The notes under the pieces were generated by a model, which ran no database searches, was not told where the DNA came from, and worked only from the letters and a program-made list of their open reading frames with translations. The position numbers were made by a program, and so were the translations under genes. This document shows, one piece after another, positions 1 to 39,866 of a stretch of DNA of 39,866 nt (positions within the stretch are counted from its first letter, which is position 1; every line of letters starts with the position of its first letter). Source of the stretch: an uncultured Eubacteriales bacterium (GTDB lineage Bacteria; Bacillota; Sulfobacillia; UBA995; UBA9673); assembly GCA_913063835.1 (NCBI GenBank), contig CAJXZV010000009.1, positions 1 through 39,866 on the forward strand. The letters run 5' to 3'.

Positions 1-2
1 GG

Positions 3-41
3 AAAGCCATAGCCGAACTCGAGGACGACCTCGGAGGCTGA
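3..41 (+). CDS. C-terminal tail of an unidentified gene (cut by the left edge)
   Basis: A reading frame open from the left edge ends at TGA 39-41 and gives twelve residues, KAIAELEDDLGG. The acidic, helix-prone ending looks like a genuine protein C-terminus, but there is too little to assign a family. An ATG at 47 follows five bases later. The next 300 bases are degraded, so this may also be part of the damaged region. Confidence 0.25.
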   Translation, partial: KAIAELEDDLGG

Positions 42-46
42 CGCGG

Positions 47-357
47 ATGAACGACGGTGGTGGGGAGGAAGTCTCAGGCGACCTCCTCACCGCCCCGGGC
101 CGGCCACGCTATGTGGGAAGGGTGCGGCCAAAGAAAGTGGGTGACGACAGAACTGGCCCGACGGCCTCCACCGTTTCAACACCGACCTGAAGGTCTTCCT
201 GCCGCGGGCTATCACCTTCACCGCCGCCCTTTACACCATCGGGCTCCCACCCGAGTTCATCGGCACCGGCCGCGGTCTGACCGAGGTGAGGCGGTCCAAC
301 GGCCCGGACACCAACCGGACCATCCGGATGGGGAAGATGCAACGGAGTCTGGGGTAG
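47..357 (+). pseudogene. Remnant of archaeal-type phosphoenolpyruvate carboxylase (PpcA-like)
   Basis: From 145 to 357 the first frame encodes about 70 residues containing LPRAITFTAALYTIGLPPEF followed by IGTGRGL. I recognise this as the conserved block of archaeal-type PEP carboxylase, the PEPCase_2 family also found in some clostridia; the enzyme carboxylates PEP to oxaloacetate. The full enzyme is close to 500 residues, so this is only a fragment. Upstream, a second frame opens at ATG 47 and reads into GDDR near 148. One missing base there would join it to NWPDGLHRFNTDLK of the first frame, so a frameshift is likely. The frame ends at TAG 355-357, short of the family C-terminus. No other carboxylase gene is visible. 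It is a relic rather than a functional gene; identification is from motif recall only. Confidence 0.45.
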
Positions 358-563
358 ACATCCCCTCTTCAGAGCCTACTACCTCTTTTCGCCATCCGCA
401 CGAACTCGGAACTCCGGCCGGCGAACCTGACGACCGGCAGCCGCGCCGAAGAAGCGTGGCGAGGACTCAATCATTAGGCCGGCGAAGTCGCCGGCGCCCT
501 CGGGACGGGCGCGGCGCAGGACGACCTCTCCGGTGCTCTCCACAGGCAAGCGGAATGCAATAC

Positions 564-692
564 GAGAAGCTGTCCGGCAAAGACCGCTAACGGGTCCGGC
601 GAGGCGATTGCCGCATCCTCTATGAGGTGGATGACCTCCGGTTGGTCGTGACAATCGTCAAGATCGGCCACCGCCGCGAGGTCTGCCGCTGA
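564..692 (+). pseudogene. Broken RelE/ParE-family toxin with an in-frame stop
   Basis: In one frame the translation reads EKLSGKDR, stop, then RVRRGDCRILYEVDD, followed by a hydrophobic strand and IGHRREVCR before TGA 690-692. This is the C-terminal half of a RelE-type mRNA interferase. The family pattern is KL-G---YRVRVGDYRILYEVDD----V--V-HRREVY. TAA 588-590 sits where the family normally has tyrosine (TAC/TAT), so one base change explains the stop. No convincing N-terminal half is present in the same frame, and I found no recognisable antitoxin gene beside it. The terminal Tyr before Arg is Cys here. The locus is therefore a decayed toxin. Confidence 0.55.
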
Positions 693-701
693 CCGTGGCA
701 A

Positions 702-1805
702 TCAGTCTCCGGTGTGGAACCAGTTCCTTATGACCTCTTCCGCCGGCTTGTCCCGGTACTCGGTGCCCTTGTAAGCACCGATGAAATAGCCGTCAACCCC
801 ATCCCAGGTCTTACTGAAGAATACATCATAGAACTTGGCTTGGCCTTCCAACGAGACGAGGAAGAAGTCAGAGGGTAGGTTCGGATTGGTCTCTCTCATG
901 TTCGCCGGAGCAATCGGCTCCCACCAGTAGAAGTCCGGACCGGTGAAAGCAACCACACCGAAGTAGAGATATCTATGCCCAGGATAGAGGGTCCTCAGGC
1001 TGTCCAGGGTTTCTTCTATCTTCTCCTCAGTTCGCCACGGCATCTGATCAACATCGCTATCGGCGCCCACGCCGCCGATAGCCACATAATCATAGCCAGC
1101 CAGATTGTACCGGGGCAGTCCCTCGGCGGTATACTGGGCCAGGAACACCAGTTTCCCGGTGTAGACCTCCCTGAGCCGTGGCAGTATCTGTTGCGCCCAG
1201 TCAGAGATGTCCTGTTCCTTCTGATACGCCATCAACTGGGGCTCGTTGGCCGGGCAGAACATCTCGACTCCATACTTTTCGCAGATGGCCGCCCACTCAA
1301 GGGCAAGCGGCGTGAGCCTCTCAAACAGCGGCCTGCCGCTGGCTTCAGGTGAGAAAGGGTCGATGCCGAATTCGGGATGGCCGGGATTCAAAACCAGACA
1401 GGTCCTGATGCCGTTTCGATGGAATTCATTCACCATCTTTTTGATTTCAGCCCTGTCTCTGTCTTTGATGACATCGCCGTCCAGGTAGATGCTTATCCCA
1501 AGCGATACGATGTTCACACCGTCCGCTCTGAGGTTGTCAACCTCGTTCAAGGCAATCCCCGCATCGTTTAAGAACGGCAACCACAACCCCTTGTATTTGT
1601 CTATAGCCGTCTGCGGAGGCCCAACCACAACCTCTTCCTCAGCCTGGGGCTCTTCCTCGGGCTCCGCTGGCTCTGCCGGCTGTTGGGGTTCCTCGACAGC
1701 CGACTCTTCTTCCGACGGCTCTTGGACCCTCGGAGAGCATCCGAACACCGAAAGGAGACCGAAGGCTACAGCCAGCAAGAGTACTGTCGTCACACACACC
1801 TTCAC
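702..1805 (-). CDS. Lipoprotein with glycoside-hydrolase-like (TIM-barrel) domain
   Basis: The protein begins with a signal peptide rich in Val/Leu/Ala and a lipobox ending VFGC (Cys23 from the chosen GTG start), so it should be lipid-anchored outside the membrane. A Glu/Pro-rich linker of about 40 residues follows, then a domain of about 300 residues. That domain has repeated strand-helix units and the motif CPANEP (Asn-Glu at about 187-188), the usual acid/base signature of clan GH-A glycosidases. A second acidic site, YWWEP, lies near the C-terminus, so a sugar-cleaving role is plausible; the substrate is unknown. The GTG at 1805 places the signal peptide at the N-terminus. An in-frame ATG at 1928 would add 41 residues in front of it and has no better ribosome site. 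The gene is visibly richer in A+T than its neighbours, which suggests recent acquisition. Confidence 0.6.
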   Translation of the reverse strand: MKVCVTTVLLLAVAFGLLSVFGCSPRVQEPSEEESAVEEPQQPAEPAEPEEEPQAEEEVVVGPPQTAIDKYKGLWLPFLNDAGIALNEVDNLRADGVNIVSLGISIYLDGDVIKDRDRAEIKKMVNEFHRNGIRTCLVLNPGHPEFGIDPFSPEASGRPLFERLTPLALEWAAICEKYGVEMFCPANEPQLMAYQKEQDISDWAQQILPRLREVYTGKLVFLAQYTAEGLPRYNLAGYDYVAIGGVGADSDVDQMPWRTEEKIEETLDSLRTLYPGHRYLYFGVVAFTGPDFYWWEPIAPANMRETNPNLPSDFFLVSLEGQAKFYDVFFSKTWDGVDGYFIGAYKGTEYRDKPAEEVIRNWFHTGD

Positions 1806-2094
1806 CGGTCCACGCAGGGCGCGGAATGCCTCACCACAGCATGGCTTCTGCACTTCACCACCCCACCCACACCGTTTCCGGACGCGGCCGAACCCCATCA
1901 ACAGCAACTGGCCCCGGAGGTCGTGCATATCGTTCTTGCCCTGCCATCCTCATCCCTACCCCTCAAGCTCACCCTGAGCGCCTCAGCCACCCGCAGCGGC
2001 AGGTGCCTCCGGGACGTCCTCCTTGACTAACAATCCGCGAGGTATCCGGGCCGCATTGAGCTCGCTCCTCCGCTGGGGCTTTCGTTTACACCGG

Positions 2095-2215
2095 TTGGAC
2101 ATGGAGTAGCAACGCTCCCTGGACAGCTAGTCTAGCCGAGGATACAGTCCAAACTGTCCAACTGTCGAGGGGGTGGGTTGCCCATTTTGGGCAGAAGCGT
2201 TCACCAGATTGGACA
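2095..2215. repeat. Three dispersed TTGGACA/TGTCCAA motifs upstream of the XRE fragment
   Basis: TTGGACA occurs at 2095-2101 and 2209-2215, and its complement TGTCCAA at 2155-2161. Positions 2145-2160 also hold a tandem GTCCAAACTGTCCA. The spacing is near 60 and 54 bases. The motifs lie immediately upstream of the truncated helix-turn-helix gene, so they could be its operator sites. They could equally be remnants of the mobile element that damaged the locus. I see no gene between 1929 and 2246. Confidence 0.3.
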
Positions 2216-2246
2216 GGGCGTGTTAATCTCTTCGTGGGGTGTTCAA

Positions 2247-2351
2247 TTGGCCAGCATGGGGGCCCGGATCCGGAAGGCCCGCGAGGCCTTGGGTCTGAGC
2301 CGCGAGATGCTCGCGGTGCGCGTGGGCGTTTCGTACTGGACGGTTGCCAAG
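2247..2351 (+). pseudogene. Truncated XRE-family helix-turn-helix regulator
   Basis: The reading frame from TTG 2247 (or ATG 2256) gives GARIRKAREALGLSREMLA followed by VRVGVSYWTVAK. This is a standard HTH_3/XRE DNA-binding domain up to the end of the recognition helix. Family members continue with a Trp-Glu-x-Gly stretch and a fourth and fifth helix. Here the similarity stops abruptly at Lys (2349-2351) and a transposase fragment on the other strand begins. The open frame continues to 2543 without recognisable content. The regulator is probably inactive. Confidence 0.55.
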
Positions 2352-2438
2352 TGCGCGGAGCAGGTGGTCTTGGGGAACCCGCTCCTCCAAGGAGAAGCTG
2401 TAGAACCATTTGGTTTGCATCCTCTTGAGGCCCATCAT
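2349..2438 (-). mobile_element. N-terminal scrap of an IS1182-type transposase
   Basis: On the minus strand, ATG 2438 opens MMGLKRMQTKWFYSFSLEER followed by VPQDHLLRAL. This matches the conserved N-terminus of IS1182/IS5-like DDE transposases, whose pattern is M--K-----LFY-F-LE--VPQDH-LR. After about 28 residues the similarity ends where the XRE fragment begins, so only the 5' tip of the element remains. No inverted repeat or target duplication could be recognised around it. It marks an old insertion/deletion junction. Confidence 0.5.
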
Positions 2439-2522
2439 GGCGTCTCACCCAAGACAGGAGATTCGCGCCCCATGCACCGTTTCCTGTACGGGTTTGGCAA
2501 CAGGCCCACCGGCCGAGGTGGG

Positions 2523-3353
2523 TCAATTCTCAGGCGGCCTTGACACCACGGGCCCGGGCGGCTCCAGAGGCTGGACGTAGTAGCTCCCCACTTCCCGTCC
2601 GCCCCACCCCACCGGGAATTGCTCCTCTGGAAGACCACCCGGGTAGTAGGCGGGGTTCACCGCCACCCTCTGGAACGCCTCCGACCCAGCCAGGGACGAC
2701 GGCGGGGCCGAGCCGGCCACTTCCTTGAGTTCCTCCCGCTTCGGCCCGATGAGGTCGTTGACCTCCAACCATTCCCGGTACTCGACAGTGGCCCAGTAGG
2801 TGTAGTCGATCCACTTCACCGTCTCCCAGTAGTCGAAACCGTCATCTGGAGCCACTGGTCGTAGGAGAACCTCCATCCCGGGCCGAGCAGGGACGCCCTG
2901 GCGGCGGCCGGACCGGACCCGTCTCCGGAGGCGTCGGCGGCGGGTCCCGTCCAGCTGGCGGAGGCGACCAGGTCGGGGCCGAGGGCGGGGATGGAGAAGT
3001 ACTGGGCGGTCAAGAGGAACTCTCCGGTGCGGGGGTCGACCAGGTCGGCGGGGTGAGCGGGAAGGTCCTCGGGAAGGGGCGGGGGCCTCCACTCCTCGGG
3101 CCGGGGCACGTCCGCGCCCGGCTCGACCTCGGGAGGGCGGGTCGGGTCCAGGACGGCCGAGAGCGGGTCTAGGGCCCGCGGCAGGTCGGGGGCAGGGCCT
3201 CCCGGGAGAAGCTCTCCAAGGGTGTCCTCCAGGGAGGGCCAGGGTCCCGCTCGGCCGGGACCGGACGAGGAACCATCGGCCGCGAAGGGCACCGCCGGCG
3301 AGGCAAAGGGATCGGCGCCGTCCGCCCGGGGCGGGAAGAGTTGCCGGCAGGAC
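2523..3353 (-). pseudogene. Fragment of an RHS/YD-repeat protein, frameshifted
   Basis: From about 3353 down to 2816 one frame encodes a Pro/Asp-rich leader and then DLVDPRTGEFLLTAQYFSIP and LGPGWRFSYDQWLQM. This is the entry segment of RHS/wall-associated polymorphic toxin proteins (DP-TGEF-----IP-LGPDL ... LGPGW-FSYD). That frame stops at 2816. A second frame carries on from about 2870 to TGA 2523 with well-formed residues (DDGFDYWETVKWIDYTYWAT, later NPAYYPGGLPEEQFPVGWGG). These do not look like YD repeats, and I do not recognise them. RHS proteins normally exceed 1000 residues. The fragment begins where the upstream M24 gene stops, and a possible GTG overlaps that TAG. A frameshift plus deletion, or fusion to foreign sequence, is likely. 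Confidence 0.5.
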
Positions 3354-3354
3354 A

Positions 3355-4584
3355 CTACAGGCCGCAGATGAGGCTTTCCAGGTCCCTCGGGTAGTAGGTG
3401 AGGAACTCGATGCCGTCGTCGGTCACGGCCACCGTGTCCGAGTGCCGGAAGCCGCCGAGCCCTTCCACGTAGAGTCCCGGTTCGACGCTGAACACCATCC
3501 CGGGCTGGATGACGGTGTCGTCGCCGATGTCGAAGAAGGGCGCCTCGTGGCCGAGGATGCCGAGGGCATGTCCCACGTGATGGCGCCAGTAGGGCCATAG
3601 GCCGTGCTTCTCGTAATAAGCCCTCACCGCCCGGTCGACCTCGGAGCAGGGTCGGCCGGGGACGATGGCCTCGAAGGCCGTCTCTTGAAGGGCCAGCATG
3701 TGGCTGAAGAACCTCTTCTGCTCGGCACTGGGCTCCCCGACGAACATGGTCCTCTCCAGTTCGCTCACGTAGCCCCAGACCGTCGCCCCCGCCCCCGTGA
3801 CGAGGACGTCCCCCCGACGCAGGCGGGCGTTGCGGGTGACCGAATGGGGATTGGCCGAGTGCGGGCCGACCTGTCCCCTGAAGCCCGCCGCGGCGCCTTC
3901 GCCTCCGCGCGGGTCCAGCGACGGCCCGAGCGTCCGGACCATGGCCGCCGTGGCCTCCATGGACGCACGCGCGGAGATCTCCGTCTCCACGGCCCCGGGC
4001 ACGGAGTACTCCTGCAGGAGGGCGTGGGCCAGGTTCCCCCACCGGGCACTCTCCCGGATGAGCCTGAGCTCCGCCTCCGACTTTATCATCCGGTGCTCCT
4101 CGACCAACTTGGGGAGGAGGGTCGGCGCCCGCCCGTCAAGCACCTCCTCCAGCGTGGGGCCGGAATAGCCCCAAGGCGAGCCGTAGCCGGCGGCGTCGGC
4201 CGCGAGGCGGCGGCCGGCCAGACCCGTCTCCCGGAGGAGGTCCGCAAGCAGACGCATGGGGTGCGTCTCGCCCGGGTACTCGGGGTAGTCGACGACCCGG
4301 TCCACGACCGCACCCATCACCCGCACGTGCTCCTTCTCCAGGCGCGGCACGAACATCACGCTCTCACCCTCGACCGGCAGGATGAAGGCCAGCGGCCGCT
4401 CGGTCGGGATGAAGGCGAACCCGGTGAGGTAGAAGATCGACGTGGACCCGAAGAACACGATGCCCTCGAGCGAATCGCGGCAGAGCCGTTCCCTGACCCT
4501 TCCCTGCCTCTCCTCGAGCTCATGACGGCTGATCTCGAGTCTCGGGCCGCCACCGCAACCTGCCCTGTCGGTCCGCGCACCCAC
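3355..4584 (-). CDS. M24-family (creatinase/prolidase-like) protein with altered metal site
   Basis: The 409-residue protein has an N-terminal creatinase-type domain (about 15-155) and a C-terminal pita-bread domain (about 165-405). It is recognisable from GHALGILGHEAP, MVFSVEPGLYV and GFRHSDTVAVT. Prolidase and aminopeptidase P cleave Xaa-Pro peptide bonds with two metals held by Asp, Asp, His, Glu and Glu. By motif alignment those positions here are Gly264, Glu275, His339, Glu368 and Ser382, so three of five ligands are changed. This suggests a creatinase- or lyase-like activity or a single-metal enzyme rather than a normal Xaa-Pro peptidase. GTG 4584 is chosen because GGGGGGA lies eight bases upstream; the open frame extends further to 4698 without domain content. 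Positions 4585-4859 hold no gene that I can see. Confidence 0.75.
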   Translation of the reverse strand: MGARTDRAGCGGGPRLEISRHELEERQGRVRERLCRDSLEGIVFFGSTSIFYLTGFAFIPTERPLAFILPVEGESVMFVPRLEKEHVRVMGAVVDRVVDYPEYPGETHPMRLLADLLRETGLAGRRLAADAAGYGSPWGYSGPTLEEVLDGRAPTLLPKLVEEHRMIKSEAELRLIRESARWGNLAHALLQEYSVPGAVETEISARASMEATAAMVRTLGPSLDPRGGEGAAAGFRGQVGPHSANPHSVTRNARLRRGDVLVTGAGATVWGYVSELERTMFVGEPSAEQKRFFSHMLALQETAFEAIVPGRPCSEVDRAVRAYYEKHGLWPYWRHHVGHALGILGHEAPFFDIGDDTVIQPGMVFSVEPGLYVEGLGGFRHSDTVAVTDDGIEFLTYYPRDLESLICGL

Positions 4585-4859
4585 TCTTCGGTCCCCCCTG
4601 TCTATCGCGTCTACACCGGACGGCCGGGCTGTCCCGGGCCGCCCCGCTCCGCAGAACGCGGCCCCGGGCAGCGCCGCCGCCGCCGGGGGCTTCTTCAAGG
4701 CCGGGCGGGTCTTCTCCTACCTGACCTCTCCGGCGCGGCCGACCGCACTGCCCGTGACGTGAGGGGACCCGAACCTGCGTCAGCTGCCCGAGCGCGGCCG
4801 CAGCCTGCGCCACCGGGCCCCGGTGCGCCCGATGCGGTCGGGACCCGCGCGGGACGGCC

Positions 4860-6488
4860 TCAGCGGGGACGGGGCCCACGCCTGACGAGGCGTCCGAGGA
4901 CAGGCACCATCTCGAGCTCTTCCCTCCTCACTCCCCCGAGAAGGAAGAGCGCGGCGGCGTAGGACACCACGCCGGTTCCCACAGCGGCCAGGGTGGCCGG
5001 GGTGTTCCCCGCACCCAGGCCGCACGTCACAAGCTCGTAGACCGCGCTGGCGCAGACAGCCATGACCGCCGCCGCGGCCGCCGGTTTGACGACAAGGCCC
5101 CGGACGTCCCGCCCGGCCCCCGTCACCCCCACGACCACAGCGAGGTTCACCCCTGCGGCGACGAGGAACCCAGCCACGATGCCGAGAGCCGCGCCGCTTA
5201 TGTTCAGCGCCGGGACAGCCGTCAGGAAGTAGGTCACGGCTGCGTTGGCCACAAGCCCGGCCAGAAGGCCGTAGGCCGGGACGGAGACCCGACCCAGTCC
5301 CTGGAGAACCCCTGCCGTCGTCTGCTGCAGGGCTATCAGGACGCAGGCCGCGGAGACGTAGACGAGGGGGACGCCGGCCTCGGGGATCCCGAAGAGAAGT
5401 TCGTTGATCGGCCTGGCGAGCACGACGAGTCCGGCCGCGGCCGGCAGGCTGAACATCACCGTGAGCCGGAGGGCGGCCTCCGTCCGCCTAGACACCTGGC
5501 CCGCGGGTCCGCAGACCACGGCTTCCGTGATCGCCGGGACGAGGGCGGCGGCCAGAGCCGAGGCCGCGATGGCGGGCAGTCCCGCGAGAGGATAGGCCAT
5601 CCCGTGGAGCTGTCCGTAGAGGTTCGTCGCCTGGCGGGGGTCGACACCGGCCGCCTGCAGCCGCCCGGGAACCAGGAACGTCTGGACCGCGTCTGTCAGG
5701 GGGAAAAGCGCCGCACCGGCGGCCACGGGAACGGCGATGCCGGTGAAGCGCCCGAGAAGCCTACCAGGGCCGAGGGCCGCCTGACGCCGCGACCGCCGGG
5801 AACGCTCCCGCCCGACACCCGGTCTGGCGGACGGGTGCGCCAGGAGCGCGAGGAGCATCACCAGGGCCGCGGTCGCCCCGACCATGTTCGCCCAGGCGGC
5901 TCCGCCCACGGCGTGCTCGAGGCCCTCAGCGCGCAGGCTCGAAACCAGCCACATCATGGCCGTCACCCGGACTAGCTGCTCGACGACCTGTGCGGTCGCA
6001 GGCGCAGCCATCCTCTGGAGACCCTGGAAGTACCCCTTCACGGCGGCGATGATGGAGACGGGTATCACGCTGGGGGCGATGGCCCGGATGACCGAGGCGG
6101 CCCTCGCCTCCCCCAGGAGGCTGCGGGCCAGGAGGAGAGCCCACCGGTCGAGGACCAGCCAGAAGCCCGCCCCGGAGATGACGGCCACCGCCAGGGCCGT
6201 GCGGAGGCAGGCGAGGGCCTCACGGGGTCGGCTCCTGGCGACGCTGTCGGCCACCAGACGCGAGGTGGCGATGGTCACCCCGGAGGTGGCGAAGGTGATG
6301 GCAAGGGTGTAGATGACATAGGCCATCTGGAAAAGCCCCATCCCCTCGCCTCCAAGGAGGCGCGTCAGGGGGATGCGGGCCAGGCCCCCGATGAGGCGGC
6401 TGGCCAGGCTGGCGGCGGCCAGGAGAGCCGCACCCTGGACGAAGGTGTAGGAACTCCGGCCGCCACGCGGCCCGTTCCGGCGCTCCAT
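4860..6488 (-). CDS. SpoVB/MurJ-like lipid flippase (MOP superfamily)
   Basis: This integral membrane protein of 542 residues has about 14 hydrophobic segments and belongs to the polysaccharide-transporter branch of the MOP exporters. The N-terminal pattern fits SpoVB and YtgP proteins: ASLASRLIGGLARIPLTRLL, then GLFQMAYVIYTLAITFATSG. These proteins flip lipid-linked cell-wall or spore-cortex precursors across the membrane. The central QLHGMAYPLAGLPAIAASAL segment is also typical. ATG 6488 is preceded by GGGGGGAAGG. The longer open frame to 6530 lacks a ribosome site. Its length is normal for SpoVB (about 520-550). A spore-specific versus general peptidoglycan role cannot be decided without the paralogues. 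Confidence 0.8.
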   Translation of the reverse strand: MERRNGPRGGRSSYTFVQGAALLAAASLASRLIGGLARIPLTRLLGGEGMGLFQMAYVIYTLAITFATSGVTIATSRLVADSVARSRPREALACLRTALAVAVISGAGFWLVLDRWALLLARSLLGEARAASVIRAIAPSVIPVSIIAAVKGYFQGLQRMAAPATAQVVEQLVRVTAMMWLVSSLRAEGLEHAVGGAAWANMVGATAALVMLLALLAHPSARPGVGRERSRRSRRQAALGPGRLLGRFTGIAVPVAAGAALFPLTDAVQTFLVPGRLQAAGVDPRQATNLYGQLHGMAYPLAGLPAIAASALAAALVPAITEAVVCGPAGQVSRRTEAALRLTVMFSLPAAAGLVVLARPINELLFGIPEAGVPLVYVSAACVLIALQQTTAGVLQGLGRVSVPAYGLLAGLVANAAVTYFLTAVPALNISGAALGIVAGFLVAAGVNLAVVVGVTGAGRDVRGLVVKPAAAAAVMAVCASAVYELVTCGLGAGNTPATLAAVGTGVVSYAAALFLLGGVRREELEMVPVLGRLVRRGPRPR

Positions 6489-6668
6489 GCCCTTCCCCCC
6501 GCCCGTATATATGGCCTCGCGTCGGCACATATGGCGGGAGCGCGGAAGGCCGGGGAACCTGACCGCGGCGCCGCCAGAAAGGCGTCTTCGTCAAGGGTAT
6601 CTTCGGGCGCGCCGCCGGCAAACTAAGGGAGCGGGGCGACCCAGCCCATCACCAGCGGGAGGCCGGAG

Positions 6669-7184
6669 ATGCGGATACGCGACAGGATCGTGCTCGGAGC
6701 CGTCGCCGGGCTTGCGGCCAACGCCGTGAAACTGTTGACCTCGAAGACGGCGATGCGTCTTGACTGGGCCGAGCTTCACGGGCCGCTCAGGGCGGCCGGG
6801 ATGCTCATCCCACCGCACAAGGTGACCCAACCGAAAGGTCTTGCCGTCGGCTACCTGGCCGACAGCATAATCGCCATCGTACTTGGAGTGCTGACCGTCT
6901 ACATGCTGTCGGTCACCGGCAAGGACCGGGCTGTCCTGAAGGGGGCCATCTCCGGCCAGGTCTTCTGGACCGCTCTCTACGGGGTCCTGGGGACGTTCGG
7001 CGCGACGAACGTGAGGCCGGAGCTTCCCGAGACCTATCTCACCGCCTTCGTCGACCACACCCTCTTCGGGGCGGTGGCCGCGGCCGTCGCTTCGAAGCTG
7101 GGCCACCCCGACCTGTTCGACGGCACGACCCCCCTCGTTCCCCGCCGGCTGCCCCTCGTGTCCGGCCCGGGACCCCGCGGCTAG
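6669..7184 (+). CDS. Small integral membrane protein of unknown function
   Basis: The 171-residue protein has a basic N-terminus (MRIRDR) and about four hydrophobic stretches, near 7-22, 60-82, 92-110 and 128-145. The C-terminus is rich in Pro and Arg. ATG 6669 follows a GGGAGG site about eight bases upstream. It lies between the divergently oriented flippase gene and the pyrophosphatase gene, 241 bases before the latter. I do not recognise a characterised family. Codon use matches the neighbours, so it is likely a real gene. The 7185-7425 gap contains a short CCGCCG/CGGCGG hairpin (7207-7220) without a T-tract. Confidence 0.6.
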   Translation: MRIRDRIVLGAVAGLAANAVKLLTSKTAMRLDWAELHGPLRAAGMLIPPHKVTQPKGLAVGYLADSIIAIVLGVLTVYMLSVTGKDRAVLKGAISGQVFWTALYGVLGTFGATNVRPELPETYLTAFVDHTLFGAVAAAVASKLGHPDLFDGTTPLVPRRLPLVSGPGPRG

Positions 7185-7425
7185 GCCAGGTTCTCTTCCC
7201 GCACCGCCGCCGTTCGGCGGCCTTGGCGCCACGCGCGGCCTCGCGCCCGGCACCTATAGGCGTCAACCGCCGTCGTGTTTTCATGACATGCAGGAGTTTC
7301 CGCGACGGCCTTGAACCGTTCCCGACATCAGAGACGCCATGTCCCGTTAGGACCCGGCGACCAGGCCCGCGCTCCCGCGGGTGTGGTTCCGGGCCTCCGG
7401 GGCTTTCCTGGGGGGAGAACCTCTT

Positions 7426-9381
7426 ATGAATCTCACCTTGTGGCTGGCCCTCGGAGTGTCGCTCCTCAGCCTGACGGCGGCGGGCCTTCTCGCCGCGGGG
7501 GTGGCCCGGGCCCCGGAAGGCGACGACAAGATGAAGGGCATCGCCGCCGCCATCCGGACCGGAGCCATGGCCTTCATCCGCCGGGAATACACGACGGTCC
7601 TGGTGTTCGCCGTCCTGCTGGCCGCCGCCCTCGCCCTGGCCCTCAGCCCGCATACCGCCGTCGCCTACGCCGCCGGCGCGATATCGTCCGGGGTCGCCGG
7701 GTTCGTCGGGATGAGGGTCGCCACGCTCGCCAACGTGCGAACGGCCGAGGCGGCCCGCTCCGGGATTGCCCAGGCCCTCCGCATGGCCCTGTCCGGGGGG
7801 GCGGTCATGGGGTTGGCCGTGGCGGGTCTCGGTCTCCTGGGCCTCACCGTTCTGCTGGCCGTCTACGGCGACCCGTCGGTCATCAACGGGTTCGCCCTCG
7901 GAGCAAGCTCCATCGCGCTCTTCGCCAGGGTCGGAGGCGGAATCTACACCAAGGCGGCTGACGTGGGCGCCGACCTCGTGGGTAAGGTCGAGGCCGGCAT
8001 CCCCGAGGACGACCCGCGCAACCCCGCCGTCATCGCCGACAACGTCGGGGACAACGTCGGAGACACCGCCGGCATGGGTGCAGACCTGTTCGAGTCGTAC
8101 GTCGGTTCGGCCATCGCGGCGATGGCCATCGGGGCCGTGGTCCTCGGTGTGGCCGGGATGCTCTTCCCCATCACCCTCATCACCATCGGGACGGCGGCCT
8201 CGCTTCTCGGCATCGGCTACGTGAAGCTCTTCGGAGGCGACCGTCCGGAGATGGCTCTCCGGGTCGGGACCTGGGTCGCGGCTGGAGCGGCCGTCGTCGG
8301 CTTCTACTTCGCCGCCACGGCCGTTCTGGGCTCCCTGGCCGGCTTCTGGGCGGCGGCGGCCGGGGTCGCGGCCGGCCTGGTCATCGCCCAGGCCACCGAC
8401 TACTACACGTCCGGCAGCCCGACGGTCACCATCGCCAAGGCCTCTGAGACGGGGTCGGCGACGAACATCATCACCGGCCTGGCCGTCGGCATGGAGAGCA
8501 CGGCCCTGCCCATCATCATCGTCGCCGCCGCCGTGCTCGTCTCTTTCAAGCTCTTCGGCCTCTACGGGATAGCCCTGGCTGGGGTCGGGATGCTCTCGAC
8601 GATAGGCATGACCATGTCCGTCGACGCCTACGGGCCCGTGGCCGACAACGCCGGCGGCATCGCCGAGATGTCGGGCCTCGGACCCAAGATAAGGAAGATA
8701 ACCGACAAGCTCGACTCCCTCGGCAACACCACGGCGGCCATCGGCAAGGGCTTCGCCGTGGGCTCGGCCGGGCTCACCGCCCTGGCCCTCTTCACCGCCT
8801 ACGTCGCCACGACCGGACTCGAGGTCATCAACCTCACCTCTCCGAAGGTCGTCTTCGGCCTGCTCATCGGAGGCATGCTCCCGTTCCTTTTCGCGTCTCT
8901 TCTCATGCGCTCCGTGGGTGAGGCCGCCCACGAGATGGTCGCGGAGGTCAGGCGGCAGTTCAGCGAGATACCCGGACTCATGGACGGCAAGGCTGAACCT
9001 GACTACGCCCGCTGCGTGGACATCAGCGCCACGGCCGCCTTGAAGAAGATGGTCGTCCCGGGGGTCCTCGCGCTGGCGAGCCCGGTCATCATGGGCCTGT
9101 TCTTCGGCCCGGAGGCTCTCGGAGGGCTCCTGGCGGGGTCTCTCGTGAGCGGTCTGGCCCTGGCGATAATGATGACCACGGGCGGCGGGGCCTGGGACAA
9201 CGCGAAGAAGTACATCGAAGCCGGGAACCTCGGCGGCAAGGGCACCCCGACTCATGCCGCGTCCGTGACCGGCGACACCGTCGGCGACCCGTTCAAGGAC
9301 ACGGCCGGGCCGTCCATGAACATCCTTCTGAAGCTCATGGCCATCGTCTCCCTCGTCGGGGCACCCCTGTTCCTGGGCTAG
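7426..9381 (+). CDS. hppA: Membrane-bound pyrophosphatase, K+-dependent type, probably Na+-pumping
   Basis: This 651-residue protein has 15-16 membrane segments and couples PPi hydrolysis to ion export. Substrate motifs are present: [11 protein letters not shown] (179-189), [16 protein letters not shown] (205-220), DNAGGIAEM (408-416) and [15 protein letters not shown] (616-630). In the [10 protein letters not shown] motif, Ala437 and Gly440 occupy the positions that are Lys and Thr in K+-independent enzymes, so it should be K+-stimulated. The gate glutamate lies in LFESY (Glu223), the position used by Na+-PPases, not four residues later as in K+-dependent plant H+-PPases. A Na+ pump, or a dual Na+/H+ pump, is therefore inferred. 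ATG 7426 is preceded by GGGGGGAG; the upstream GTG at 7381 has no such site. The enzyme would recover energy from biosynthetic PPi. Confidence 0.93.
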
Positions 9382-9408
9382 GCCCCGGGGAGCAGGACAC
9401 GAGGAACC

Positions 9409-9603
9409 TCAGGGCTTCACACGGTTCCGCTCGAGGTAGGCCTCGACGTCCTTCCGCTTGAAGCGGAGGTCCCTGGCGACCCTGTACGCGGGCAGGTCTC
9501 CACGCTGGACAAGCTTACGTATGGTGGTCCGGCTCTTGATTTTGAGAAGCCTCATCATCTCCGTGGTCGTGAGCATCTCGAGGTCCGAATGGTCGGTCCC
9601 CAT
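9409..9603 (-). CDS. Excisionase-type (HTH_17) DNA-binding protein
   Basis: This 64-residue protein is essentially one winged helix domain: LTTTEMMRLLKIKSRTTIRK, then LVQRGDLPAYRVARDLRFKR, then KDVEAYLERN. This is the MerR-like excisionase/HTH_17 fold (SinI/Xis-like family) used for DNA binding and bending. ATG 9603 follows GGAGGG, giving good support for the start. It is convergent with the pyrophosphatase gene. Such stand-alone domains are common in Bacillota chromosomes and need not imply a prophage; no integrase is visible nearby. Its target is unknown. The 9604-9837 gap contains no gene that I recognise. Confidence 0.75.
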   Translation of the reverse strand: MGTDHSDLEMLTTTEMMRLLKIKSRTTIRKLVQRGDLPAYRVARDLRFKRKDVEAYLERNRVKP

Positions 9604-9837
9604 TCAGCATCCCTCCTGCCTGCAACATGGTGCGCACAAGCCCTTGGTATGACCACATTTATCCAGTCATCGCCCAAATCCTGCAGCGGGGAAAGAAATC
9701 TCGGGCATTTGTGACTGGACATGAAGCGGCAGGAAACAGTCATCTCACAGGGCAAGACTCACTCAGCCGGCTACGAAGGTGAAATCTTCCTTTGGACCGC
9801 GCCGATACCGGGGTGGGTCCCAAGCGATAGGTCAAGG

Positions 9838-10095
9838 CTACCAGAGAAGCGGGCCTCGGTGCACCTCCGGGTAGTCGTCATCTGCGTGTGTGGGGCGGAG
9901 CGGGTTGGGCCTCTGGTCCTGCGGGGAGACGACCACCGCCAGACTCAAGAGAACCACGCCTGGGACGATAAGAAGAAGAGGCCAGAGTCCCAGGATCTCG
10001 TATCTCGAAAGCCGAAGGTTGACCAACACCAGAAAGCCGCCGAGGGCGAGAACGACCATACCGAGAAGAACGCGTCCTGGATCCAGCTTCCTCAT
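9838..10095 (-). CDS. Small two-helix membrane protein (LiaI/LiaF-like TM region, DUF5668 type)
   Basis: The 85-residue protein has two hydrophobic helices, VLLGMVVLALGGFLVLVNL (about 9-27) and LGLWPLLLIVPGVVLLSLAV (about 35-54). Short basic residues separate them and a polar His/Asp tail follows. The G--L-L-G----L-NL pattern followed by WP-LLI--G is typical of the LiaI/LiaF N-terminal membrane domain. Those proteins sense cell-envelope stress or scaffold other membrane proteins; the function here is unknown. It lies 23 bases after the YbjQ-like gene on the same strand and is probably co-transcribed with it. Confidence 0.6.
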   Translation of the reverse strand: MRKLDPGRVLLGMVVLALGGFLVLVNLRLSRYEILGLWPLLLIVPGVVLLSLAVVVSPQDQRPNPLRPTHADDDYPEVHRGPLLW

Positions 10096-10118
10096 CGGTC
10101 AGCACTTCTTCCCCGTGT

Positions 10119-10442
10119 CTAGGAAGAGCTTCTCAGGGACACGGCCGTTCCTGCCGCCGTGACCATGAGCATCCCTTCACGGACGACCTCGTAGTCGATA
10201 TCGACGCCGACCACCGCGTCGGCTCCGAGCCGGCGGGCCTTCGCCTCCATCTCTTCGAGCGCGAGCCGCCTTGCCTGGTTCAGCTTCTCCTCATAGGCAC
10301 CCGCACGTCCGCCGACGATATCGGTGATAGAAGCGAAGATGTCGCGGACGATGTTGGCCCCCATGATGGCCTCTCCCGCAACGATGCCCAGATAGCTCTC
10401 AATCGTCGCTCCTTGAACCGACGGTGTCGTCGTCACGATCAC
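10119..10442 (-). CDS. YbjQ/UPF0145 family protein
   Basis: The sequence [20 protein letters not shown], then [20 protein letters not shown], then [20 protein letters not shown] identifies the YbjQ (UPF0145, heavy-metal-binding-like) family. Members are about 105 residues and form a pentameric beta-rich fold of uncertain function. GTG 10442 gives 107 residues and is preceded by GGAGG about ten bases upstream. This places the start exactly where the family usually begins. A TTG at 10505 would add 21 residues and has its site almost touching the codon. A consensus promoter lies upstream (10537-10566). The C-terminal [15 protein letters not shown] is also characteristic. Confidence 0.8.
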
Positions 10443-10536
10443 TTCCGCTTCGCCTCCCACCGCTTTCCAGGATTCTATCCAGGGTTCCTTCTTCCCTGCC
10501 GTCAACCCTCCAGCCGACGCTAGACCTAACCACCTT

Positions 10537-10566
10537 ATGCTACATTTCTCCAGGATAGGCTGTCAA
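10537..10566 (-). promoter_or_regulatory. Sigma-A-type promoter for the ybjQ-like gene
   Basis: On the minus strand TTGACA (10561-10566) is followed after 18 bases by TAGCAT (10537-10542). The -35 box is perfect and the -10 box differs at two positions. It lies about 95 bases upstream of the preferred GTG start and about 30 bases upstream of the alternative TTG. It would drive the ybjQ-like gene and the small membrane gene after it. Confidence 0.55.
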
Positions 10567-10599
10567 CGCAGGCCGCTGTCCGTCGGGGCGGTCCCCCAC

Positions 10600-12465
10600 C
10601 TAGAGCCCTGCAAGCAGGGCGAGACGGTACACCACAAACCCCGCCGCCCAGGATGAGACGGCCATCCCCGCGACGACGACCGCCAACCACAGCCGCTGAC
10701 CAGAAGTCTCCCGCCACAAGGTGGCCAGGGCCGCGACACAGGGGACGAAAAGCGCAACCACGGCCATGAAGGCGACCGCGGACGCAGGGCTCACGGTCGC
10801 CCGAAGGGTCTCGGTGAGGGTCGCCCCGCCGAAGCCGGCGTACAGCACGCCGAGGGCGGCCACGGAGTTCTCCTTGGCCACCAGACCGGTGAGAACGGCC
10901 ACCACGAGCCTCCAGTCGAGCCCGGCCCACAGCCCCACAGGCTCGAGCCACCGTCCGAAGCGGGCGATGTAGCTCGTCTCCAGGTCACCTCCCGGCAGGT
11001 AGCCGGCCGCCCAGACAAGCGCGGAGGCTGCGATTATCAGGGTCCCGGCCCTCACCAGGAAGTCCCCGACCCGCCGGCCGACAAGGCGCCATGTCGCGCG
11101 GAGGTCCGGCAGCCTGTAGGCGGGTAGCTCCATCACCAGCTCGTACTGCTCACCGCGCCCGGAGAACCGCGAAAGGACGACCCCGAACCCCACCAGGAAG
11201 AGCAGGGCAAGGCCCACGATGCTCCATACGACCAGAGTTGCCCCGCGGCCGAAGAAGACACCGCCGATATACGTGAGGACGGCCAGACGGCCGGCGCACG
11301 GGACGACCGGCGCCAGCAGGACCGTGAGCAGGCGGCCCCAGCCCCACTCGATCGTCCTCGCCCCGAGGATGGCGGGGACACTGCAACCGAAGCCCATGAA
11401 AAGGGGCAGGAAGGACTTGCCGTGCAGACGCAGGCGATGCATGAAACGGTCGGTGACGACGGCCGCCCGGGCCATGTAGCCCGAGTCCTCGAGGACGGCC
11501 ATGAGAGTGAAGAAGACGGCCAGCAACGGAGCGAACGTGGCCACCGTACCCGCTCCGGCAAGGAGGCCGTCGACCAGTAGGGCCCCGACCCAGGCCGGGG
11601 CGTCCGCGGTGGCCCTCTCGAGCCACGTCGCCACCGGGACGACCAGGGTCTGCTCCATCCAGGCCTGGAGCGGAATGCCGATGTTGAAGGTCAGCCAGAA
11701 GGTGGCCCCGAGGACGCCCAGCAGGAAGACCAGCCCCCACACCGGGTGGGTCAGCCACCTGTCGGCCGGCTCGAGATCGTCTCCCCGGACCGGGCAGGTC
11801 GCCGCCCCGGGTCCTCCCCGCCCGTCCGGCACCGGGACGAGAGCCCGCTCGAGGAGGGCGTCGGCCCACGGCCTGACCCGCGCCGCCGCGGCCACCGGGT
11901 CCCACCCGGACTCGGCCGACCCGGCAAGCCCGGCAAGGGGACCTGACGGCAGTCTCGGCGCCGCTCCGGCGGAACCCTCCTCGGCGACGGCGACGGCCCG
12001 GCGCAGCACCCGGGCGTACGAGCCGCGCCGCCGCCCGTCGAGCGCCGCCACGGGCACTCCGAGGCGCTCCTCCAAGAACGAAGTGTCGACCGTGTAGCCC
12101 CGACGCCGTGTCATGTCGAGCATCGTGAGGACGACCATCACCGGAACCGGGAGCGCCAGGACCTCGGCCAGGAAGGGAAGCTCCTGCTCCAGGTTCAGGG
12201 CGTTCAGGACCACCAGGACCAGGTCCGCCTCACCGGCCAGGATGTACTCTCGCGCGACCTGCTCCTCGGGTGAACCGGCGAAGAGGGAGTAGGTCCCCGG
12301 GAGGTCCACGATGCGGACCCTGCAGCCGTCGAGGGCCGCGTTCCCGACGGCCACCTCCACGGTCTTGCCGGGCCAGTTCCCGGTATGCTGCGCCAACCCG
12401 GTGACGTTGTTGAAGAACGTGCTCTTGCCGGCGTTCGGGCGGCCGGCCAGGGCGATGGTTGTCAG
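10600..12465 (-). CDS. feoB: Ferrous iron transporter FeoB (variant), CTG start
   Basis: The 621-residue protein has an N-terminal GTPase with G1 GRPNAGKS (8-15) and G3 DLPG (54-57), then a large membrane domain with FeoB hallmarks. These are FMGFGCSVPAILGARTIE, CAGRLAVLTYIGGVFFG and AKENSVAALGVLYA. FeoB imports Fe2+. The only in-frame start that keeps the G1 motif is CTG 12465, with GGAG nine bases upstream, overlapping the feoA stop. The next start (TTG 12396) would delete the P-loop. Unusual features: the G4 motif is TMLD instead of NxxD, the usual VDATNLERNL is VLNALNLEQEL, and the pore motif Cys-Asn-Val is Cys-Ser-Val. The protein is shorter than Escherichia coli FeoB (about 770). It is the last gene of the dtxR-feoA-feoB operon. 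Confidence 0.88.
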   Translation of the reverse strand: MTTIALAGRPNAGKSTFFNNVTGLAQHTGNWPGKTVEVAVGNAALDGCRVRIVDLPGTYSLFAGSPEEQVAREYILAGEADLVLVVLNALNLEQELPFLAEVLALPVPVMVVLTMLDMTRRRGYTVDTSFLEERLGVPVAALDGRRRGSYARVLRRAVAVAEEGSAGAAPRLPSGPLAGLAGSAESGWDPVAAAARVRPWADALLERALVPVPDGRGGPGAATCPVRGDDLEPADRWLTHPVWGLVFLLGVLGATFWLTFNIGIPLQAWMEQTLVVPVATWLERATADAPAWVGALLVDGLLAGAGTVATFAPLLAVFFTLMAVLEDSGYMARAAVVTDRFMHRLRLHGKSFLPLFMGFGCSVPAILGARTIEWGWGRLLTVLLAPVVPCAGRLAVLTYIGGVFFGRGATLVVWSIVGLALLFLVGFGVVLSRFSGRGEQYELVMELPAYRLPDLRATWRLVGRRVGDFLVRAGTLIIAASALVWAAGYLPGGDLETSYIARFGRWLEPVGLWAGLDWRLVVAVLTGLVAKENSVAALGVLYAGFGGATLTETLRATVSPASAVAFMAVVALFVPCVAALATLWRETSGQRLWLAVVVAGMAVSSWAAGFVVYRLALLAGL

Positions 12466-12707
12466 ACGACATCCACTCCTTCCGGCGCGGGCCTCACCAG
12501 AATCCGCCGCGCCTGGCCGCGACCGACGGCCACGCGGCCGCCGCGCACGGCGACGACCACGGGTCCGGTCCCGTAGTTGACGAGGACCCGGACCCTCTCC
12601 CCGGGAACGAGCCCCAGAGAGGCGAGCCGGACGGTGAGGCTGCGCCCGGCCCTCAGCGCCTCGATGACAGCCGCCGAGCCCACCGGCAGGGCGTCAAGCG
12701 TGCTCAC
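12462..12707 (-). CDS. feoA: FeoA-domain protein
   Basis: This protein of about 81 residues has the SH3-like FeoA fold: LDALPVGSAAVIEALRAG, then VRLASLGLVPGERVRVLVNY, then GGRVAVGRGQARRILV. FeoA is a small cytoplasmic partner that supports FeoB-mediated Fe2+ uptake. GTG 12707 is preferred because GGGAGG lies eight bases upstream; GTG 12716 has the site touching the codon. It overlaps the end of the DtxR gene by 14 bases and the feoB start by 4 bases, so the three genes are translationally coupled. Confidence 0.85.
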   Translation of the reverse strand: MSTLDALPVGSAAVIEALRAGRSLTVRLASLGLVPGERVRVLVNYGTGPVVVAVRGGRVAVGRGQARRILVRPAPEGVDVV

Positions 12708-13374
12708 CAGGGTCACCTCCCTGAAGGCGTTCCACCACGACGCTCTCGGTCACGGTGCGGCCGAGAGCTCTCTCCACGCCCCCGACGGCGGCCAGCATCG
12801 CCCCGTCGAAGGGGTCCCGAGACCTGACCTCGACCACCGCTCCGAGCGTGAGGCCCAGCCTTTCCAGGTGTGAGAGAAGAGGCGCCGTCTCGCGGATGAC
12901 CCGGATGACCAGGCCCCGCGAGCCCGGTTCGAGCTCTGAGAGGAGAACGCCCGAGCGAGGGGTCATCTCCCCGTCCGGGCCGGGGACCGGGAACCCGTGC
13001 GGGCAGGTCTCAGGGTTGTCCAGGAGCGCGGCGAGTCGCTCGGCCACCTCGTCCGATGTGGCGTGCTCTAGACGGTGGGCCTCCGTGTGGACGACATCCC
13101 ACGGCAGCCCCAGGACGTCGGCCAGGAACCTCTCCCACAGCCGGTGTTTCCGCAGAAGGTTCAAGGCCATCGTCCGCCCCTTGGCCGTGAGGGTGATGCC
13201 CCGGTAGGGCTCGTAGCGGCACAGACCGAGGCCGTCCAGCCGACCGGCCATCTCGGTCACCGAGGCCGGCGACACGTTGAGGTCCTCCGCCACCAGTTTC
13301 AGCTGGACGCGTCCATCGATACCGCCGAGCTTGCAAATCGATTGGAGGTACTGCTCGACACTCGGGCTCGGCAA
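12694..13374 (-). CDS. DtxR/MntR-family metal-dependent repressor with FeoA-like C-terminal domain
   Basis: The 226-residue protein has an N-terminal winged helix (about 1-62: VEQYLQSICKLG, LKLVAEDLNVSPASVTEMAG), then RGITLTAKG. A metal-binding/dimerisation domain (about 65-140) contains the family's Glu/His ligands in HTEAHRLEHATSDEVAERL. A C-terminal SH3/FeoA-like domain covers about 150-226. Iron-loaded DtxR/IdeR proteins repress iron uptake genes. Its position as first gene before feoA and feoB, behind a promoter with an iron-box-like palindrome, indicates iron-dependent autoregulation. Manganese control (MntR-like) is possible but less likely in this context. TTG 13374 is the chosen start; its ribosome site is weak. 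Confidence 0.88.
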   Translation of the reverse strand: MPSPSVEQYLQSICKLGGIDGRVQLKLVAEDLNVSPASVTEMAGRLDGLGLCRYEPYRGITLTAKGRTMALNLLRKHRLWERFLADVLGLPWDVVHTEAHRLEHATSDEVAERLAALLDNPETCPHGFPVPGPDGEMTPRSGVLLSELEPGSRGLVIRVIRETAPLLSHLERLGLTLGAVVEVRSRDPFDGAMLAAVGGVERALGRTVTESVVVERLQGGDPGEHA

Positions 13375-13402
13375 GAGGATTCATCCCTATCTAAACGAGT
13401 GA

Positions 13403-13449
13403 TTTAGGTTTGCCTAAAACATTCTAGGCCACAGGCACATCGTTGTCCA
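13403..13449 (-). promoter_or_regulatory. Promoter and iron-box-like operator of the dtxR-feoAB operon
   Basis: Reading the minus strand, TGGACA (13444-13449) is followed after exactly 17 bases by TAGAAT (13421-13426). Directly downstream, across the expected transcription start, is the palindrome TTTAGGTTTGCCTAAA (13403-13418). It has perfect six-base arms and four central bases. It resembles DtxR/IdeR boxes (TTAGG...CCTAA). The position fits repression by blocking RNA polymerase when iron is plentiful. The start codon of the regulator is 29 bases further on. Confidence 0.75.
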
Positions 13450-13580
13450 GTCCTGAGACGGCCCGGAGGTCAAGTGGGAGTGGATGGCAGGTATCATCTC
13501 AGGTGGCATATAATTCAACATCATCGTGGTGGCCGACCGAAACAATGGTCGAGACCTACCATGAAGGAGAGGTGTGGTTC

Positions 13581-14576
13581 ATGAGGTTCGGTAGGTGGAG
13601 TTCTGACGAGGGGGACTACATCATGCACGAAGGTTCGGTTCCGTCCGCCCACCGCTACGGCCTGCCGGCCGCGGCGTTCGTCATCATCTGGGCGGCAGGC
13701 TCCTACGCCTCCTGGTTCTTCGGGTACTACCCCGGGTTCGCCGCGGCGTTTCTCGCCGCCCTGTTCGTCTGGAGCTCGATGAAGGTCGCGGCGGAGTGGG
13801 AGCGCATGGCCGTCCTGAGGGCGGGGAAGTTCCACCGGATGGCCGGTCCGGGCATCTTCTTCATCATCCCCATCCTCGACACCGTACCCTACATCCTGGA
13901 CCTCCGCATAATCCCCTACAACGTCCCCAAGCAGAAGACCCTGACCAACGACAACGTGCCCGTGACCGTCGACGCCGTCGTCTACTACCGCATCGCCGAC
14001 CCGAAGGCGGCGGTCCTGAACGTGGAGGACTACAAGCGGGCCACCCAGTGGGGGGCGACGACCGTCCTCAGGGACCTCATCGGGAAGTGCACCCTCGACC
14101 AGCTCCTCTCAGAGCGCGAGCATCTGGGCCGGGAGATCCGCAAGCAGCTCGACGCCCTCACCGGAGACTGGGGCATCGAGGTCCGCAACGTGGAGGTCCG
14201 TGACGTCGTCATCTCCGAGCAGCTCGAGGATGCCATCGCCCGCGAGCCCGCCGCCGAGCGCGAGAAGCGGGCAAGACTCAAGCTGGCCGAGGCCGAACTC
14301 CTCGCGGCCAAGACCATCCTCGACGCCGCCCGGACCTACGAGCAGGACCCGGTCGCCCTCCAGCTCAGGTCGATGAATATGGTCTACGAGATGTGCATGG
14401 AGGGCCGCTCGACGGTCATCTTCGTGCCCACGGAGACCAAGCGGGCCATGCCGGTTCCCGTCGGCATCTACGGCGTCGTCGACACTCTCCGCGGCGTCGG
14501 GGAAGAAGGCGCGGGCCCGGGAACGGCAGGGTCTCAGGAACGCGGAGAGGACACGGAGGACACGAGTGAGGCCTAG
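13581..14576 (+). CDS. Slipin/stomatin-like SPFH (band 7) membrane protein
   Basis: This protein of 331 residues has an N-terminal hydrophobic hairpin (about 22-60) followed by an SPFH domain (about 62-230). The marks are ERMAVLRAGKFHRMAGPGIF, IPYNVPKQKTLTNDNVPVTV, AVVYYRIADPKAAVLNVEDY and IEVRNVEVRDVVISEQLEDA. A helical stretch rich in Ala/Glu/Arg follows, as in bacterial slipins, which oligomerise on the membrane and organise lipid domains or proteases. ATG 13581 has AAGGAGAGG upstream; an ATG at 13545 is also in frame. No NfeD partner gene is next to it. It is followed convergently by the PAP2 phosphatase gene. Confidence 0.85.
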   Translation: MRFGRWSSDEGDYIMHEGSVPSAHRYGLPAAAFVIIWAAGSYASWFFGYYPGFAAAFLAALFVWSSMKVAAEWERMAVLRAGKFHRMAGPGIFFIIPILDTVPYILDLRIIPYNVPKQKTLTNDNVPVTVDAVVYYRIADPKAAVLNVEDYKRATQWGATTVLRDLIGKCTLDQLLSEREHLGREIRKQLDALTGDWGIEVRNVEVRDVVISEQLEDAIAREPAAEREKRARLKLAEAELLAAKTILDAARTYEQDPVALQLRSMNMVYEMCMEGRSTVIFVPTETKRAMPVPVGIYGVVDTLRGVGEEGAGPGTAGSQERGEDTEDTSEA

Positions 14577-14584
14577 CCCGGGTC

Positions 14585-15232
14585 CTACCGCCCGTGTCGA
14601 AGCCACTCGAACCCGGCGATGACGGTGAGCGCCCAGGCGGCGCCAGCCGCGAAACCGGCCGCCACGTCGGTCGGGAAGTGGACGCCGAGGTATATCCGAC
14701 TAAGGCCCACGAGCAGCGTCACGACGGCCGCCGCGGCGGCCAGGACGGCGGGGAGTGTGGGCCGGCCGCCGCGGGCCGTCGAGAAGGTCACCGCCACGAC
14801 ATAGGACGACACCGCGAAGAAGGCCAGCGTGACCATGGCGTGCCCGCTCGGGAACGAGTAACCCGCCGCCTCCGAGAGAGGCGGCAGGCCGGGCCTCGCC
14901 CTCTGGAAGACAAACTTGAGGGCGCTGTTGAGGAGCCAGGCCCCGCTGAGGGCGATGAGGACGGCCCACGCCCCGTACCGGGCCTGGCGCCGCGGGGGGG
15001 CCGCCGACGTCGGGAGGGCGCCCCAGACCCAGGCCGCCGTGAGGAGTCCCAGCGGCACGAGGACCGCGGCGGACCCGAGCCACGTCACCGTCCGCATGAA
15101 GGCCGTCACCACCGGGTGGCGCAGGCCCGCCAGCCATCCGGCGACCAGGGCGTCAAGGTCCGTCGCCCGGCCGACGGCCATCGCCCAGGCCAGCCCGGCG
15201 AACACCGCGACCAGCGCAAGGGCCAAAAGCAC
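14585..15232 (-). CDS. PAP2-family membrane phosphatase
   Basis: The 215-residue protein has about six membrane helices and all three acid-phosphatase motifs. They are KFVFQRARP (106-114), PSGH (128-131) and SR-----H---D (Ser178, His185, Asp189). Such enzymes dephosphorylate lipid phosphates, including undecaprenyl pyrophosphate, phosphatidic acid or phosphatidylglycerol phosphate, at the outer membrane face. GTG 15232 has GGAGGGG only two bases upstream. An in-frame CTG about 50 bases further out has an ideal GGGGGAGGAA site, so the true N-terminus may be longer and more basic. The substrate cannot be predicted from sequence. Confidence 0.82.
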   Translation of the reverse strand: MLLALALVAVFAGLAWAMAVGRATDLDALVAGWLAGLRHPVVTAFMRTVTWLGSAAVLVPLGLLTAAWVWGALPTSAAPPRRQARYGAWAVLIALSGAWLLNSALKFVFQRARPGLPPLSEAAGYSFPSGHAMVTLAFFAVSSYVVAVTFSTARGGRPTLPAVLAAAAAVVTLLVGLSRIYLGVHFPTDVAAGFAAGAAWALTVIAGFEWLRHGR

Positions 15233-15476
15233 GCCCCTCCGCGGGCTGAGCCGCCATCGAGGACTCTCCCGGTCCAGCCTTCCTCCCCCTTCCGCCCTAA
15301 GAGAGCGGGCGTGTCCGCTCCCGCACGTGCCCGGTGTGGTCAGGCATGACCCATTCTACCGCACCGAGACCCAGCCTGTCTCACTGCGGAGCCGGCCGCC
15401 AGTGTCAAGGGCGCCTCCCTTCGCTGACACCCGTCCCCGCCGGCAGACGACCTTGTCCCTCAGGGAGAGCGGACCG

Positions 15477-15524
15477 TTGACAAAGCTGGGAGCAAGATTA
15501 TAATGAGTATCGGGTATATACCCG
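15477..15524 (+). promoter_or_regulatory. Consensus promoter with palindromic operator for the Mrp/NifX operon
   Basis: TTGACA (15477-15482) and TATAAT (15499-15504) are both perfect and separated by 16 bases. Seven bases after the -10 box lies CGGGTATATACCCG (15511-15524), a perfect 14-base palindrome covering the expected start site. This is the usual place for a repressor site. The first gene starts about 95 bases downstream. The rest of the 15233-15619 gap shows no gene. Confidence 0.75.
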
Positions 15525-15619
15525 GTTGATAGCGCTTATCGTAGAGAGAGGCGCGAGATGTTCCCAGACCTGATTGACAGAGAGAACCGAGAACCCCTGA
15601 ACGAGAGGAGGGAGTCGAC

Positions 15620-16048
15620 GTGCCGAGAGGTGACAGGACGGGACCGGCGGGTTTCGGTCCGATGACCGGTCGCGGCCTCGGGTACTGCGCGGGGAACGTC
15701 GTTCCCGGCTTCATGGTCGGACCCGGCTGGGGCTATGGGCCCGGCTGGGGCCGAGGCTGGAGTCGCGGCCGGGGTCGCTGGTGGGGCCGCGGCCGCGGCG
15801 CCGCTTGGGGCCGCGGGTGGGGCTTTCGTGCAGGCTACTTCGGCCCTTGGGGACCCTGGGCGTCTCCGGGCTGGTACCCCGGTCCGGGCGCCTACCCCGC
15901 GCCCTACCCGACCTACGCGGGCGACCTGCCGTCGGAGGAGGAGGTCCTTAGGCGCGAGGCCGAGGCCCTGAAAGAGCAGCTGGAAGCCGTCGAGGCCCGC
16001 CTGGAAGAAATCAGTCGCGGAGACGACCGTGACGACGATGACGGATAG
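15620..16048 (+). CDS. DUF5320-type Gly/Arg/Trp-rich protein
   Basis: The protein has 142 residues. The N-terminus MPRGDRTGPAGFGPMTGRGL followed by GYC is the signature of DUF5320 proteins (MP--D-TGP-G-GPMTGRG-G-C). A repetitive Gly/Trp/Arg/Tyr segment follows (about 30-105), then a charged coiled-coil (about 105-138: EEEVLRREAEALKEQLEAV). These proteins accompany NifX/Mrp genes in anaerobes, but their function is unknown. GTG 15620 follows GAGGAGGGA. It is the first gene of the operon and overlaps the next gene by 20 bases. Low-complexity composition is normal for the family. Confidence 0.75.
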   Translation: MPRGDRTGPAGFGPMTGRGLGYCAGNVVPGFMVGPGWGYGPGWGRGWSRGRGRWWGRGRGAAWGRGWGFRAGYFGPWGPWASPGWYPGPGAYPAPYPTYAGDLPSEEEVLRREAEALKEQLEAVEARLEEISRGDDRDDDDG

Positions 16049-16943
16049 GGCCGACAGGCGGGTGATCATCTCGGTGGCGAGCGGGAAGGGCGGGACGGGA
16101 AAGACCACCCTCGCGGTCAATCTCGCCCTCGCCCTTTCCGCCTTCCATGATGTCCGGCTTATCGACGCCGACGTCGAGGAGCCCAACGCCCATATCTTCT
16201 TGAGGCCGGACCTCGAGGGAAGCCGCACCGTGGAGTTGCCTGTCCCCGAGGTCGACAAAGACCGCTGCCGCTTCTGCGGCCGGTGCGCCGAGGTCTGCGC
16301 CTACGGGGCCGTCACGGTCATAGCCGACAGCGTTCTCGTGTTCCCCGAACTCTGTCACGGGTGCGGTGGCTGCACCCTGCTCTGCCCGGAGAAGGCCGTG
16401 ACCGAGCGCCCCCGGGCCATCGGCGTCGTCGAGTGGGGCCGGGCCGGTGAGGTCGCCTTCGTCCACGGCCGGCTGAATCCCGGAGAAGCCCTGGTTCCGC
16501 CGGTGACCCGGGCGGTCAAGGAGTTCATCAGGCCCGGCGGGGTCACCATCATCGACGCCCCTCCTGGAACAGCGTGTCCGGCCGTGGCCGCGGTCTCGGG
16601 CAGCGACTACTGTGTCCTGGTCACGGAGCCGACCCCCTTCGGTCTGAATGACCTGGCTCTGGCCGTCGAGATGGTCCGGAAACTCGGCCTCCCGGCCGGC
16701 GTCGTGATCAACCGGTTCGACCTGGGTGACCGACGCGTCGAAGACTACTGCGCCCGGCAGCGCCTTCCGGTCCTCGGGCGTATTCCCTTCGACCGGAAGC
16801 TGGCCGAAGCCTACGCGCGGGGGCGGACGGCCGTGGACGACCTGCCCGGCTGGCGGGACCGGTTCAGCGCCCTCGGCCGGGAGATTCTCGAGAGGGCCTC
16901 CAATGGTCGACGGCCGCGCATCTCGGATGTGAGCGACCCGTGA
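16029..16943 (+). CDS. MinD-superfamily P-loop ATPase with inserted 2[4Fe-4S] ferredoxin
   Basis: The 304-residue protein has a deviant Walker A motif SGKGGTGKTT (18-27) and the MinD-type DADVEEPNAH. It contains an inserted ferredoxin with Cys 80, 83, 86, 90 and Cys 109, 112, 115, 119. The switch segment IIDAPPGTACP confirms the SIMIBI/MinD class. Such ATPases with ferredoxins are thought to help assemble or deliver metal-sulfur clusters and occur in the ORP gene cluster of sulfate reducers. GTG 16029 has GGAG six bases upstream; ATG 16038 is an alternative. It overlaps the next gene by 4 bases and forms a tandem paralogous pair with it. Confidence 0.88.
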   Translation: MTTMTDRADRRVIISVASGKGGTGKTTLAVNLALALSAFHDVRLIDADVEEPNAHIFLRPDLEGSRTVELPVPEVDKDRCRFCGRCAEVCAYGAVTVIADSVLVFPELCHGCGGCTLLCPEKAVTERPRAIGVVEWGRAGEVAFVHGRLNPGEALVPPVTRAVKEFIRPGGVTIIDAPPGTACPAVAAVSGSDYCVLVTEPTPFGLNDLALAVEMVRKLGLPAGVVINRFDLGDRRVEDYCARQRLPVLGRIPFDRKLAEAYARGRTAVDDLPGWRDRFSALGREILERASNGRRPRISDVSDP

Positions 16944-17866
16944 CACAACACCTCAAGCCCGAACGAGCCGGCCTCGACGAGCTCGTCATCATCAGCGGGA
17001 AGGGCGGCACAGGGAAGACCAGCATCGCGGCTTCTCTGGCCGTGCTCGCCCGCGGGACCGCCGTCCTCGCCGACTGTGATGTAGATGCGGCCAACCTCGG
17101 TCTCATCCTCCGGCCGACTGTCCGCGAGGAACACGAATTCATGGCTTCCAAGCTGGCCTTCATCGATCAAGACAAGTGCGAGGGCTGCGGCACGTGTCTT
17201 GAGGTCTGCCGGAGCCACGCCATCGAGGACTCCGGAGGCAGACCGGCGGTCAACGAGTACGCCTGCGAAGGCTGTGGCGTGTGCTTCCATGTGTGCCCTG
17301 CCGGCGCCGTCGAGATGCGGGACGTCGTCTCGGGTCGCTGGTTCGTCTCTGAGACACCCTACGGCCCGCTCGTCCACGCCCGCCTGGGACCCGGGGAGGA
17401 GAACTCGGGCAAGCTGGTCACCCTCGTTCGGCGCAAGGCGGCGGAGATGGCCGAGGCCCAGGGGAAGGACCTCATCATCATCGACGGGCCTCCTGGTATC
17501 GGTTGTCCGGTCATCGCCTGCCTCTCAGGTGCGAGCCGGGCCCTCATCGTCACCGAGCCGACCCTGGCCGGCCTCCACGACATGGAAAGGGTCCTCGAGG
17601 TGTGCCACCACTTCGAGGTGCCGGCTCAGGTCGTCATAAATCGTTTCGACATCGACGAAGCCAACACACGGCGCATAAGGGAACGCTGCTCCGCCCGCGG
17701 AATCGAGGTTGTCGCCCTCATCCCCTTCGACACCGAGGTCACCCGGGCGGCCGTGCGGGGTATGACCATCGTCGAGGCCTCCGACGGCCGGACGGCCCGC
17801 TGTATCCGCGCCCTCTGGGAGAAACTGAATTCAGAAAGACCCGAAGCGACACCAAAAGGACGGTGA
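16940..17866 (+). CDS. Second MinD-superfamily ATPase with inserted ferredoxin
   Basis: The 308-residue paralogue of the preceding gene has Walker A ISGKGGTGKTS (18-28), CDVDAANLGL and two cluster motifs at the same residue numbers (Cys 80, 83, 86, 90; 109, 112, 115, 119). It also has IIIDGPPGIGCPV. The equal placement of the cysteines shows that the pair arose by duplication and probably forms a heterodimer. Its start GTG overlaps the preceding TGA. The expected role is nucleotide-dependent handling of an Fe-S or heterometal cluster together with the Mrp and NifX proteins downstream. Confidence 0.88.
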   Translation: MTQHLKPERAGLDELVIISGKGGTGKTSIAASLAVLARGTAVLADCDVDAANLGLILRPTVREEHEFMASKLAFIDQDKCEGCGTCLEVCRSHAIEDSGGRPAVNEYACEGCGVCFHVCPAGAVEMRDVVSGRWFVSETPYGPLVHARLGPGEENSGKLVTLVRRKAAEMAEAQGKDLIIIDGPPGIGCPVIACLSGASRALIVTEPTLAGLHDMERVLEVCHHFEVPAQVVINRFDIDEANTRRIRERCSARGIEVVALIPFDTEVTRAAVRGMTIVEASDGRTARCIRALWEKLNSERPEATPKGR

Positions 17867-17873
17867 TGGTCTC

Positions 17874-18773
17874 ATGGCCGAAGCCGGCAACCAGACGCAG
17901 ACACCGGTACGTGAACAGGAAGACACCGTGCCCTCCGAGGACGCAGAAAGACAGGGTCGCCCTAAGAAACTCCCGGTCCCGGAGCACAGCCGCATCCAGC
18001 GCGTGGTCGCCGTGATGAGCGGAAAGGGCGGAGTCGGCAAATCGTCCGTTGCGGCACTTCTGGCCGTCGCCCTGTCGAAAGAAGGCTACCGGGTCGGCGT
18101 CCTGGACGCGGATGTGACGGGACCGAGCATCCCCAAGCTCTTCGGAGTCACCGAGCGCGCCGGCGCTCTGGGGTTCGGAATTCTGCCTCCGAGGACGCGG
18201 GGGGGCATCGAGGTGATGTCCCTGAACCTCTTCCTCCCCCACGAGGACGACCCGGTCATCTGGCGCGGCCCCCTCATCTCCAACGCGGTCAAGCAGTTCT
18301 GGACCGACGTCATCTGGGGCGACCTCGACTACCTCGTGGTCGACCTCCCCCCCGGCACGGGAGACGCACCGCTGACCGTCCTCCAGGCCATCCCCCTGGA
18401 CGGCGTGATCATCGTCACTTCCCCTCAAGACCTCGCCGCCATGGTGGTCAAGAAAGCCATCAAGATGGCCCAGGCCTTGGATGTCCCCATACTCGGCCTC
18501 GTCGAGAACATGACTTCCGTCCGCTGTCCCAGTTGCGGCGAGGAGATAAGGGTCTTCGGCCCGAGCCGCGCCCCGGAGATAGAGAGGTCGACAGGGGTCA
18601 GGTCGCTGGGAGAGCTTCCGCTCGACCCGGCCATCTCGGACTACGGTGACCGCGGGGAGATCGAGAAGTACGAGGTCGACTTCCTGAAGACCGTCGCCTC
18701 GCTCCTCCCCGTGGAGCGCAGCACGTCAGACGCAAAGCGTCGAGAAAGCGACAAGGAGGTGCCGAAGACATGA
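17874..18773 (+). CDS. Mrp/Nbp35-family Fe-S carrier ATPase (ApbC-like)
   Basis: The 299-residue protein has MSGKGGVGKSS (48-58), GVLDADVTGPSIPKLFG and the Mrp hallmark VVDLPPGTGDAPLTV. It also has VENMTSVRCPSCGEE with Cys218 and Cys221. That CxxC binds a bridging [4Fe-4S] cluster across the dimer in the Mrp/Nbp35 family, which transfers Fe-S clusters to target proteins. The first 38 residues are a polar, probably disordered leader. It starts eight bases after the previous gene and overlaps the next by 4 bases, so it is tightly coupled to the NifX-like genes. Confidence 0.92.
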   Translation: MAEAGNQTQTPVREQEDTVPSEDAERQGRPKKLPVPEHSRIQRVVAVMSGKGGVGKSSVAALLAVALSKEGYRVGVLDADVTGPSIPKLFGVTERAGALGFGILPPRTRGGIEVMSLNLFLPHEDDPVIWRGPLISNAVKQFWTDVIWGDLDYLVVDLPPGTGDAPLTVLQAIPLDGVIIVTSPQDLAAMVVKKAIKMAQALDVPILGLVENMTSVRCPSCGEEIRVFGPSRAPEIERSTGVRSLGELPLDPAISDYGDRGEIEKYEVDFLKTVASLLPVERSTSDAKRRESDKEVPKT

Positions 18774-19174
18774 AGGTGGCCGTATCGTCGCAAGGTCCCG
18801 ACCTGGAATCCCCGGTCGACCCGAGGTTCGGCCGGTGCGCCTACTTCATCATCGTCGACCCGGAGACCCGCGAGTACGAGGCGGTGGCCAACCCGGGGGT
18901 CCAGGCGGCGCACGGTGTAGGGACACAGGCCGCCCAGGTCGTGGGAAGCCGCGGGGTCGGGGCCGTCATCACCGGGAACATCGGCCCGAACCCGATGCGA
19001 GCCCTCTCCGCCGCAGGCATCGAGGTCTACGCCGGAGCCGGTGGGACCGTGGCCCAAGCCCTGGACGCCTATGTCAGCGGGAACCTTACCAAGGTCTCGT
19101 CGCCGACCGTCGCGACCCACTCCGGTCTCGGGCGTGGAGGCGGCGGGGGCCGCCGCCGGTTCAGCACCTCCTGA
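18770..19174 (+). CDS. NifX/NafY-like (dinitrogenase Fe-Mo cofactor biosynthesis) protein
   Basis: The protein has 134 residues. VDPRFGRCAYFIIVD, AAQVVGSRGVGAVITGNIGP, and AGGTVAQALDAYVSG mark the Nitro_FeMo-Co domain (about 1-110). The fold is RNase-H-like and carries metal-sulfur clusters, as NifX, NifB C-terminus and ORP do. The C-terminal 20 residues are Gly/Arg rich. No nitrogenase gene is present, so a role in nitrogen fixation is not implied. The start overlaps the Mrp gene. Confidence 0.88.
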   Translation: MKVAVSSQGPDLESPVDPRFGRCAYFIIVDPETREYEAVANPGVQAAHGVGTQAAQVVGSRGVGAVITGNIGPNPMRALSAAGIEVYAGAGGTVAQALDAYVSGNLTKVSSPTVATHSGLGRGGGGGRRRFSTS

Positions 19175-19212
19175 CCGGCGGACCCTGATTCGAGCGCTTG
19201 GAGGGATCATTC

Positions 19213-19614
19213 ATGAAGATTGCCGTAGCCACGGACGGCGCGGTAGTCGCCGCCCACTTCGGCCGCTGCCCCGCCTACACGACTTTCGTCGTCGAAGACG
19301 GTGAGATCGTCAACAGGCTTGTCGTCCCCAACCCCGGCCACGAGCCGGGCCGGCTCCCCCGCTACCTCGCCGACCTCGGGGTCGACGTCATCGTCGCCGG
19401 CGGGATGGGAAGGAGAGCCCAGGCCCTTTTCGCCCAGCAGGGCATCGAGACCGTCGTCGGGGCCAGCGGCCCGGTGGACGAGGTCGTCCGAGCCTTCCTG
19501 GCCGGCCGGCTCGAGACGGGACCGAGTCTTTGTGACCACGGCCCGCCGGCCGAAGGTGCCTGCTCCCACCCTGGCGGCCACCGCTGCCGGGAGAACCACG
19601 GAACGGGAGGCTGA
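19213..19614 (+). CDS. Second NifX-like protein with Cys/His-rich tail
   Basis: The protein has 133 residues. KIAVATDGAVVAAHFGRCPA, then VDVIVAGGMGRRAQALFAQQ and IETVVGASGPVDEVVRAFLA define the Nitro_FeMo-Co domain (1-105). The tail, with Cys and His in LCDHGPPAEGACSHPGGHRC, looks like a metal-binding extension absent from the first copy. ATG 19213 has GGAGGG upstream; TTG 19198 is an unlikely alternative. With the first copy it probably gives two cluster carriers or a carrier and an acceptor. Confidence 0.86.
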   Translation: MKIAVATDGAVVAAHFGRCPAYTTFVVEDGEIVNRLVVPNPGHEPGRLPRYLADLGVDVIVAGGMGRRAQALFAQQGIETVVGASGPVDEVVRAFLAGRLETGPSLCDHGPPAEGACSHPGGHRCRENHGTGG

Positions 19615-19619
19615 CAAGG

Positions 19620-19853
19620 ATGCCTGATTTCGACGGGACGGGGCCTCGCGGCCGCGGGCCCGGAACAGGCCGCGGCCGCGGACCCTGCCGGCGGTCCGCG
19701 GCCGGCCGAGGAGGACGGTGGGCGATACCGGCCGCCGCGTGGGGTCTTCTCGACCTGGTCCTCGGTCGGGGCCTCGCGAGCCGGGGCGGTCGCGGGAACG
19801 CAGGCCGGAAAGGCAGGCCCCGGGGCGGCCGCGGGGGCGCGGGCAACCCCTGA
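19620..19853 (+). CDS. Short DUF5320-type protein
   Basis: The protein has 77 residues and begins MPDFDGTGPRGRGPGTGRGR, a clear DUF5320 start. A basic region, one hydrophobic stretch (about 33-49: WAIPAAAWGLLDLVLGR) and a Gly/Arg-rich end follow. It is a second, shorter member of the family in this operon. It starts five bases after the NifX-like gene. The function is unknown; such proteins track with NifX/Mrp gene sets. Confidence 0.7.
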   Translation: MPDFDGTGPRGRGPGTGRGRGPCRRSAAGRGGRWAIPAAAWGLLDLVLGRGLASRGGRGNAGRKGRPRGGRGGAGNP

Positions 19854-19963
19854 CAGGGGCGAAGGGACCTCTTGACTGGGCATAGAACACAAGGGACACA
19901 CCACAACCGCAGGCAGCCGTGTGAGCCCCCGAGGCGATGACCACGGCACCGGGAGGAATGGGA

Positions 19964-20407
19964 TTGCCTCGGCCACGCAAACCCCGCTTCGTCGAGTTTC
20001 TCCCCGACGTGACCTACTTCAAGCCCGCCGGGGTCCCGATGGCCGCTCTCGACGAGGTGCGCCTCGGAGTGGACGAACTCGAGGCCCTGCGCCTCAAGGA
20101 CCTCGAAGGGCTCGACCAGGAGGAGTGCGCCAGGCGCATGAACCTGGCCCAGAGCACCTTCCAGCGCCTGCTGGCCGGCGCGCGCGAGAAGCTCACGCGC
20201 GGGATTGTCCAAGGCAAGGCCATCCGCATCGAGGGCGGCGACTACCGCTTCGTCGCCCGCACCTTTTTCTGCCCGGAATGCGGCAGCCGCTGGAGACGTG
20301 AGGCGCCGCCTCCACCGGAGGCCCCTGAGACCTGTCCTGCCTGCGGGAACCCTGACATCACCCCCCGCTGGCGGGGAGGGCGGCGACACCGGCGGAGGGG
20401 ACGCTGA
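19964..20407 (+). CDS. DUF134-family DNA-binding protein with zinc ribbon
   Basis: The protein has 147 residues. [40 protein letters not shown], and [20 protein letters not shown] identify DUF134. These proteins carry a sigma-70 region 4-like helix-turn-helix (about 52-75). A zinc ribbon follows with Cys 103, 106, 124 and 127. TTG 19964 fits the family start (MPRPRKP) and has GGAGG seven bases upstream; ATG 19937 and ATG 19958 are in frame. As the last gene of the operon it is the best candidate for its regulator, possibly acting at the palindrome near 15511. The basic tail may aid DNA binding. Confidence 0.82.
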
Positions 20408-20446
20408 CGAAGCGCCCGGCGACGCGGCCTGACCTCCACGGGCCCG

Positions 20447-21166
20447 TCAGGTGGTGAGATAGGTCTCGATCTGACGGGTGTGGTACCTCTCGTGCCAGGC
20501 CATCCGGCGCAGGACCTTCCTCGCCGTCCACGTCTCCGAATGCGGCTCGTGGCGGGTCGTGCGCTGGCGGTCCTCATCGCTGAGCTCATCGAGCCGTTCG
20601 AGGCACAGCCGCCTGACCTCGGCCAGCCGCTCCAGGATGGGCAGTCTCGGCTGCGCGTACTGCTCCCAGAGAGCCTTCGTCACCGCCTCCGGCGGCTCGA
20701 GACGCACGATGTAGTAGGCTTCGGCGCTCGCGATGTGCCCGAGGATCTCCCCGATGGTCCGCTTGCCTTTCCCCGGCCGCCAGCCGAAGGCCGCGTCAGG
20801 TAGCCGCTTCACGAGGTCGAGGAGGGTCTTCCGGGAAGCCTCGAGGTGTCGCCGGATGAACGACAGATACTCGTCGTCCAGGGGGACCATCTCCGGACCG
20901 CTGATGGCCTCGGTCTCACCCGCGGCCACCGGGACGTCCACGGTCACCGCACCGACCACCTCCACCGGGGGGTTGCCGGCCGGCTCGACCTCTAGTCCCA
21001 CCCTCCGGGCCCACTCGAGTTCCGCCTCCAGACGGAGCGGGGACAGAGAGACGGCTATCTCGCGCGACGGCGCCTTGAACCCGACGCCGGGCAGCTCCGG
21101 ACAGTGGACCATGCACCAGCCGTCTTTGGCACCGATCTCGAGGTACAGGCGGTAAACCTTGCTCAC
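20447..21166 (-). CDS. HicB-like domain fused to a DinB-family domain
   Basis: This protein of 239 residues has two parts. Residues 1-65 (YRLYLEIGAKDGWCMVHCPE, LPGVGFKAPSREIAV) resemble a HicB-like partial RNase H fold. Residues about 100-239 (LSFIRRHLEASRKTLLDLVK, GEILGHIASAEAYYIVRLE, KVLRRMAWHERYHTRQIETY) are a DinB/YfiT four-helix bundle. Its histidines (HIASAE and HERYH) could bind a metal. DinB proteins act as thiol transferases or are uncharacterised. GTG 21166 has GGGGGAG nine bases upstream; an ATG at 21253 lies in poor sequence. It is convergent with the DUF134 gene. I cannot assign a reaction. Confidence 0.7.
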   Translation of the reverse strand: MSKVYRLYLEIGAKDGWCMVHCPELPGVGFKAPSREIAVSLSPLRLEAELEWARRVGLEVEPAGNPPVEVVGAVTVDVPVAAGETEAISGPEMVPLDDEYLSFIRRHLEASRKTLLDLVKRLPDAAFGWRPGKGKRTIGEILGHIASAEAYYIVRLEPPEAVTKALWEQYAQPRLPILERLAEVRRLCLERLDELSDEDRQRTTRHEPHSETWTARKVLRRMAWHERYHTRQIETYLTT

Positions 21167-21326
21167 GTCGTCCACTCCCCCAGGGTCGTCTTCTTCAGGC
21201 TCTGCACCGTCCCGGCGCTCCGCGTCGCGGGCCGGGATGGAGGAGTTCAACAAGAAGGCGGCCCTACCTCTTTTGGGGGCAGGACCGCCGGGCTGAAGCC
21301 TCCACGACCGCAGGCCGACGCGACGG

Positions 21327-24300
21327 CTAGGTCGCGACCCCTCTCAACACGGCCTCCACCGACGCCCTCATCTGGTCGTCCCGGTAGCACGGCAAGGTTA
21401 TGGCGTGACCGGGGCACTCGGCCGCACAGGTCCCGCACCCGCGGCACTGGACAGGATCGATCTCGGCCACACCCCGCTCGTTTATGGCCGGCACGCCGAA
21501 CGGGCAGACCCGGACGCAGGTGAGGCAGGCGGCACACTTCGTCTCCTCGACCGTGGCCACGATGCCCCCGGCCATGAGGGATTCCTTGGCCAGGATGGTG
21601 GCCGCTCTGGCCGCCGCTCCCTGGGCCTGCAGGAGGGTCTCGCCTATGGTCTTGGGAGCGTGCGCCCCCCCGCAGAGGAAGACCCCCTGTGTTGTGAGGT
21701 CCATCGGCGCCAGCTTGGCGTGGGTCTCGACGAAGAAGCCGTCTTCGTTCAGTCCCACCTTCAGACGGTTGGCCAGCGCCGCCGCCCCCTCGGACGGGAC
21801 GACACCCACGGAGAGGACGACCAGGTCGACCGGAAGGTGGATGTCGGACGCGAGGTCGCTGTCGGCCACGGTCACGAGCGGCCGGCCGTCGGACGCCTCG
21901 GAGATGACCGGGGGCCGCCCGTCGCCGCGCCTGATGAAGACGACCCCCGCCTCACGCGCCCGCCGGTAGGCGTCCTCGCGGAAGCCGTAGGTCCTGACGT
22001 CGCGGTGGATGATGAAGACCTCGGCCTCGGGGTTCCGCTCCTTGATGAGCAGGGCGTCCTTGATTGCCTGCGAGCAGCACGTCCTTGAGCAGTAGTTCGC
22101 CGGCCGGTCCTCGCCCCGCGAGCCCACGCACTGGACGAAGACCACCCGGCCGAGAGTCTCGAGCCATCCCTCGCCTTCCTCGCAGAGTCTTCTCTCGAAA
22201 TCGAGGCGCGTGATGACGGCCGGGTTCTTCCCGTAGAGAGGGTAGGGGCCGGGGGTGGGGCGGTAGGCCTCGTGGCCCGTCGCCACGATGAGGACCCCGT
22301 GCTCCACGGTGAGGCCCTCCTCTCCGGAGCCGCCCGGACCCACGCCGCGGACCTCGCCGCCGGCGCCGTCTCCCGCCGTCGCCGCCGGCCTCAGCCTCGA
22401 GGTGAAGTGGCCGGCATGACCTGAGAACTCAGCGAGTTCATAGCCCGTCAGGACGGTTATGAGCGGGTCGGCCTCGACGCGCCCGACCAGGCTGTCTGAC
22501 AGCGCCCGGACGTCAGCCACCTCCAGGGTCGAGTGAAGGTGCCTTAGGTTGCCCCCGAGGCGGCCTTCCCGCTCGACGAGCGTCACCGGGAAGCCGGCCC
22601 CGGCCAGGGAGAGGGCCGCGGCGAGGCCCGCCGGCCCGCCTCCGAGCACGAGGGCCCGGTTGACAACCGGGACGGGGAACATCGTCAGGGGCTCCAGGAG
22701 ACGGGCCTTGGCCACCGCGGCCGCGACGAGCTCCTTGGCCTTGGCCGTCGCCGCCGCCTTGGAGCCTTTGTGGACCCAGGAGCACTCCTCCCTGATGTTC
22801 ACCATGTGGAAGAGGAACTGGTTGAGCCCGGCTTCACGCATCATCTCGCGGAAGAGGGGACCGTGAGTCCTGACCGTGCACGAGGCGACCACGACCCGGT
22901 TGAGGCGGTGCTTTGCGATGAGCTCCTTGATGGCCCCGATGGAGTCCTGCGAGCACGTGTAGAGGAACTCTTCGGCGCACACCACCCCGGGTAGGGCCCT
23001 GACGGCCTCCACCACGGCCGGGACGTCGACGACCGAGGCGATGTTGATCCCGCACCGGCAGACGATGACCCCGACGCGGGGCTCCTCCCCGCTGACGTCC
23101 CGCTCGGGCGGGAAGGTCTTCGTCCGGGCCAGGGTCCCCCGGGCCAGGGCCAGGAGCCCCCCGGCCGCTCCGGCGGCGGCGCTGCCGCTCATAACCGTCT
23201 CGGGGATGTCCTTCGGGCCCTGGAAGGCCCCGGCCACGAAGACCCCGGGCCGTGTCGTCCGGCACGGGTCGAGACCGGCGAGCCCCTTCCCGACCCCCGA
23301 GGCTCCGGCCCCCGCGGAGGACGGGTGGTCCTGTGGGAGGTCCTCCGCATAGCCGTGCGGCCCGAGGTCGATCCCGGCCGCCTCCGCCAATCTGTCCGCC
23401 TCCTCCGGCGGCCGGAGGCCCGTGGCCAGGACCACGAGGTCGAACTCTTCCTCCGAGACCCGCCCGTCAGGGCCTGTCCAGGTGACGAGCAGATTGCCCG
23501 TGGCGGGGTCCTCCCGCACCGACGAGACGGCCGACCGGCGGAACACGACACCGTACTGCCGACGGGCCGACTCCACGTACCGGTCGAACCCCTTCCCGTG
23601 GGAGCGCAGGTCGATATAGAAGACCGTCGCCTGAACGTCGGGGTCGTGCTCCCTGGCGACGATGGCCTGCTTGGTCGAGAACATGCAGCAGACCGCGGAG
23701 CAGTACGGCTCGTGGGCCAGGTCGCGCGACCCCACGCACTGGATGAAGGCGATCCTCTTCGGGTGCCTTCCGTCACCGGGGCGCTCGAGGACCCCGGCCG
23801 TGGGGCCGGTCGAGCTGAGCATCCGTTCGAACTCGAGAGCGGTGACAACGTTGCGGTAGACGCCGTAGCCGTAGGCGGCCGCCGTCGGGTCGAAGGTGGA
23901 GTAGCCGGGAGCCAGGATGACCGCTCCCACCCTCAGCTCCACCGTCTCGCCCCGGTCGTCGTGGCGCACGGCCCGCTTCTCGCAGACCTTCTCACAGAGA
24001 AGGCACTCCGCGCACACCCCGCAGGCCAGGCACCGCCGGGCCTCGGCCACGGCCTCCTCCCGGCTGAGCCCGAGGCAGACCTCGTCGAAGCTCCGGCGGC
24101 GCGTGGCGGCCTCGAGCTTCCTCAAGCGCACCCGCGGCCTGGGGCTGACGCCCCTCGTGTCGATGTCGAGCTTCCGGACGGGTCCCGTCTCCCCGAAGGC
24201 GACCCGGAACTCCCGGCCCTCACGGAGGTCCATCCCCCGGAGGTAGCGGTGGATGGACTCCGCGGCCTCCTTGCCGGCGGCGACGGCCGCGACCACCGTG

Positions 24301-26039
24301 GCCGGCCCGGTGACCGCGTCCCCCCCGGCGAAGATGCCCTCCCGGTTCGTGGCCAGGGTGTAGGGGTCGACGACAAGGGTGTTCCCGCTCCCGCGCCGGA
24401 GCCCGCTGTCGGCCAGGAAGAGGAGGTCGGGCGCCTGGCTGACGGCGAAGACGACCGAGTCGCACGGCGTCTCGAACTCCGAACCCTCGATAGGGACGGG
24501 CCGCCGGCGGCCGCTCGCGTCCGGCTCGCCCAGCCTGTTCCGGACGGCACGGACACCCGTCACCTTCCCCCTCCCGGTCCCCACAGCCCCGCCGTCCGGC
24601 CCGTCCGCCGGGGCCGCGGCTTCCCCGAGGACCTCCACCGGCGCGGTGAGGTACTCGATGCGGACGCCTTCCTCCAGGGCGTCCTCGACCTCCTCGGGCA
24701 GGGCGGTCATCTCGGTCTCCGAACGGCGGTAGAAGATCGTGACCTCCTCCGCACCGAGCCTGAGGGCCGTGCGGGCGCAGTCCACGGCCGTGTTGCCGCC
24801 GCCGACGACGACGACCCGGCGGCCGACGGGAACCCGCTCACCGAGGTTCACCCGGCGGAGGAAGGAGACCCCGTGGTAGACGCCCTCCAGGTCCTCGCCG
24901 GGGACGCCGACCCGCTGGGGTTCGTGCGCTCCGACACCCAGGAAGACGGCCTTGTAGCCGTCCTCGAAAAGAGAGTCGAGGGACCTGTCGGTGCCTATGG
25001 CGACCCCTGTCCTGATCTCGACCCCTTCTCTGCGGATGAGCTCTATCTCGGCCTCGAGGAGGCGCCGCGGCAGCCGGTATTCGGGGATGCCCACTCTGAG
25101 CATGCCGCCCACGACCGGAAGGGCCTCGAAGACCGTGACGGGGTAGCCGCGGCGTGCGAGATGGTAGGCGCAGGAGAGACCCGCCGGGCCGGAGCCGACG
25201 ACGGCCACCTTCTCCTCCCGGGGGACCTTCTCGTCCCGCAGGGTGTAGGCCGCCGTCCACTCCTTGCGGCCGGCCGGGCCCTCGGGCGCCTCGGGGACGG
25301 AGTCGGCGAGGACGTGCTCGCCGACGAAGCGCTTCAGGCGATGGATGGCCACCGGCTCGTCCACATCGCCTCGCTGGCAGACGTCCTCGCACGGGTGGTG
25401 GCAGACCGTCCCGCAGATGAGCGGGAAGGGGTTGTCCCGGCGGATGACCTCCCAGGCCTCATGGAAGCGCTCCCGGGCGATGAGGGAGACGTAGGCCTGC
25501 ACGTTCACCCCGGCCGGGCAGGCGGTGCGGCAGGGAGACACCCCCCGCTTCTCGATGAGGTACTTGTTCGGGACGGCCTGAGGGAACTGCTTGTAGACGG
25601 CCTTCCGGTCGCTTAGCCCGGCGTTGAAGGCGTCGGGCACCGTGACCGGGCAGACCTCGGCACAGTCCCCGCAGGCCGTGCACTCCTCGAGGTCGATGTA
25701 GCGGGGGGCCTTGTGCACCACGGCGGTGAAGTCGCCCGGCCGTCCCTTGAGTTCCACCAGGGTGGCAAGCGTATGGACGGTGACGTTGGGGTGACCGAAG
25801 ACATCCGTCATCTTCGGGCCCAGAAGACACATCGAACACTCGTTGGTCGGAAAGGTCTTGTCGAGCTGGGCCATGCGGCCGCCCAGCGAAGGGTCCTTGG
25901 TGAGAAGGTGCACCCGGAAGCCGGCCTCCGCAAGGTCGAGCGCGGACTGGACTCCCCCGATGCCTCCTCCGACGACCAAGACGGCGCCGACCGCGTCCGG
26001 GCGCCCTTCCCGGCCGGGACCCAAGGACTCTACAGCCAT
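21327..26039 (-). CDS. Giant HdrA-GltD/NfnB-HdrA fusion oxidoreductase
   Basis: The 1570-residue flavin/Fe-S protein has this order. An HdrA FAD fold (18-75) with NECSMCLLGPKM is followed by cluster Cys 120, 123, 126, 130. An inserted GltD/NfnB-like module follows, with Cys 170, 174, 209, 213, 217, 221, FAD site VVGSGPAGLSCAYHLARRG (280-298) and NAD(P)H site VVVGGGNTAVDCA. Next come a Cys-rich motif (670-686) and the rest of HdrA with IQCVGSRD (767-774). A second HdrA then runs from CRCGIN (994-999), with FAD site VLGGGPAGLAAAL, VQCVGSRG and a final 2[4Fe-4S] ferredoxin (1502-1542). HdrA bifurcates electrons among ferredoxin, NAD(P)H and disulfide partners. Single-copy HdrA is about 650 residues; this is more than twice that. 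ATG 26039 has GGAGG eight bases upstream. No hdrB, hdrC or hydrogenase gene is adjacent, so it may be a self-contained electron-bifurcating hub. Confidence 0.88.
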   Translation of the reverse strand: MAVESLGPGREGRPDAVGAVLVVGGGIGGVQSALDLAEAGFRVHLLTKDPSLGGRMAQLDKTFPTNECSMCLLGPKMTDVFGHPNVTVHTLATLVELKGRPGDFTAVVHKAPRYIDLEECTACGDCAEVCPVTVPDAFNAGLSDRKAVYKQFPQAVPNKYLIEKRGVSPCRTACPAGVNVQAYVSLIARERFHEAWEVIRRDNPFPLICGTVCHHPCEDVCQRGDVDEPVAIHRLKRFVGEHVLADSVPEAPEGPAGRKEWTAAYTLRDEKVPREEKVAVVGSGPAGLSCAYHLARRGYPVTVFEALPVVGGMLRVGIPEYRLPRRLLEAEIELIRREGVEIRTGVAIGTDRSLDSLFEDGYKAVFLGVGAHEPQRVGVPGEDLEGVYHGVSFLRRVNLGERVPVGRRVVVVGGGNTAVDCARTALRLGAEEVTIFYRRSETEMTALPEEVEDALEEGVRIEYLTAPVEVLGEAAAPADGPDGGAVGTGRGKVTGVRAVRNRLGEPDASGRRRPVPIEGSEFETPCDSVVFAVSQAPDLLFLADSGLRRGSGNTLVVDPYTLATNREGIFAGGDAVTGPATVVAAVAAGKEAAESIHRYLRGMDLREGREFRVAFGETGPVRKLDIDTRGVSPRPRVRLRKLEAATRRRSFDEVCLGLSREEAVAEARRCLACGVCAECLLCEKVCEKRAVRHDDRGETVELRVGAVILAPGYSTFDPTAAAYGYGVYRNVVTALEFERMLSSTGPTAGVLERPGDGRHPKRIAFIQCVGSRDLAHEPYCSAVCCMFSTKQAIVAREHDPDVQATVFYIDLRSHGKGFDRYVESARRQYGVVFRRSAVSSVREDPATGNLLVTWTGPDGRVSEEEFDLVVLATGLRPPEEADRLAEAAGIDLGPHGYAEDLPQDHPSSAGAGASGVGKGLAGLDPCRTTRPGVFVAGAFQGPKDIPETVMSGSAAAGAAGGLLALARGTLARTKTFPPERDVSGEEPRVGVIVCRCGINIASVVDVPAVVEAVRALPGVVCAEEFLYTCSQDSIGAIKELIAKHRLNRVVVASCTVRTHGPLFREMMREAGLNQFLFHMVNIREECSWVHKGSKAAATAKAKELVAAAVAKARLLEPLTMFPVPVVNRALVLGGGPAGLAAALSLAGAGFPVTLVEREGRLGGNLRHLHSTLEVADVRALSDSLVGRVEADPLITVLTGYELAEFSGHAGHFTSRLRPAATAGDGAGGEVRGVGPGGSGEEGLTVEHGVLIVATGHEAYRPTPGPYPLYGKNPAVITRLDFERRLCEEGEGWLETLGRVVFVQCVGSRGEDRPANYCSRTCCSQAIKDALLIKERNPEAEVFIIHRDVRTYGFREDAYRRAREAGVVFIRRGDGRPPVISEASDGRPLVTVADSDLASDIHLPVDLVVLSVGVVPSEGAAALANRLKVGLNEDGFFVETHAKLAPMDLTTQGVFLCGGAHAPKTIGETLLQAQGAAARAATILAKESLMAGGIVATVEETKCAACLTCVRVCPFGVPAINERGVAEIDPVQCRGCGTCAAECPGHAITLPCYRDDQMRASVEAVLRGVAT

Positions 26040-26378
26040 GCCTCACACCTCCGCGTGACGAAACCCTTTCCTTCCGGCAGGTGCGGGACGGCTTGGGCGA
26101 CCGGCGGCAACCGGCGCGAAGCGTCAGGACGGTCCCGAGACCCACCGGTGCGGGTTTCGACGGCTAAAGTGTCTCGGGCCAGGTGGCTGCGTTCATGAGT
26201 GCGGCCTTAGGACGAACAAGATGGGAACGGTGGAAAAGCGGTACGTCTCAAGACCCGGCTCTGGTTCTCCTGGCCTGAAGGGTTCCCGACTCCCGCCCCC
26301 CTCCACAGGTCATAACCCGTTGCCTGAGCCATTCTAGTCGCACCCCGAGATACCCTTCCTACCGTCAGTCACCTGATG

Positions 26379-26410
26379 GTGCGGGCACCGGCACGGGCGG
26401 TGCCCGGCAC
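26379..26410. other. Strong hairpin in the 26040-26463 gene-free stretch
   Basis: GTGCGGGCACCG and CGGTGCCCGGCAC form a near-perfect stem with one bulge and a seven-base loop. It has no T-tract on either strand, so it is not a standard terminator. It lies between the divergent giant oxidoreductase gene and the lipoprotein promoter. It could be in the leader of the oxidoreductase transcript. The rest of the stretch shows no gene, and no clear promoter for the minus strand. Confidence 0.4.
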
Positions 26411-26463
26411 CCCCCTCCCACCGCGCGGGGAACTGGTCTGTATCTCTGCGGGGGCCCGGTCTG

Positions 26464-26492
26464 TTGACACCGGTGGCCCTCAACCATATATT
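26464..26492 (+). promoter_or_regulatory. Promoter of the beta-propeller lipoprotein gene
   Basis: TTGACA (26464-26469) and TATATT (26487-26492) are separated by exactly 17 bases, a near-consensus sigma-A promoter. It lies about 80 bases upstream of the TTG start of the lipoprotein gene. No obvious operator palindrome overlaps it. Confidence 0.65.
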
Positions 26493-26569
26493 GGACACGG
26501 GTTCGTCGAGCGGCGGGCCGTCGACCCCGCATAGAGCGGGACGACTCCGAGAGAGGAGGCGCGCGAGTC

Positions 26570-27985
26570 TTGAGGTGCAAGAACCCGGTCGGCGTAGCCG
26601 TCGTGATCGTGTTGCTGGTGGGTGTCGGTGTCTCGGGCTGTTCGCCCGGGGCCGGCCAGGAGTCGACGACAGACCTTGACCCGATATGGTTCCGGGGGCC
26701 GTACTCCGGCGAGGTCGGGCAGGGCGAGGTCGCATACCGGTGGGCCGTGAGAGACTCCAGCGTCGTGGTCGACGAGGGCACCGCCAGGACTCTCATCCCC
26801 GACTACTCCTTGGGAAACGCGGACTTCCCGTTCGAGACCCCGCTGTCTCTGGTCGAGCCGGACGGGACGCGCCTGGCGCTCCCGTTCGTCGCCGGCGGCT
26901 TCCCGGTGGGCTTCTCGGCCGGCGGGGACAGCTATGCCGTGATGACGTTCGCCCTCACCCTCTCCCCGAAGTGGGGGCAGTTCGGGATTTACAACATGCC
27001 CCTCCTCACCCTCTCGTGGTATGACGCCGACGGCGGACTCATCTACGAAGCCCAGAGGCGTTACCCCGAGACCGCCGAGGATGTCCTGACCATCCTGCTC
27101 CCCGGAGTGTGCCGTCTCGTGGACGGCGGACGGAGACTGCTGGTGGCCTGGCCGCCGGACGGCTGGGAGCCCCAGGCCGGAGAACAGTGGGAGACCCTGC
27201 TCGTCGACAGGTCGGGCACCGCGCTGGTGCTTCACCGCTCGACCAGCCCGCCGGTCGTCTCCGACGACGGGACCCTGCTCCTCTACGTCGCAACCGACGA
27301 CGACGGCAAGGGCTCTCTCATGGCGCTCGGGACCGACGGCCGAACGAGATGGGAGACCACCTTCGAATCGGAGGTGACAGGCGGGCCGTTCGTCTCCTCC
27401 TCCGCCGACCTTGTCGTGGTCTTGACCGACAGCGGGGCCGTGGCCCTCGACCACACCGGCTCCGTCGCTTGGTCGTCCCAAGGCGCCTACCGCACCGCCG
27501 TCGTCGCCGACTCCGGCGATACGGCCCTCTTGGGCAAGGGTTTCGTCGAGTACCGCGGCCCGGACGGAACCCTCATCTGGCAGAGAGACGTGGCCCGGGA
27601 GTGCACCGTGGCCGTCTCGCGCGACGGGCTCTACGTCCTCCTCGCCGAGAACGACCCCTTGACCGACTCGGCGAAGTTCACTCTTCTGGACCGCTCGGGA
27701 AAGGACCTCGCCGGGTATCAAGCCGAGAGTCCACCGGAGAACCCCTGCGTGCCGTTCGTCTGGTTCCGGGAGGACCGTCCCTGCTTCTGCCACGGCTGGG
27801 AGGCGGGGCTCTTCCAGAAAGAGGACGTCGGGTGGGCTCCGGTGACGACCGTCCTCCTGGCCGACTTCGACGTGTCCGGCCCGTACGGGGTAAGCGCCCG
27901 GGCCCTGGCTGACGGGCGTTACCTTCTCGTGCACGTCGACGACCGGAACCTCGTCCTCTACGATGTGGAGGACATCGTGCCGTAG
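26570..27985 (+). CDS. Secreted lipoprotein with beta-propeller-like repeats
   Basis: The 471-residue protein has a signal peptide (about 1-23) and lipobox VSGC (Cys24), so it is membrane-anchored and exposed outside the cytoplasm. The remainder contains recurring beta-strand blades ending in D-G/S-G patterns, such as LLVDRSGTALVLHR, MALGTDGRTRWETTFE, VALDHTGSVAWSSQ and TLLDRSGKDLAGY. This resembles PQQ/WD40-like propellers. No catalytic residues are recognisable; it may bind ligands or scaffold other proteins. TTG 26570 follows GAGGAGG. It ends inside the 3' end of the convergent TPR/MutL-like gene (28-base overlap). Confidence 0.65.
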   Translation: MRCKNPVGVAVVIVLLVGVGVSGCSPGAGQESTTDLDPIWFRGPYSGEVGQGEVAYRWAVRDSSVVVDEGTARTLIPDYSLGNADFPFETPLSLVEPDGTRLALPFVAGGFPVGFSAGGDSYAVMTFALTLSPKWGQFGIYNMPLLTLSWYDADGGLIYEAQRRYPETAEDVLTILLPGVCRLVDGGRRLLVAWPPDGWEPQAGEQWETLLVDRSGTALVLHRSTSPPVVSDDGTLLLYVATDDDGKGSLMALGTDGRTRWETTFESEVTGGPFVSSSADLVVVLTDSGAVALDHTGSVAWSSQGAYRTAVVADSGDTALLGKGFVEYRGPDGTLIWQRDVARECTVAVSRDGLYVLLAENDPLTDSAKFTLLDRSGKDLAGYQAESPPENPCVPFVWFREDRPCFCHGWEAGLFQKEDVGWAPVTTVLLADFDVSGPYGVSARALADGRYLLVHVDDRNLVLYDVEDIVP

Positions 27986-30336
27986 GCCGCCTCCGGCCCG
28001 CTCCGGCCGACGACCTCCGAGGCCCAGGCGGCCCTGAGGGTGGTGCGGGCCTGCCGGTCGTCGGGCAGTCGGAGCGGCCGCCCCCGGCCGTCCAGAAGGA
28101 GGCCCAGCCCTCCGGCGAGGAACTCCCCTCTCCATTCGACGCCCCGGCCCCGGCCGACGCTGTAGGGAGGTGCGGGCCGGACGATGAGCTCGATGCGCCT
28201 GCCGGCCGGGAGAGGGACCCACCGGAGCTCCCCCCGGCAGAGGTCCCAGGTGCGTTCGCCGTCCCGCCAGGCACCCTTCACCGAGACCCTGAGCACGAGC
28301 TTGCGCCCGGGCCGGCCCCACTTGACCGCCTGCACGAGAGGAGCCACGCAGAGACAGCTCCCCGCCAGGAGGGCCGCCGTGCCGTCGGTCCAGGACGAGT
28401 CGCCGGGTCGGAGCCGCCCGGTGCGGGCGCCGTCCCCCAGGGCGGCGGTGATGCCGTAGGGGTCGAGCAGGACCCGGGTGATCCCCACCGGCTGGCATCC
28501 GTCAACCGCCGCAAGGAGGGCGTGTTCGGCGCTCGGCAGGCGCGAGACCAGACTCCCGCCGACAAGGAGGTGACTGGACCTTATGCCGGTGAGTGTCTCC
28601 GCCAGGACGGCCTGACGCAGGCCGAACACGGCCCGCTGGAGCACCCCTGACACCACCCCGGCGGCCACCAGGGCCTCCGCGTCCCCCAGCTCGTCTCCGG
28701 CAGCCCCTTCACCGAGAAGCCTGCCCACGAGCAGCGCGGTGTCGCCCGGAGGCAGGACATGCGGGACCTCGTCGAAGAGCTCGTCCAGAAGCCGCCCCCG
28801 CAGGCTGCCTTCCGGCCCGAAGGTGAAGCCCTGCACCTCGCCGTCCCTCACCGCAAGGGCCTCGACGGCCTCAGGCTCAGCCGCAAGGGTCACGAGGTCG
28901 TAAGGAGGACGACGGCCGATGTGCCGCCTCTCGCCGCTGTCGAGCCACTTCAGCACAGGAGCGAGACCGACGGCCCCGCGGGCGAGAGCGCCCCGGACGG
29001 CGGGAGTCCCGTCGCGCCGCTCCTTCACCCGCTCCTCGATGAAGGCCACCGTCGCCTCCAGGCCGTCCCGAGCCCGGCTGGGCTCGGCCTGTTCCTCCTC
29101 TGCTGCGTCCGCCTCGTCTTCCGCCTCCGGGGCGGGCGGGCGGATGTCAGGCACGCTCGTGAAGCTGAGGCCGTCGAAGATGACCCTGAGGTCCGGCAGC
29201 ATGTCCTCAGGCCCGTTGTACAGGAACTGGACCGGGCCGGCCCGTGACCTCAGCCGGCCCGCCCGCGCCCGCTCCGCCAGCGAGGCGCAGAACTCGGCCG
29301 TGACCCCGGAGGCCAGGACGACGATGTCAGGCTCCTCGTCCTCCACCCCGGCGGACTGTCCCGCCACACCGACAAGACGGCCCCCACCGAGGTAGACGGC
29401 CATCCGGCTCCGGACGACCCCCTCGCTGACGGGGTCGTCCGCGGCTACGAGGACCCTCAACTCCCTCTCCCGCCCGCCGGACAGGCCCAGGACTCCCATG
29501 GGGGCGTCCGTCCGGGGCTCCACGCCGTCAACCCCTTCCGGCGGCCGGGCCTCGCCGTCCGCCACCCTCCGACCACCGCCGGGCCACGCCGGCACCCACG
29601 AGGGTCCCCAGCGCGGCAGGCGCTCGAAGCCCGGAGCCGGCCGCACCGCCTCCCTTCTCCCCAACCTCTGGCGGAGACGGGCGATGTGCCGTCTGGCCTC
29701 CCCGGCCAGAGGGTCGTCCCGGGGCAGGGCCTTCCTGACGGCCAGCCAGTGGGCCAGGGCCTCACGCAGCCGCCCGACGGCTTCCAGCTCACCCGCGACC
29801 GAGACGTGGGCGGGCACCAGGCCCGGGTCCAGGTCCGTGGCCGCCTCCCAAGCGGCTATGGCCTCCTCACGGTCTCCGCTCGCCGCGAGGGCCTCGGCCC
29901 TCAGCATCTGCACCCAGGGGTCACCGCCCCCCTCCGACAGGTCCCCCTCCTCGAGGATGGCCAGGGCCTCGAACGGGTTCCCGCCGAGGTGCTGGTCGAG
30001 GGCCCGGCCGAAGAACCAGACCGGGTCGGAGACCTCGGGGCCGGCCACGTCCTGCTCCATCTCGCAGAAGTCGATGAGCTCCCAGAGACAGCCGAGGAAA
30101 GACCAGACCGCCTCGTAGTGCCGGTGAAGAGGAGACGGCCGGCCCCTCTCGGCCGGCGGGAGGGCCAGGGCCATGTCGCGGATGTCGCGGGCGGCGGCCA
30201 CGGCGGCCCTGGCCAGGGTGAAGGCGGCGCGGATGGAGCGGTTCAGACGGGCCGGGTCCTCCGGGTTCTCGCTCAGGTCCTCGTCTCTCTCGAGGTAGTG
30301 ACGCACGGCTCTTCGCACGTGGTCGCGCGCGTCCAA
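27958..30336 (-). CDS. TPR protein with C-terminal MutL-like (glutamate mutase activator) ASKHA domain
   Basis: The 792-residue protein has an N-terminal helical region with TPR-like repeats (about 110-215: DPWVQMLRAEALAASGDREE, AWEAATDLDPGLVPAHVSVA). A linker rich in Pro/Arg follows. The C-terminal half resembles MutL/GlmL: PDIVVLASG (336-344), LLVGGSLVSRLPSAEHAL, RVLLDPYGITAALG and the long-form ending VGRGRGVEWRGEFLAGGLGL with LLLDGRGRPLRLP. MutL reactivates or protects adenosylcobalamin mutases. The usual DVGGATTD phosphate-binding motif is not recognisable (YDLVTLAAEPEAVEAL in its place), so ATP binding is doubtful. TTG 30336 has a perfect AGGAGGT six bases upstream. The open frame up to 30753 covers a promoter and is not coding. 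No mutase gene is visible. Confidence 0.55.
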   Translation of the reverse strand: MDARDHVRRAVRHYLERDEDLSENPEDPARLNRSIRAAFTLARAAVAAARDIRDMALALPPAERGRPSPLHRHYEAVWSFLGCLWELIDFCEMEQDVAGPEVSDPVWFFGRALDQHLGGNPFEALAILEEGDLSEGGGDPWVQMLRAEALAASGDREEAIAAWEAATDLDPGLVPAHVSVAGELEAVGRLREALAHWLAVRKALPRDDPLAGEARRHIARLRQRLGRREAVRPAPGFERLPRWGPSWVPAWPGGGRRVADGEARPPEGVDGVEPRTDAPMGVLGLSGGRERELRVLVAADDPVSEGVVRSRMAVYLGGGRLVGVAGQSAGVEDEEPDIVVLASGVTAEFCASLAERARAGRLRSRAGPVQFLYNGPEDMLPDLRVIFDGLSFTSVPDIRPPAPEAEDEADAAEEEQAEPSRARDGLEATVAFIEERVKERRDGTPAVRGALARGAVGLAPVLKWLDSGERRHIGRRPPYDLVTLAAEPEAVEALAVRDGEVQGFTFGPEGSLRGRLLDELFDEVPHVLPPGDTALLVGRLLGEGAAGDELGDAEALVAAGVVSGVLQRAVFGLRQAVLAETLTGIRSSHLLVGGSLVSRLPSAEHALLAAVDGCQPVGITRVLLDPYGITAALGDGARTGRLRPGDSSWTDGTAALLAGSCLCVAPLVQAVKWGRPGRKLVLRVSVKGAWRDGERTWDLCRGELRWVPLPAGRRIELIVRPAPPYSVGRGRGVEWRGEFLAGGLGLLLDGRGRPLRLPDDRQARTTLRAAWASEVVGRSGPEAAYGTMSSTS

Positions 30337-30583
30337 CGGTGACCTCCTCCCCGTCACTCGGTACTCGGCGGCCGACTGGTTCTCCCGGCCGCCGGACGTG
30401 TCCTGTCTCGGCGGCCGTCCGGCGTTCGACACGGTCCGGCGCCAAATCCGGCCCGCCGAGGCTCTGGAGGCAGAGGGCATGTCGAGCAGACGGGACCCGA
30501 CGGAGAAGACGTCAGATACCGAAAGAATTCGCTTCAGCCGGACGACACCGAGCGCCACACCGCCGCCGGCAGGTCTGGAAGGG

Positions 30584-30612
30584 TTGACCTTTACGTAAAC
30601 GTAAGGTAGCAT
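30584..30612 (+). promoter_or_regulatory. MerR-type promoter/operator (LiuR-like box)
   Basis: TTGACC (30584-30589) and TAGCAT (30607-30612) are separated by 17 bases. The spacer is filled by the partly palindromic CCTTTACGTAAACGTAAGG (30588-30606). Operators between the -35 and -10 boxes are typical of MerR regulators. This one closely resembles LiuR boxes that control acyl-CoA and branched-chain amino acid catabolism. It should control the MerR gene and the acyl-CoA dehydrogenase behind it. The gene-free stretch 30337-30673 holds this site only. Confidence 0.75.
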
Positions 30613-30676
30613 AGGCGGTAGGGTCAACCAAACGGATGGTAGACCGCGCCCGGGACCTTCCGGTGCCTCCGGGGTG

Positions 30677-31117
30677 ATGGATTTGACCGAAGGCGATGAC
30701 CGCACCTGGACCATCTCCGAGATATCGTCCGAGTTCGGGGTCACTCCGCGCACCCTGCGCTACTACGAAGAACTCGGCCTGCTCTCCCCTGACCGCTCCC
30801 GGGACAACGGACAGCGCCTGTACAGCCGACGGGACCGGGCCCGCCTGAAGCTCGTCCTGCGCGGACGGCGTTTCGGCTTCTCCCTCAAGGACCTCAAGGA
30901 GCTCCTCGACCTGTACGACACAGACCCCACACGCAAGGAGCAGATACGCCGCACCCTTGAGATAGGAGCCAAGCGCATAGAGGAGATAGACGAGATGATC
31001 CGGGAACTCCAGGTCCACCGCCAGGAACTCCTGGACTACCGCGACCGGCTCGTGAGGTTCCTCGAAGGCAAGGCTACCGCCGAGGAACTCGACCTTCCCC
31101 TCGACGATACGGAATGA
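30677..31117 (+). CDS. MerR-family regulator (LiuR-like)
   Basis: This protein of about 146 residues has a winged helix (WTISEISSEFGVTPRTLRYY, EELGLLSPDRSRDNGQRLYS; about 10-50) and RRDRARLKLVLRGRRFGFSL. A long antiparallel coiled-coil (about 80-135) then forms the dimer. There are no Cys clusters as in metal-sensing MerR proteins, which suggests an organic ligand such as an acyl-CoA. It is divergent from the MutL-like gene and 27 bases ahead of the acyl-CoA dehydrogenase, with a LiuR-type box in its own promoter. This fits autoregulation and control of acyl-CoA oxidation. GTG 30674 directly before ATG 30677 is an alternative start. Confidence 0.85.
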   Translation: MDLTEGDDRTWTISEISSEFGVTPRTLRYYEELGLLSPDRSRDNGQRLYSRRDRARLKLVLRGRRFGFSLKDLKELLDLYDTDPTRKEQIRRTLEIGAKRIEEIDEMIRELQVHRQELLDYRDRLVRFLEGKATAEELDLPLDDTE

Positions 31118-31144
31118 GCCGGACGGGAGAGCGAGGGAAGGGAC

Positions 31145-32449
31145 GTGCACGACCATCTCCTCACACCCGAACAGAGGGCCGTCCGGGACGAGGCCCGCGC
31201 CTTCGCCCGTGACGTGCCGCGCCGGCTTCTCCTGGACATGGACGCGGAGAGGGTCCGCTACCCCAGGGAGTACGTCAAGGAGGCGGCAGCCAGGAACCTT
31301 CTAGGTCTCCGGTTCCCCAAGGAGTACGGAGGCCGTGGACTGGGCTGGGCCTCCGAGATCCTCGCCATCGAGGAGGTCGGGGTCCTCGGAACCTCCCTCG
31401 GCTGCCTGTACTCCCTCCCCTCCATCGTCGGCGAGGCCATCCATCGCTTCGGGACCGAGGACCAGAAGAAGAGGTACCTCCGCCCCACGCTCGAGGGTAA
31501 GCTGATGACGGCGGAGGCCCTGACCGAGCCCCGCGGCGGCTCCGACTTCTTCGGCACGACGACCACGGCCCGCCGTGAGGGCGACACCTTCGTCCTGAGC
31601 GGCCAGAAGAGGTTCGTCGTCGGGGCTGAAGGGGCCGACTACTTCCTGGTCTACGCCAGGACCGACCCCGACGCCGCGCCCCACAAGGGCATAAGCGCCT
31701 TCCTGGTCGACAGGGGGCCCGGGGTCGAGGTGGCCCATGTCTACGGCCTCATGGGCACGCGGGGCGGGGGCACCGGACGCCTCGTCTTCCGTGACGCCCG
31801 GGTCCCGGCCGAGAACCTCATCGGCCGGCTCAACGGGGGGGCCGAGGTCTTCTACCGGATGATGGTCCCCGAACGGCTGACGAGCGCGGCGGGCGCCCTC
31901 GGCATGGCGAGGGCCGCCCTCGATATCGCCACCCGTTACGCCGCCCGTCGGAAGGCCTTCGGGCGACCCATAAGGGAGTTCCAGGCCGTCAGCTTCAAGC
32001 TGGCCGACAGCCTCACCCTCATCGACGCCGCCCGCGGCCTTCTCTGGAGCGCGGCCGCCGCCGATGACGCAGGTGCGGACCCGGGCTACGTCCGGCGACT
32101 CGTGTCAGAGGCCAAGAAGTTCTGTACCGAGACGGCCTGGACCGTCGTGAACCATGCCATGCAGGTCCTGGGCGGCATCGGCTACACCAACGTCTACCCC
32201 GTCGAGCGCCTGCTCCGCGACACGCGGCTCATCATGATCTGGACCGGCACGAACGAGGTCATGGACCTCATCATCCAGCACGAGTGGTTCAAAGAGAAGG
32301 ACCGCGAGTGGGCGGCGGCCGAAGCGGCCGGAGAGCGAGCCCTGTCCGGCCCGGTGGGCCCGACCGGCGCCTGCCCGGCGAGCCCGGCCCGCGACGTGGA
32401 GTTCGACGCCGAGAACGCCAACCTGGAGGAGGAGAAGGTCTACGAGTAG
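31145..32449 (+). CDS. Acyl-CoA dehydrogenase (IVD/LCAD-type catalytic base)
   Basis: The 434-residue flavoprotein has all three ACAD domains: [20 protein letters not shown] (FAD/substrate), [20 protein letters not shown] and [20 protein letters not shown]. It oxidises acyl-CoA to enoyl-CoA and passes electrons to ETF. The position of the usual YEGT glutamate is Thr367 (IWTGTNE). A Glu is instead present at 243 in VPERL, the place used by isovaleryl-CoA and long-chain enzymes, which suggests branched or long substrates. GTG 31145 follows GAAGGGA. A C-terminal extension of about 45 residues (Gly/Pro-rich, then acidic) is unusual. It is co-transcribed with the MerR gene and followed by a terminator. 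No ETF gene is present. Confidence 0.88.
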
Positions 32450-32507
32450 GAGCTAGCCGGCTTTCCCGGGCGACCGGGTCAAGGACGCCGGCCGCCCGGG
32501 TTTGACA

Positions 32508-32558
32508 GGCCTCGAGCGGGAGGGCCTGCGCGGGACACCGCTCGAGGCCCCTTTTTTC
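32508..32558 (+). terminator. Rho-independent terminator after the acyl-CoA dehydrogenase
   Basis: GGCCTCGAGCGG (32508-32519) pairs perfectly with CCGCTCGAGGCC (32538-32549), with an 18-base loop. A T-run follows at 32552-32557. It closes the MerR/acyl-CoA dehydrogenase transcript. It is the only clear intrinsic terminator that I recognised in the window. Confidence 0.88.
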
Positions 32559-32661
32559 TCCACAGGCCGCAGGCGGCTCTACGGAGGACGCCGGCGGGGT
32601 CGGACAGGGCCTCTCCCCGGGGAGACGCCCGAGGCCGGTACCTCTCCGTCACCCGGCGAGG

Positions 32662-33645
32662 TCACCCGGCGAGGCTCTGCCAGATGGTGATGAGGAAGAC
32701 GACCGCCAGGTACGGACTGGACAGCTTGAAGAGGACCCAGGCCCTCTCCGGCGTCGGGGAGCGCATCACGGCCAGGGCCCCGGTGACGATCGGCACCTGA
32801 AGAGCCAGGGTCAGGGCCACCGCATGGGAGCTGAACCCGCCGACGAAGGCCAGGAGCGCCGCAGTCGCACAAAGACCGAGGCTGGCCCACCCCACACATC
32901 TCGCCGCCTTTGGGACGCCGATGACGACCGGCAGCATCGGGACTCCGGCCCTCCGGTAGTCGGCCACATAGCGGATGGCCAGGCTCCAAATGTGCAACGG
33001 CGTCCACGCCACGACCAGGGCCGCAACGATGAAGGGGACCGGGCTGAACGCCGTGCCGGTCACGGCCGCGGCCCCGACCATGACCGGGGCCCCTCCGGCA
33101 GGCGACCCGAGGATGACGTTCCACGACGTTCGCGGCTTGGTGAGCCCGTTGTAGATGACCGCGCTGTCCACCACCCCGAAGAGGAGCCACGTCACCGCCC
33201 ACCAGTTCGTCTTGACCGCAGCCGTGAGGCACGCCGCCGCCACGAGGACCAGCCCGAAGACGAGGGACTCGGCCGGACGGAGGCGGCCGGTCGGGACGGG
33301 ACGGTGCCGGGTCCGCTCCATGACCGCGTCCATGTCGCGGTCGATGTAGCCCGTTATGGCGTTGGCCCCCATGCACCCGAGAACGACGGCGACCGTCGCC
33401 CAGGCCAGCCTCAGGCCGCCGTCCGGCGGCGCCGCCCCGCCGAGCGAGGCGAGCCCGGCCGCCCCGCCGACGACCGCCCCGAGACCGAGGAGGACCACCA
33501 ACCGGAACTTCACCGCTTCCGCGTAGGCCACCAGCCGGCTCCAAGCGTCCCTGGGCTGAAGGGCCGCCCCCGGCGCCTCTGCGACCGCGACCTCGGCCGT
33601 GCCGTCGACCCCGGCCGCGCCCTCCCCGGTTCCCGTCACCCTCAT
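32662..33645 (-). CDS. ctaB: Protoheme IX farnesyltransferase (heme O synthase), UbiA family
   Basis: This protein of about 327 residues has eight or nine membrane helices. It has the first Asp-rich motif NAITGYIDRDMDAVMERTRH followed by RPVPTGRL, which is characteristic of CyoE/CtaB. It also has YNGLTKPRTSWNVILGSPAG and HIWSLAIRYVADYRRAGVPM with LPVV. It transfers a farnesyl group to heme b to make heme O, the cofactor precursor of heme-copper oxidases. The start at ATG 33645 follows a GGAGGGTGG stretch; ATG 33684 upstream is also possible. No oxidase subunits are in the window. A stand-alone ctaB in a mainly anaerobic setting suggests an oxidase elsewhere. Confidence 0.88.
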   Translation of the reverse strand: MRVTGTGEGAAGVDGTAEVAVAEAPGAALQPRDAWSRLVAYAEAVKFRLVVLLGLGAVVGGAAGLASLGGAAPPDGGLRLAWATVAVVLGCMGANAITGYIDRDMDAVMERTRHRPVPTGRLRPAESLVFGLVLVAAACLTAAVKTNWWAVTWLLFGVVDSAVIYNGLTKPRTSWNVILGSPAGGAPVMVGAAAVTGTAFSPVPFIVAALVVAWTPLHIWSLAIRYVADYRRAGVPMLPVVIGVPKAARCVGWASLGLCATAALLAFVGGFSSHAVALTLALQVPIVTGALAVMRSPTPERAWVLFKLSSPYLAVVFLITIWQSLAG

Positions 33646-33949
33646 GAACTGAGACCACCCTCCACGTCTCCCGTGTCCTGACATCCGGCCACGTCACCGC
33701 CTCTAGCCGGTTCTTCTTCGACAGAGCATCCCGCCCCTGCCAGGGTCCTACCCCGGCTCCTTCCCTCCGGCCCCTGATCCGCACGGGTGCCGCCCGCAGA
33801 GAATCGCGCCGGCGAAGGGCGACAGGGGCGGGCCCGTCGGCCGACGAAGGCATACCCCACCCGCCCGCGGAGCAGCGACGTCCCTCCGCCGCACTGCCGG
33901 GAGGCCGGAGGAAGACGCCACGGCATGCGGGAGAAGGAGGTGCGGACCC

Positions 33950-34726
33950 CTGTTCATCGGAATCGACGGCTGTCCGGGCGGCTGGTGCCTCGTCGAGCTC
34001 GGCGAGGACTCCTTCGGGGACCTCGAGGTCCTGTCGGACTTCCGGGACGTCATCGAGAGGTGCCGCCGGGCCCGTATGGCCCTCGTCGACATCCCTATCG
34101 GCCTGCCCGGAGGCGGGGGTCCGGCCGAACGCGCCTGCGACCGCCTCGCCCGCCGGCGTCTGGGGCCCCGGGGTTCGGCCGTCTTCCCGGTCCCGGTCCG
34201 CGAGGCCGTCTACGCCCCCACCTACGAGGCCGCCTGCGCCATCCAGGCCCGGACGAGGGGGGGAAGGCGCCTCAGCCGACAGGTGTGGGCCCTCGTCCCG
34301 AAGATGCGGGAGGTCGACCGGACCCTGCGGGAACTCGGCTGCGAAGCCCCCCTCCTCTTCGAGAGCCATCCGGAGCTCTGTTTCGCCGCCCTCAACGGAG
34401 GCCGGCCGCTGGGCCGCTCCAAGCGCCATGCCCTCGGCGTTCTCGACCGCGTCGCCCTCCTCGAGCCGCACCTGGGCGATGTCAGGACCATCCTTCACCG
34501 CGCCCTTGACGACATCCCCCCCGGCGCCCTCTCCGGCGACGACGCCCTCGACGCCATGGTCCTGGCCGTCCACGCCCGTCTCGCCTCCCAGCACGGGATG
34601 GTCTCCCTGCCCGACCCGCCCGAGGCGGACGCTGTCGGTCTTCCCATGCGCATCGTCTTCGCCGCCCAGACCGACCCGCGGGAGCCGGACGGGCAACCGG
34701 CAGGATTCAGGAGCGCGGAGCGTTAA
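33950..34726 (+). CDS. DUF429-family protein, apparent CTG start
   Basis: The 258-residue protein begins LFIGIDGCPGGWCLVEL and continues ARMALVDIPIGLPGGG, LFESHPELCFAALNG and SGDDALDAMVLAVHA. These are DUF429 hallmarks with an RNase-H-like fold and conserved acidic residues (Asp6, the Asp in LVDIPIG, the DDALDA pair). A nuclease-like activity is possible but unproven. No ATG, GTG or TTG precedes the conserved N-terminus in frame. CTG 33950 has AGGAGGT eight bases upstream and places the start exactly at the family N-terminus. ATG 34076 would delete the first 42 residues including the Asp motif. The gap 33685-33949 has no gene. Confidence 0.78.
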   Translation: MFIGIDGCPGGWCLVELGEDSFGDLEVLSDFRDVIERCRRARMALVDIPIGLPGGGGPAERACDRLARRRLGPRGSAVFPVPVREAVYAPTYEAACAIQARTRGGRRLSRQVWALVPKMREVDRTLRELGCEAPLLFESHPELCFAALNGGRPLGRSKRHALGVLDRVALLEPHLGDVRTILHRALDDIPPGALSGDDALDAMVLAVHARLASQHGMVSLPDPPEADAVGLPMRIVFAAQTDPREPDGQPAGFRSAER

Positions 34727-34784
34727 CAGAATGGTCTGAACACAGGGCTGTGAAGGCCGGGATTTCCGCAAGGGAGGAACCCTC

Positions 34785-35927
34785 ATGTCCGACCCGTTCT
34801 TCACGGAAGAGCACGAGATACTGCGGAGGCACATCCGGAAGTTCGTCGAGTCCGAGCTACTGCCGCACGCCGAGGAGTGGGAGGAGGCCGGCGGATTCCC
34901 CGACGAGGTCTTCCGCCGGATGGGGGCGCTCGGCCTTCTGGGCCTCCGCTACCCGGAGGAGTACGGCGGCCAGGGCGGGGACTTCTTCGCTTCCATCGTG
35001 CTGGCCGAGGAGCTGTCGCGGTGCGGCACGGGGGGCCTGCCGACGGCGGTGGCCGTCCACACCGAGATGGCCATGCCCCCCATCCTCCAGTTCGGCACGG
35101 ACGAGCAGAAAGAGAGGTTCCTGGTCCCCGGCATCCGCGGGGAGAAAATCTACGCCCTGGCCATGACCGAACCTGACGCCGGTTCCGACCTCGCCGCCAT
35201 CGAGACCCGGGGCGTCCGGGACGGGGACCACTGGGTCATCAACGGGAGCAAAGTCTATATCACCAACGGTTGCCGGGCCGACATGGTCGTCACGGCCGTG
35301 AGGACGGGGCCCGACAGGTGGGGGGGCATAACCCTATTCCTCATCGAGAAGGGCACCCCGGGGTTCACCGTGGCCAAGAAGCTCGACAAGGTCGGACTGT
35401 GGTGCTCCGACACGGCCGAGCTGGTCTTCGAGGACTGCCGCGTCCCCGCCTCGAACGTCCTGGGCGAGGTCGACCAGGGGTTCTACCATCTCATGTGGGA
35501 GCTCCAGGGAGAGAGGCTCATCGGCGCGGCCGGCGCGGTGGCCGCCGGTGAGAGGGCCCTCGAGCTCGCCCTGGACTACGTCAAGGAGCGGTCGGCCTTC
35601 GGGCGGCCCATCGGCAAGTTCCAGGCCATCCGGCACCGTCTGGCCGACATGGCCACCGAGCTCGAGGCGGCCCGGCAGCTCGTTTACGCCACGGCATGGC
35701 GACACCAGCGCGGAGAGGCCGTCCTCAAGGAAGTGTCCATGTGCAAGCTCCTGGCCTGCCAGGTGGCCTTCCGCATCGCCGACGAGGCCCTCCAGATGCA
35801 CGGCGCCGCCGGGTACATGATGGAGTACCCTGTCCAGAGGGTCTGGCGCGACACCCGCGCCCTGCGCATCGCCGCCGGCACCGACGAGATCATGCGGGAG
35901 ATCATCGCCAAGCAGATGGGTCTCTAG
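34785..35927 (+). CDS. Acyl-CoA dehydrogenase
   Basis: The 380-residue enzyme is of typical length, with AMTEPDAGSDLAAIETRGV, RSAFGRPIGKFQAIRHRLAD and MHGAAGYMMEYPVQRVWRDT. Ala364 occupies the usual YEGT glutamate position. Glu243 in LQGERLIG provides the IVD/LCAD-type base, so it should act on long or branched acyl-CoAs. ATG 34785 has GGGAGG seven bases upstream. Its stop codon overlaps that of the convergent P-type ATPase gene by four bases. It is 58 bases after the DUF429 gene and may be read from the same transcript. A MerR/LiuR-type box was not seen in front of it. Confidence 0.9.
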   Translation: MSDPFFTEEHEILRRHIRKFVESELLPHAEEWEEAGGFPDEVFRRMGALGLLGLRYPEEYGGQGGDFFASIVLAEELSRCGTGGLPTAVAVHTEMAMPPILQFGTDEQKERFLVPGIRGEKIYALAMTEPDAGSDLAAIETRGVRDGDHWVINGSKVYITNGCRADMVVTAVRTGPDRWGGITLFLIEKGTPGFTVAKKLDKVGLWCSDTAELVFEDCRVPASNVLGEVDQGFYHLMWELQGERLIGAAGAVAAGERALELALDYVKERSAFGRPIGKFQAIRHRLADMATELEAARQLVYATAWRHQRGEAVLKEVSMCKLLACQVAFRIADEALQMHGAAGYMMEYPVQRVWRDTRALRIAAGTDEIMREIIAKQMGL

Positions 35928-37930
35928 GTGAGCTTGAAGTCGATGAGTCGGGCCGAGTTCACGACCACCAGCACCGAGGCGACGTTGTGGACGACGGCGC
36001 TGGCGACAGGGGTCAGTTGACCCTGGCCGGCCAGCACCATGCCCACTATGTTGAGCAGCAGGGCGAACACCAGGATGTTCTGCCAGATGATGCGGTAGGC
36101 CGCCCGGCTCAGCCGGAGCACCCCCGGGACTGCGGCCAGGTCGTCCGCCATCAAGGCGATATCCGCGGCCTCGATGGCCACGTCGGTACCGGCGACACCC
36201 ATGGCGATGCCCACGTCTGCGGTGGCCAGGGCCGGAGCGTCATTGACCCCGTCCCCGACCATGACCACCCGATGGCCCTCCGCCCTCAACTCGCTGACCA
36301 CGGCCGCCTTGTCCGCGGGCAGGACCTCGGCCCTGAGGTCGTCCACGCCCAGACGTGAGGCCACGGCGCGGGCGGTGCGGGCGTTGTCGCCCGTGACCAT
36401 CATCACCTGCAACCCGACCCGCTTCAGCTCCCGGACGAAGCCGGGGGCCTCCGCCCGGACGGTGTCCCCTACCGCAAGGCAGCCCACGGGCCTGCCGCCC
36501 CGGAGCACCACCAGAGAGGTGTAGCCCTCCTCCTCCCGGTCCTCCAACCACCGCCGGACGGCCGCCACCCGACCCGGGTCGGATGCATCGGCCAGGCACA
36601 GGGCCCGCCGGTTTCCGACGACGATGGAGCGGCCGCCCTGAGTCGCCCGCACCCCCACCCCCGGCAACTGCTCGAAAGAAGTGGGGGGAGGCACATGAAG
36701 GCCCTGACGGGCGGCGTGGTCGACCACGGCGCGGGCGACAGGGTGCTCGGACCGCCACTCGGCGACGGCCGCCGCGACCAGAACTTCGCTCTCCGTCACC
36801 CCGTCGAGGGCGAAGACCTTCTCCACCCTCGGCCGGCCCAGGGTGAGGGTGCCGGTCTTGTCCAGGATGACGGCCGTGACCCTGGCGGCCTCCTCGATGG
36901 TCAGGCCACCCTTCACCAGGACTCCTTGACGCGCGGCACTGCCGATGGACGCCACCACCGCCGTGGGGGTCGCCAGCACCAAGGCGCAGGGGCACGCGAC
37001 CACCAGGATAGAGACGGACCGGATGACATCGCCTGTCAGCATCCAGACCCCCGCCGCGATGACCAGCACCGCCGGGGTGAACCAAGCCGCGAAACGGTCG
37101 GCCACCTTCTGACCCTCACCCTTGTTCTCCTGGGCCTCACGGACGATGCGGACAATCTGGGCCAGAGAGGTCGCCTCGCCGACCCTCTCCGCCTTCACCT
37201 CTACCGCCCCGCTCACGCTGACGGTGCCGGCGAAGACGGCATCCCCTTCCGTCTTGTCCACCGGCATGGACTCGCCGGTGATGGAGGCCTGGTCGAGGGA
37301 GGCGGCACCGCTCACCACCTTCCCGTCCACCGGAACCCGGGCTCCGGGTCTGACCAGGACGACATCCCCCACCTTCACCTCGTCCACCGGAACTTCCAGG
37401 TAGCCGCCAGGGGTCTTCAGGAGGGCGGTCTCAGGAGACAACCTCAAGAGACCTTCGATGGCCTTATGGGTCCGCCGGAGGGTACGGTTCTCCAGGGCCT
37501 CACCGATGAGCATCATGAGGGCCACGATGGTCCCCGCCCGGTAATCCTCGACGACCACGGTGGCCGCCAGGGCCACACTCACCAGGACTCCGGAGGTGAT
37601 GCGACGTTTCCGCCAGGTGACGACAGCCGTGTCCTTGATGATGACCGCGGCGCCCAGGACCGCCCCCAGCAGGGCCACGTCGAACCCCACGAGCCGGTTG
37701 AGGCCGCCGTGCCAGCTGAGGAGGACCGTGAGGAATAGGACGGCCGGCAGCGCCCACTCGCGGAGGTCCTCTGTCAGGATGGCCGGCGTCCGCCGCCGGC
37801 CGGCGGGCCGGGCCGACACCCTGCCACGGCAATCACCACAGCCACGGTCGCCATCGGGGCCGTCATGACGCGGCTTTTCAGGCTTGACTTCAGCCTCGGG
37901 GAGCGGATGGGGATGGGCTCCTTCGTGCAC
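35924..37930 (-). CDS. Heavy-metal-transporting P1B-type ATPase
   Basis: The 668-residue ATP-driven metal exporter has TGES (218-221), CPC in VACPCALVLATP (313-315), phosphorylation site DKTGTLT (Asp357), the P1B-specific SEHPVARAV (396-397) and GDGVNDAPALA. The last helix reads HNVASVLVVVNSARL. It lacks the Lys and Asp of Zn/Cd/Pb pumps, so metal specificity is uncertain. There is no complete HMA domain. Instead a short N-terminus carries HEGAHPHP and CGDC (31-34), a minimal metal site. GTG 37930 is well supported by GGGAGG six bases upstream. The leader contains a 13-base inverted repeat that may be regulatory. Confidence 0.88.
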   Translation of the reverse strand: MHEGAHPHPLPEAEVKPEKPRHDGPDGDRGCGDCRGRVSARPAGRRRTPAILTEDLREWALPAVLFLTVLLSWHGGLNRLVGFDVALLGAVLGAAVIIKDTAVVTWRKRRITSGVLVSVALAATVVVEDYRAGTIVALMMLIGEALENRTLRRTHKAIEGLLRLSPETALLKTPGGYLEVPVDEVKVGDVVLVRPGARVPVDGKVVSGAASLDQASITGESMPVDKTEGDAVFAGTVSVSGAVEVKAERVGEATSLAQIVRIVREAQENKGEGQKVADRFAAWFTPAVLVIAAGVWMLTGDVIRSVSILVVACPCALVLATPTAVVASIGSAARQGVLVKGGLTIEEAARVTAVILDKTGTLTLGRPRVEKVFALDGVTESEVLVAAAVAEWRSEHPVARAVVDHAARQGLHVPPPTSFEQLPGVGVRATQGGRSIVVGNRRALCLADASDPGRVAAVRRWLEDREEEGYTSLVVLRGGRPVGCLAVGDTVRAEAPGFVRELKRVGLQVMMVTGDNARTARAVASRLGVDDLRAEVLPADKAAVVSELRAEGHRVVMVGDGVNDAPALATADVGIAMGVAGTDVAIEAADIALMADDLAAVPGVLRLSRAAYRIIWQNILVFALLLNIVGMVLAGQGQLTPVASAVVHNVASVLVVVNSARLIDFKLT

Positions 37931-37972
37931 GGTCGTCCTCCCTCGGCCGGACGTTCCAGAGCAGGGCGCACG

Positions 37973-38029
37973 TCTGCCTGCAGGACGGTGTCCCGAAGCG
38001 CCTGCCTGAGTAATCTTCCTGCAGGCAGA
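37973..38029 (-). promoter_or_regulatory. 13-base inverted repeat in the P-type ATPase leader
   Basis: TCTGCCTGCAGGA (37973-37985) and TCCTGCAGGCAGA (38017-38029) are exact inverted copies separated by 31 bases. Each contains the self-complementary CCTGCAGG, and the two centres are 41 bases apart, about four helical turns. They lie 43-99 bases upstream of the ATPase start. They could be two dimer sites for a metal-responsive repressor or the stem of a leader hairpin. The 37931-38263 stretch shows no convincing gene. Confidence 0.5.
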
Positions 38030-38231
38030 AGACCTTTCTGCCGTGGGTCCGGGACTCCTTCAGCAGTTTGACCCCGGAGCCGCACTCCAGGGCTGCGACC
38101 GGGGGGCGAAGAGGTCCCCGAGGCGGAGGCCCGGTGAAGAGGCCGGGTACACAGCAAGAGCCCGGGCACGCACGGGTCACGCGATGGAGACCGCGCGCAC
38201 CCGGACTCGGCTAGGCAACAGCGTCATACGT

Positions 38232-38250
38232 ACCGGCCGAAAGGGCCGGT
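38232..38250. other. Hairpin downstream of the coat genes
   Basis: ACCGGCC and GGCCGGT form a perfect seven-base stem around GAAAG, 13 bases past the end of the CotF-like gene on its strand. It has no T-tract, so it can be only a weak terminator or a protective 3' structure. Confidence 0.3.
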
Positions 38251-38263
38251 GCGGGCTTCGACT

Positions 38264-38722
38264 CTACAGCCTCGGCCCTGGAGGCTCCCGGTAGCCGGGC
38301 CCGGTCGGATGGTACCCGGGCCCTCCGGGTTCCTGGTGGCCGACCGGCCGGGCCTCATGGTACCCCTGAGCCCGGGGCTCCTGGTACCCTCCGGCCCATC
38401 CTCCCTGATAGGCGGCCGGGCCCGTCTCGCGGTAGCCCGCCGTGCCGGGCGCACCGGGGTACGGTACGGCACCCTGAGTGAAGTAGTTCTCAATCCGGCC
38501 GATGACCCGGTGGTCGGCCGGCTCGGATGGTAGGTACCACCTGTTGGCCACAGCCATCTGGGTGATCTGCTCGTGGGCCTGCTCCTCCTGGTCCCGCATC
38601 TGGCGGAGCGTCTGGCGCAGACGCGGGTTGGAGCACTCGAGGGCCGCCTTGGTAACGTCGGCTATGCCGTGCTTGCACATGCTCAGGATGTCGCCGGCGA
38701 TGTCCTTGTCGTTGAGCTTCAC
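38264..38722 (-). CDS. CotF-like spore coat protein with Gly/Tyr/Pro-rich tail
   Basis: The 152-residue protein has a helical core (1-85) that reads KLNDKDIAGDILSMCKHGIA, NPRLRQTLRQMRDQEEQAHE and QITQMAVANRWYLPSEPADH. This is the coat F ferritin-like fold found in Bacillota spore coats. The tail (86-152) is built from loose GY-E/GYH/GYQEP repeats, common in structural coat proteins for cross-linking or adhesion. GTG 38722 is chosen because it overlaps the TGA of the upstream gene and opens the CotF core directly; the open frame to 38869 reads through that gene. The adjacent pair form an operon. Confidence 0.8.
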   Translation of the reverse strand: MKLNDKDIAGDILSMCKHGIADVTKAALECSNPRLRQTLRQMRDQEEQAHEQITQMAVANRWYLPSEPADHRVIGRIENYFTQGAVPYPGAPGTAGYRETGPAAYQGGWAGGYQEPRAQGYHEARPVGHQEPGGPGYHPTGPGYREPPGPRL

Positions 38723-38922
38723 TGAACACCACCCCTCTCTCTGAGGAAATTCTGGAGAGTCTGCCTCGACCGGTTGGCCGAGTCGGCCTGCTGGCGGCAG
38801 AAGCTCTTGAGCTCCGGGCTCTCGGCCTGCCCGGCGTAGGCTTCGAGCTTCCTGGCTTTGACCTCGCATTCGCCGATGAGGTGCCTGAGGCTTTCGAGCT
38901 CCAGGTAGGTCAGGTGCGTCAC
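38719..38922 (-). CDS. Small helical coat-associated protein (CotF-like partner)
   Basis: The 67-residue all-helical protein MTHLTYLELESLRHLIGECE, VKARKLEAYAGQAESPELKS, then FCRQQADSANRSRQTLQNFL resembles the short partner proteins that precede CotF-type coat genes. Two long amphipathic helices would form half of a four-helix bundle and probably pair with the CotF-like product. Its TGA overlaps the next start by four bases. ATG 38922 follows GGGAGG. No Cys/His metal site is evident. Confidence 0.75.
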   Translation of the reverse strand: MTHLTYLELESLRHLIGECEVKARKLEAYAGQAESPELKSFCRQQADSANRSRQTLQNFLRERGGVQ

Positions 38923-39231
38923 AGGCTCACCTCCCGTCCGTCCTGCTGTTGTGTGCAGAGAGGCGGACCCGCCTCCGCCTCTGCCGCGACTCTGTCACCC
39001 TCTAGTAATCCCCGGTTCTCCTCTCGCTAGCCGCAGGCCGCCCGTTCACGCACGGCATCCGTCTCACCCGTTTCCCTTCAATGGCGGAAGGGGCGAGGCA
39101 ACCGACGACCGGGTGGGGTAGGAGGGTCGCCGAGGCCGCCGAAGAAGGTAATGTCGGCTTCCAGGAGCAGCAGGCCGCTCGGGGCCAGGCGGTGGGCGGG
39201 GGCGGCTGCGACGACAAGGAGGTGGCCCGAA

Positions 39232-39866
39232 GTGTCGGACAAGACGGCCAGAGATCTCTTGCAGTCCCTCCTGGAAGACCTCCGACAGGCCGTCGAAGCT
39301 GCGCCCCACTTGGACCCGCAGACCCGCCAGGCCCTCGGGAGGCAGGTCACCGACCTGGAAGGCGAGCTCGGGCAAACCGGCGACGGAGCCGCAGGCCGGG
39401 TCCTCCTGCAGGGGGCAGACCGGGCCGGGGAGGTCTACGCGAAGCTCAGGCGGGCCGTCGACGCGGGATACCGGACGGAGCGCGCAAGGCTCGAAGAGAG
39501 CATCCAGGAGTGGGAACCCAGGCTGAGGAAGCTCGAGGAGAAGGCCTGGGCCCACAAGGAGAGCCACCTCTACGGGGGACGCGGTGCCGGGACCCTGACC
39601 TTGCTGTGCCTCATCCTGGCCTTCTTCGCCGGCCTCTTCATCGGGGGCATCGCGGCCGTCCTCATCGTCGCCGCTGCCGTCGTCCTCAGCACGGTGGTCT
39701 GGTGCGTCTTCAACCTCATCCTGGGTCCGGACATCCAGAAGCCCTACATGGACGTCCTCAGCCGGACCAAGGAGCTGTGGCGCTCCCGGCAGGCCCTCGA
39801 CCAGGCCTACCGGTCACACTGCCTGAAGCGGGCCGACCTCGAGCGGCGGCTCCGCGAGGTCAGGCG
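39232..39866 (+). CDS. Coiled-coil membrane protein, 3' end beyond the window
   Basis: GTG 39232 (perfect AGGAGGT eight bases upstream) opens a frame that stays open to the right edge, at least 211 residues. Residues 1-115 are helical and charged (RDLLQSLLEDLRQAVEAAPH, LEESIQEWEPRLRKLEEKA). A hydrophobic double span (about 125-165: LTLLCLILAFFAGLFIGGIA, VLIVAAAVVLSTVVWCVF) follows, then a basic helical stretch. This suggests a cytoplasmic coiled-coil, two membrane segments and a second cytoplasmic part. I do not recognise a family. An in-frame ATG at 39151 is possible but has a weak site. The 38923-39231 gap has no other visible gene. Confidence 0.7.
   Translation, partial: MSDKTARDLLQSLLEDLRQAVEAAPHLDPQTRQALGRQVTDLEGELGQTGDGAAGRVLLQGADRAGEVYAKLRRAVDAGYRTERARLEESIQEWEPRLRKLEEKAWAHKESHLYGGRGAGTLTLLCLILAFFAGLFIGGIAAVLIVAAAVVLSTVVWCVFNLILGPDIQKPYMDVLSRTKELWRSRQALDQAYRSHCLKRADLERRLREVR

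What the first reader, a model, noticed from the sequence alone, without database searches (positions are those of the whole stretch)
21327..26039. HdrA-GltD/NfnB-HdrA triple fusion in one 1570-residue protein
Two HdrA modules are permuted around an inserted NAD(P)H/FAD unit. The chain carries three likely FAD sites and at least five [4Fe-4S] motifs. One chain could receive electrons from NAD(P)H and split them to ferredoxin and a low-potential acceptor without the usual Hdr/Mvh partners. The insertion lies between the first cluster motif and the rest of HdrA, which is an unusual architecture.
Basis: partly seen in the sequence, partly recalled or inferred. Interest (0 to 1): 0.75.

Follow-up and report, generated by a model that had tools for sequence, protein, structure and literature searches.

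The report
Solitary NADPH-type copy of Moorella-like HdrA
This very large bacterial enzyme subunit has a domain layout already published for the energy-saving methylene-THF reductase of Moorella, but this copy belongs to a previously undescribed stand-alone branch whose sequence predicts that it takes its electrons from NADPH instead of NADH.

Summary
The 1570-aa ORF (21327-26039, minus strand) is a real, intact gene. It has two HdrA modules, with a GltD unit inserted inside the ferredoxin domain of the first. It is not an assembly chimera: full-length homologs of 45-81% identity occur in many Bacillota, including closed genomes. The architecture is not new. It is the published layout of Moorella thermoacetica HdrA (PMC9430772), and my 1487-aa homologs L092-L095 share that protein's published residue numbers (E696/K750, E1204/K1246). 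Related fusions are HdrL (2009) and archaeal 'type III HdrA' (2022-2025).

What appears new is which member this is. Most homologs lie in hdrC-hdrB-hdrA-mvhD-metV-metF clusters. The window copy and 10 others, from 9 genomes, have no such neighbours and form one clade (bootstrap 87, motif columns excluded). The own genome also encodes the operon copy, split over contigs C117/C139/C59. All 21 operon-clade copies carry a C/S-L/V-E NAD motif, and Moorella HdrA oxidises NADH. The window copy and 8 other solitary copies carry the Y-R-R motif of NADPH-binding NfnB, StnC and GltD. K236 matches StnC Lys170, so the GltD flavin is probably the entry site and HdrA FAD the splitter.

NADPH use and partners supplied in trans are inferred, not shown.

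The parts
21327..26039 (-). Whole gene: HdrA(-GltD insert-)HdrA fusion, 1570 aa, solitary paralog
   Evidence: full-length homologs
25710..25988 (-). First HdrA module, TrxR-N part a (res. 18-110): FAD motif GGGIGG at 24; C71 = Cys197 equivalent at 25827-25829
   Evidence: Aligned to 5odc_A 145-240; C71 invariant in 43 homologs
25542..25709 (-). Inserted ferredoxin domain, first cluster half (res. 111-166; C120, C123, C126, C130)
   Evidence: invariant in 43 homologs
25254..25541 (-). GltD Fe-S subdomain (Fer4_20, res. 167-262); K236 (25332-25334) aligned with StnC Lys170
   Evidence: Pfam PF14691; alignments; K in 42 of 43 homologs; StnC role PMC10482914
24225..25253 (-). GltD FAD + NAD(P)H domain (res. 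263-605): FAD motif GSGPAG 282; NAD(P) motif GGGNTA 413; R322 = NfnB R187
   Evidence: Pfam PF07992, NCBIfam NF009410 over cut-off; PDB NfnA/NfnB/StnC matches
24723..24728 (-). R438-R439, the 'YRR' Arg pair predicted to hold the NADPH 2'-phosphate
   Evidence: Same motif in NADPH enzymes of known structure; Arg pair contacts the NADP phosphate in P. furiosus NfnI (PMC6405883); replaced by L/V-E in 21 of 21 operon-clade homologs
24015..24224 (-). GltD tail (res. 606-675) with C670, C673; corresponds to the N-terminal segment of T. maritima NfnB
   Evidence: Alignment to 4ylf_B res. 9-43
23940..24014 (-). Inserted ferredoxin domain, second cluster half (C676, C679, C682, C686)
23088..23939 (-). 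TrxR-N part b (res. 701-984): bifurcation signature E738/K790 (= E356/K409), cluster C768/C780/C784/C785
   Evidence: E and K invariant in 43 of 43
22665..23087 (-). Second HdrA module, N-terminal Fe-S domain (NTD, res. 985-1125; C994, C996, C1029, C1054), the port to HdrC/B
   Evidence: Aligned to 8rvu_a
21570..22664 (-). TrxR-C (res. 1126-1490): FAD motif GGGPAG 1133, E1282/K1327, cluster C1304/C1317/C1321/C1322; no Cys197 equivalent and no inserted Fd
21327..21569 (-). C-terminal 2x[4Fe-4S] ferredoxin domain (res. 1491-1570), the port to MvhD, and stop codon
   Evidence: Pfam PF13187
20447..21253 (-). DinB-superfamily gene 74 bp downstream, same strand; homologous gene downstream in G002 (L072), not in other orphan families
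   Evidence: Pfam PF12867

Best explanation
The protein is a member of the Moorella-type HdrA family, the flavin-based electron-bifurcating subunit of HdrABC-MvhD-MetVF methylene-THF reductases. It belongs to a solitary paralogous branch that differs from the operon copy mainly at its electron-entry site. Proposed mechanism (inferred): NADPH delivers a hydride to the GltD FAD. Electrons run through the GltD and inserted-ferredoxin [4Fe-4S] clusters to the TrxR FAD(s) carrying the E/K bifurcation signature, which split them. The higher-potential branch leaves through the NTD cluster, built from the C-half NTD plus C71 of the N-half, to HdrC/HdrB-like partners. The C-terminal ferredoxin domain docks an MvhD-like partner. 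Because hdrBC, mvhD and metVF are absent from the locus but present elsewhere in the genome, the likeliest arrangement is an exchangeable NADPH-type HdrA that uses those partners in trans, beside the NADH-type operon copy. Shown computationally: family, architecture, conservation of every cofactor ligand, solitary context, clade, motif switch. Inferred: NADPH preference (about 0.75), GltD as a non-bifurcating entry site (about 0.7), partners in trans (about 0.45).
For: Architecture and residue numbering match published M. thermoacetica HdrA (PMC9430772; L092-L095 E696/K750/E1204/K1246). Full-length homologs occur in closed genomes. HdrC-HdrB-HdrA-MvhD-MetV-MetF order around most homologs. Own operon copy split over C117/C139/C59, and the CODH/ACS marker CdhC is present. 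Eleven solitary copies in 9 genomes, 8 of which also hold a fusion copy with such partners beside it (not found in G001, 81% complete), form one clade, UFBoot 87, inside a UFBoot-100 clade. YRR in 9 of 11 solitary copies against C/S-L/V-E in 21 of 21 operon-clade copies. An Arg pair binds the NADP phosphate in NfnB (PMC6405883). Moorella HdrA oxidises NADH, 190 U/mg. K236 = StnC K170; the StnC FAD is non-bifurcating. All cluster cysteines and first-TrxR E/K are conserved. Docking domains are about as conserved in solitary as in operon copies (NTD 0.66 vs 0.72; C-Fd 0.72 vs 0.68).
Against: No biochemistry on any solitary copy. YRR also occurs in operon-linked sister copies (L101, L110, L098, L109), so NADPH type and solitary context are separate traits. 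The own second solitary copy (C8) has an altered motif (IFKGP) and Ser in place of Lys at the second TrxR. Trans partnering rests on retained domains and genome content only. The AlphaFold attempt was uninformative (pLDDT 46).
Confidence: 0.55

Rival explanations
1. Stand-alone bifurcating enzyme: the chain or its homodimer alone oxidises NADPH and reduces ferredoxin plus a higher-potential small acceptor or quinone, without HdrBC or MvhD.
For: Gene appears to stand alone, with no hdrBC/mvhD/metVF within 6 kb (or to the contig end) in 11 of 11 clade members. Cofactor chain is complete in one polypeptide. NTD in the C-half and Cys197 equivalent in the N-half are complementary, so the chain can be its own dimer partner (logic of PMC9012536).
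Against: NTD (HdrC port) and C-terminal Fd (MvhD port) remain conserved, and HdrBC/MvhD sets exist in the same genome. No acceptor site for a high-potential substrate is visible in the chain.
Confidence: 0.22
2. NfnB-like bifurcation at the GltD FAD, making the chain a transhydrogenase-like enzyme with two kinds of bifurcation site, as suggested for ANME HdrA9-11.
For: Strong similarity of the insert to Nfn large subunits; R322 (NfnB R187) invariant; proposal in PMC9012536.
Against: NfnB's Glu ligand is Lys (K236) in 42 of 43 homologs, as in StnC, whose FAD is non-bifurcating although its equivalent Arg is kept. No NfnA partner gene adjacent.
Confidence: 0.13
3. Redundant or decaying duplicate of the operon hdrA without a distinct role.
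For: Paralog beside an operon copy; some solitary copies lost the K of the second TrxR (L088 S, L075 R).
Against: Intact over class-level divergence (56-62% identity between families), with all cluster ligands and the first-TrxR E/K kept and high GC3.
Confidence: 0.08
4. Assembly chimera.
For: Own genome is a 181-contig assembly.
Against: Same order in dozens of genomes, including single-contig ones.
Confidence: 0.01

Closest known systems
Moorella thermoacetica HdrA of MetFV-HdrABC-MvhD (Mock 2014; domain analysis PMC9430772)
   Same: Identical domain order: TrxR + Fd interrupted by GltD, then NTD + TrxR + C-terminal Fd without inserted Fd; E/K in both TrxR units; similar length (1487 vs 1570 aa).
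   Different: The Moorella copy is in the hdrCBA-mvhD-metVF cluster and oxidises NADH; the Moorella-type NAD motif in L092 is ACLEK. The window copy is solitary and carries FYRRS (NADPH signature).
HdrL1-3 of Desulfobacterium autotrophicum HRM2 (PMC2702500, 2009) and HdrL of Desulfurivibrio dismutans (PMC12142623)
   Same: Named as heterodisulfide reductase/glutamate synthase fusions with an NADH-binding unit.
   Different: Next to mvhD, dsr or fdh genes; some with selenocysteine; sequences not compared here.
Archaeal type III HdrA / HdrA9-11 (PMC12054007, PMC9012536)
   Same: GltD/NfnB insertion of about 500 aa inside the inserted ferredoxin domain.
   Different: Described as one TrxR-type HdrA with a GltD insert; the window protein combines this with a second HdrA module (type II + type III).
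Double HdrA3/HdrA4 of ANME (type II HdrA)
   Same: Two HdrA modules with complementary NTD and Cys197.
   Different: There the NTD-bearing half is first; here it is second. No GltD.
StnC of Sporomusa Stn transhydrogenase (PDB 8oh5, PMC10482914)
   Same: NfnB-like NADPH/FAD module with Lys near the proximal cluster and the YRR motif; feeds electrons to a bifurcating site elsewhere.
   Different: Separate subunit; bifurcating flavin is FMN in StnB, not HdrA FAD.

Membership tests
HdrA (electron-bifurcating flavoprotein subunit) | TrxR-like FAD domain with E356/K409 equivalents | tested here: met
   E738/K790 and E1282/K1327
HdrA (electron-bifurcating flavoprotein subunit) | NTD cluster completed by Cys197 of the partner module | tested here: met
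   NTD Cys in the C-half; C71 only in the N-half; cluster assembly itself not observed
HdrA (electron-bifurcating flavoprotein subunit) | Physical complex with HdrBC | not testable with these tools
   Genes absent from the locus, present in the genome
Moorella-type HdrA (TrxR/Fd[GltD]/NTD/TrxR/Fd) | Exact five-part order | tested here: met
   description
Moorella-type HdrA (TrxR/Fd[GltD]/NTD/TrxR/Fd) | Encoded in hdrCBA-mvhD-metVF cluster | tested here: not met
   No such gene within 6 kb of the window copy; operon copy elsewhere (C117/C139/C59)
Moorella-type HdrA (TrxR/Fd[GltD]/NTD/TrxR/Fd) | NADH-type NAD motif / NADH oxidation | tested here: not met
   YRR instead of C/S-L/V-E; activity not tested
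NfnB (bifurcating transhydrogenase subunit) | Glu ligand to the proximal cluster (Gx2ER) | tested here: not met
   Lys at 236; K in 42 of 43 homologs, E in one
NfnB (bifurcating transhydrogenase subunit) | Arg near FAD N5 (R187 in T. maritima) | tested here: met
   R322, 43 of 43; also kept in non-bifurcating StnC, so not diagnostic
StnC-like NADPH input module | Lys at the K170 position and NADPH Arg pair | tested here: met
   K236, R438/R439
MetVF-Hdr methylene-THF reductase complex | MetVF, MvhD and HdrBC partners for this copy | tested here: inconclusive
   All present in the genome, none linked to this copy

The most novel reading that the evidence does not exclude
A conserved stand-alone branch of Moorella-type HdrA acts as an exchangeable NADPH-specific electron-entry and bifurcation subunit. 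It shares HdrBC/MvhD/MetVF with the NADH-specific operon copy, so one methylene-THF reductase core can run on either nucleotide pool. Alternatively it is a one-gene NADPH-driven bifurcating enzyme with an unknown acceptor.
Probability: 0.4. Interest if true: 0.65.

Novelty: new variant of a known kind. Interest (0 to 1): 0.38.

Why it matters
The second acceptor and electron balance of Hdr-type methylene-THF reductase have been open since 2014. A natural NADH-type and NADPH-type pair of the same three-flavin subunit in one genome, each with a clear motif, would give a controlled comparison of which nucleotide drives the reaction and whether HdrA subunits are exchangeable. It also shows that the gene neighbourhood does not fully define Hdr complexes.

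Tried and rejected
Assembly chimera: rejected by full-length homologs in single-contig genomes. Novel architecture: rejected by PMC9430772. NfnB-type third bifurcation site: disfavoured by K236. A conserved operon partner for the solitary clade was sought and not found; neighbours are conserved only within a family or genus. One Pfam call on neighbours failed from wrong coordinates and was replaced. A TGA reported 'inside' some homologs (G004, G021, G334) was judged to be the normal stop at the C-terminus (ORF ends), not selenocysteine.

Full report
What is there. The ORF at 21327-26039 (minus strand) encodes 1570 aa without an internal stop, with codon-position G+C of 0.71/0.50/0.91 like other genes of this 69% G+C window. 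Pfam, NCBIfam and PDB searches give HdrA (best E about 1e-186 to HdrA of 5odc) and a GltD/NfnB-like flavoprotein (NF009410 above its curated cut-off) in the same chain.

Anatomy. After removing residues 167-675, the N-half aligns over its length with methanogen HdrA 145-568. It has no N-terminal Fe-S domain, but has Cys197 (C71), E356 (E738), K409 (K790), the TrxR cluster and the two-cluster inserted ferredoxin domain. The GltD unit sits between the two clusters of that domain. Its tail (606-675) corresponds to the N-terminal segment of T. maritima NfnB. The C-half (985-1565) has the N-terminal domain, TrxR with E1282/K1327, no Cys197, no inserted ferredoxin, and the C-terminal 2x[4Fe-4S] domain. 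The two halves are thus complementary, the logic described for fused ANME HdrA3/4 (PMC9012536), but in the opposite order. Predicted content is 3 FAD, one NAD(P)H site and about nine [4Fe-4S].

Already known. PMC9430772 describes M. [quoted passage not shown] Homologs of 1487 aa in loci L092-L095 have exactly these residue numbers, which identifies them as the Moorella type. Other fusions of HdrA with GltD/NfnB are HdrL (PMC2702500), HdrA9-11 and type III HdrA. In a 300-genome sample of the phylum, about 45 full-length or nearly full-length copies were found, some in single-contig genomes. So the 'unusual architecture' and 'chimera' concerns are both settled.

Context. In most homologs the order is hdrC-hdrB-hdrA-mvhD-metV-metF. 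The window gene has no such neighbour. Downstream is a DinB-family gene, upstream a divergent gene. The same genome has an operon copy split over contigs C117 (HdrC, HdrB), C139 (HdrA) and C59 (HdrA end, MvhD, MetV, MetF); the joining of these contigs is inferred. It also has two ordinary HdrABC-MvhD sets (C26, C29), a CODH/ACS marker and a second solitary copy on C8. Eleven solitary copies from nine genomes were found. Eight of these genomes also hold a fusion copy with hdr, mvhD or met genes beside it; the ninth (G001) is 81% complete. In G034 these extra copies (L091, L145) have only hdrBC confirmed as neighbours.

Tree. With 56 sequences and the NAD(P)-motif columns removed, the 11 solitary copies form one clade (UFBoot 87), sister to operon-linked copies L101/L110/L098/L109 (UFBoot 100 for the union) and separate from the 21-member operon clade that contains the Moorella-type sequences and the own operon copy. 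A smaller tree gave 42 to 92 for nested versions of the same grouping, so support is moderate.

Nucleotide motif. After the second strand of the NAD(P) fold, the window copy reads FYRRS and 9 of 11 solitary copies have YRR; the exceptions are the C8-type pair (IFKGP/IFRDT). All 21 operon-clade copies have C/S-L/V-E, including Moorella-type ACLEK. PDB relatives with YRR here include Nfn large subunits and StnC. In P. furiosus NfnI two conserved Arg contact the extra phosphate of NADP (PMC6405883). Moorella HdrA has NADH:benzyl viologen activity (190 U/mg). The inference that the window copy prefers NADPH is direct but untested. YRR is also common in other, operon-linked clades, so it may be the ancestral state.

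Which flavin bifurcates. In NfnB a Glu ligates the proximal cluster. In StnC it is Lys170 and the FAD is a non-bifurcating entry flavin (PMC10482914). The window has Lys (K236), as do 42 of 43 homologs. The first TrxR unit keeps E and K in 43 of 43, whereas the second varies (E to T/A/D/K; K to S/R/Q/A in some). This points to the first HdrA FAD as the obligatory bifurcating site, an observation not found in the papers read.

Partners. Domain-wise identity shows that the NTD and C-terminal ferredoxin, the ports to HdrC and MvhD, are about as conserved among solitary copies as among operon copies. With HdrBC and MvhD present elsewhere, use in trans is the favoured reading. Thermacetogenium phaeum offers a precedent for HdrA and HdrBC encoded apart (PMC6895022). 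A self-sufficient enzyme is not excluded.

Verdict. Observation confirmed; architecture already known; the member is a new solitary, probably NADPH-type variant. Interest is moderate because the motif switch between two copies in one genome is specific and testable.

Noticed in passing
window 16029-19614 (+): Cluster of two Fe-S/P-loop ATPases (CbiA with inserted Fer4), an Mrp-like carrier (ApbC/MrpORP-type) and two Nitro_FeMo-Co proteins, followed by a DUF134 gene at 19937-20407: resembles a MrpORP/orange-protein-type cluster.
   Followed up: no
G000:C8:21956-26629 (L088 6944-11647): Second solitary HdrA-GltD-HdrA paralog with altered NAD(P) motif (GGGFTA...IFKGP) and Ser in place of Lys at the second TrxR; ortholog in G002:C61.
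   Followed up: partly
43 aligned homologs: E/K bifurcation signature is invariant in the first TrxR unit but variable in the second, suggesting that only the first is obligatory for bifurcation.
   Followed up: partly
L081-L086, L105, L106, L140-L144: Another context of the same fusion: mvhD followed by two Fe-S proteins (281 and 340 aa) and a NAD_binding_1/DHODB-like protein (281 aa).
   Followed up: no
window 27958-30753 (-): 931-aa protein without Pfam match, conserved near the solitary gene in same-family genomes L001 and L072.
   Followed up: no

Follow-up and report, generated by a model that had tools for sequence, protein, structure and literature searches.

We read TPR-MutL, the product of a single gene in the 39,866-nucleotide stretch of uncultured Firmicute DNA analysed here (the window), as a pseudo-enzyme that would have arisen from a long-form MutL-like (ASKHA) protein and would now serve as an ATP-independent adaptor or chaperone docking at the site of its MutL relatives, a reading to which we assign a probability of about one half. 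Its sequence shows that TPR-MutL has kept the C-terminal extension of MutL; less firmly supported is the retention of MutL's middle alpha/beta domain and of traces of the second ASKHA lobe. TPR-MutL is confined to one GTDB family, with orthologs of 62-68% identity in all three other genomes of that family. The boundaries of the ORF agree exactly with those given by an earlier, sequence-only reading of the window, and both the orthologs and the dN/dS given below favor its being a coding gene. Its features are listed in Table 1.

Table 1. Features of the TPR-MutL gene, in window coordinates.
Feature	Residues	Position	Strand	Description and basis
Shine-Dalgarno-like GGGGAGGAGGT		30341..30352	(-)	just 5' of TTG; sequence
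TPR-MutL gene		27958..30336	(-)	792 aa plus stop, TTG start; translation, start/Shine-Dalgarno, orthologs, purifying selection
Helical N-terminal region	1-135	29932..30336	(-)	59% of positions invariant in four orthologs; AF2 model
TPR-like helical repeats	136-226	29659..29931	(-)	Pfam, phmmer, AF2 helices, Foldseek
Variable linker	227-290	29467..29658	(-)	contains conserved RLPRWGPSWVPxWPG
Alpha/beta (Rossmann/receiver-like) domain	291-400	29137..29466	(-)	collinear with MutL middle; carries LYNGP
LAAEPEAV	484-491	28864..28887	(-)	phosphate-2 DIGGATTD position by alignment; beta-hairpin predicted there
HLLVGGSLVSRLP	589-601	28534..28572	(-)	counterpart of MutL GSGGVLSHAP, the adenosine-side glycine motif; alignment
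Long-form MutL C-terminal extension domain	646-775	28012..28401	(-)	most conserved part; extension-model E 3.2e-19

Architecture and homology

The fusion of TPR and MutL-derived parts proposed in the sequence-only reading is supported. Pfam gives a weak TPR match under its cut-off (best TPR_2, E 6e-5), and phmmer matches the TPR region to designed TPRs and OGT TPRs with an E of 1e-6. The AF2 model, of low confidence, contains TPR-type helices that Foldseek matches to designed TPRs (probability 1.0, E ~0.03), and TPR structures are the best Foldseek class for the helical model. The structure models of the whole protein and of its C-terminal half, computed with four orthologs as input, are both of low confidence (mean pLDDT 42.8 and 44.4). 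Foldseek searches with these two models returned TPR, receiver-like and weak fibronectin-III-like classes, none at E<=0.001, and no ASKHA fold was among the matches listed. Against PDB sequences, the C-terminal half gave no relevant match.

A model built in this analysis from 26 long-form MutLs matches the whole of TPR-MutL with an E of 1.7e-24 (Z = 1e6), and none of 200 shuffles of the C-terminal 562 residues matched it. Most of this score comes from the C-terminal extension. The extension model covers residues 663-775 (~110 aa) with 74.7 bits and was found in all four orthologs; the ASKHA part alone reaches 20.5 bits (E 0.007 at Z = 1e6). Conservation is strongest in the extension, with 71% of positions invariant among the four orthologs, followed by 52-59% in the TPR half, and falls to 38% in the ASKHA core (441-575), the least among the MutL-derived parts. 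The sequence-only reading had named a missing HMM link between the C-terminus and MutL as the outcome that would refute it; the long-form model matches strongly, whereas the curated MutL/GlmL models PF13941, TIGR01319 and NF040745 (Pfam, NCBIfam) do not match TPR-MutL at E<=10, and a PF13941 search of the genome has no match at its position. The curated models miss the protein only because they stop short of the C-terminal extension.

The middle domain bears on the question of how much of the protein is MutL-derived. hhalign aligns residues 335-400 collinearly with MutL 190-262 (P 4e-4), PF13941 heads the Pfam matches to this domain in ortholog L036, though under the threshold (E 0.1, profile positions 109-173), and in alignment the LYNGP motif is common to TPR-MutL and the degenerate MutLs L044, L047 and L087. 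These observations, together with the absence of any Pfam receiver match at E<=10, argue against a mosaic of TPR, pseudo-receiver and MutL tail, in which only the C-terminal extension would be MutL-derived and the middle would be an unrelated receiver-like (CheY/Spo0A-type) domain. We consider such a mosaic unlikely, even though the low ASKHA-part score favors it, as do the Foldseek matches of the middle domain to Spo0A and other receiver domains (TM ~0.5-0.55) and its local model confidence, which is the best in the protein (pLDDT about 58-90 by block, ~81-90 in the second half).

Relatives, partner genes and neighbourhood

In a phylogenetic tree from which the nearest long-branch relatives were omitted, TPR-MutL falls in a clade of 13 proteins (4 TPR and 9 degenerate) separated from 49 canonical MutLs with support of 100/98.9. 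A second tree puts it next to degenerate, ABC-linked paralogs from its own family (99/90); the precise sister group may be influenced by long-branch attraction. The other sampled members of the degenerate clade lie mostly in ABC-FtsX-FtsX-MutL-partner operons, and have no family name in the libraries searched. ABC/FtsX transporter genes are located upstream in 10 of the 11 testable non-TPR members and are absent beside TPR-MutL. The phosphate motifs are lost in both groups and LYNGP occurs in some of these relatives, which nevertheless retain part of the first lobe as well as the transporter operon and a partner gene, whereas TPR-MutL is encoded by a lone gene and has a TPR half.

The partner gene encodes a barrel-sandwich/KOW (BSH/KOW) protein. 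Among 65 MutL-like ORFs, sampled non-randomly from regions chosen from search matches, it lies directly downstream of 60 of the 61 non-TPR genes, the exception being at a contig edge, and of none of the four TPR-MutL genes. The canonical long-form MutLs of this Firmicutes class share the C-terminal extension with TPR-MutL (33-35% identity, profile E 3e-19). They are PF13941-positive proteins of 600-660 aa that score under the GlmL equivalog cut-offs and possess D.GSTTTK, DIGGATTD and the downstream BSH/KOW partner, none of which TPR-MutL has. Compared with GlmL/MutL itself, the methylaspartate mutase accessory protein described by the three curated models, TPR-MutL is alike in its second-lobe remnants and a weak middle-domain similarity; it differs by the absence of the first lobe and of both phosphate motifs, by the added TPR region, by a C-terminal domain beyond those models, and by having no mutase in reach.

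Long-form MutL co-occurs with the membrane protein DUF6754, not with glutamate mutase. All 49 DUF6754 genomes have a long-form MutL among the matches listed, in counts that ignore shared ancestry; MutL-DUF6754 distances were taken on only 21 contigs picked among the matches listed. Of 154 genomes, only two contain a near-full-length glutamate mutase E, and no MutL-like match is listed for either of them; GlmE is missing from TPR-MutL's own genome. Mutase and B12-domain ORFs from that genome, used as queries against the ORFs of 52 loci (the window and 51 others), found no match. The sequence-only reading had invoked the lack of a B12 mutase neighbour, an argument that fails: this lack is uninformative for TPR-MutL because the long-form MutLs of the class do not neighbour mutases either (52 loci, 154 genomes).

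The genes that do surround TPR-MutL are an HdrA-like gene, a MerR gene and an acyl-CoA dehydrogenase gene. Since neither a transporter nor a partner gene is nearby, any tie to a membrane complex depends on the relatives. TPR-MutL lies close to the HdrA-like gene in two genomes (G001 and G002), with MerR, acyl-CoA dehydrogenase and UbiA genes beside it in G002, which would suit a new role in this acyl-CoA or electron-bifurcation neighbourhood, for instance in maturing the Hdr-like flavoprotein encoded alongside. Such a role seems decidedly unlikely, given that TPR-MutL is transcribed alone and that the gene separating it from HdrA varies among genomes. In a third genome (G003), moreover, the start of the gene directly downstream resembles homoserine dehydrogenase by eye, and 700 bp of upstream sequence lack the MerR operator. 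The idea that the divergent MerR controls TPR-MutL was rejected: a palindromic operator was found, but it lies within the MerR promoter and not within that of TPR-MutL.

The nucleotide site and maintenance of the gene

By a strict pattern, the phosphate-2 motif is intact in 49 of 49 canonical MutLs and the phosphate-1 motif in 47 of 49. In TPR-MutL and its three orthologs the phosphate-2 site reads AAEPEAV, DAQPHSV, DAQPHAI or LAEPQGV, a loss supported by an alignment with intermediate degenerate relatives. The loss of the DVGGATTD-type motif reported in the sequence-only reading thus holds in all four orthologs and goes further, as the whole first lobe (N-lobe) with the phosphate-1 motif D.GSTTTK (DVGSTTTK) is absent and the TPR region stands in its place. 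Profile alignments did not reveal a complete ASKHA domain ahead of the C-terminal extension. With the first lobe missing and DVGGATTD replaced in 4/4 orthologs, ATPase activity is unlikely.

A glycine-rich VGGSL (LLVGGSL) on the adenosine side is retained and scores weakly in its alignment to MutL 427-472, and the same genome encodes four canonical MutLs, one of which might supply the missing lobe in trans so that the pair forms one nucleotide-binding active site. We regard this arrangement as very improbable: the phosphate-2 residues on TPR-MutL's own lobe are gone in all four orthologs, and one ASKHA site split over two chains is unusual. A functionless, decaying gene, despite the lost motifs, is strongly disfavoured and the pseudogene reading was rejected, for TPR-MutL is intact in all four genomes of the family, its dN/dS of ~0.24-0.32 indicates purifying selection and hence a maintained gene, and its C-terminal domain is highly invariant.

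Proposed role and wider meaning

The earlier suggestion of a scaffold or chaperone rather than an ATPase, widened to include an adaptor, remains the best reading of a protein that has probably lost its nucleotide site. As an ATP-independent adaptor or chaperone, TPR-MutL would bind a client protein through its TPR half, while its conserved C-terminal domain would dock where MutL relatives dock, namely on their BSH/KOW partner or the associated membrane complex. Because TPR-MutL lacks a partner gene, such docking would occur in trans.

More tentatively, the long-form 'MutL' of this class may not be a mutase accessory protein but may supply the cytosolic (pseudo-)ATPase to membrane complexes that have yet to be described, with the MutL and BSH/KOW pair joining DUF6754 proteins or ABC-FtsX permeases, and TPR-MutL being a free-standing adaptor from the inactive branch of this system. 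Our literature search, mostly of sources outside subscription journals, found no description of DUF6754, of a link between long-form MutL and ABC transporters, or of TPR-MutL. If this view is true, the label 'glutamate mutase L / GlmL family' that automatic annotation assigns would be misleading for a number of genes of this class, which are accompanied by a conserved partner gene and by either DUF6754 or FtsX permeases. Catalytically dead branches would have arisen from these MutLs, one of them with a TPR fusion, adding a further case of ASKHA pseudo-enzyme evolution. It would also be testable that the MutL/partner pair binds a membrane complex and regulates it, the canonical form using ATP and the degenerate form doing so without.

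Domain anatomy and relation to MutL

The coordinates of TPR-MutL, its domains and neighboring features are listed in the table. The whole long-form MutL model matched TPR-MutL with an E-value of 1.7e-24 (shuffles reported, 0 of 200), and the C-terminal extension alone gave 3.2e-19. hhalign placed residues 335 to 400 of TPR-MutL onto MutL residues 190 to 262 (P 4e-4), and the best Pfam match, at the α/β domain of the ortholog L036, was the GlmL/MutL model PF13941, at a sub-threshold E of 0.1. We consider TPR-MutL to be homologous to MutL with a probability of about 0.9. The GlmL models cover just residues 9 to 484 of a canonical long-form MutL from the same genome, below curated cut-offs; the C-terminal extension thus lies outside known models, which explains why Pfam and NCBIfam searches gave no MutL link. 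Among the four orthologs, invariance reaches 71% in the C-terminal extension, 59% and 52% in the TPR half and 38% in the ASKHA core. Foldseek gave the extension a fibronectin-III-like appearance, which we take as no more than a hint because the model coordinates are of low confidence.

Features of TPR-MutL and its surroundings
Feature	Position	Strand	Remarks
HdrA/GltD-like FAD/NAD-binding + 4Fe-4S multi-domain fusion	21327-26039	-	1570 aa
PQQ_2/BamB-like protein	26570-27985	+	lipoprotein-like start
TPR-MutL ORF	27958-30336	-	792 aa, TTG start, strong ribosome-binding sequence
Near-perfect palindrome ACCTTTACGTAAACGTAAGGT	30587-30607, within 30584-30612	+	between -35- and -10-like hexamers
Helical region with TPR features	residues 1-226		Pfam, phmmer, structure model, Foldseek
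α/β domain, collinear with MutL middle	residues 291-400		block-mean pLDDT ~58-90
Region aligned to adenosine-side glycine motif	residues 575-640		long-form MutL model alignment, weak score
Long-form MutL C-terminal extension	residues 663-775

Trees were built on the C-terminal part of 65 sequences, and again on 62 after removal of the closest long-branch relatives. In the 62-sequence tree, the four TPR proteins group with degenerate MutL-like proteins, which have lost the phosphate motifs, as against 49 canonical ones (support 100/98.9). In the 65-sequence tree the nearest group, supported at 99/90 and flagged for long branches, is a degenerate paralog from the same GTDB family (G000:C149, G001:C36, G002:C71). 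When these paralogs are excluded, TPR-MutL falls weakly (90/50) beside degenerate proteins of genomes G046 and G027.

Nucleotide site, distribution and selection

Strict phosphate-1 and phosphate-2 patterns were surveyed in the 65-protein alignment; the names phosphate-1, phosphate-2 and adenosine follow the roles of these motifs in the ASKHA fold. Canonical sequences carry the phosphate-2 pattern in 49/49 cases and phosphate-1 in 47/49. The TPR proteins have no aligned residues at phosphate-1 in this alignment, apart from a chance fragment in one ortholog, and read AAEPEAV, DAQPHSV, DAQPHAI and LAEPQGV at phosphate-2. Intermediate steps are found in degenerate relatives (DLGGESVD, DLEPGAVT, AAEPAEVA, ADPDRVEV). 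Judged from its sequence, TPR-MutL very probably lacks ATPase activity.

The architecture is present in all three other genomes of the GTDB family (G001-G003, 62-68% identity), and the search of 154 class genomes revealed no comparable match in the other 150. The four TPR members scored E 1e-170 or better, as did two TPR-less degenerate proteins; for this reason the architecture was judged on separate ortholog comparisons. Among 398 sampled phylum genomes, only the one that carries TPR-MutL gave a full-length model match; partial matches involve the C-terminal part or, in G434 and G290, the TPR part alone. Named copies come from MAGs labelled Bacillota/Symbiobacterium. TPR-MutL is under purifying selection, with dN of ~0.25-0.32 and dS of ~0.84-1.09 across six ortholog pairs.

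Gene neighborhoods and co-occurrence

The labels ABC, FtsX and partner (a gene with barrel-sandwich and KOW-like features) refer to profiles made here from a few members. Of 61 sampled non-TPR genes, 60 are immediately followed by a same-strand partner gene; the exception (L114) meets a contig end, and none of the four TPR-MutL genes has a partner there. The barrel-sandwich and KOW features of the partner are read from a match of one protein to RnfC_N above cut-off (2.7e-6) and from weak KOW matches. Upstream sequence was available for 11 of the 12 non-TPR degenerate genes: a same-strand FtsX-type permease directly precedes nine, an ABC ATPase one and neither the last (L100). FtsX directly precedes 5/49 canonical genes.

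DUF6754 occurs in 49 of 154 class genomes, all within the 56 with a MutL-like match (Fisher p 5e-33, kinship ignored). Up to 15 DUF6754 matches were listed per genome; on 21 contigs chosen among the matches listed, nearest start-to-start distances to a MutL-like match run from 1.8 to 9.4 kb, with 16 contigs at 3.9-4.5 kb. Contig C66 of the TPR-MutL genome holds a cluster of long-form MutL, partner, DUF6754 and small unnamed genes. The abstract openings searched mention no DUF6754 function.

Glutamate mutase E gave some match (E≤0.001) in 29/154 class genomes, 15 above cut-off. Near-full-length copies are confined to G041 and G151, both without a MutL-like match; the remainder are partial and weak and include several MutL-positive genomes. 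The TPR-MutL genome has no such match. It encodes two methylmalonyl-CoA-mutase-type proteins (C16, C49), on contigs other than those of its MutLs. Fourteen ORF queries from around the mutase/B12-domain places of this genome matched none of the ORFs of the 52 sampled loci.

Some neighbors of TPR-MutL recur: in G001 and G002 it is again flanked on one side by an HdrA-like gene, and in G002 on the other side by MerR, acyl-CoA dehydrogenase and UbiA. The HdrA/GltD-like fusion is 77-78% identical in G001 and G002 and adjoins TPR-MutL in both. The PQQ_2/BamB-like gene is convergent with TPR-MutL and shares 28 bases with the 3' end of the latter; in G002 another gene occupies the place of the PQQ_2/BamB-like gene. 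The palindrome precedes the MerR gene (30674-31117) and is conserved in three of four genomes. It looks like a candidate MerR-family operator, LiuR-like, for the MerR/acyl-CoA dehydrogenase genes.

Proposed working

The TPR half would bind a client, and the C-terminal domain may share its binding target with the extension of other MutLs; we give this adaptor mechanism as a whole about even odds. A membrane-linked long-form MutL system is not described in the abstract openings searched. Gene order and co-occurrence suggest that the long-form MutL of this class is part of such a membrane-linked system, and not of a mutase system.
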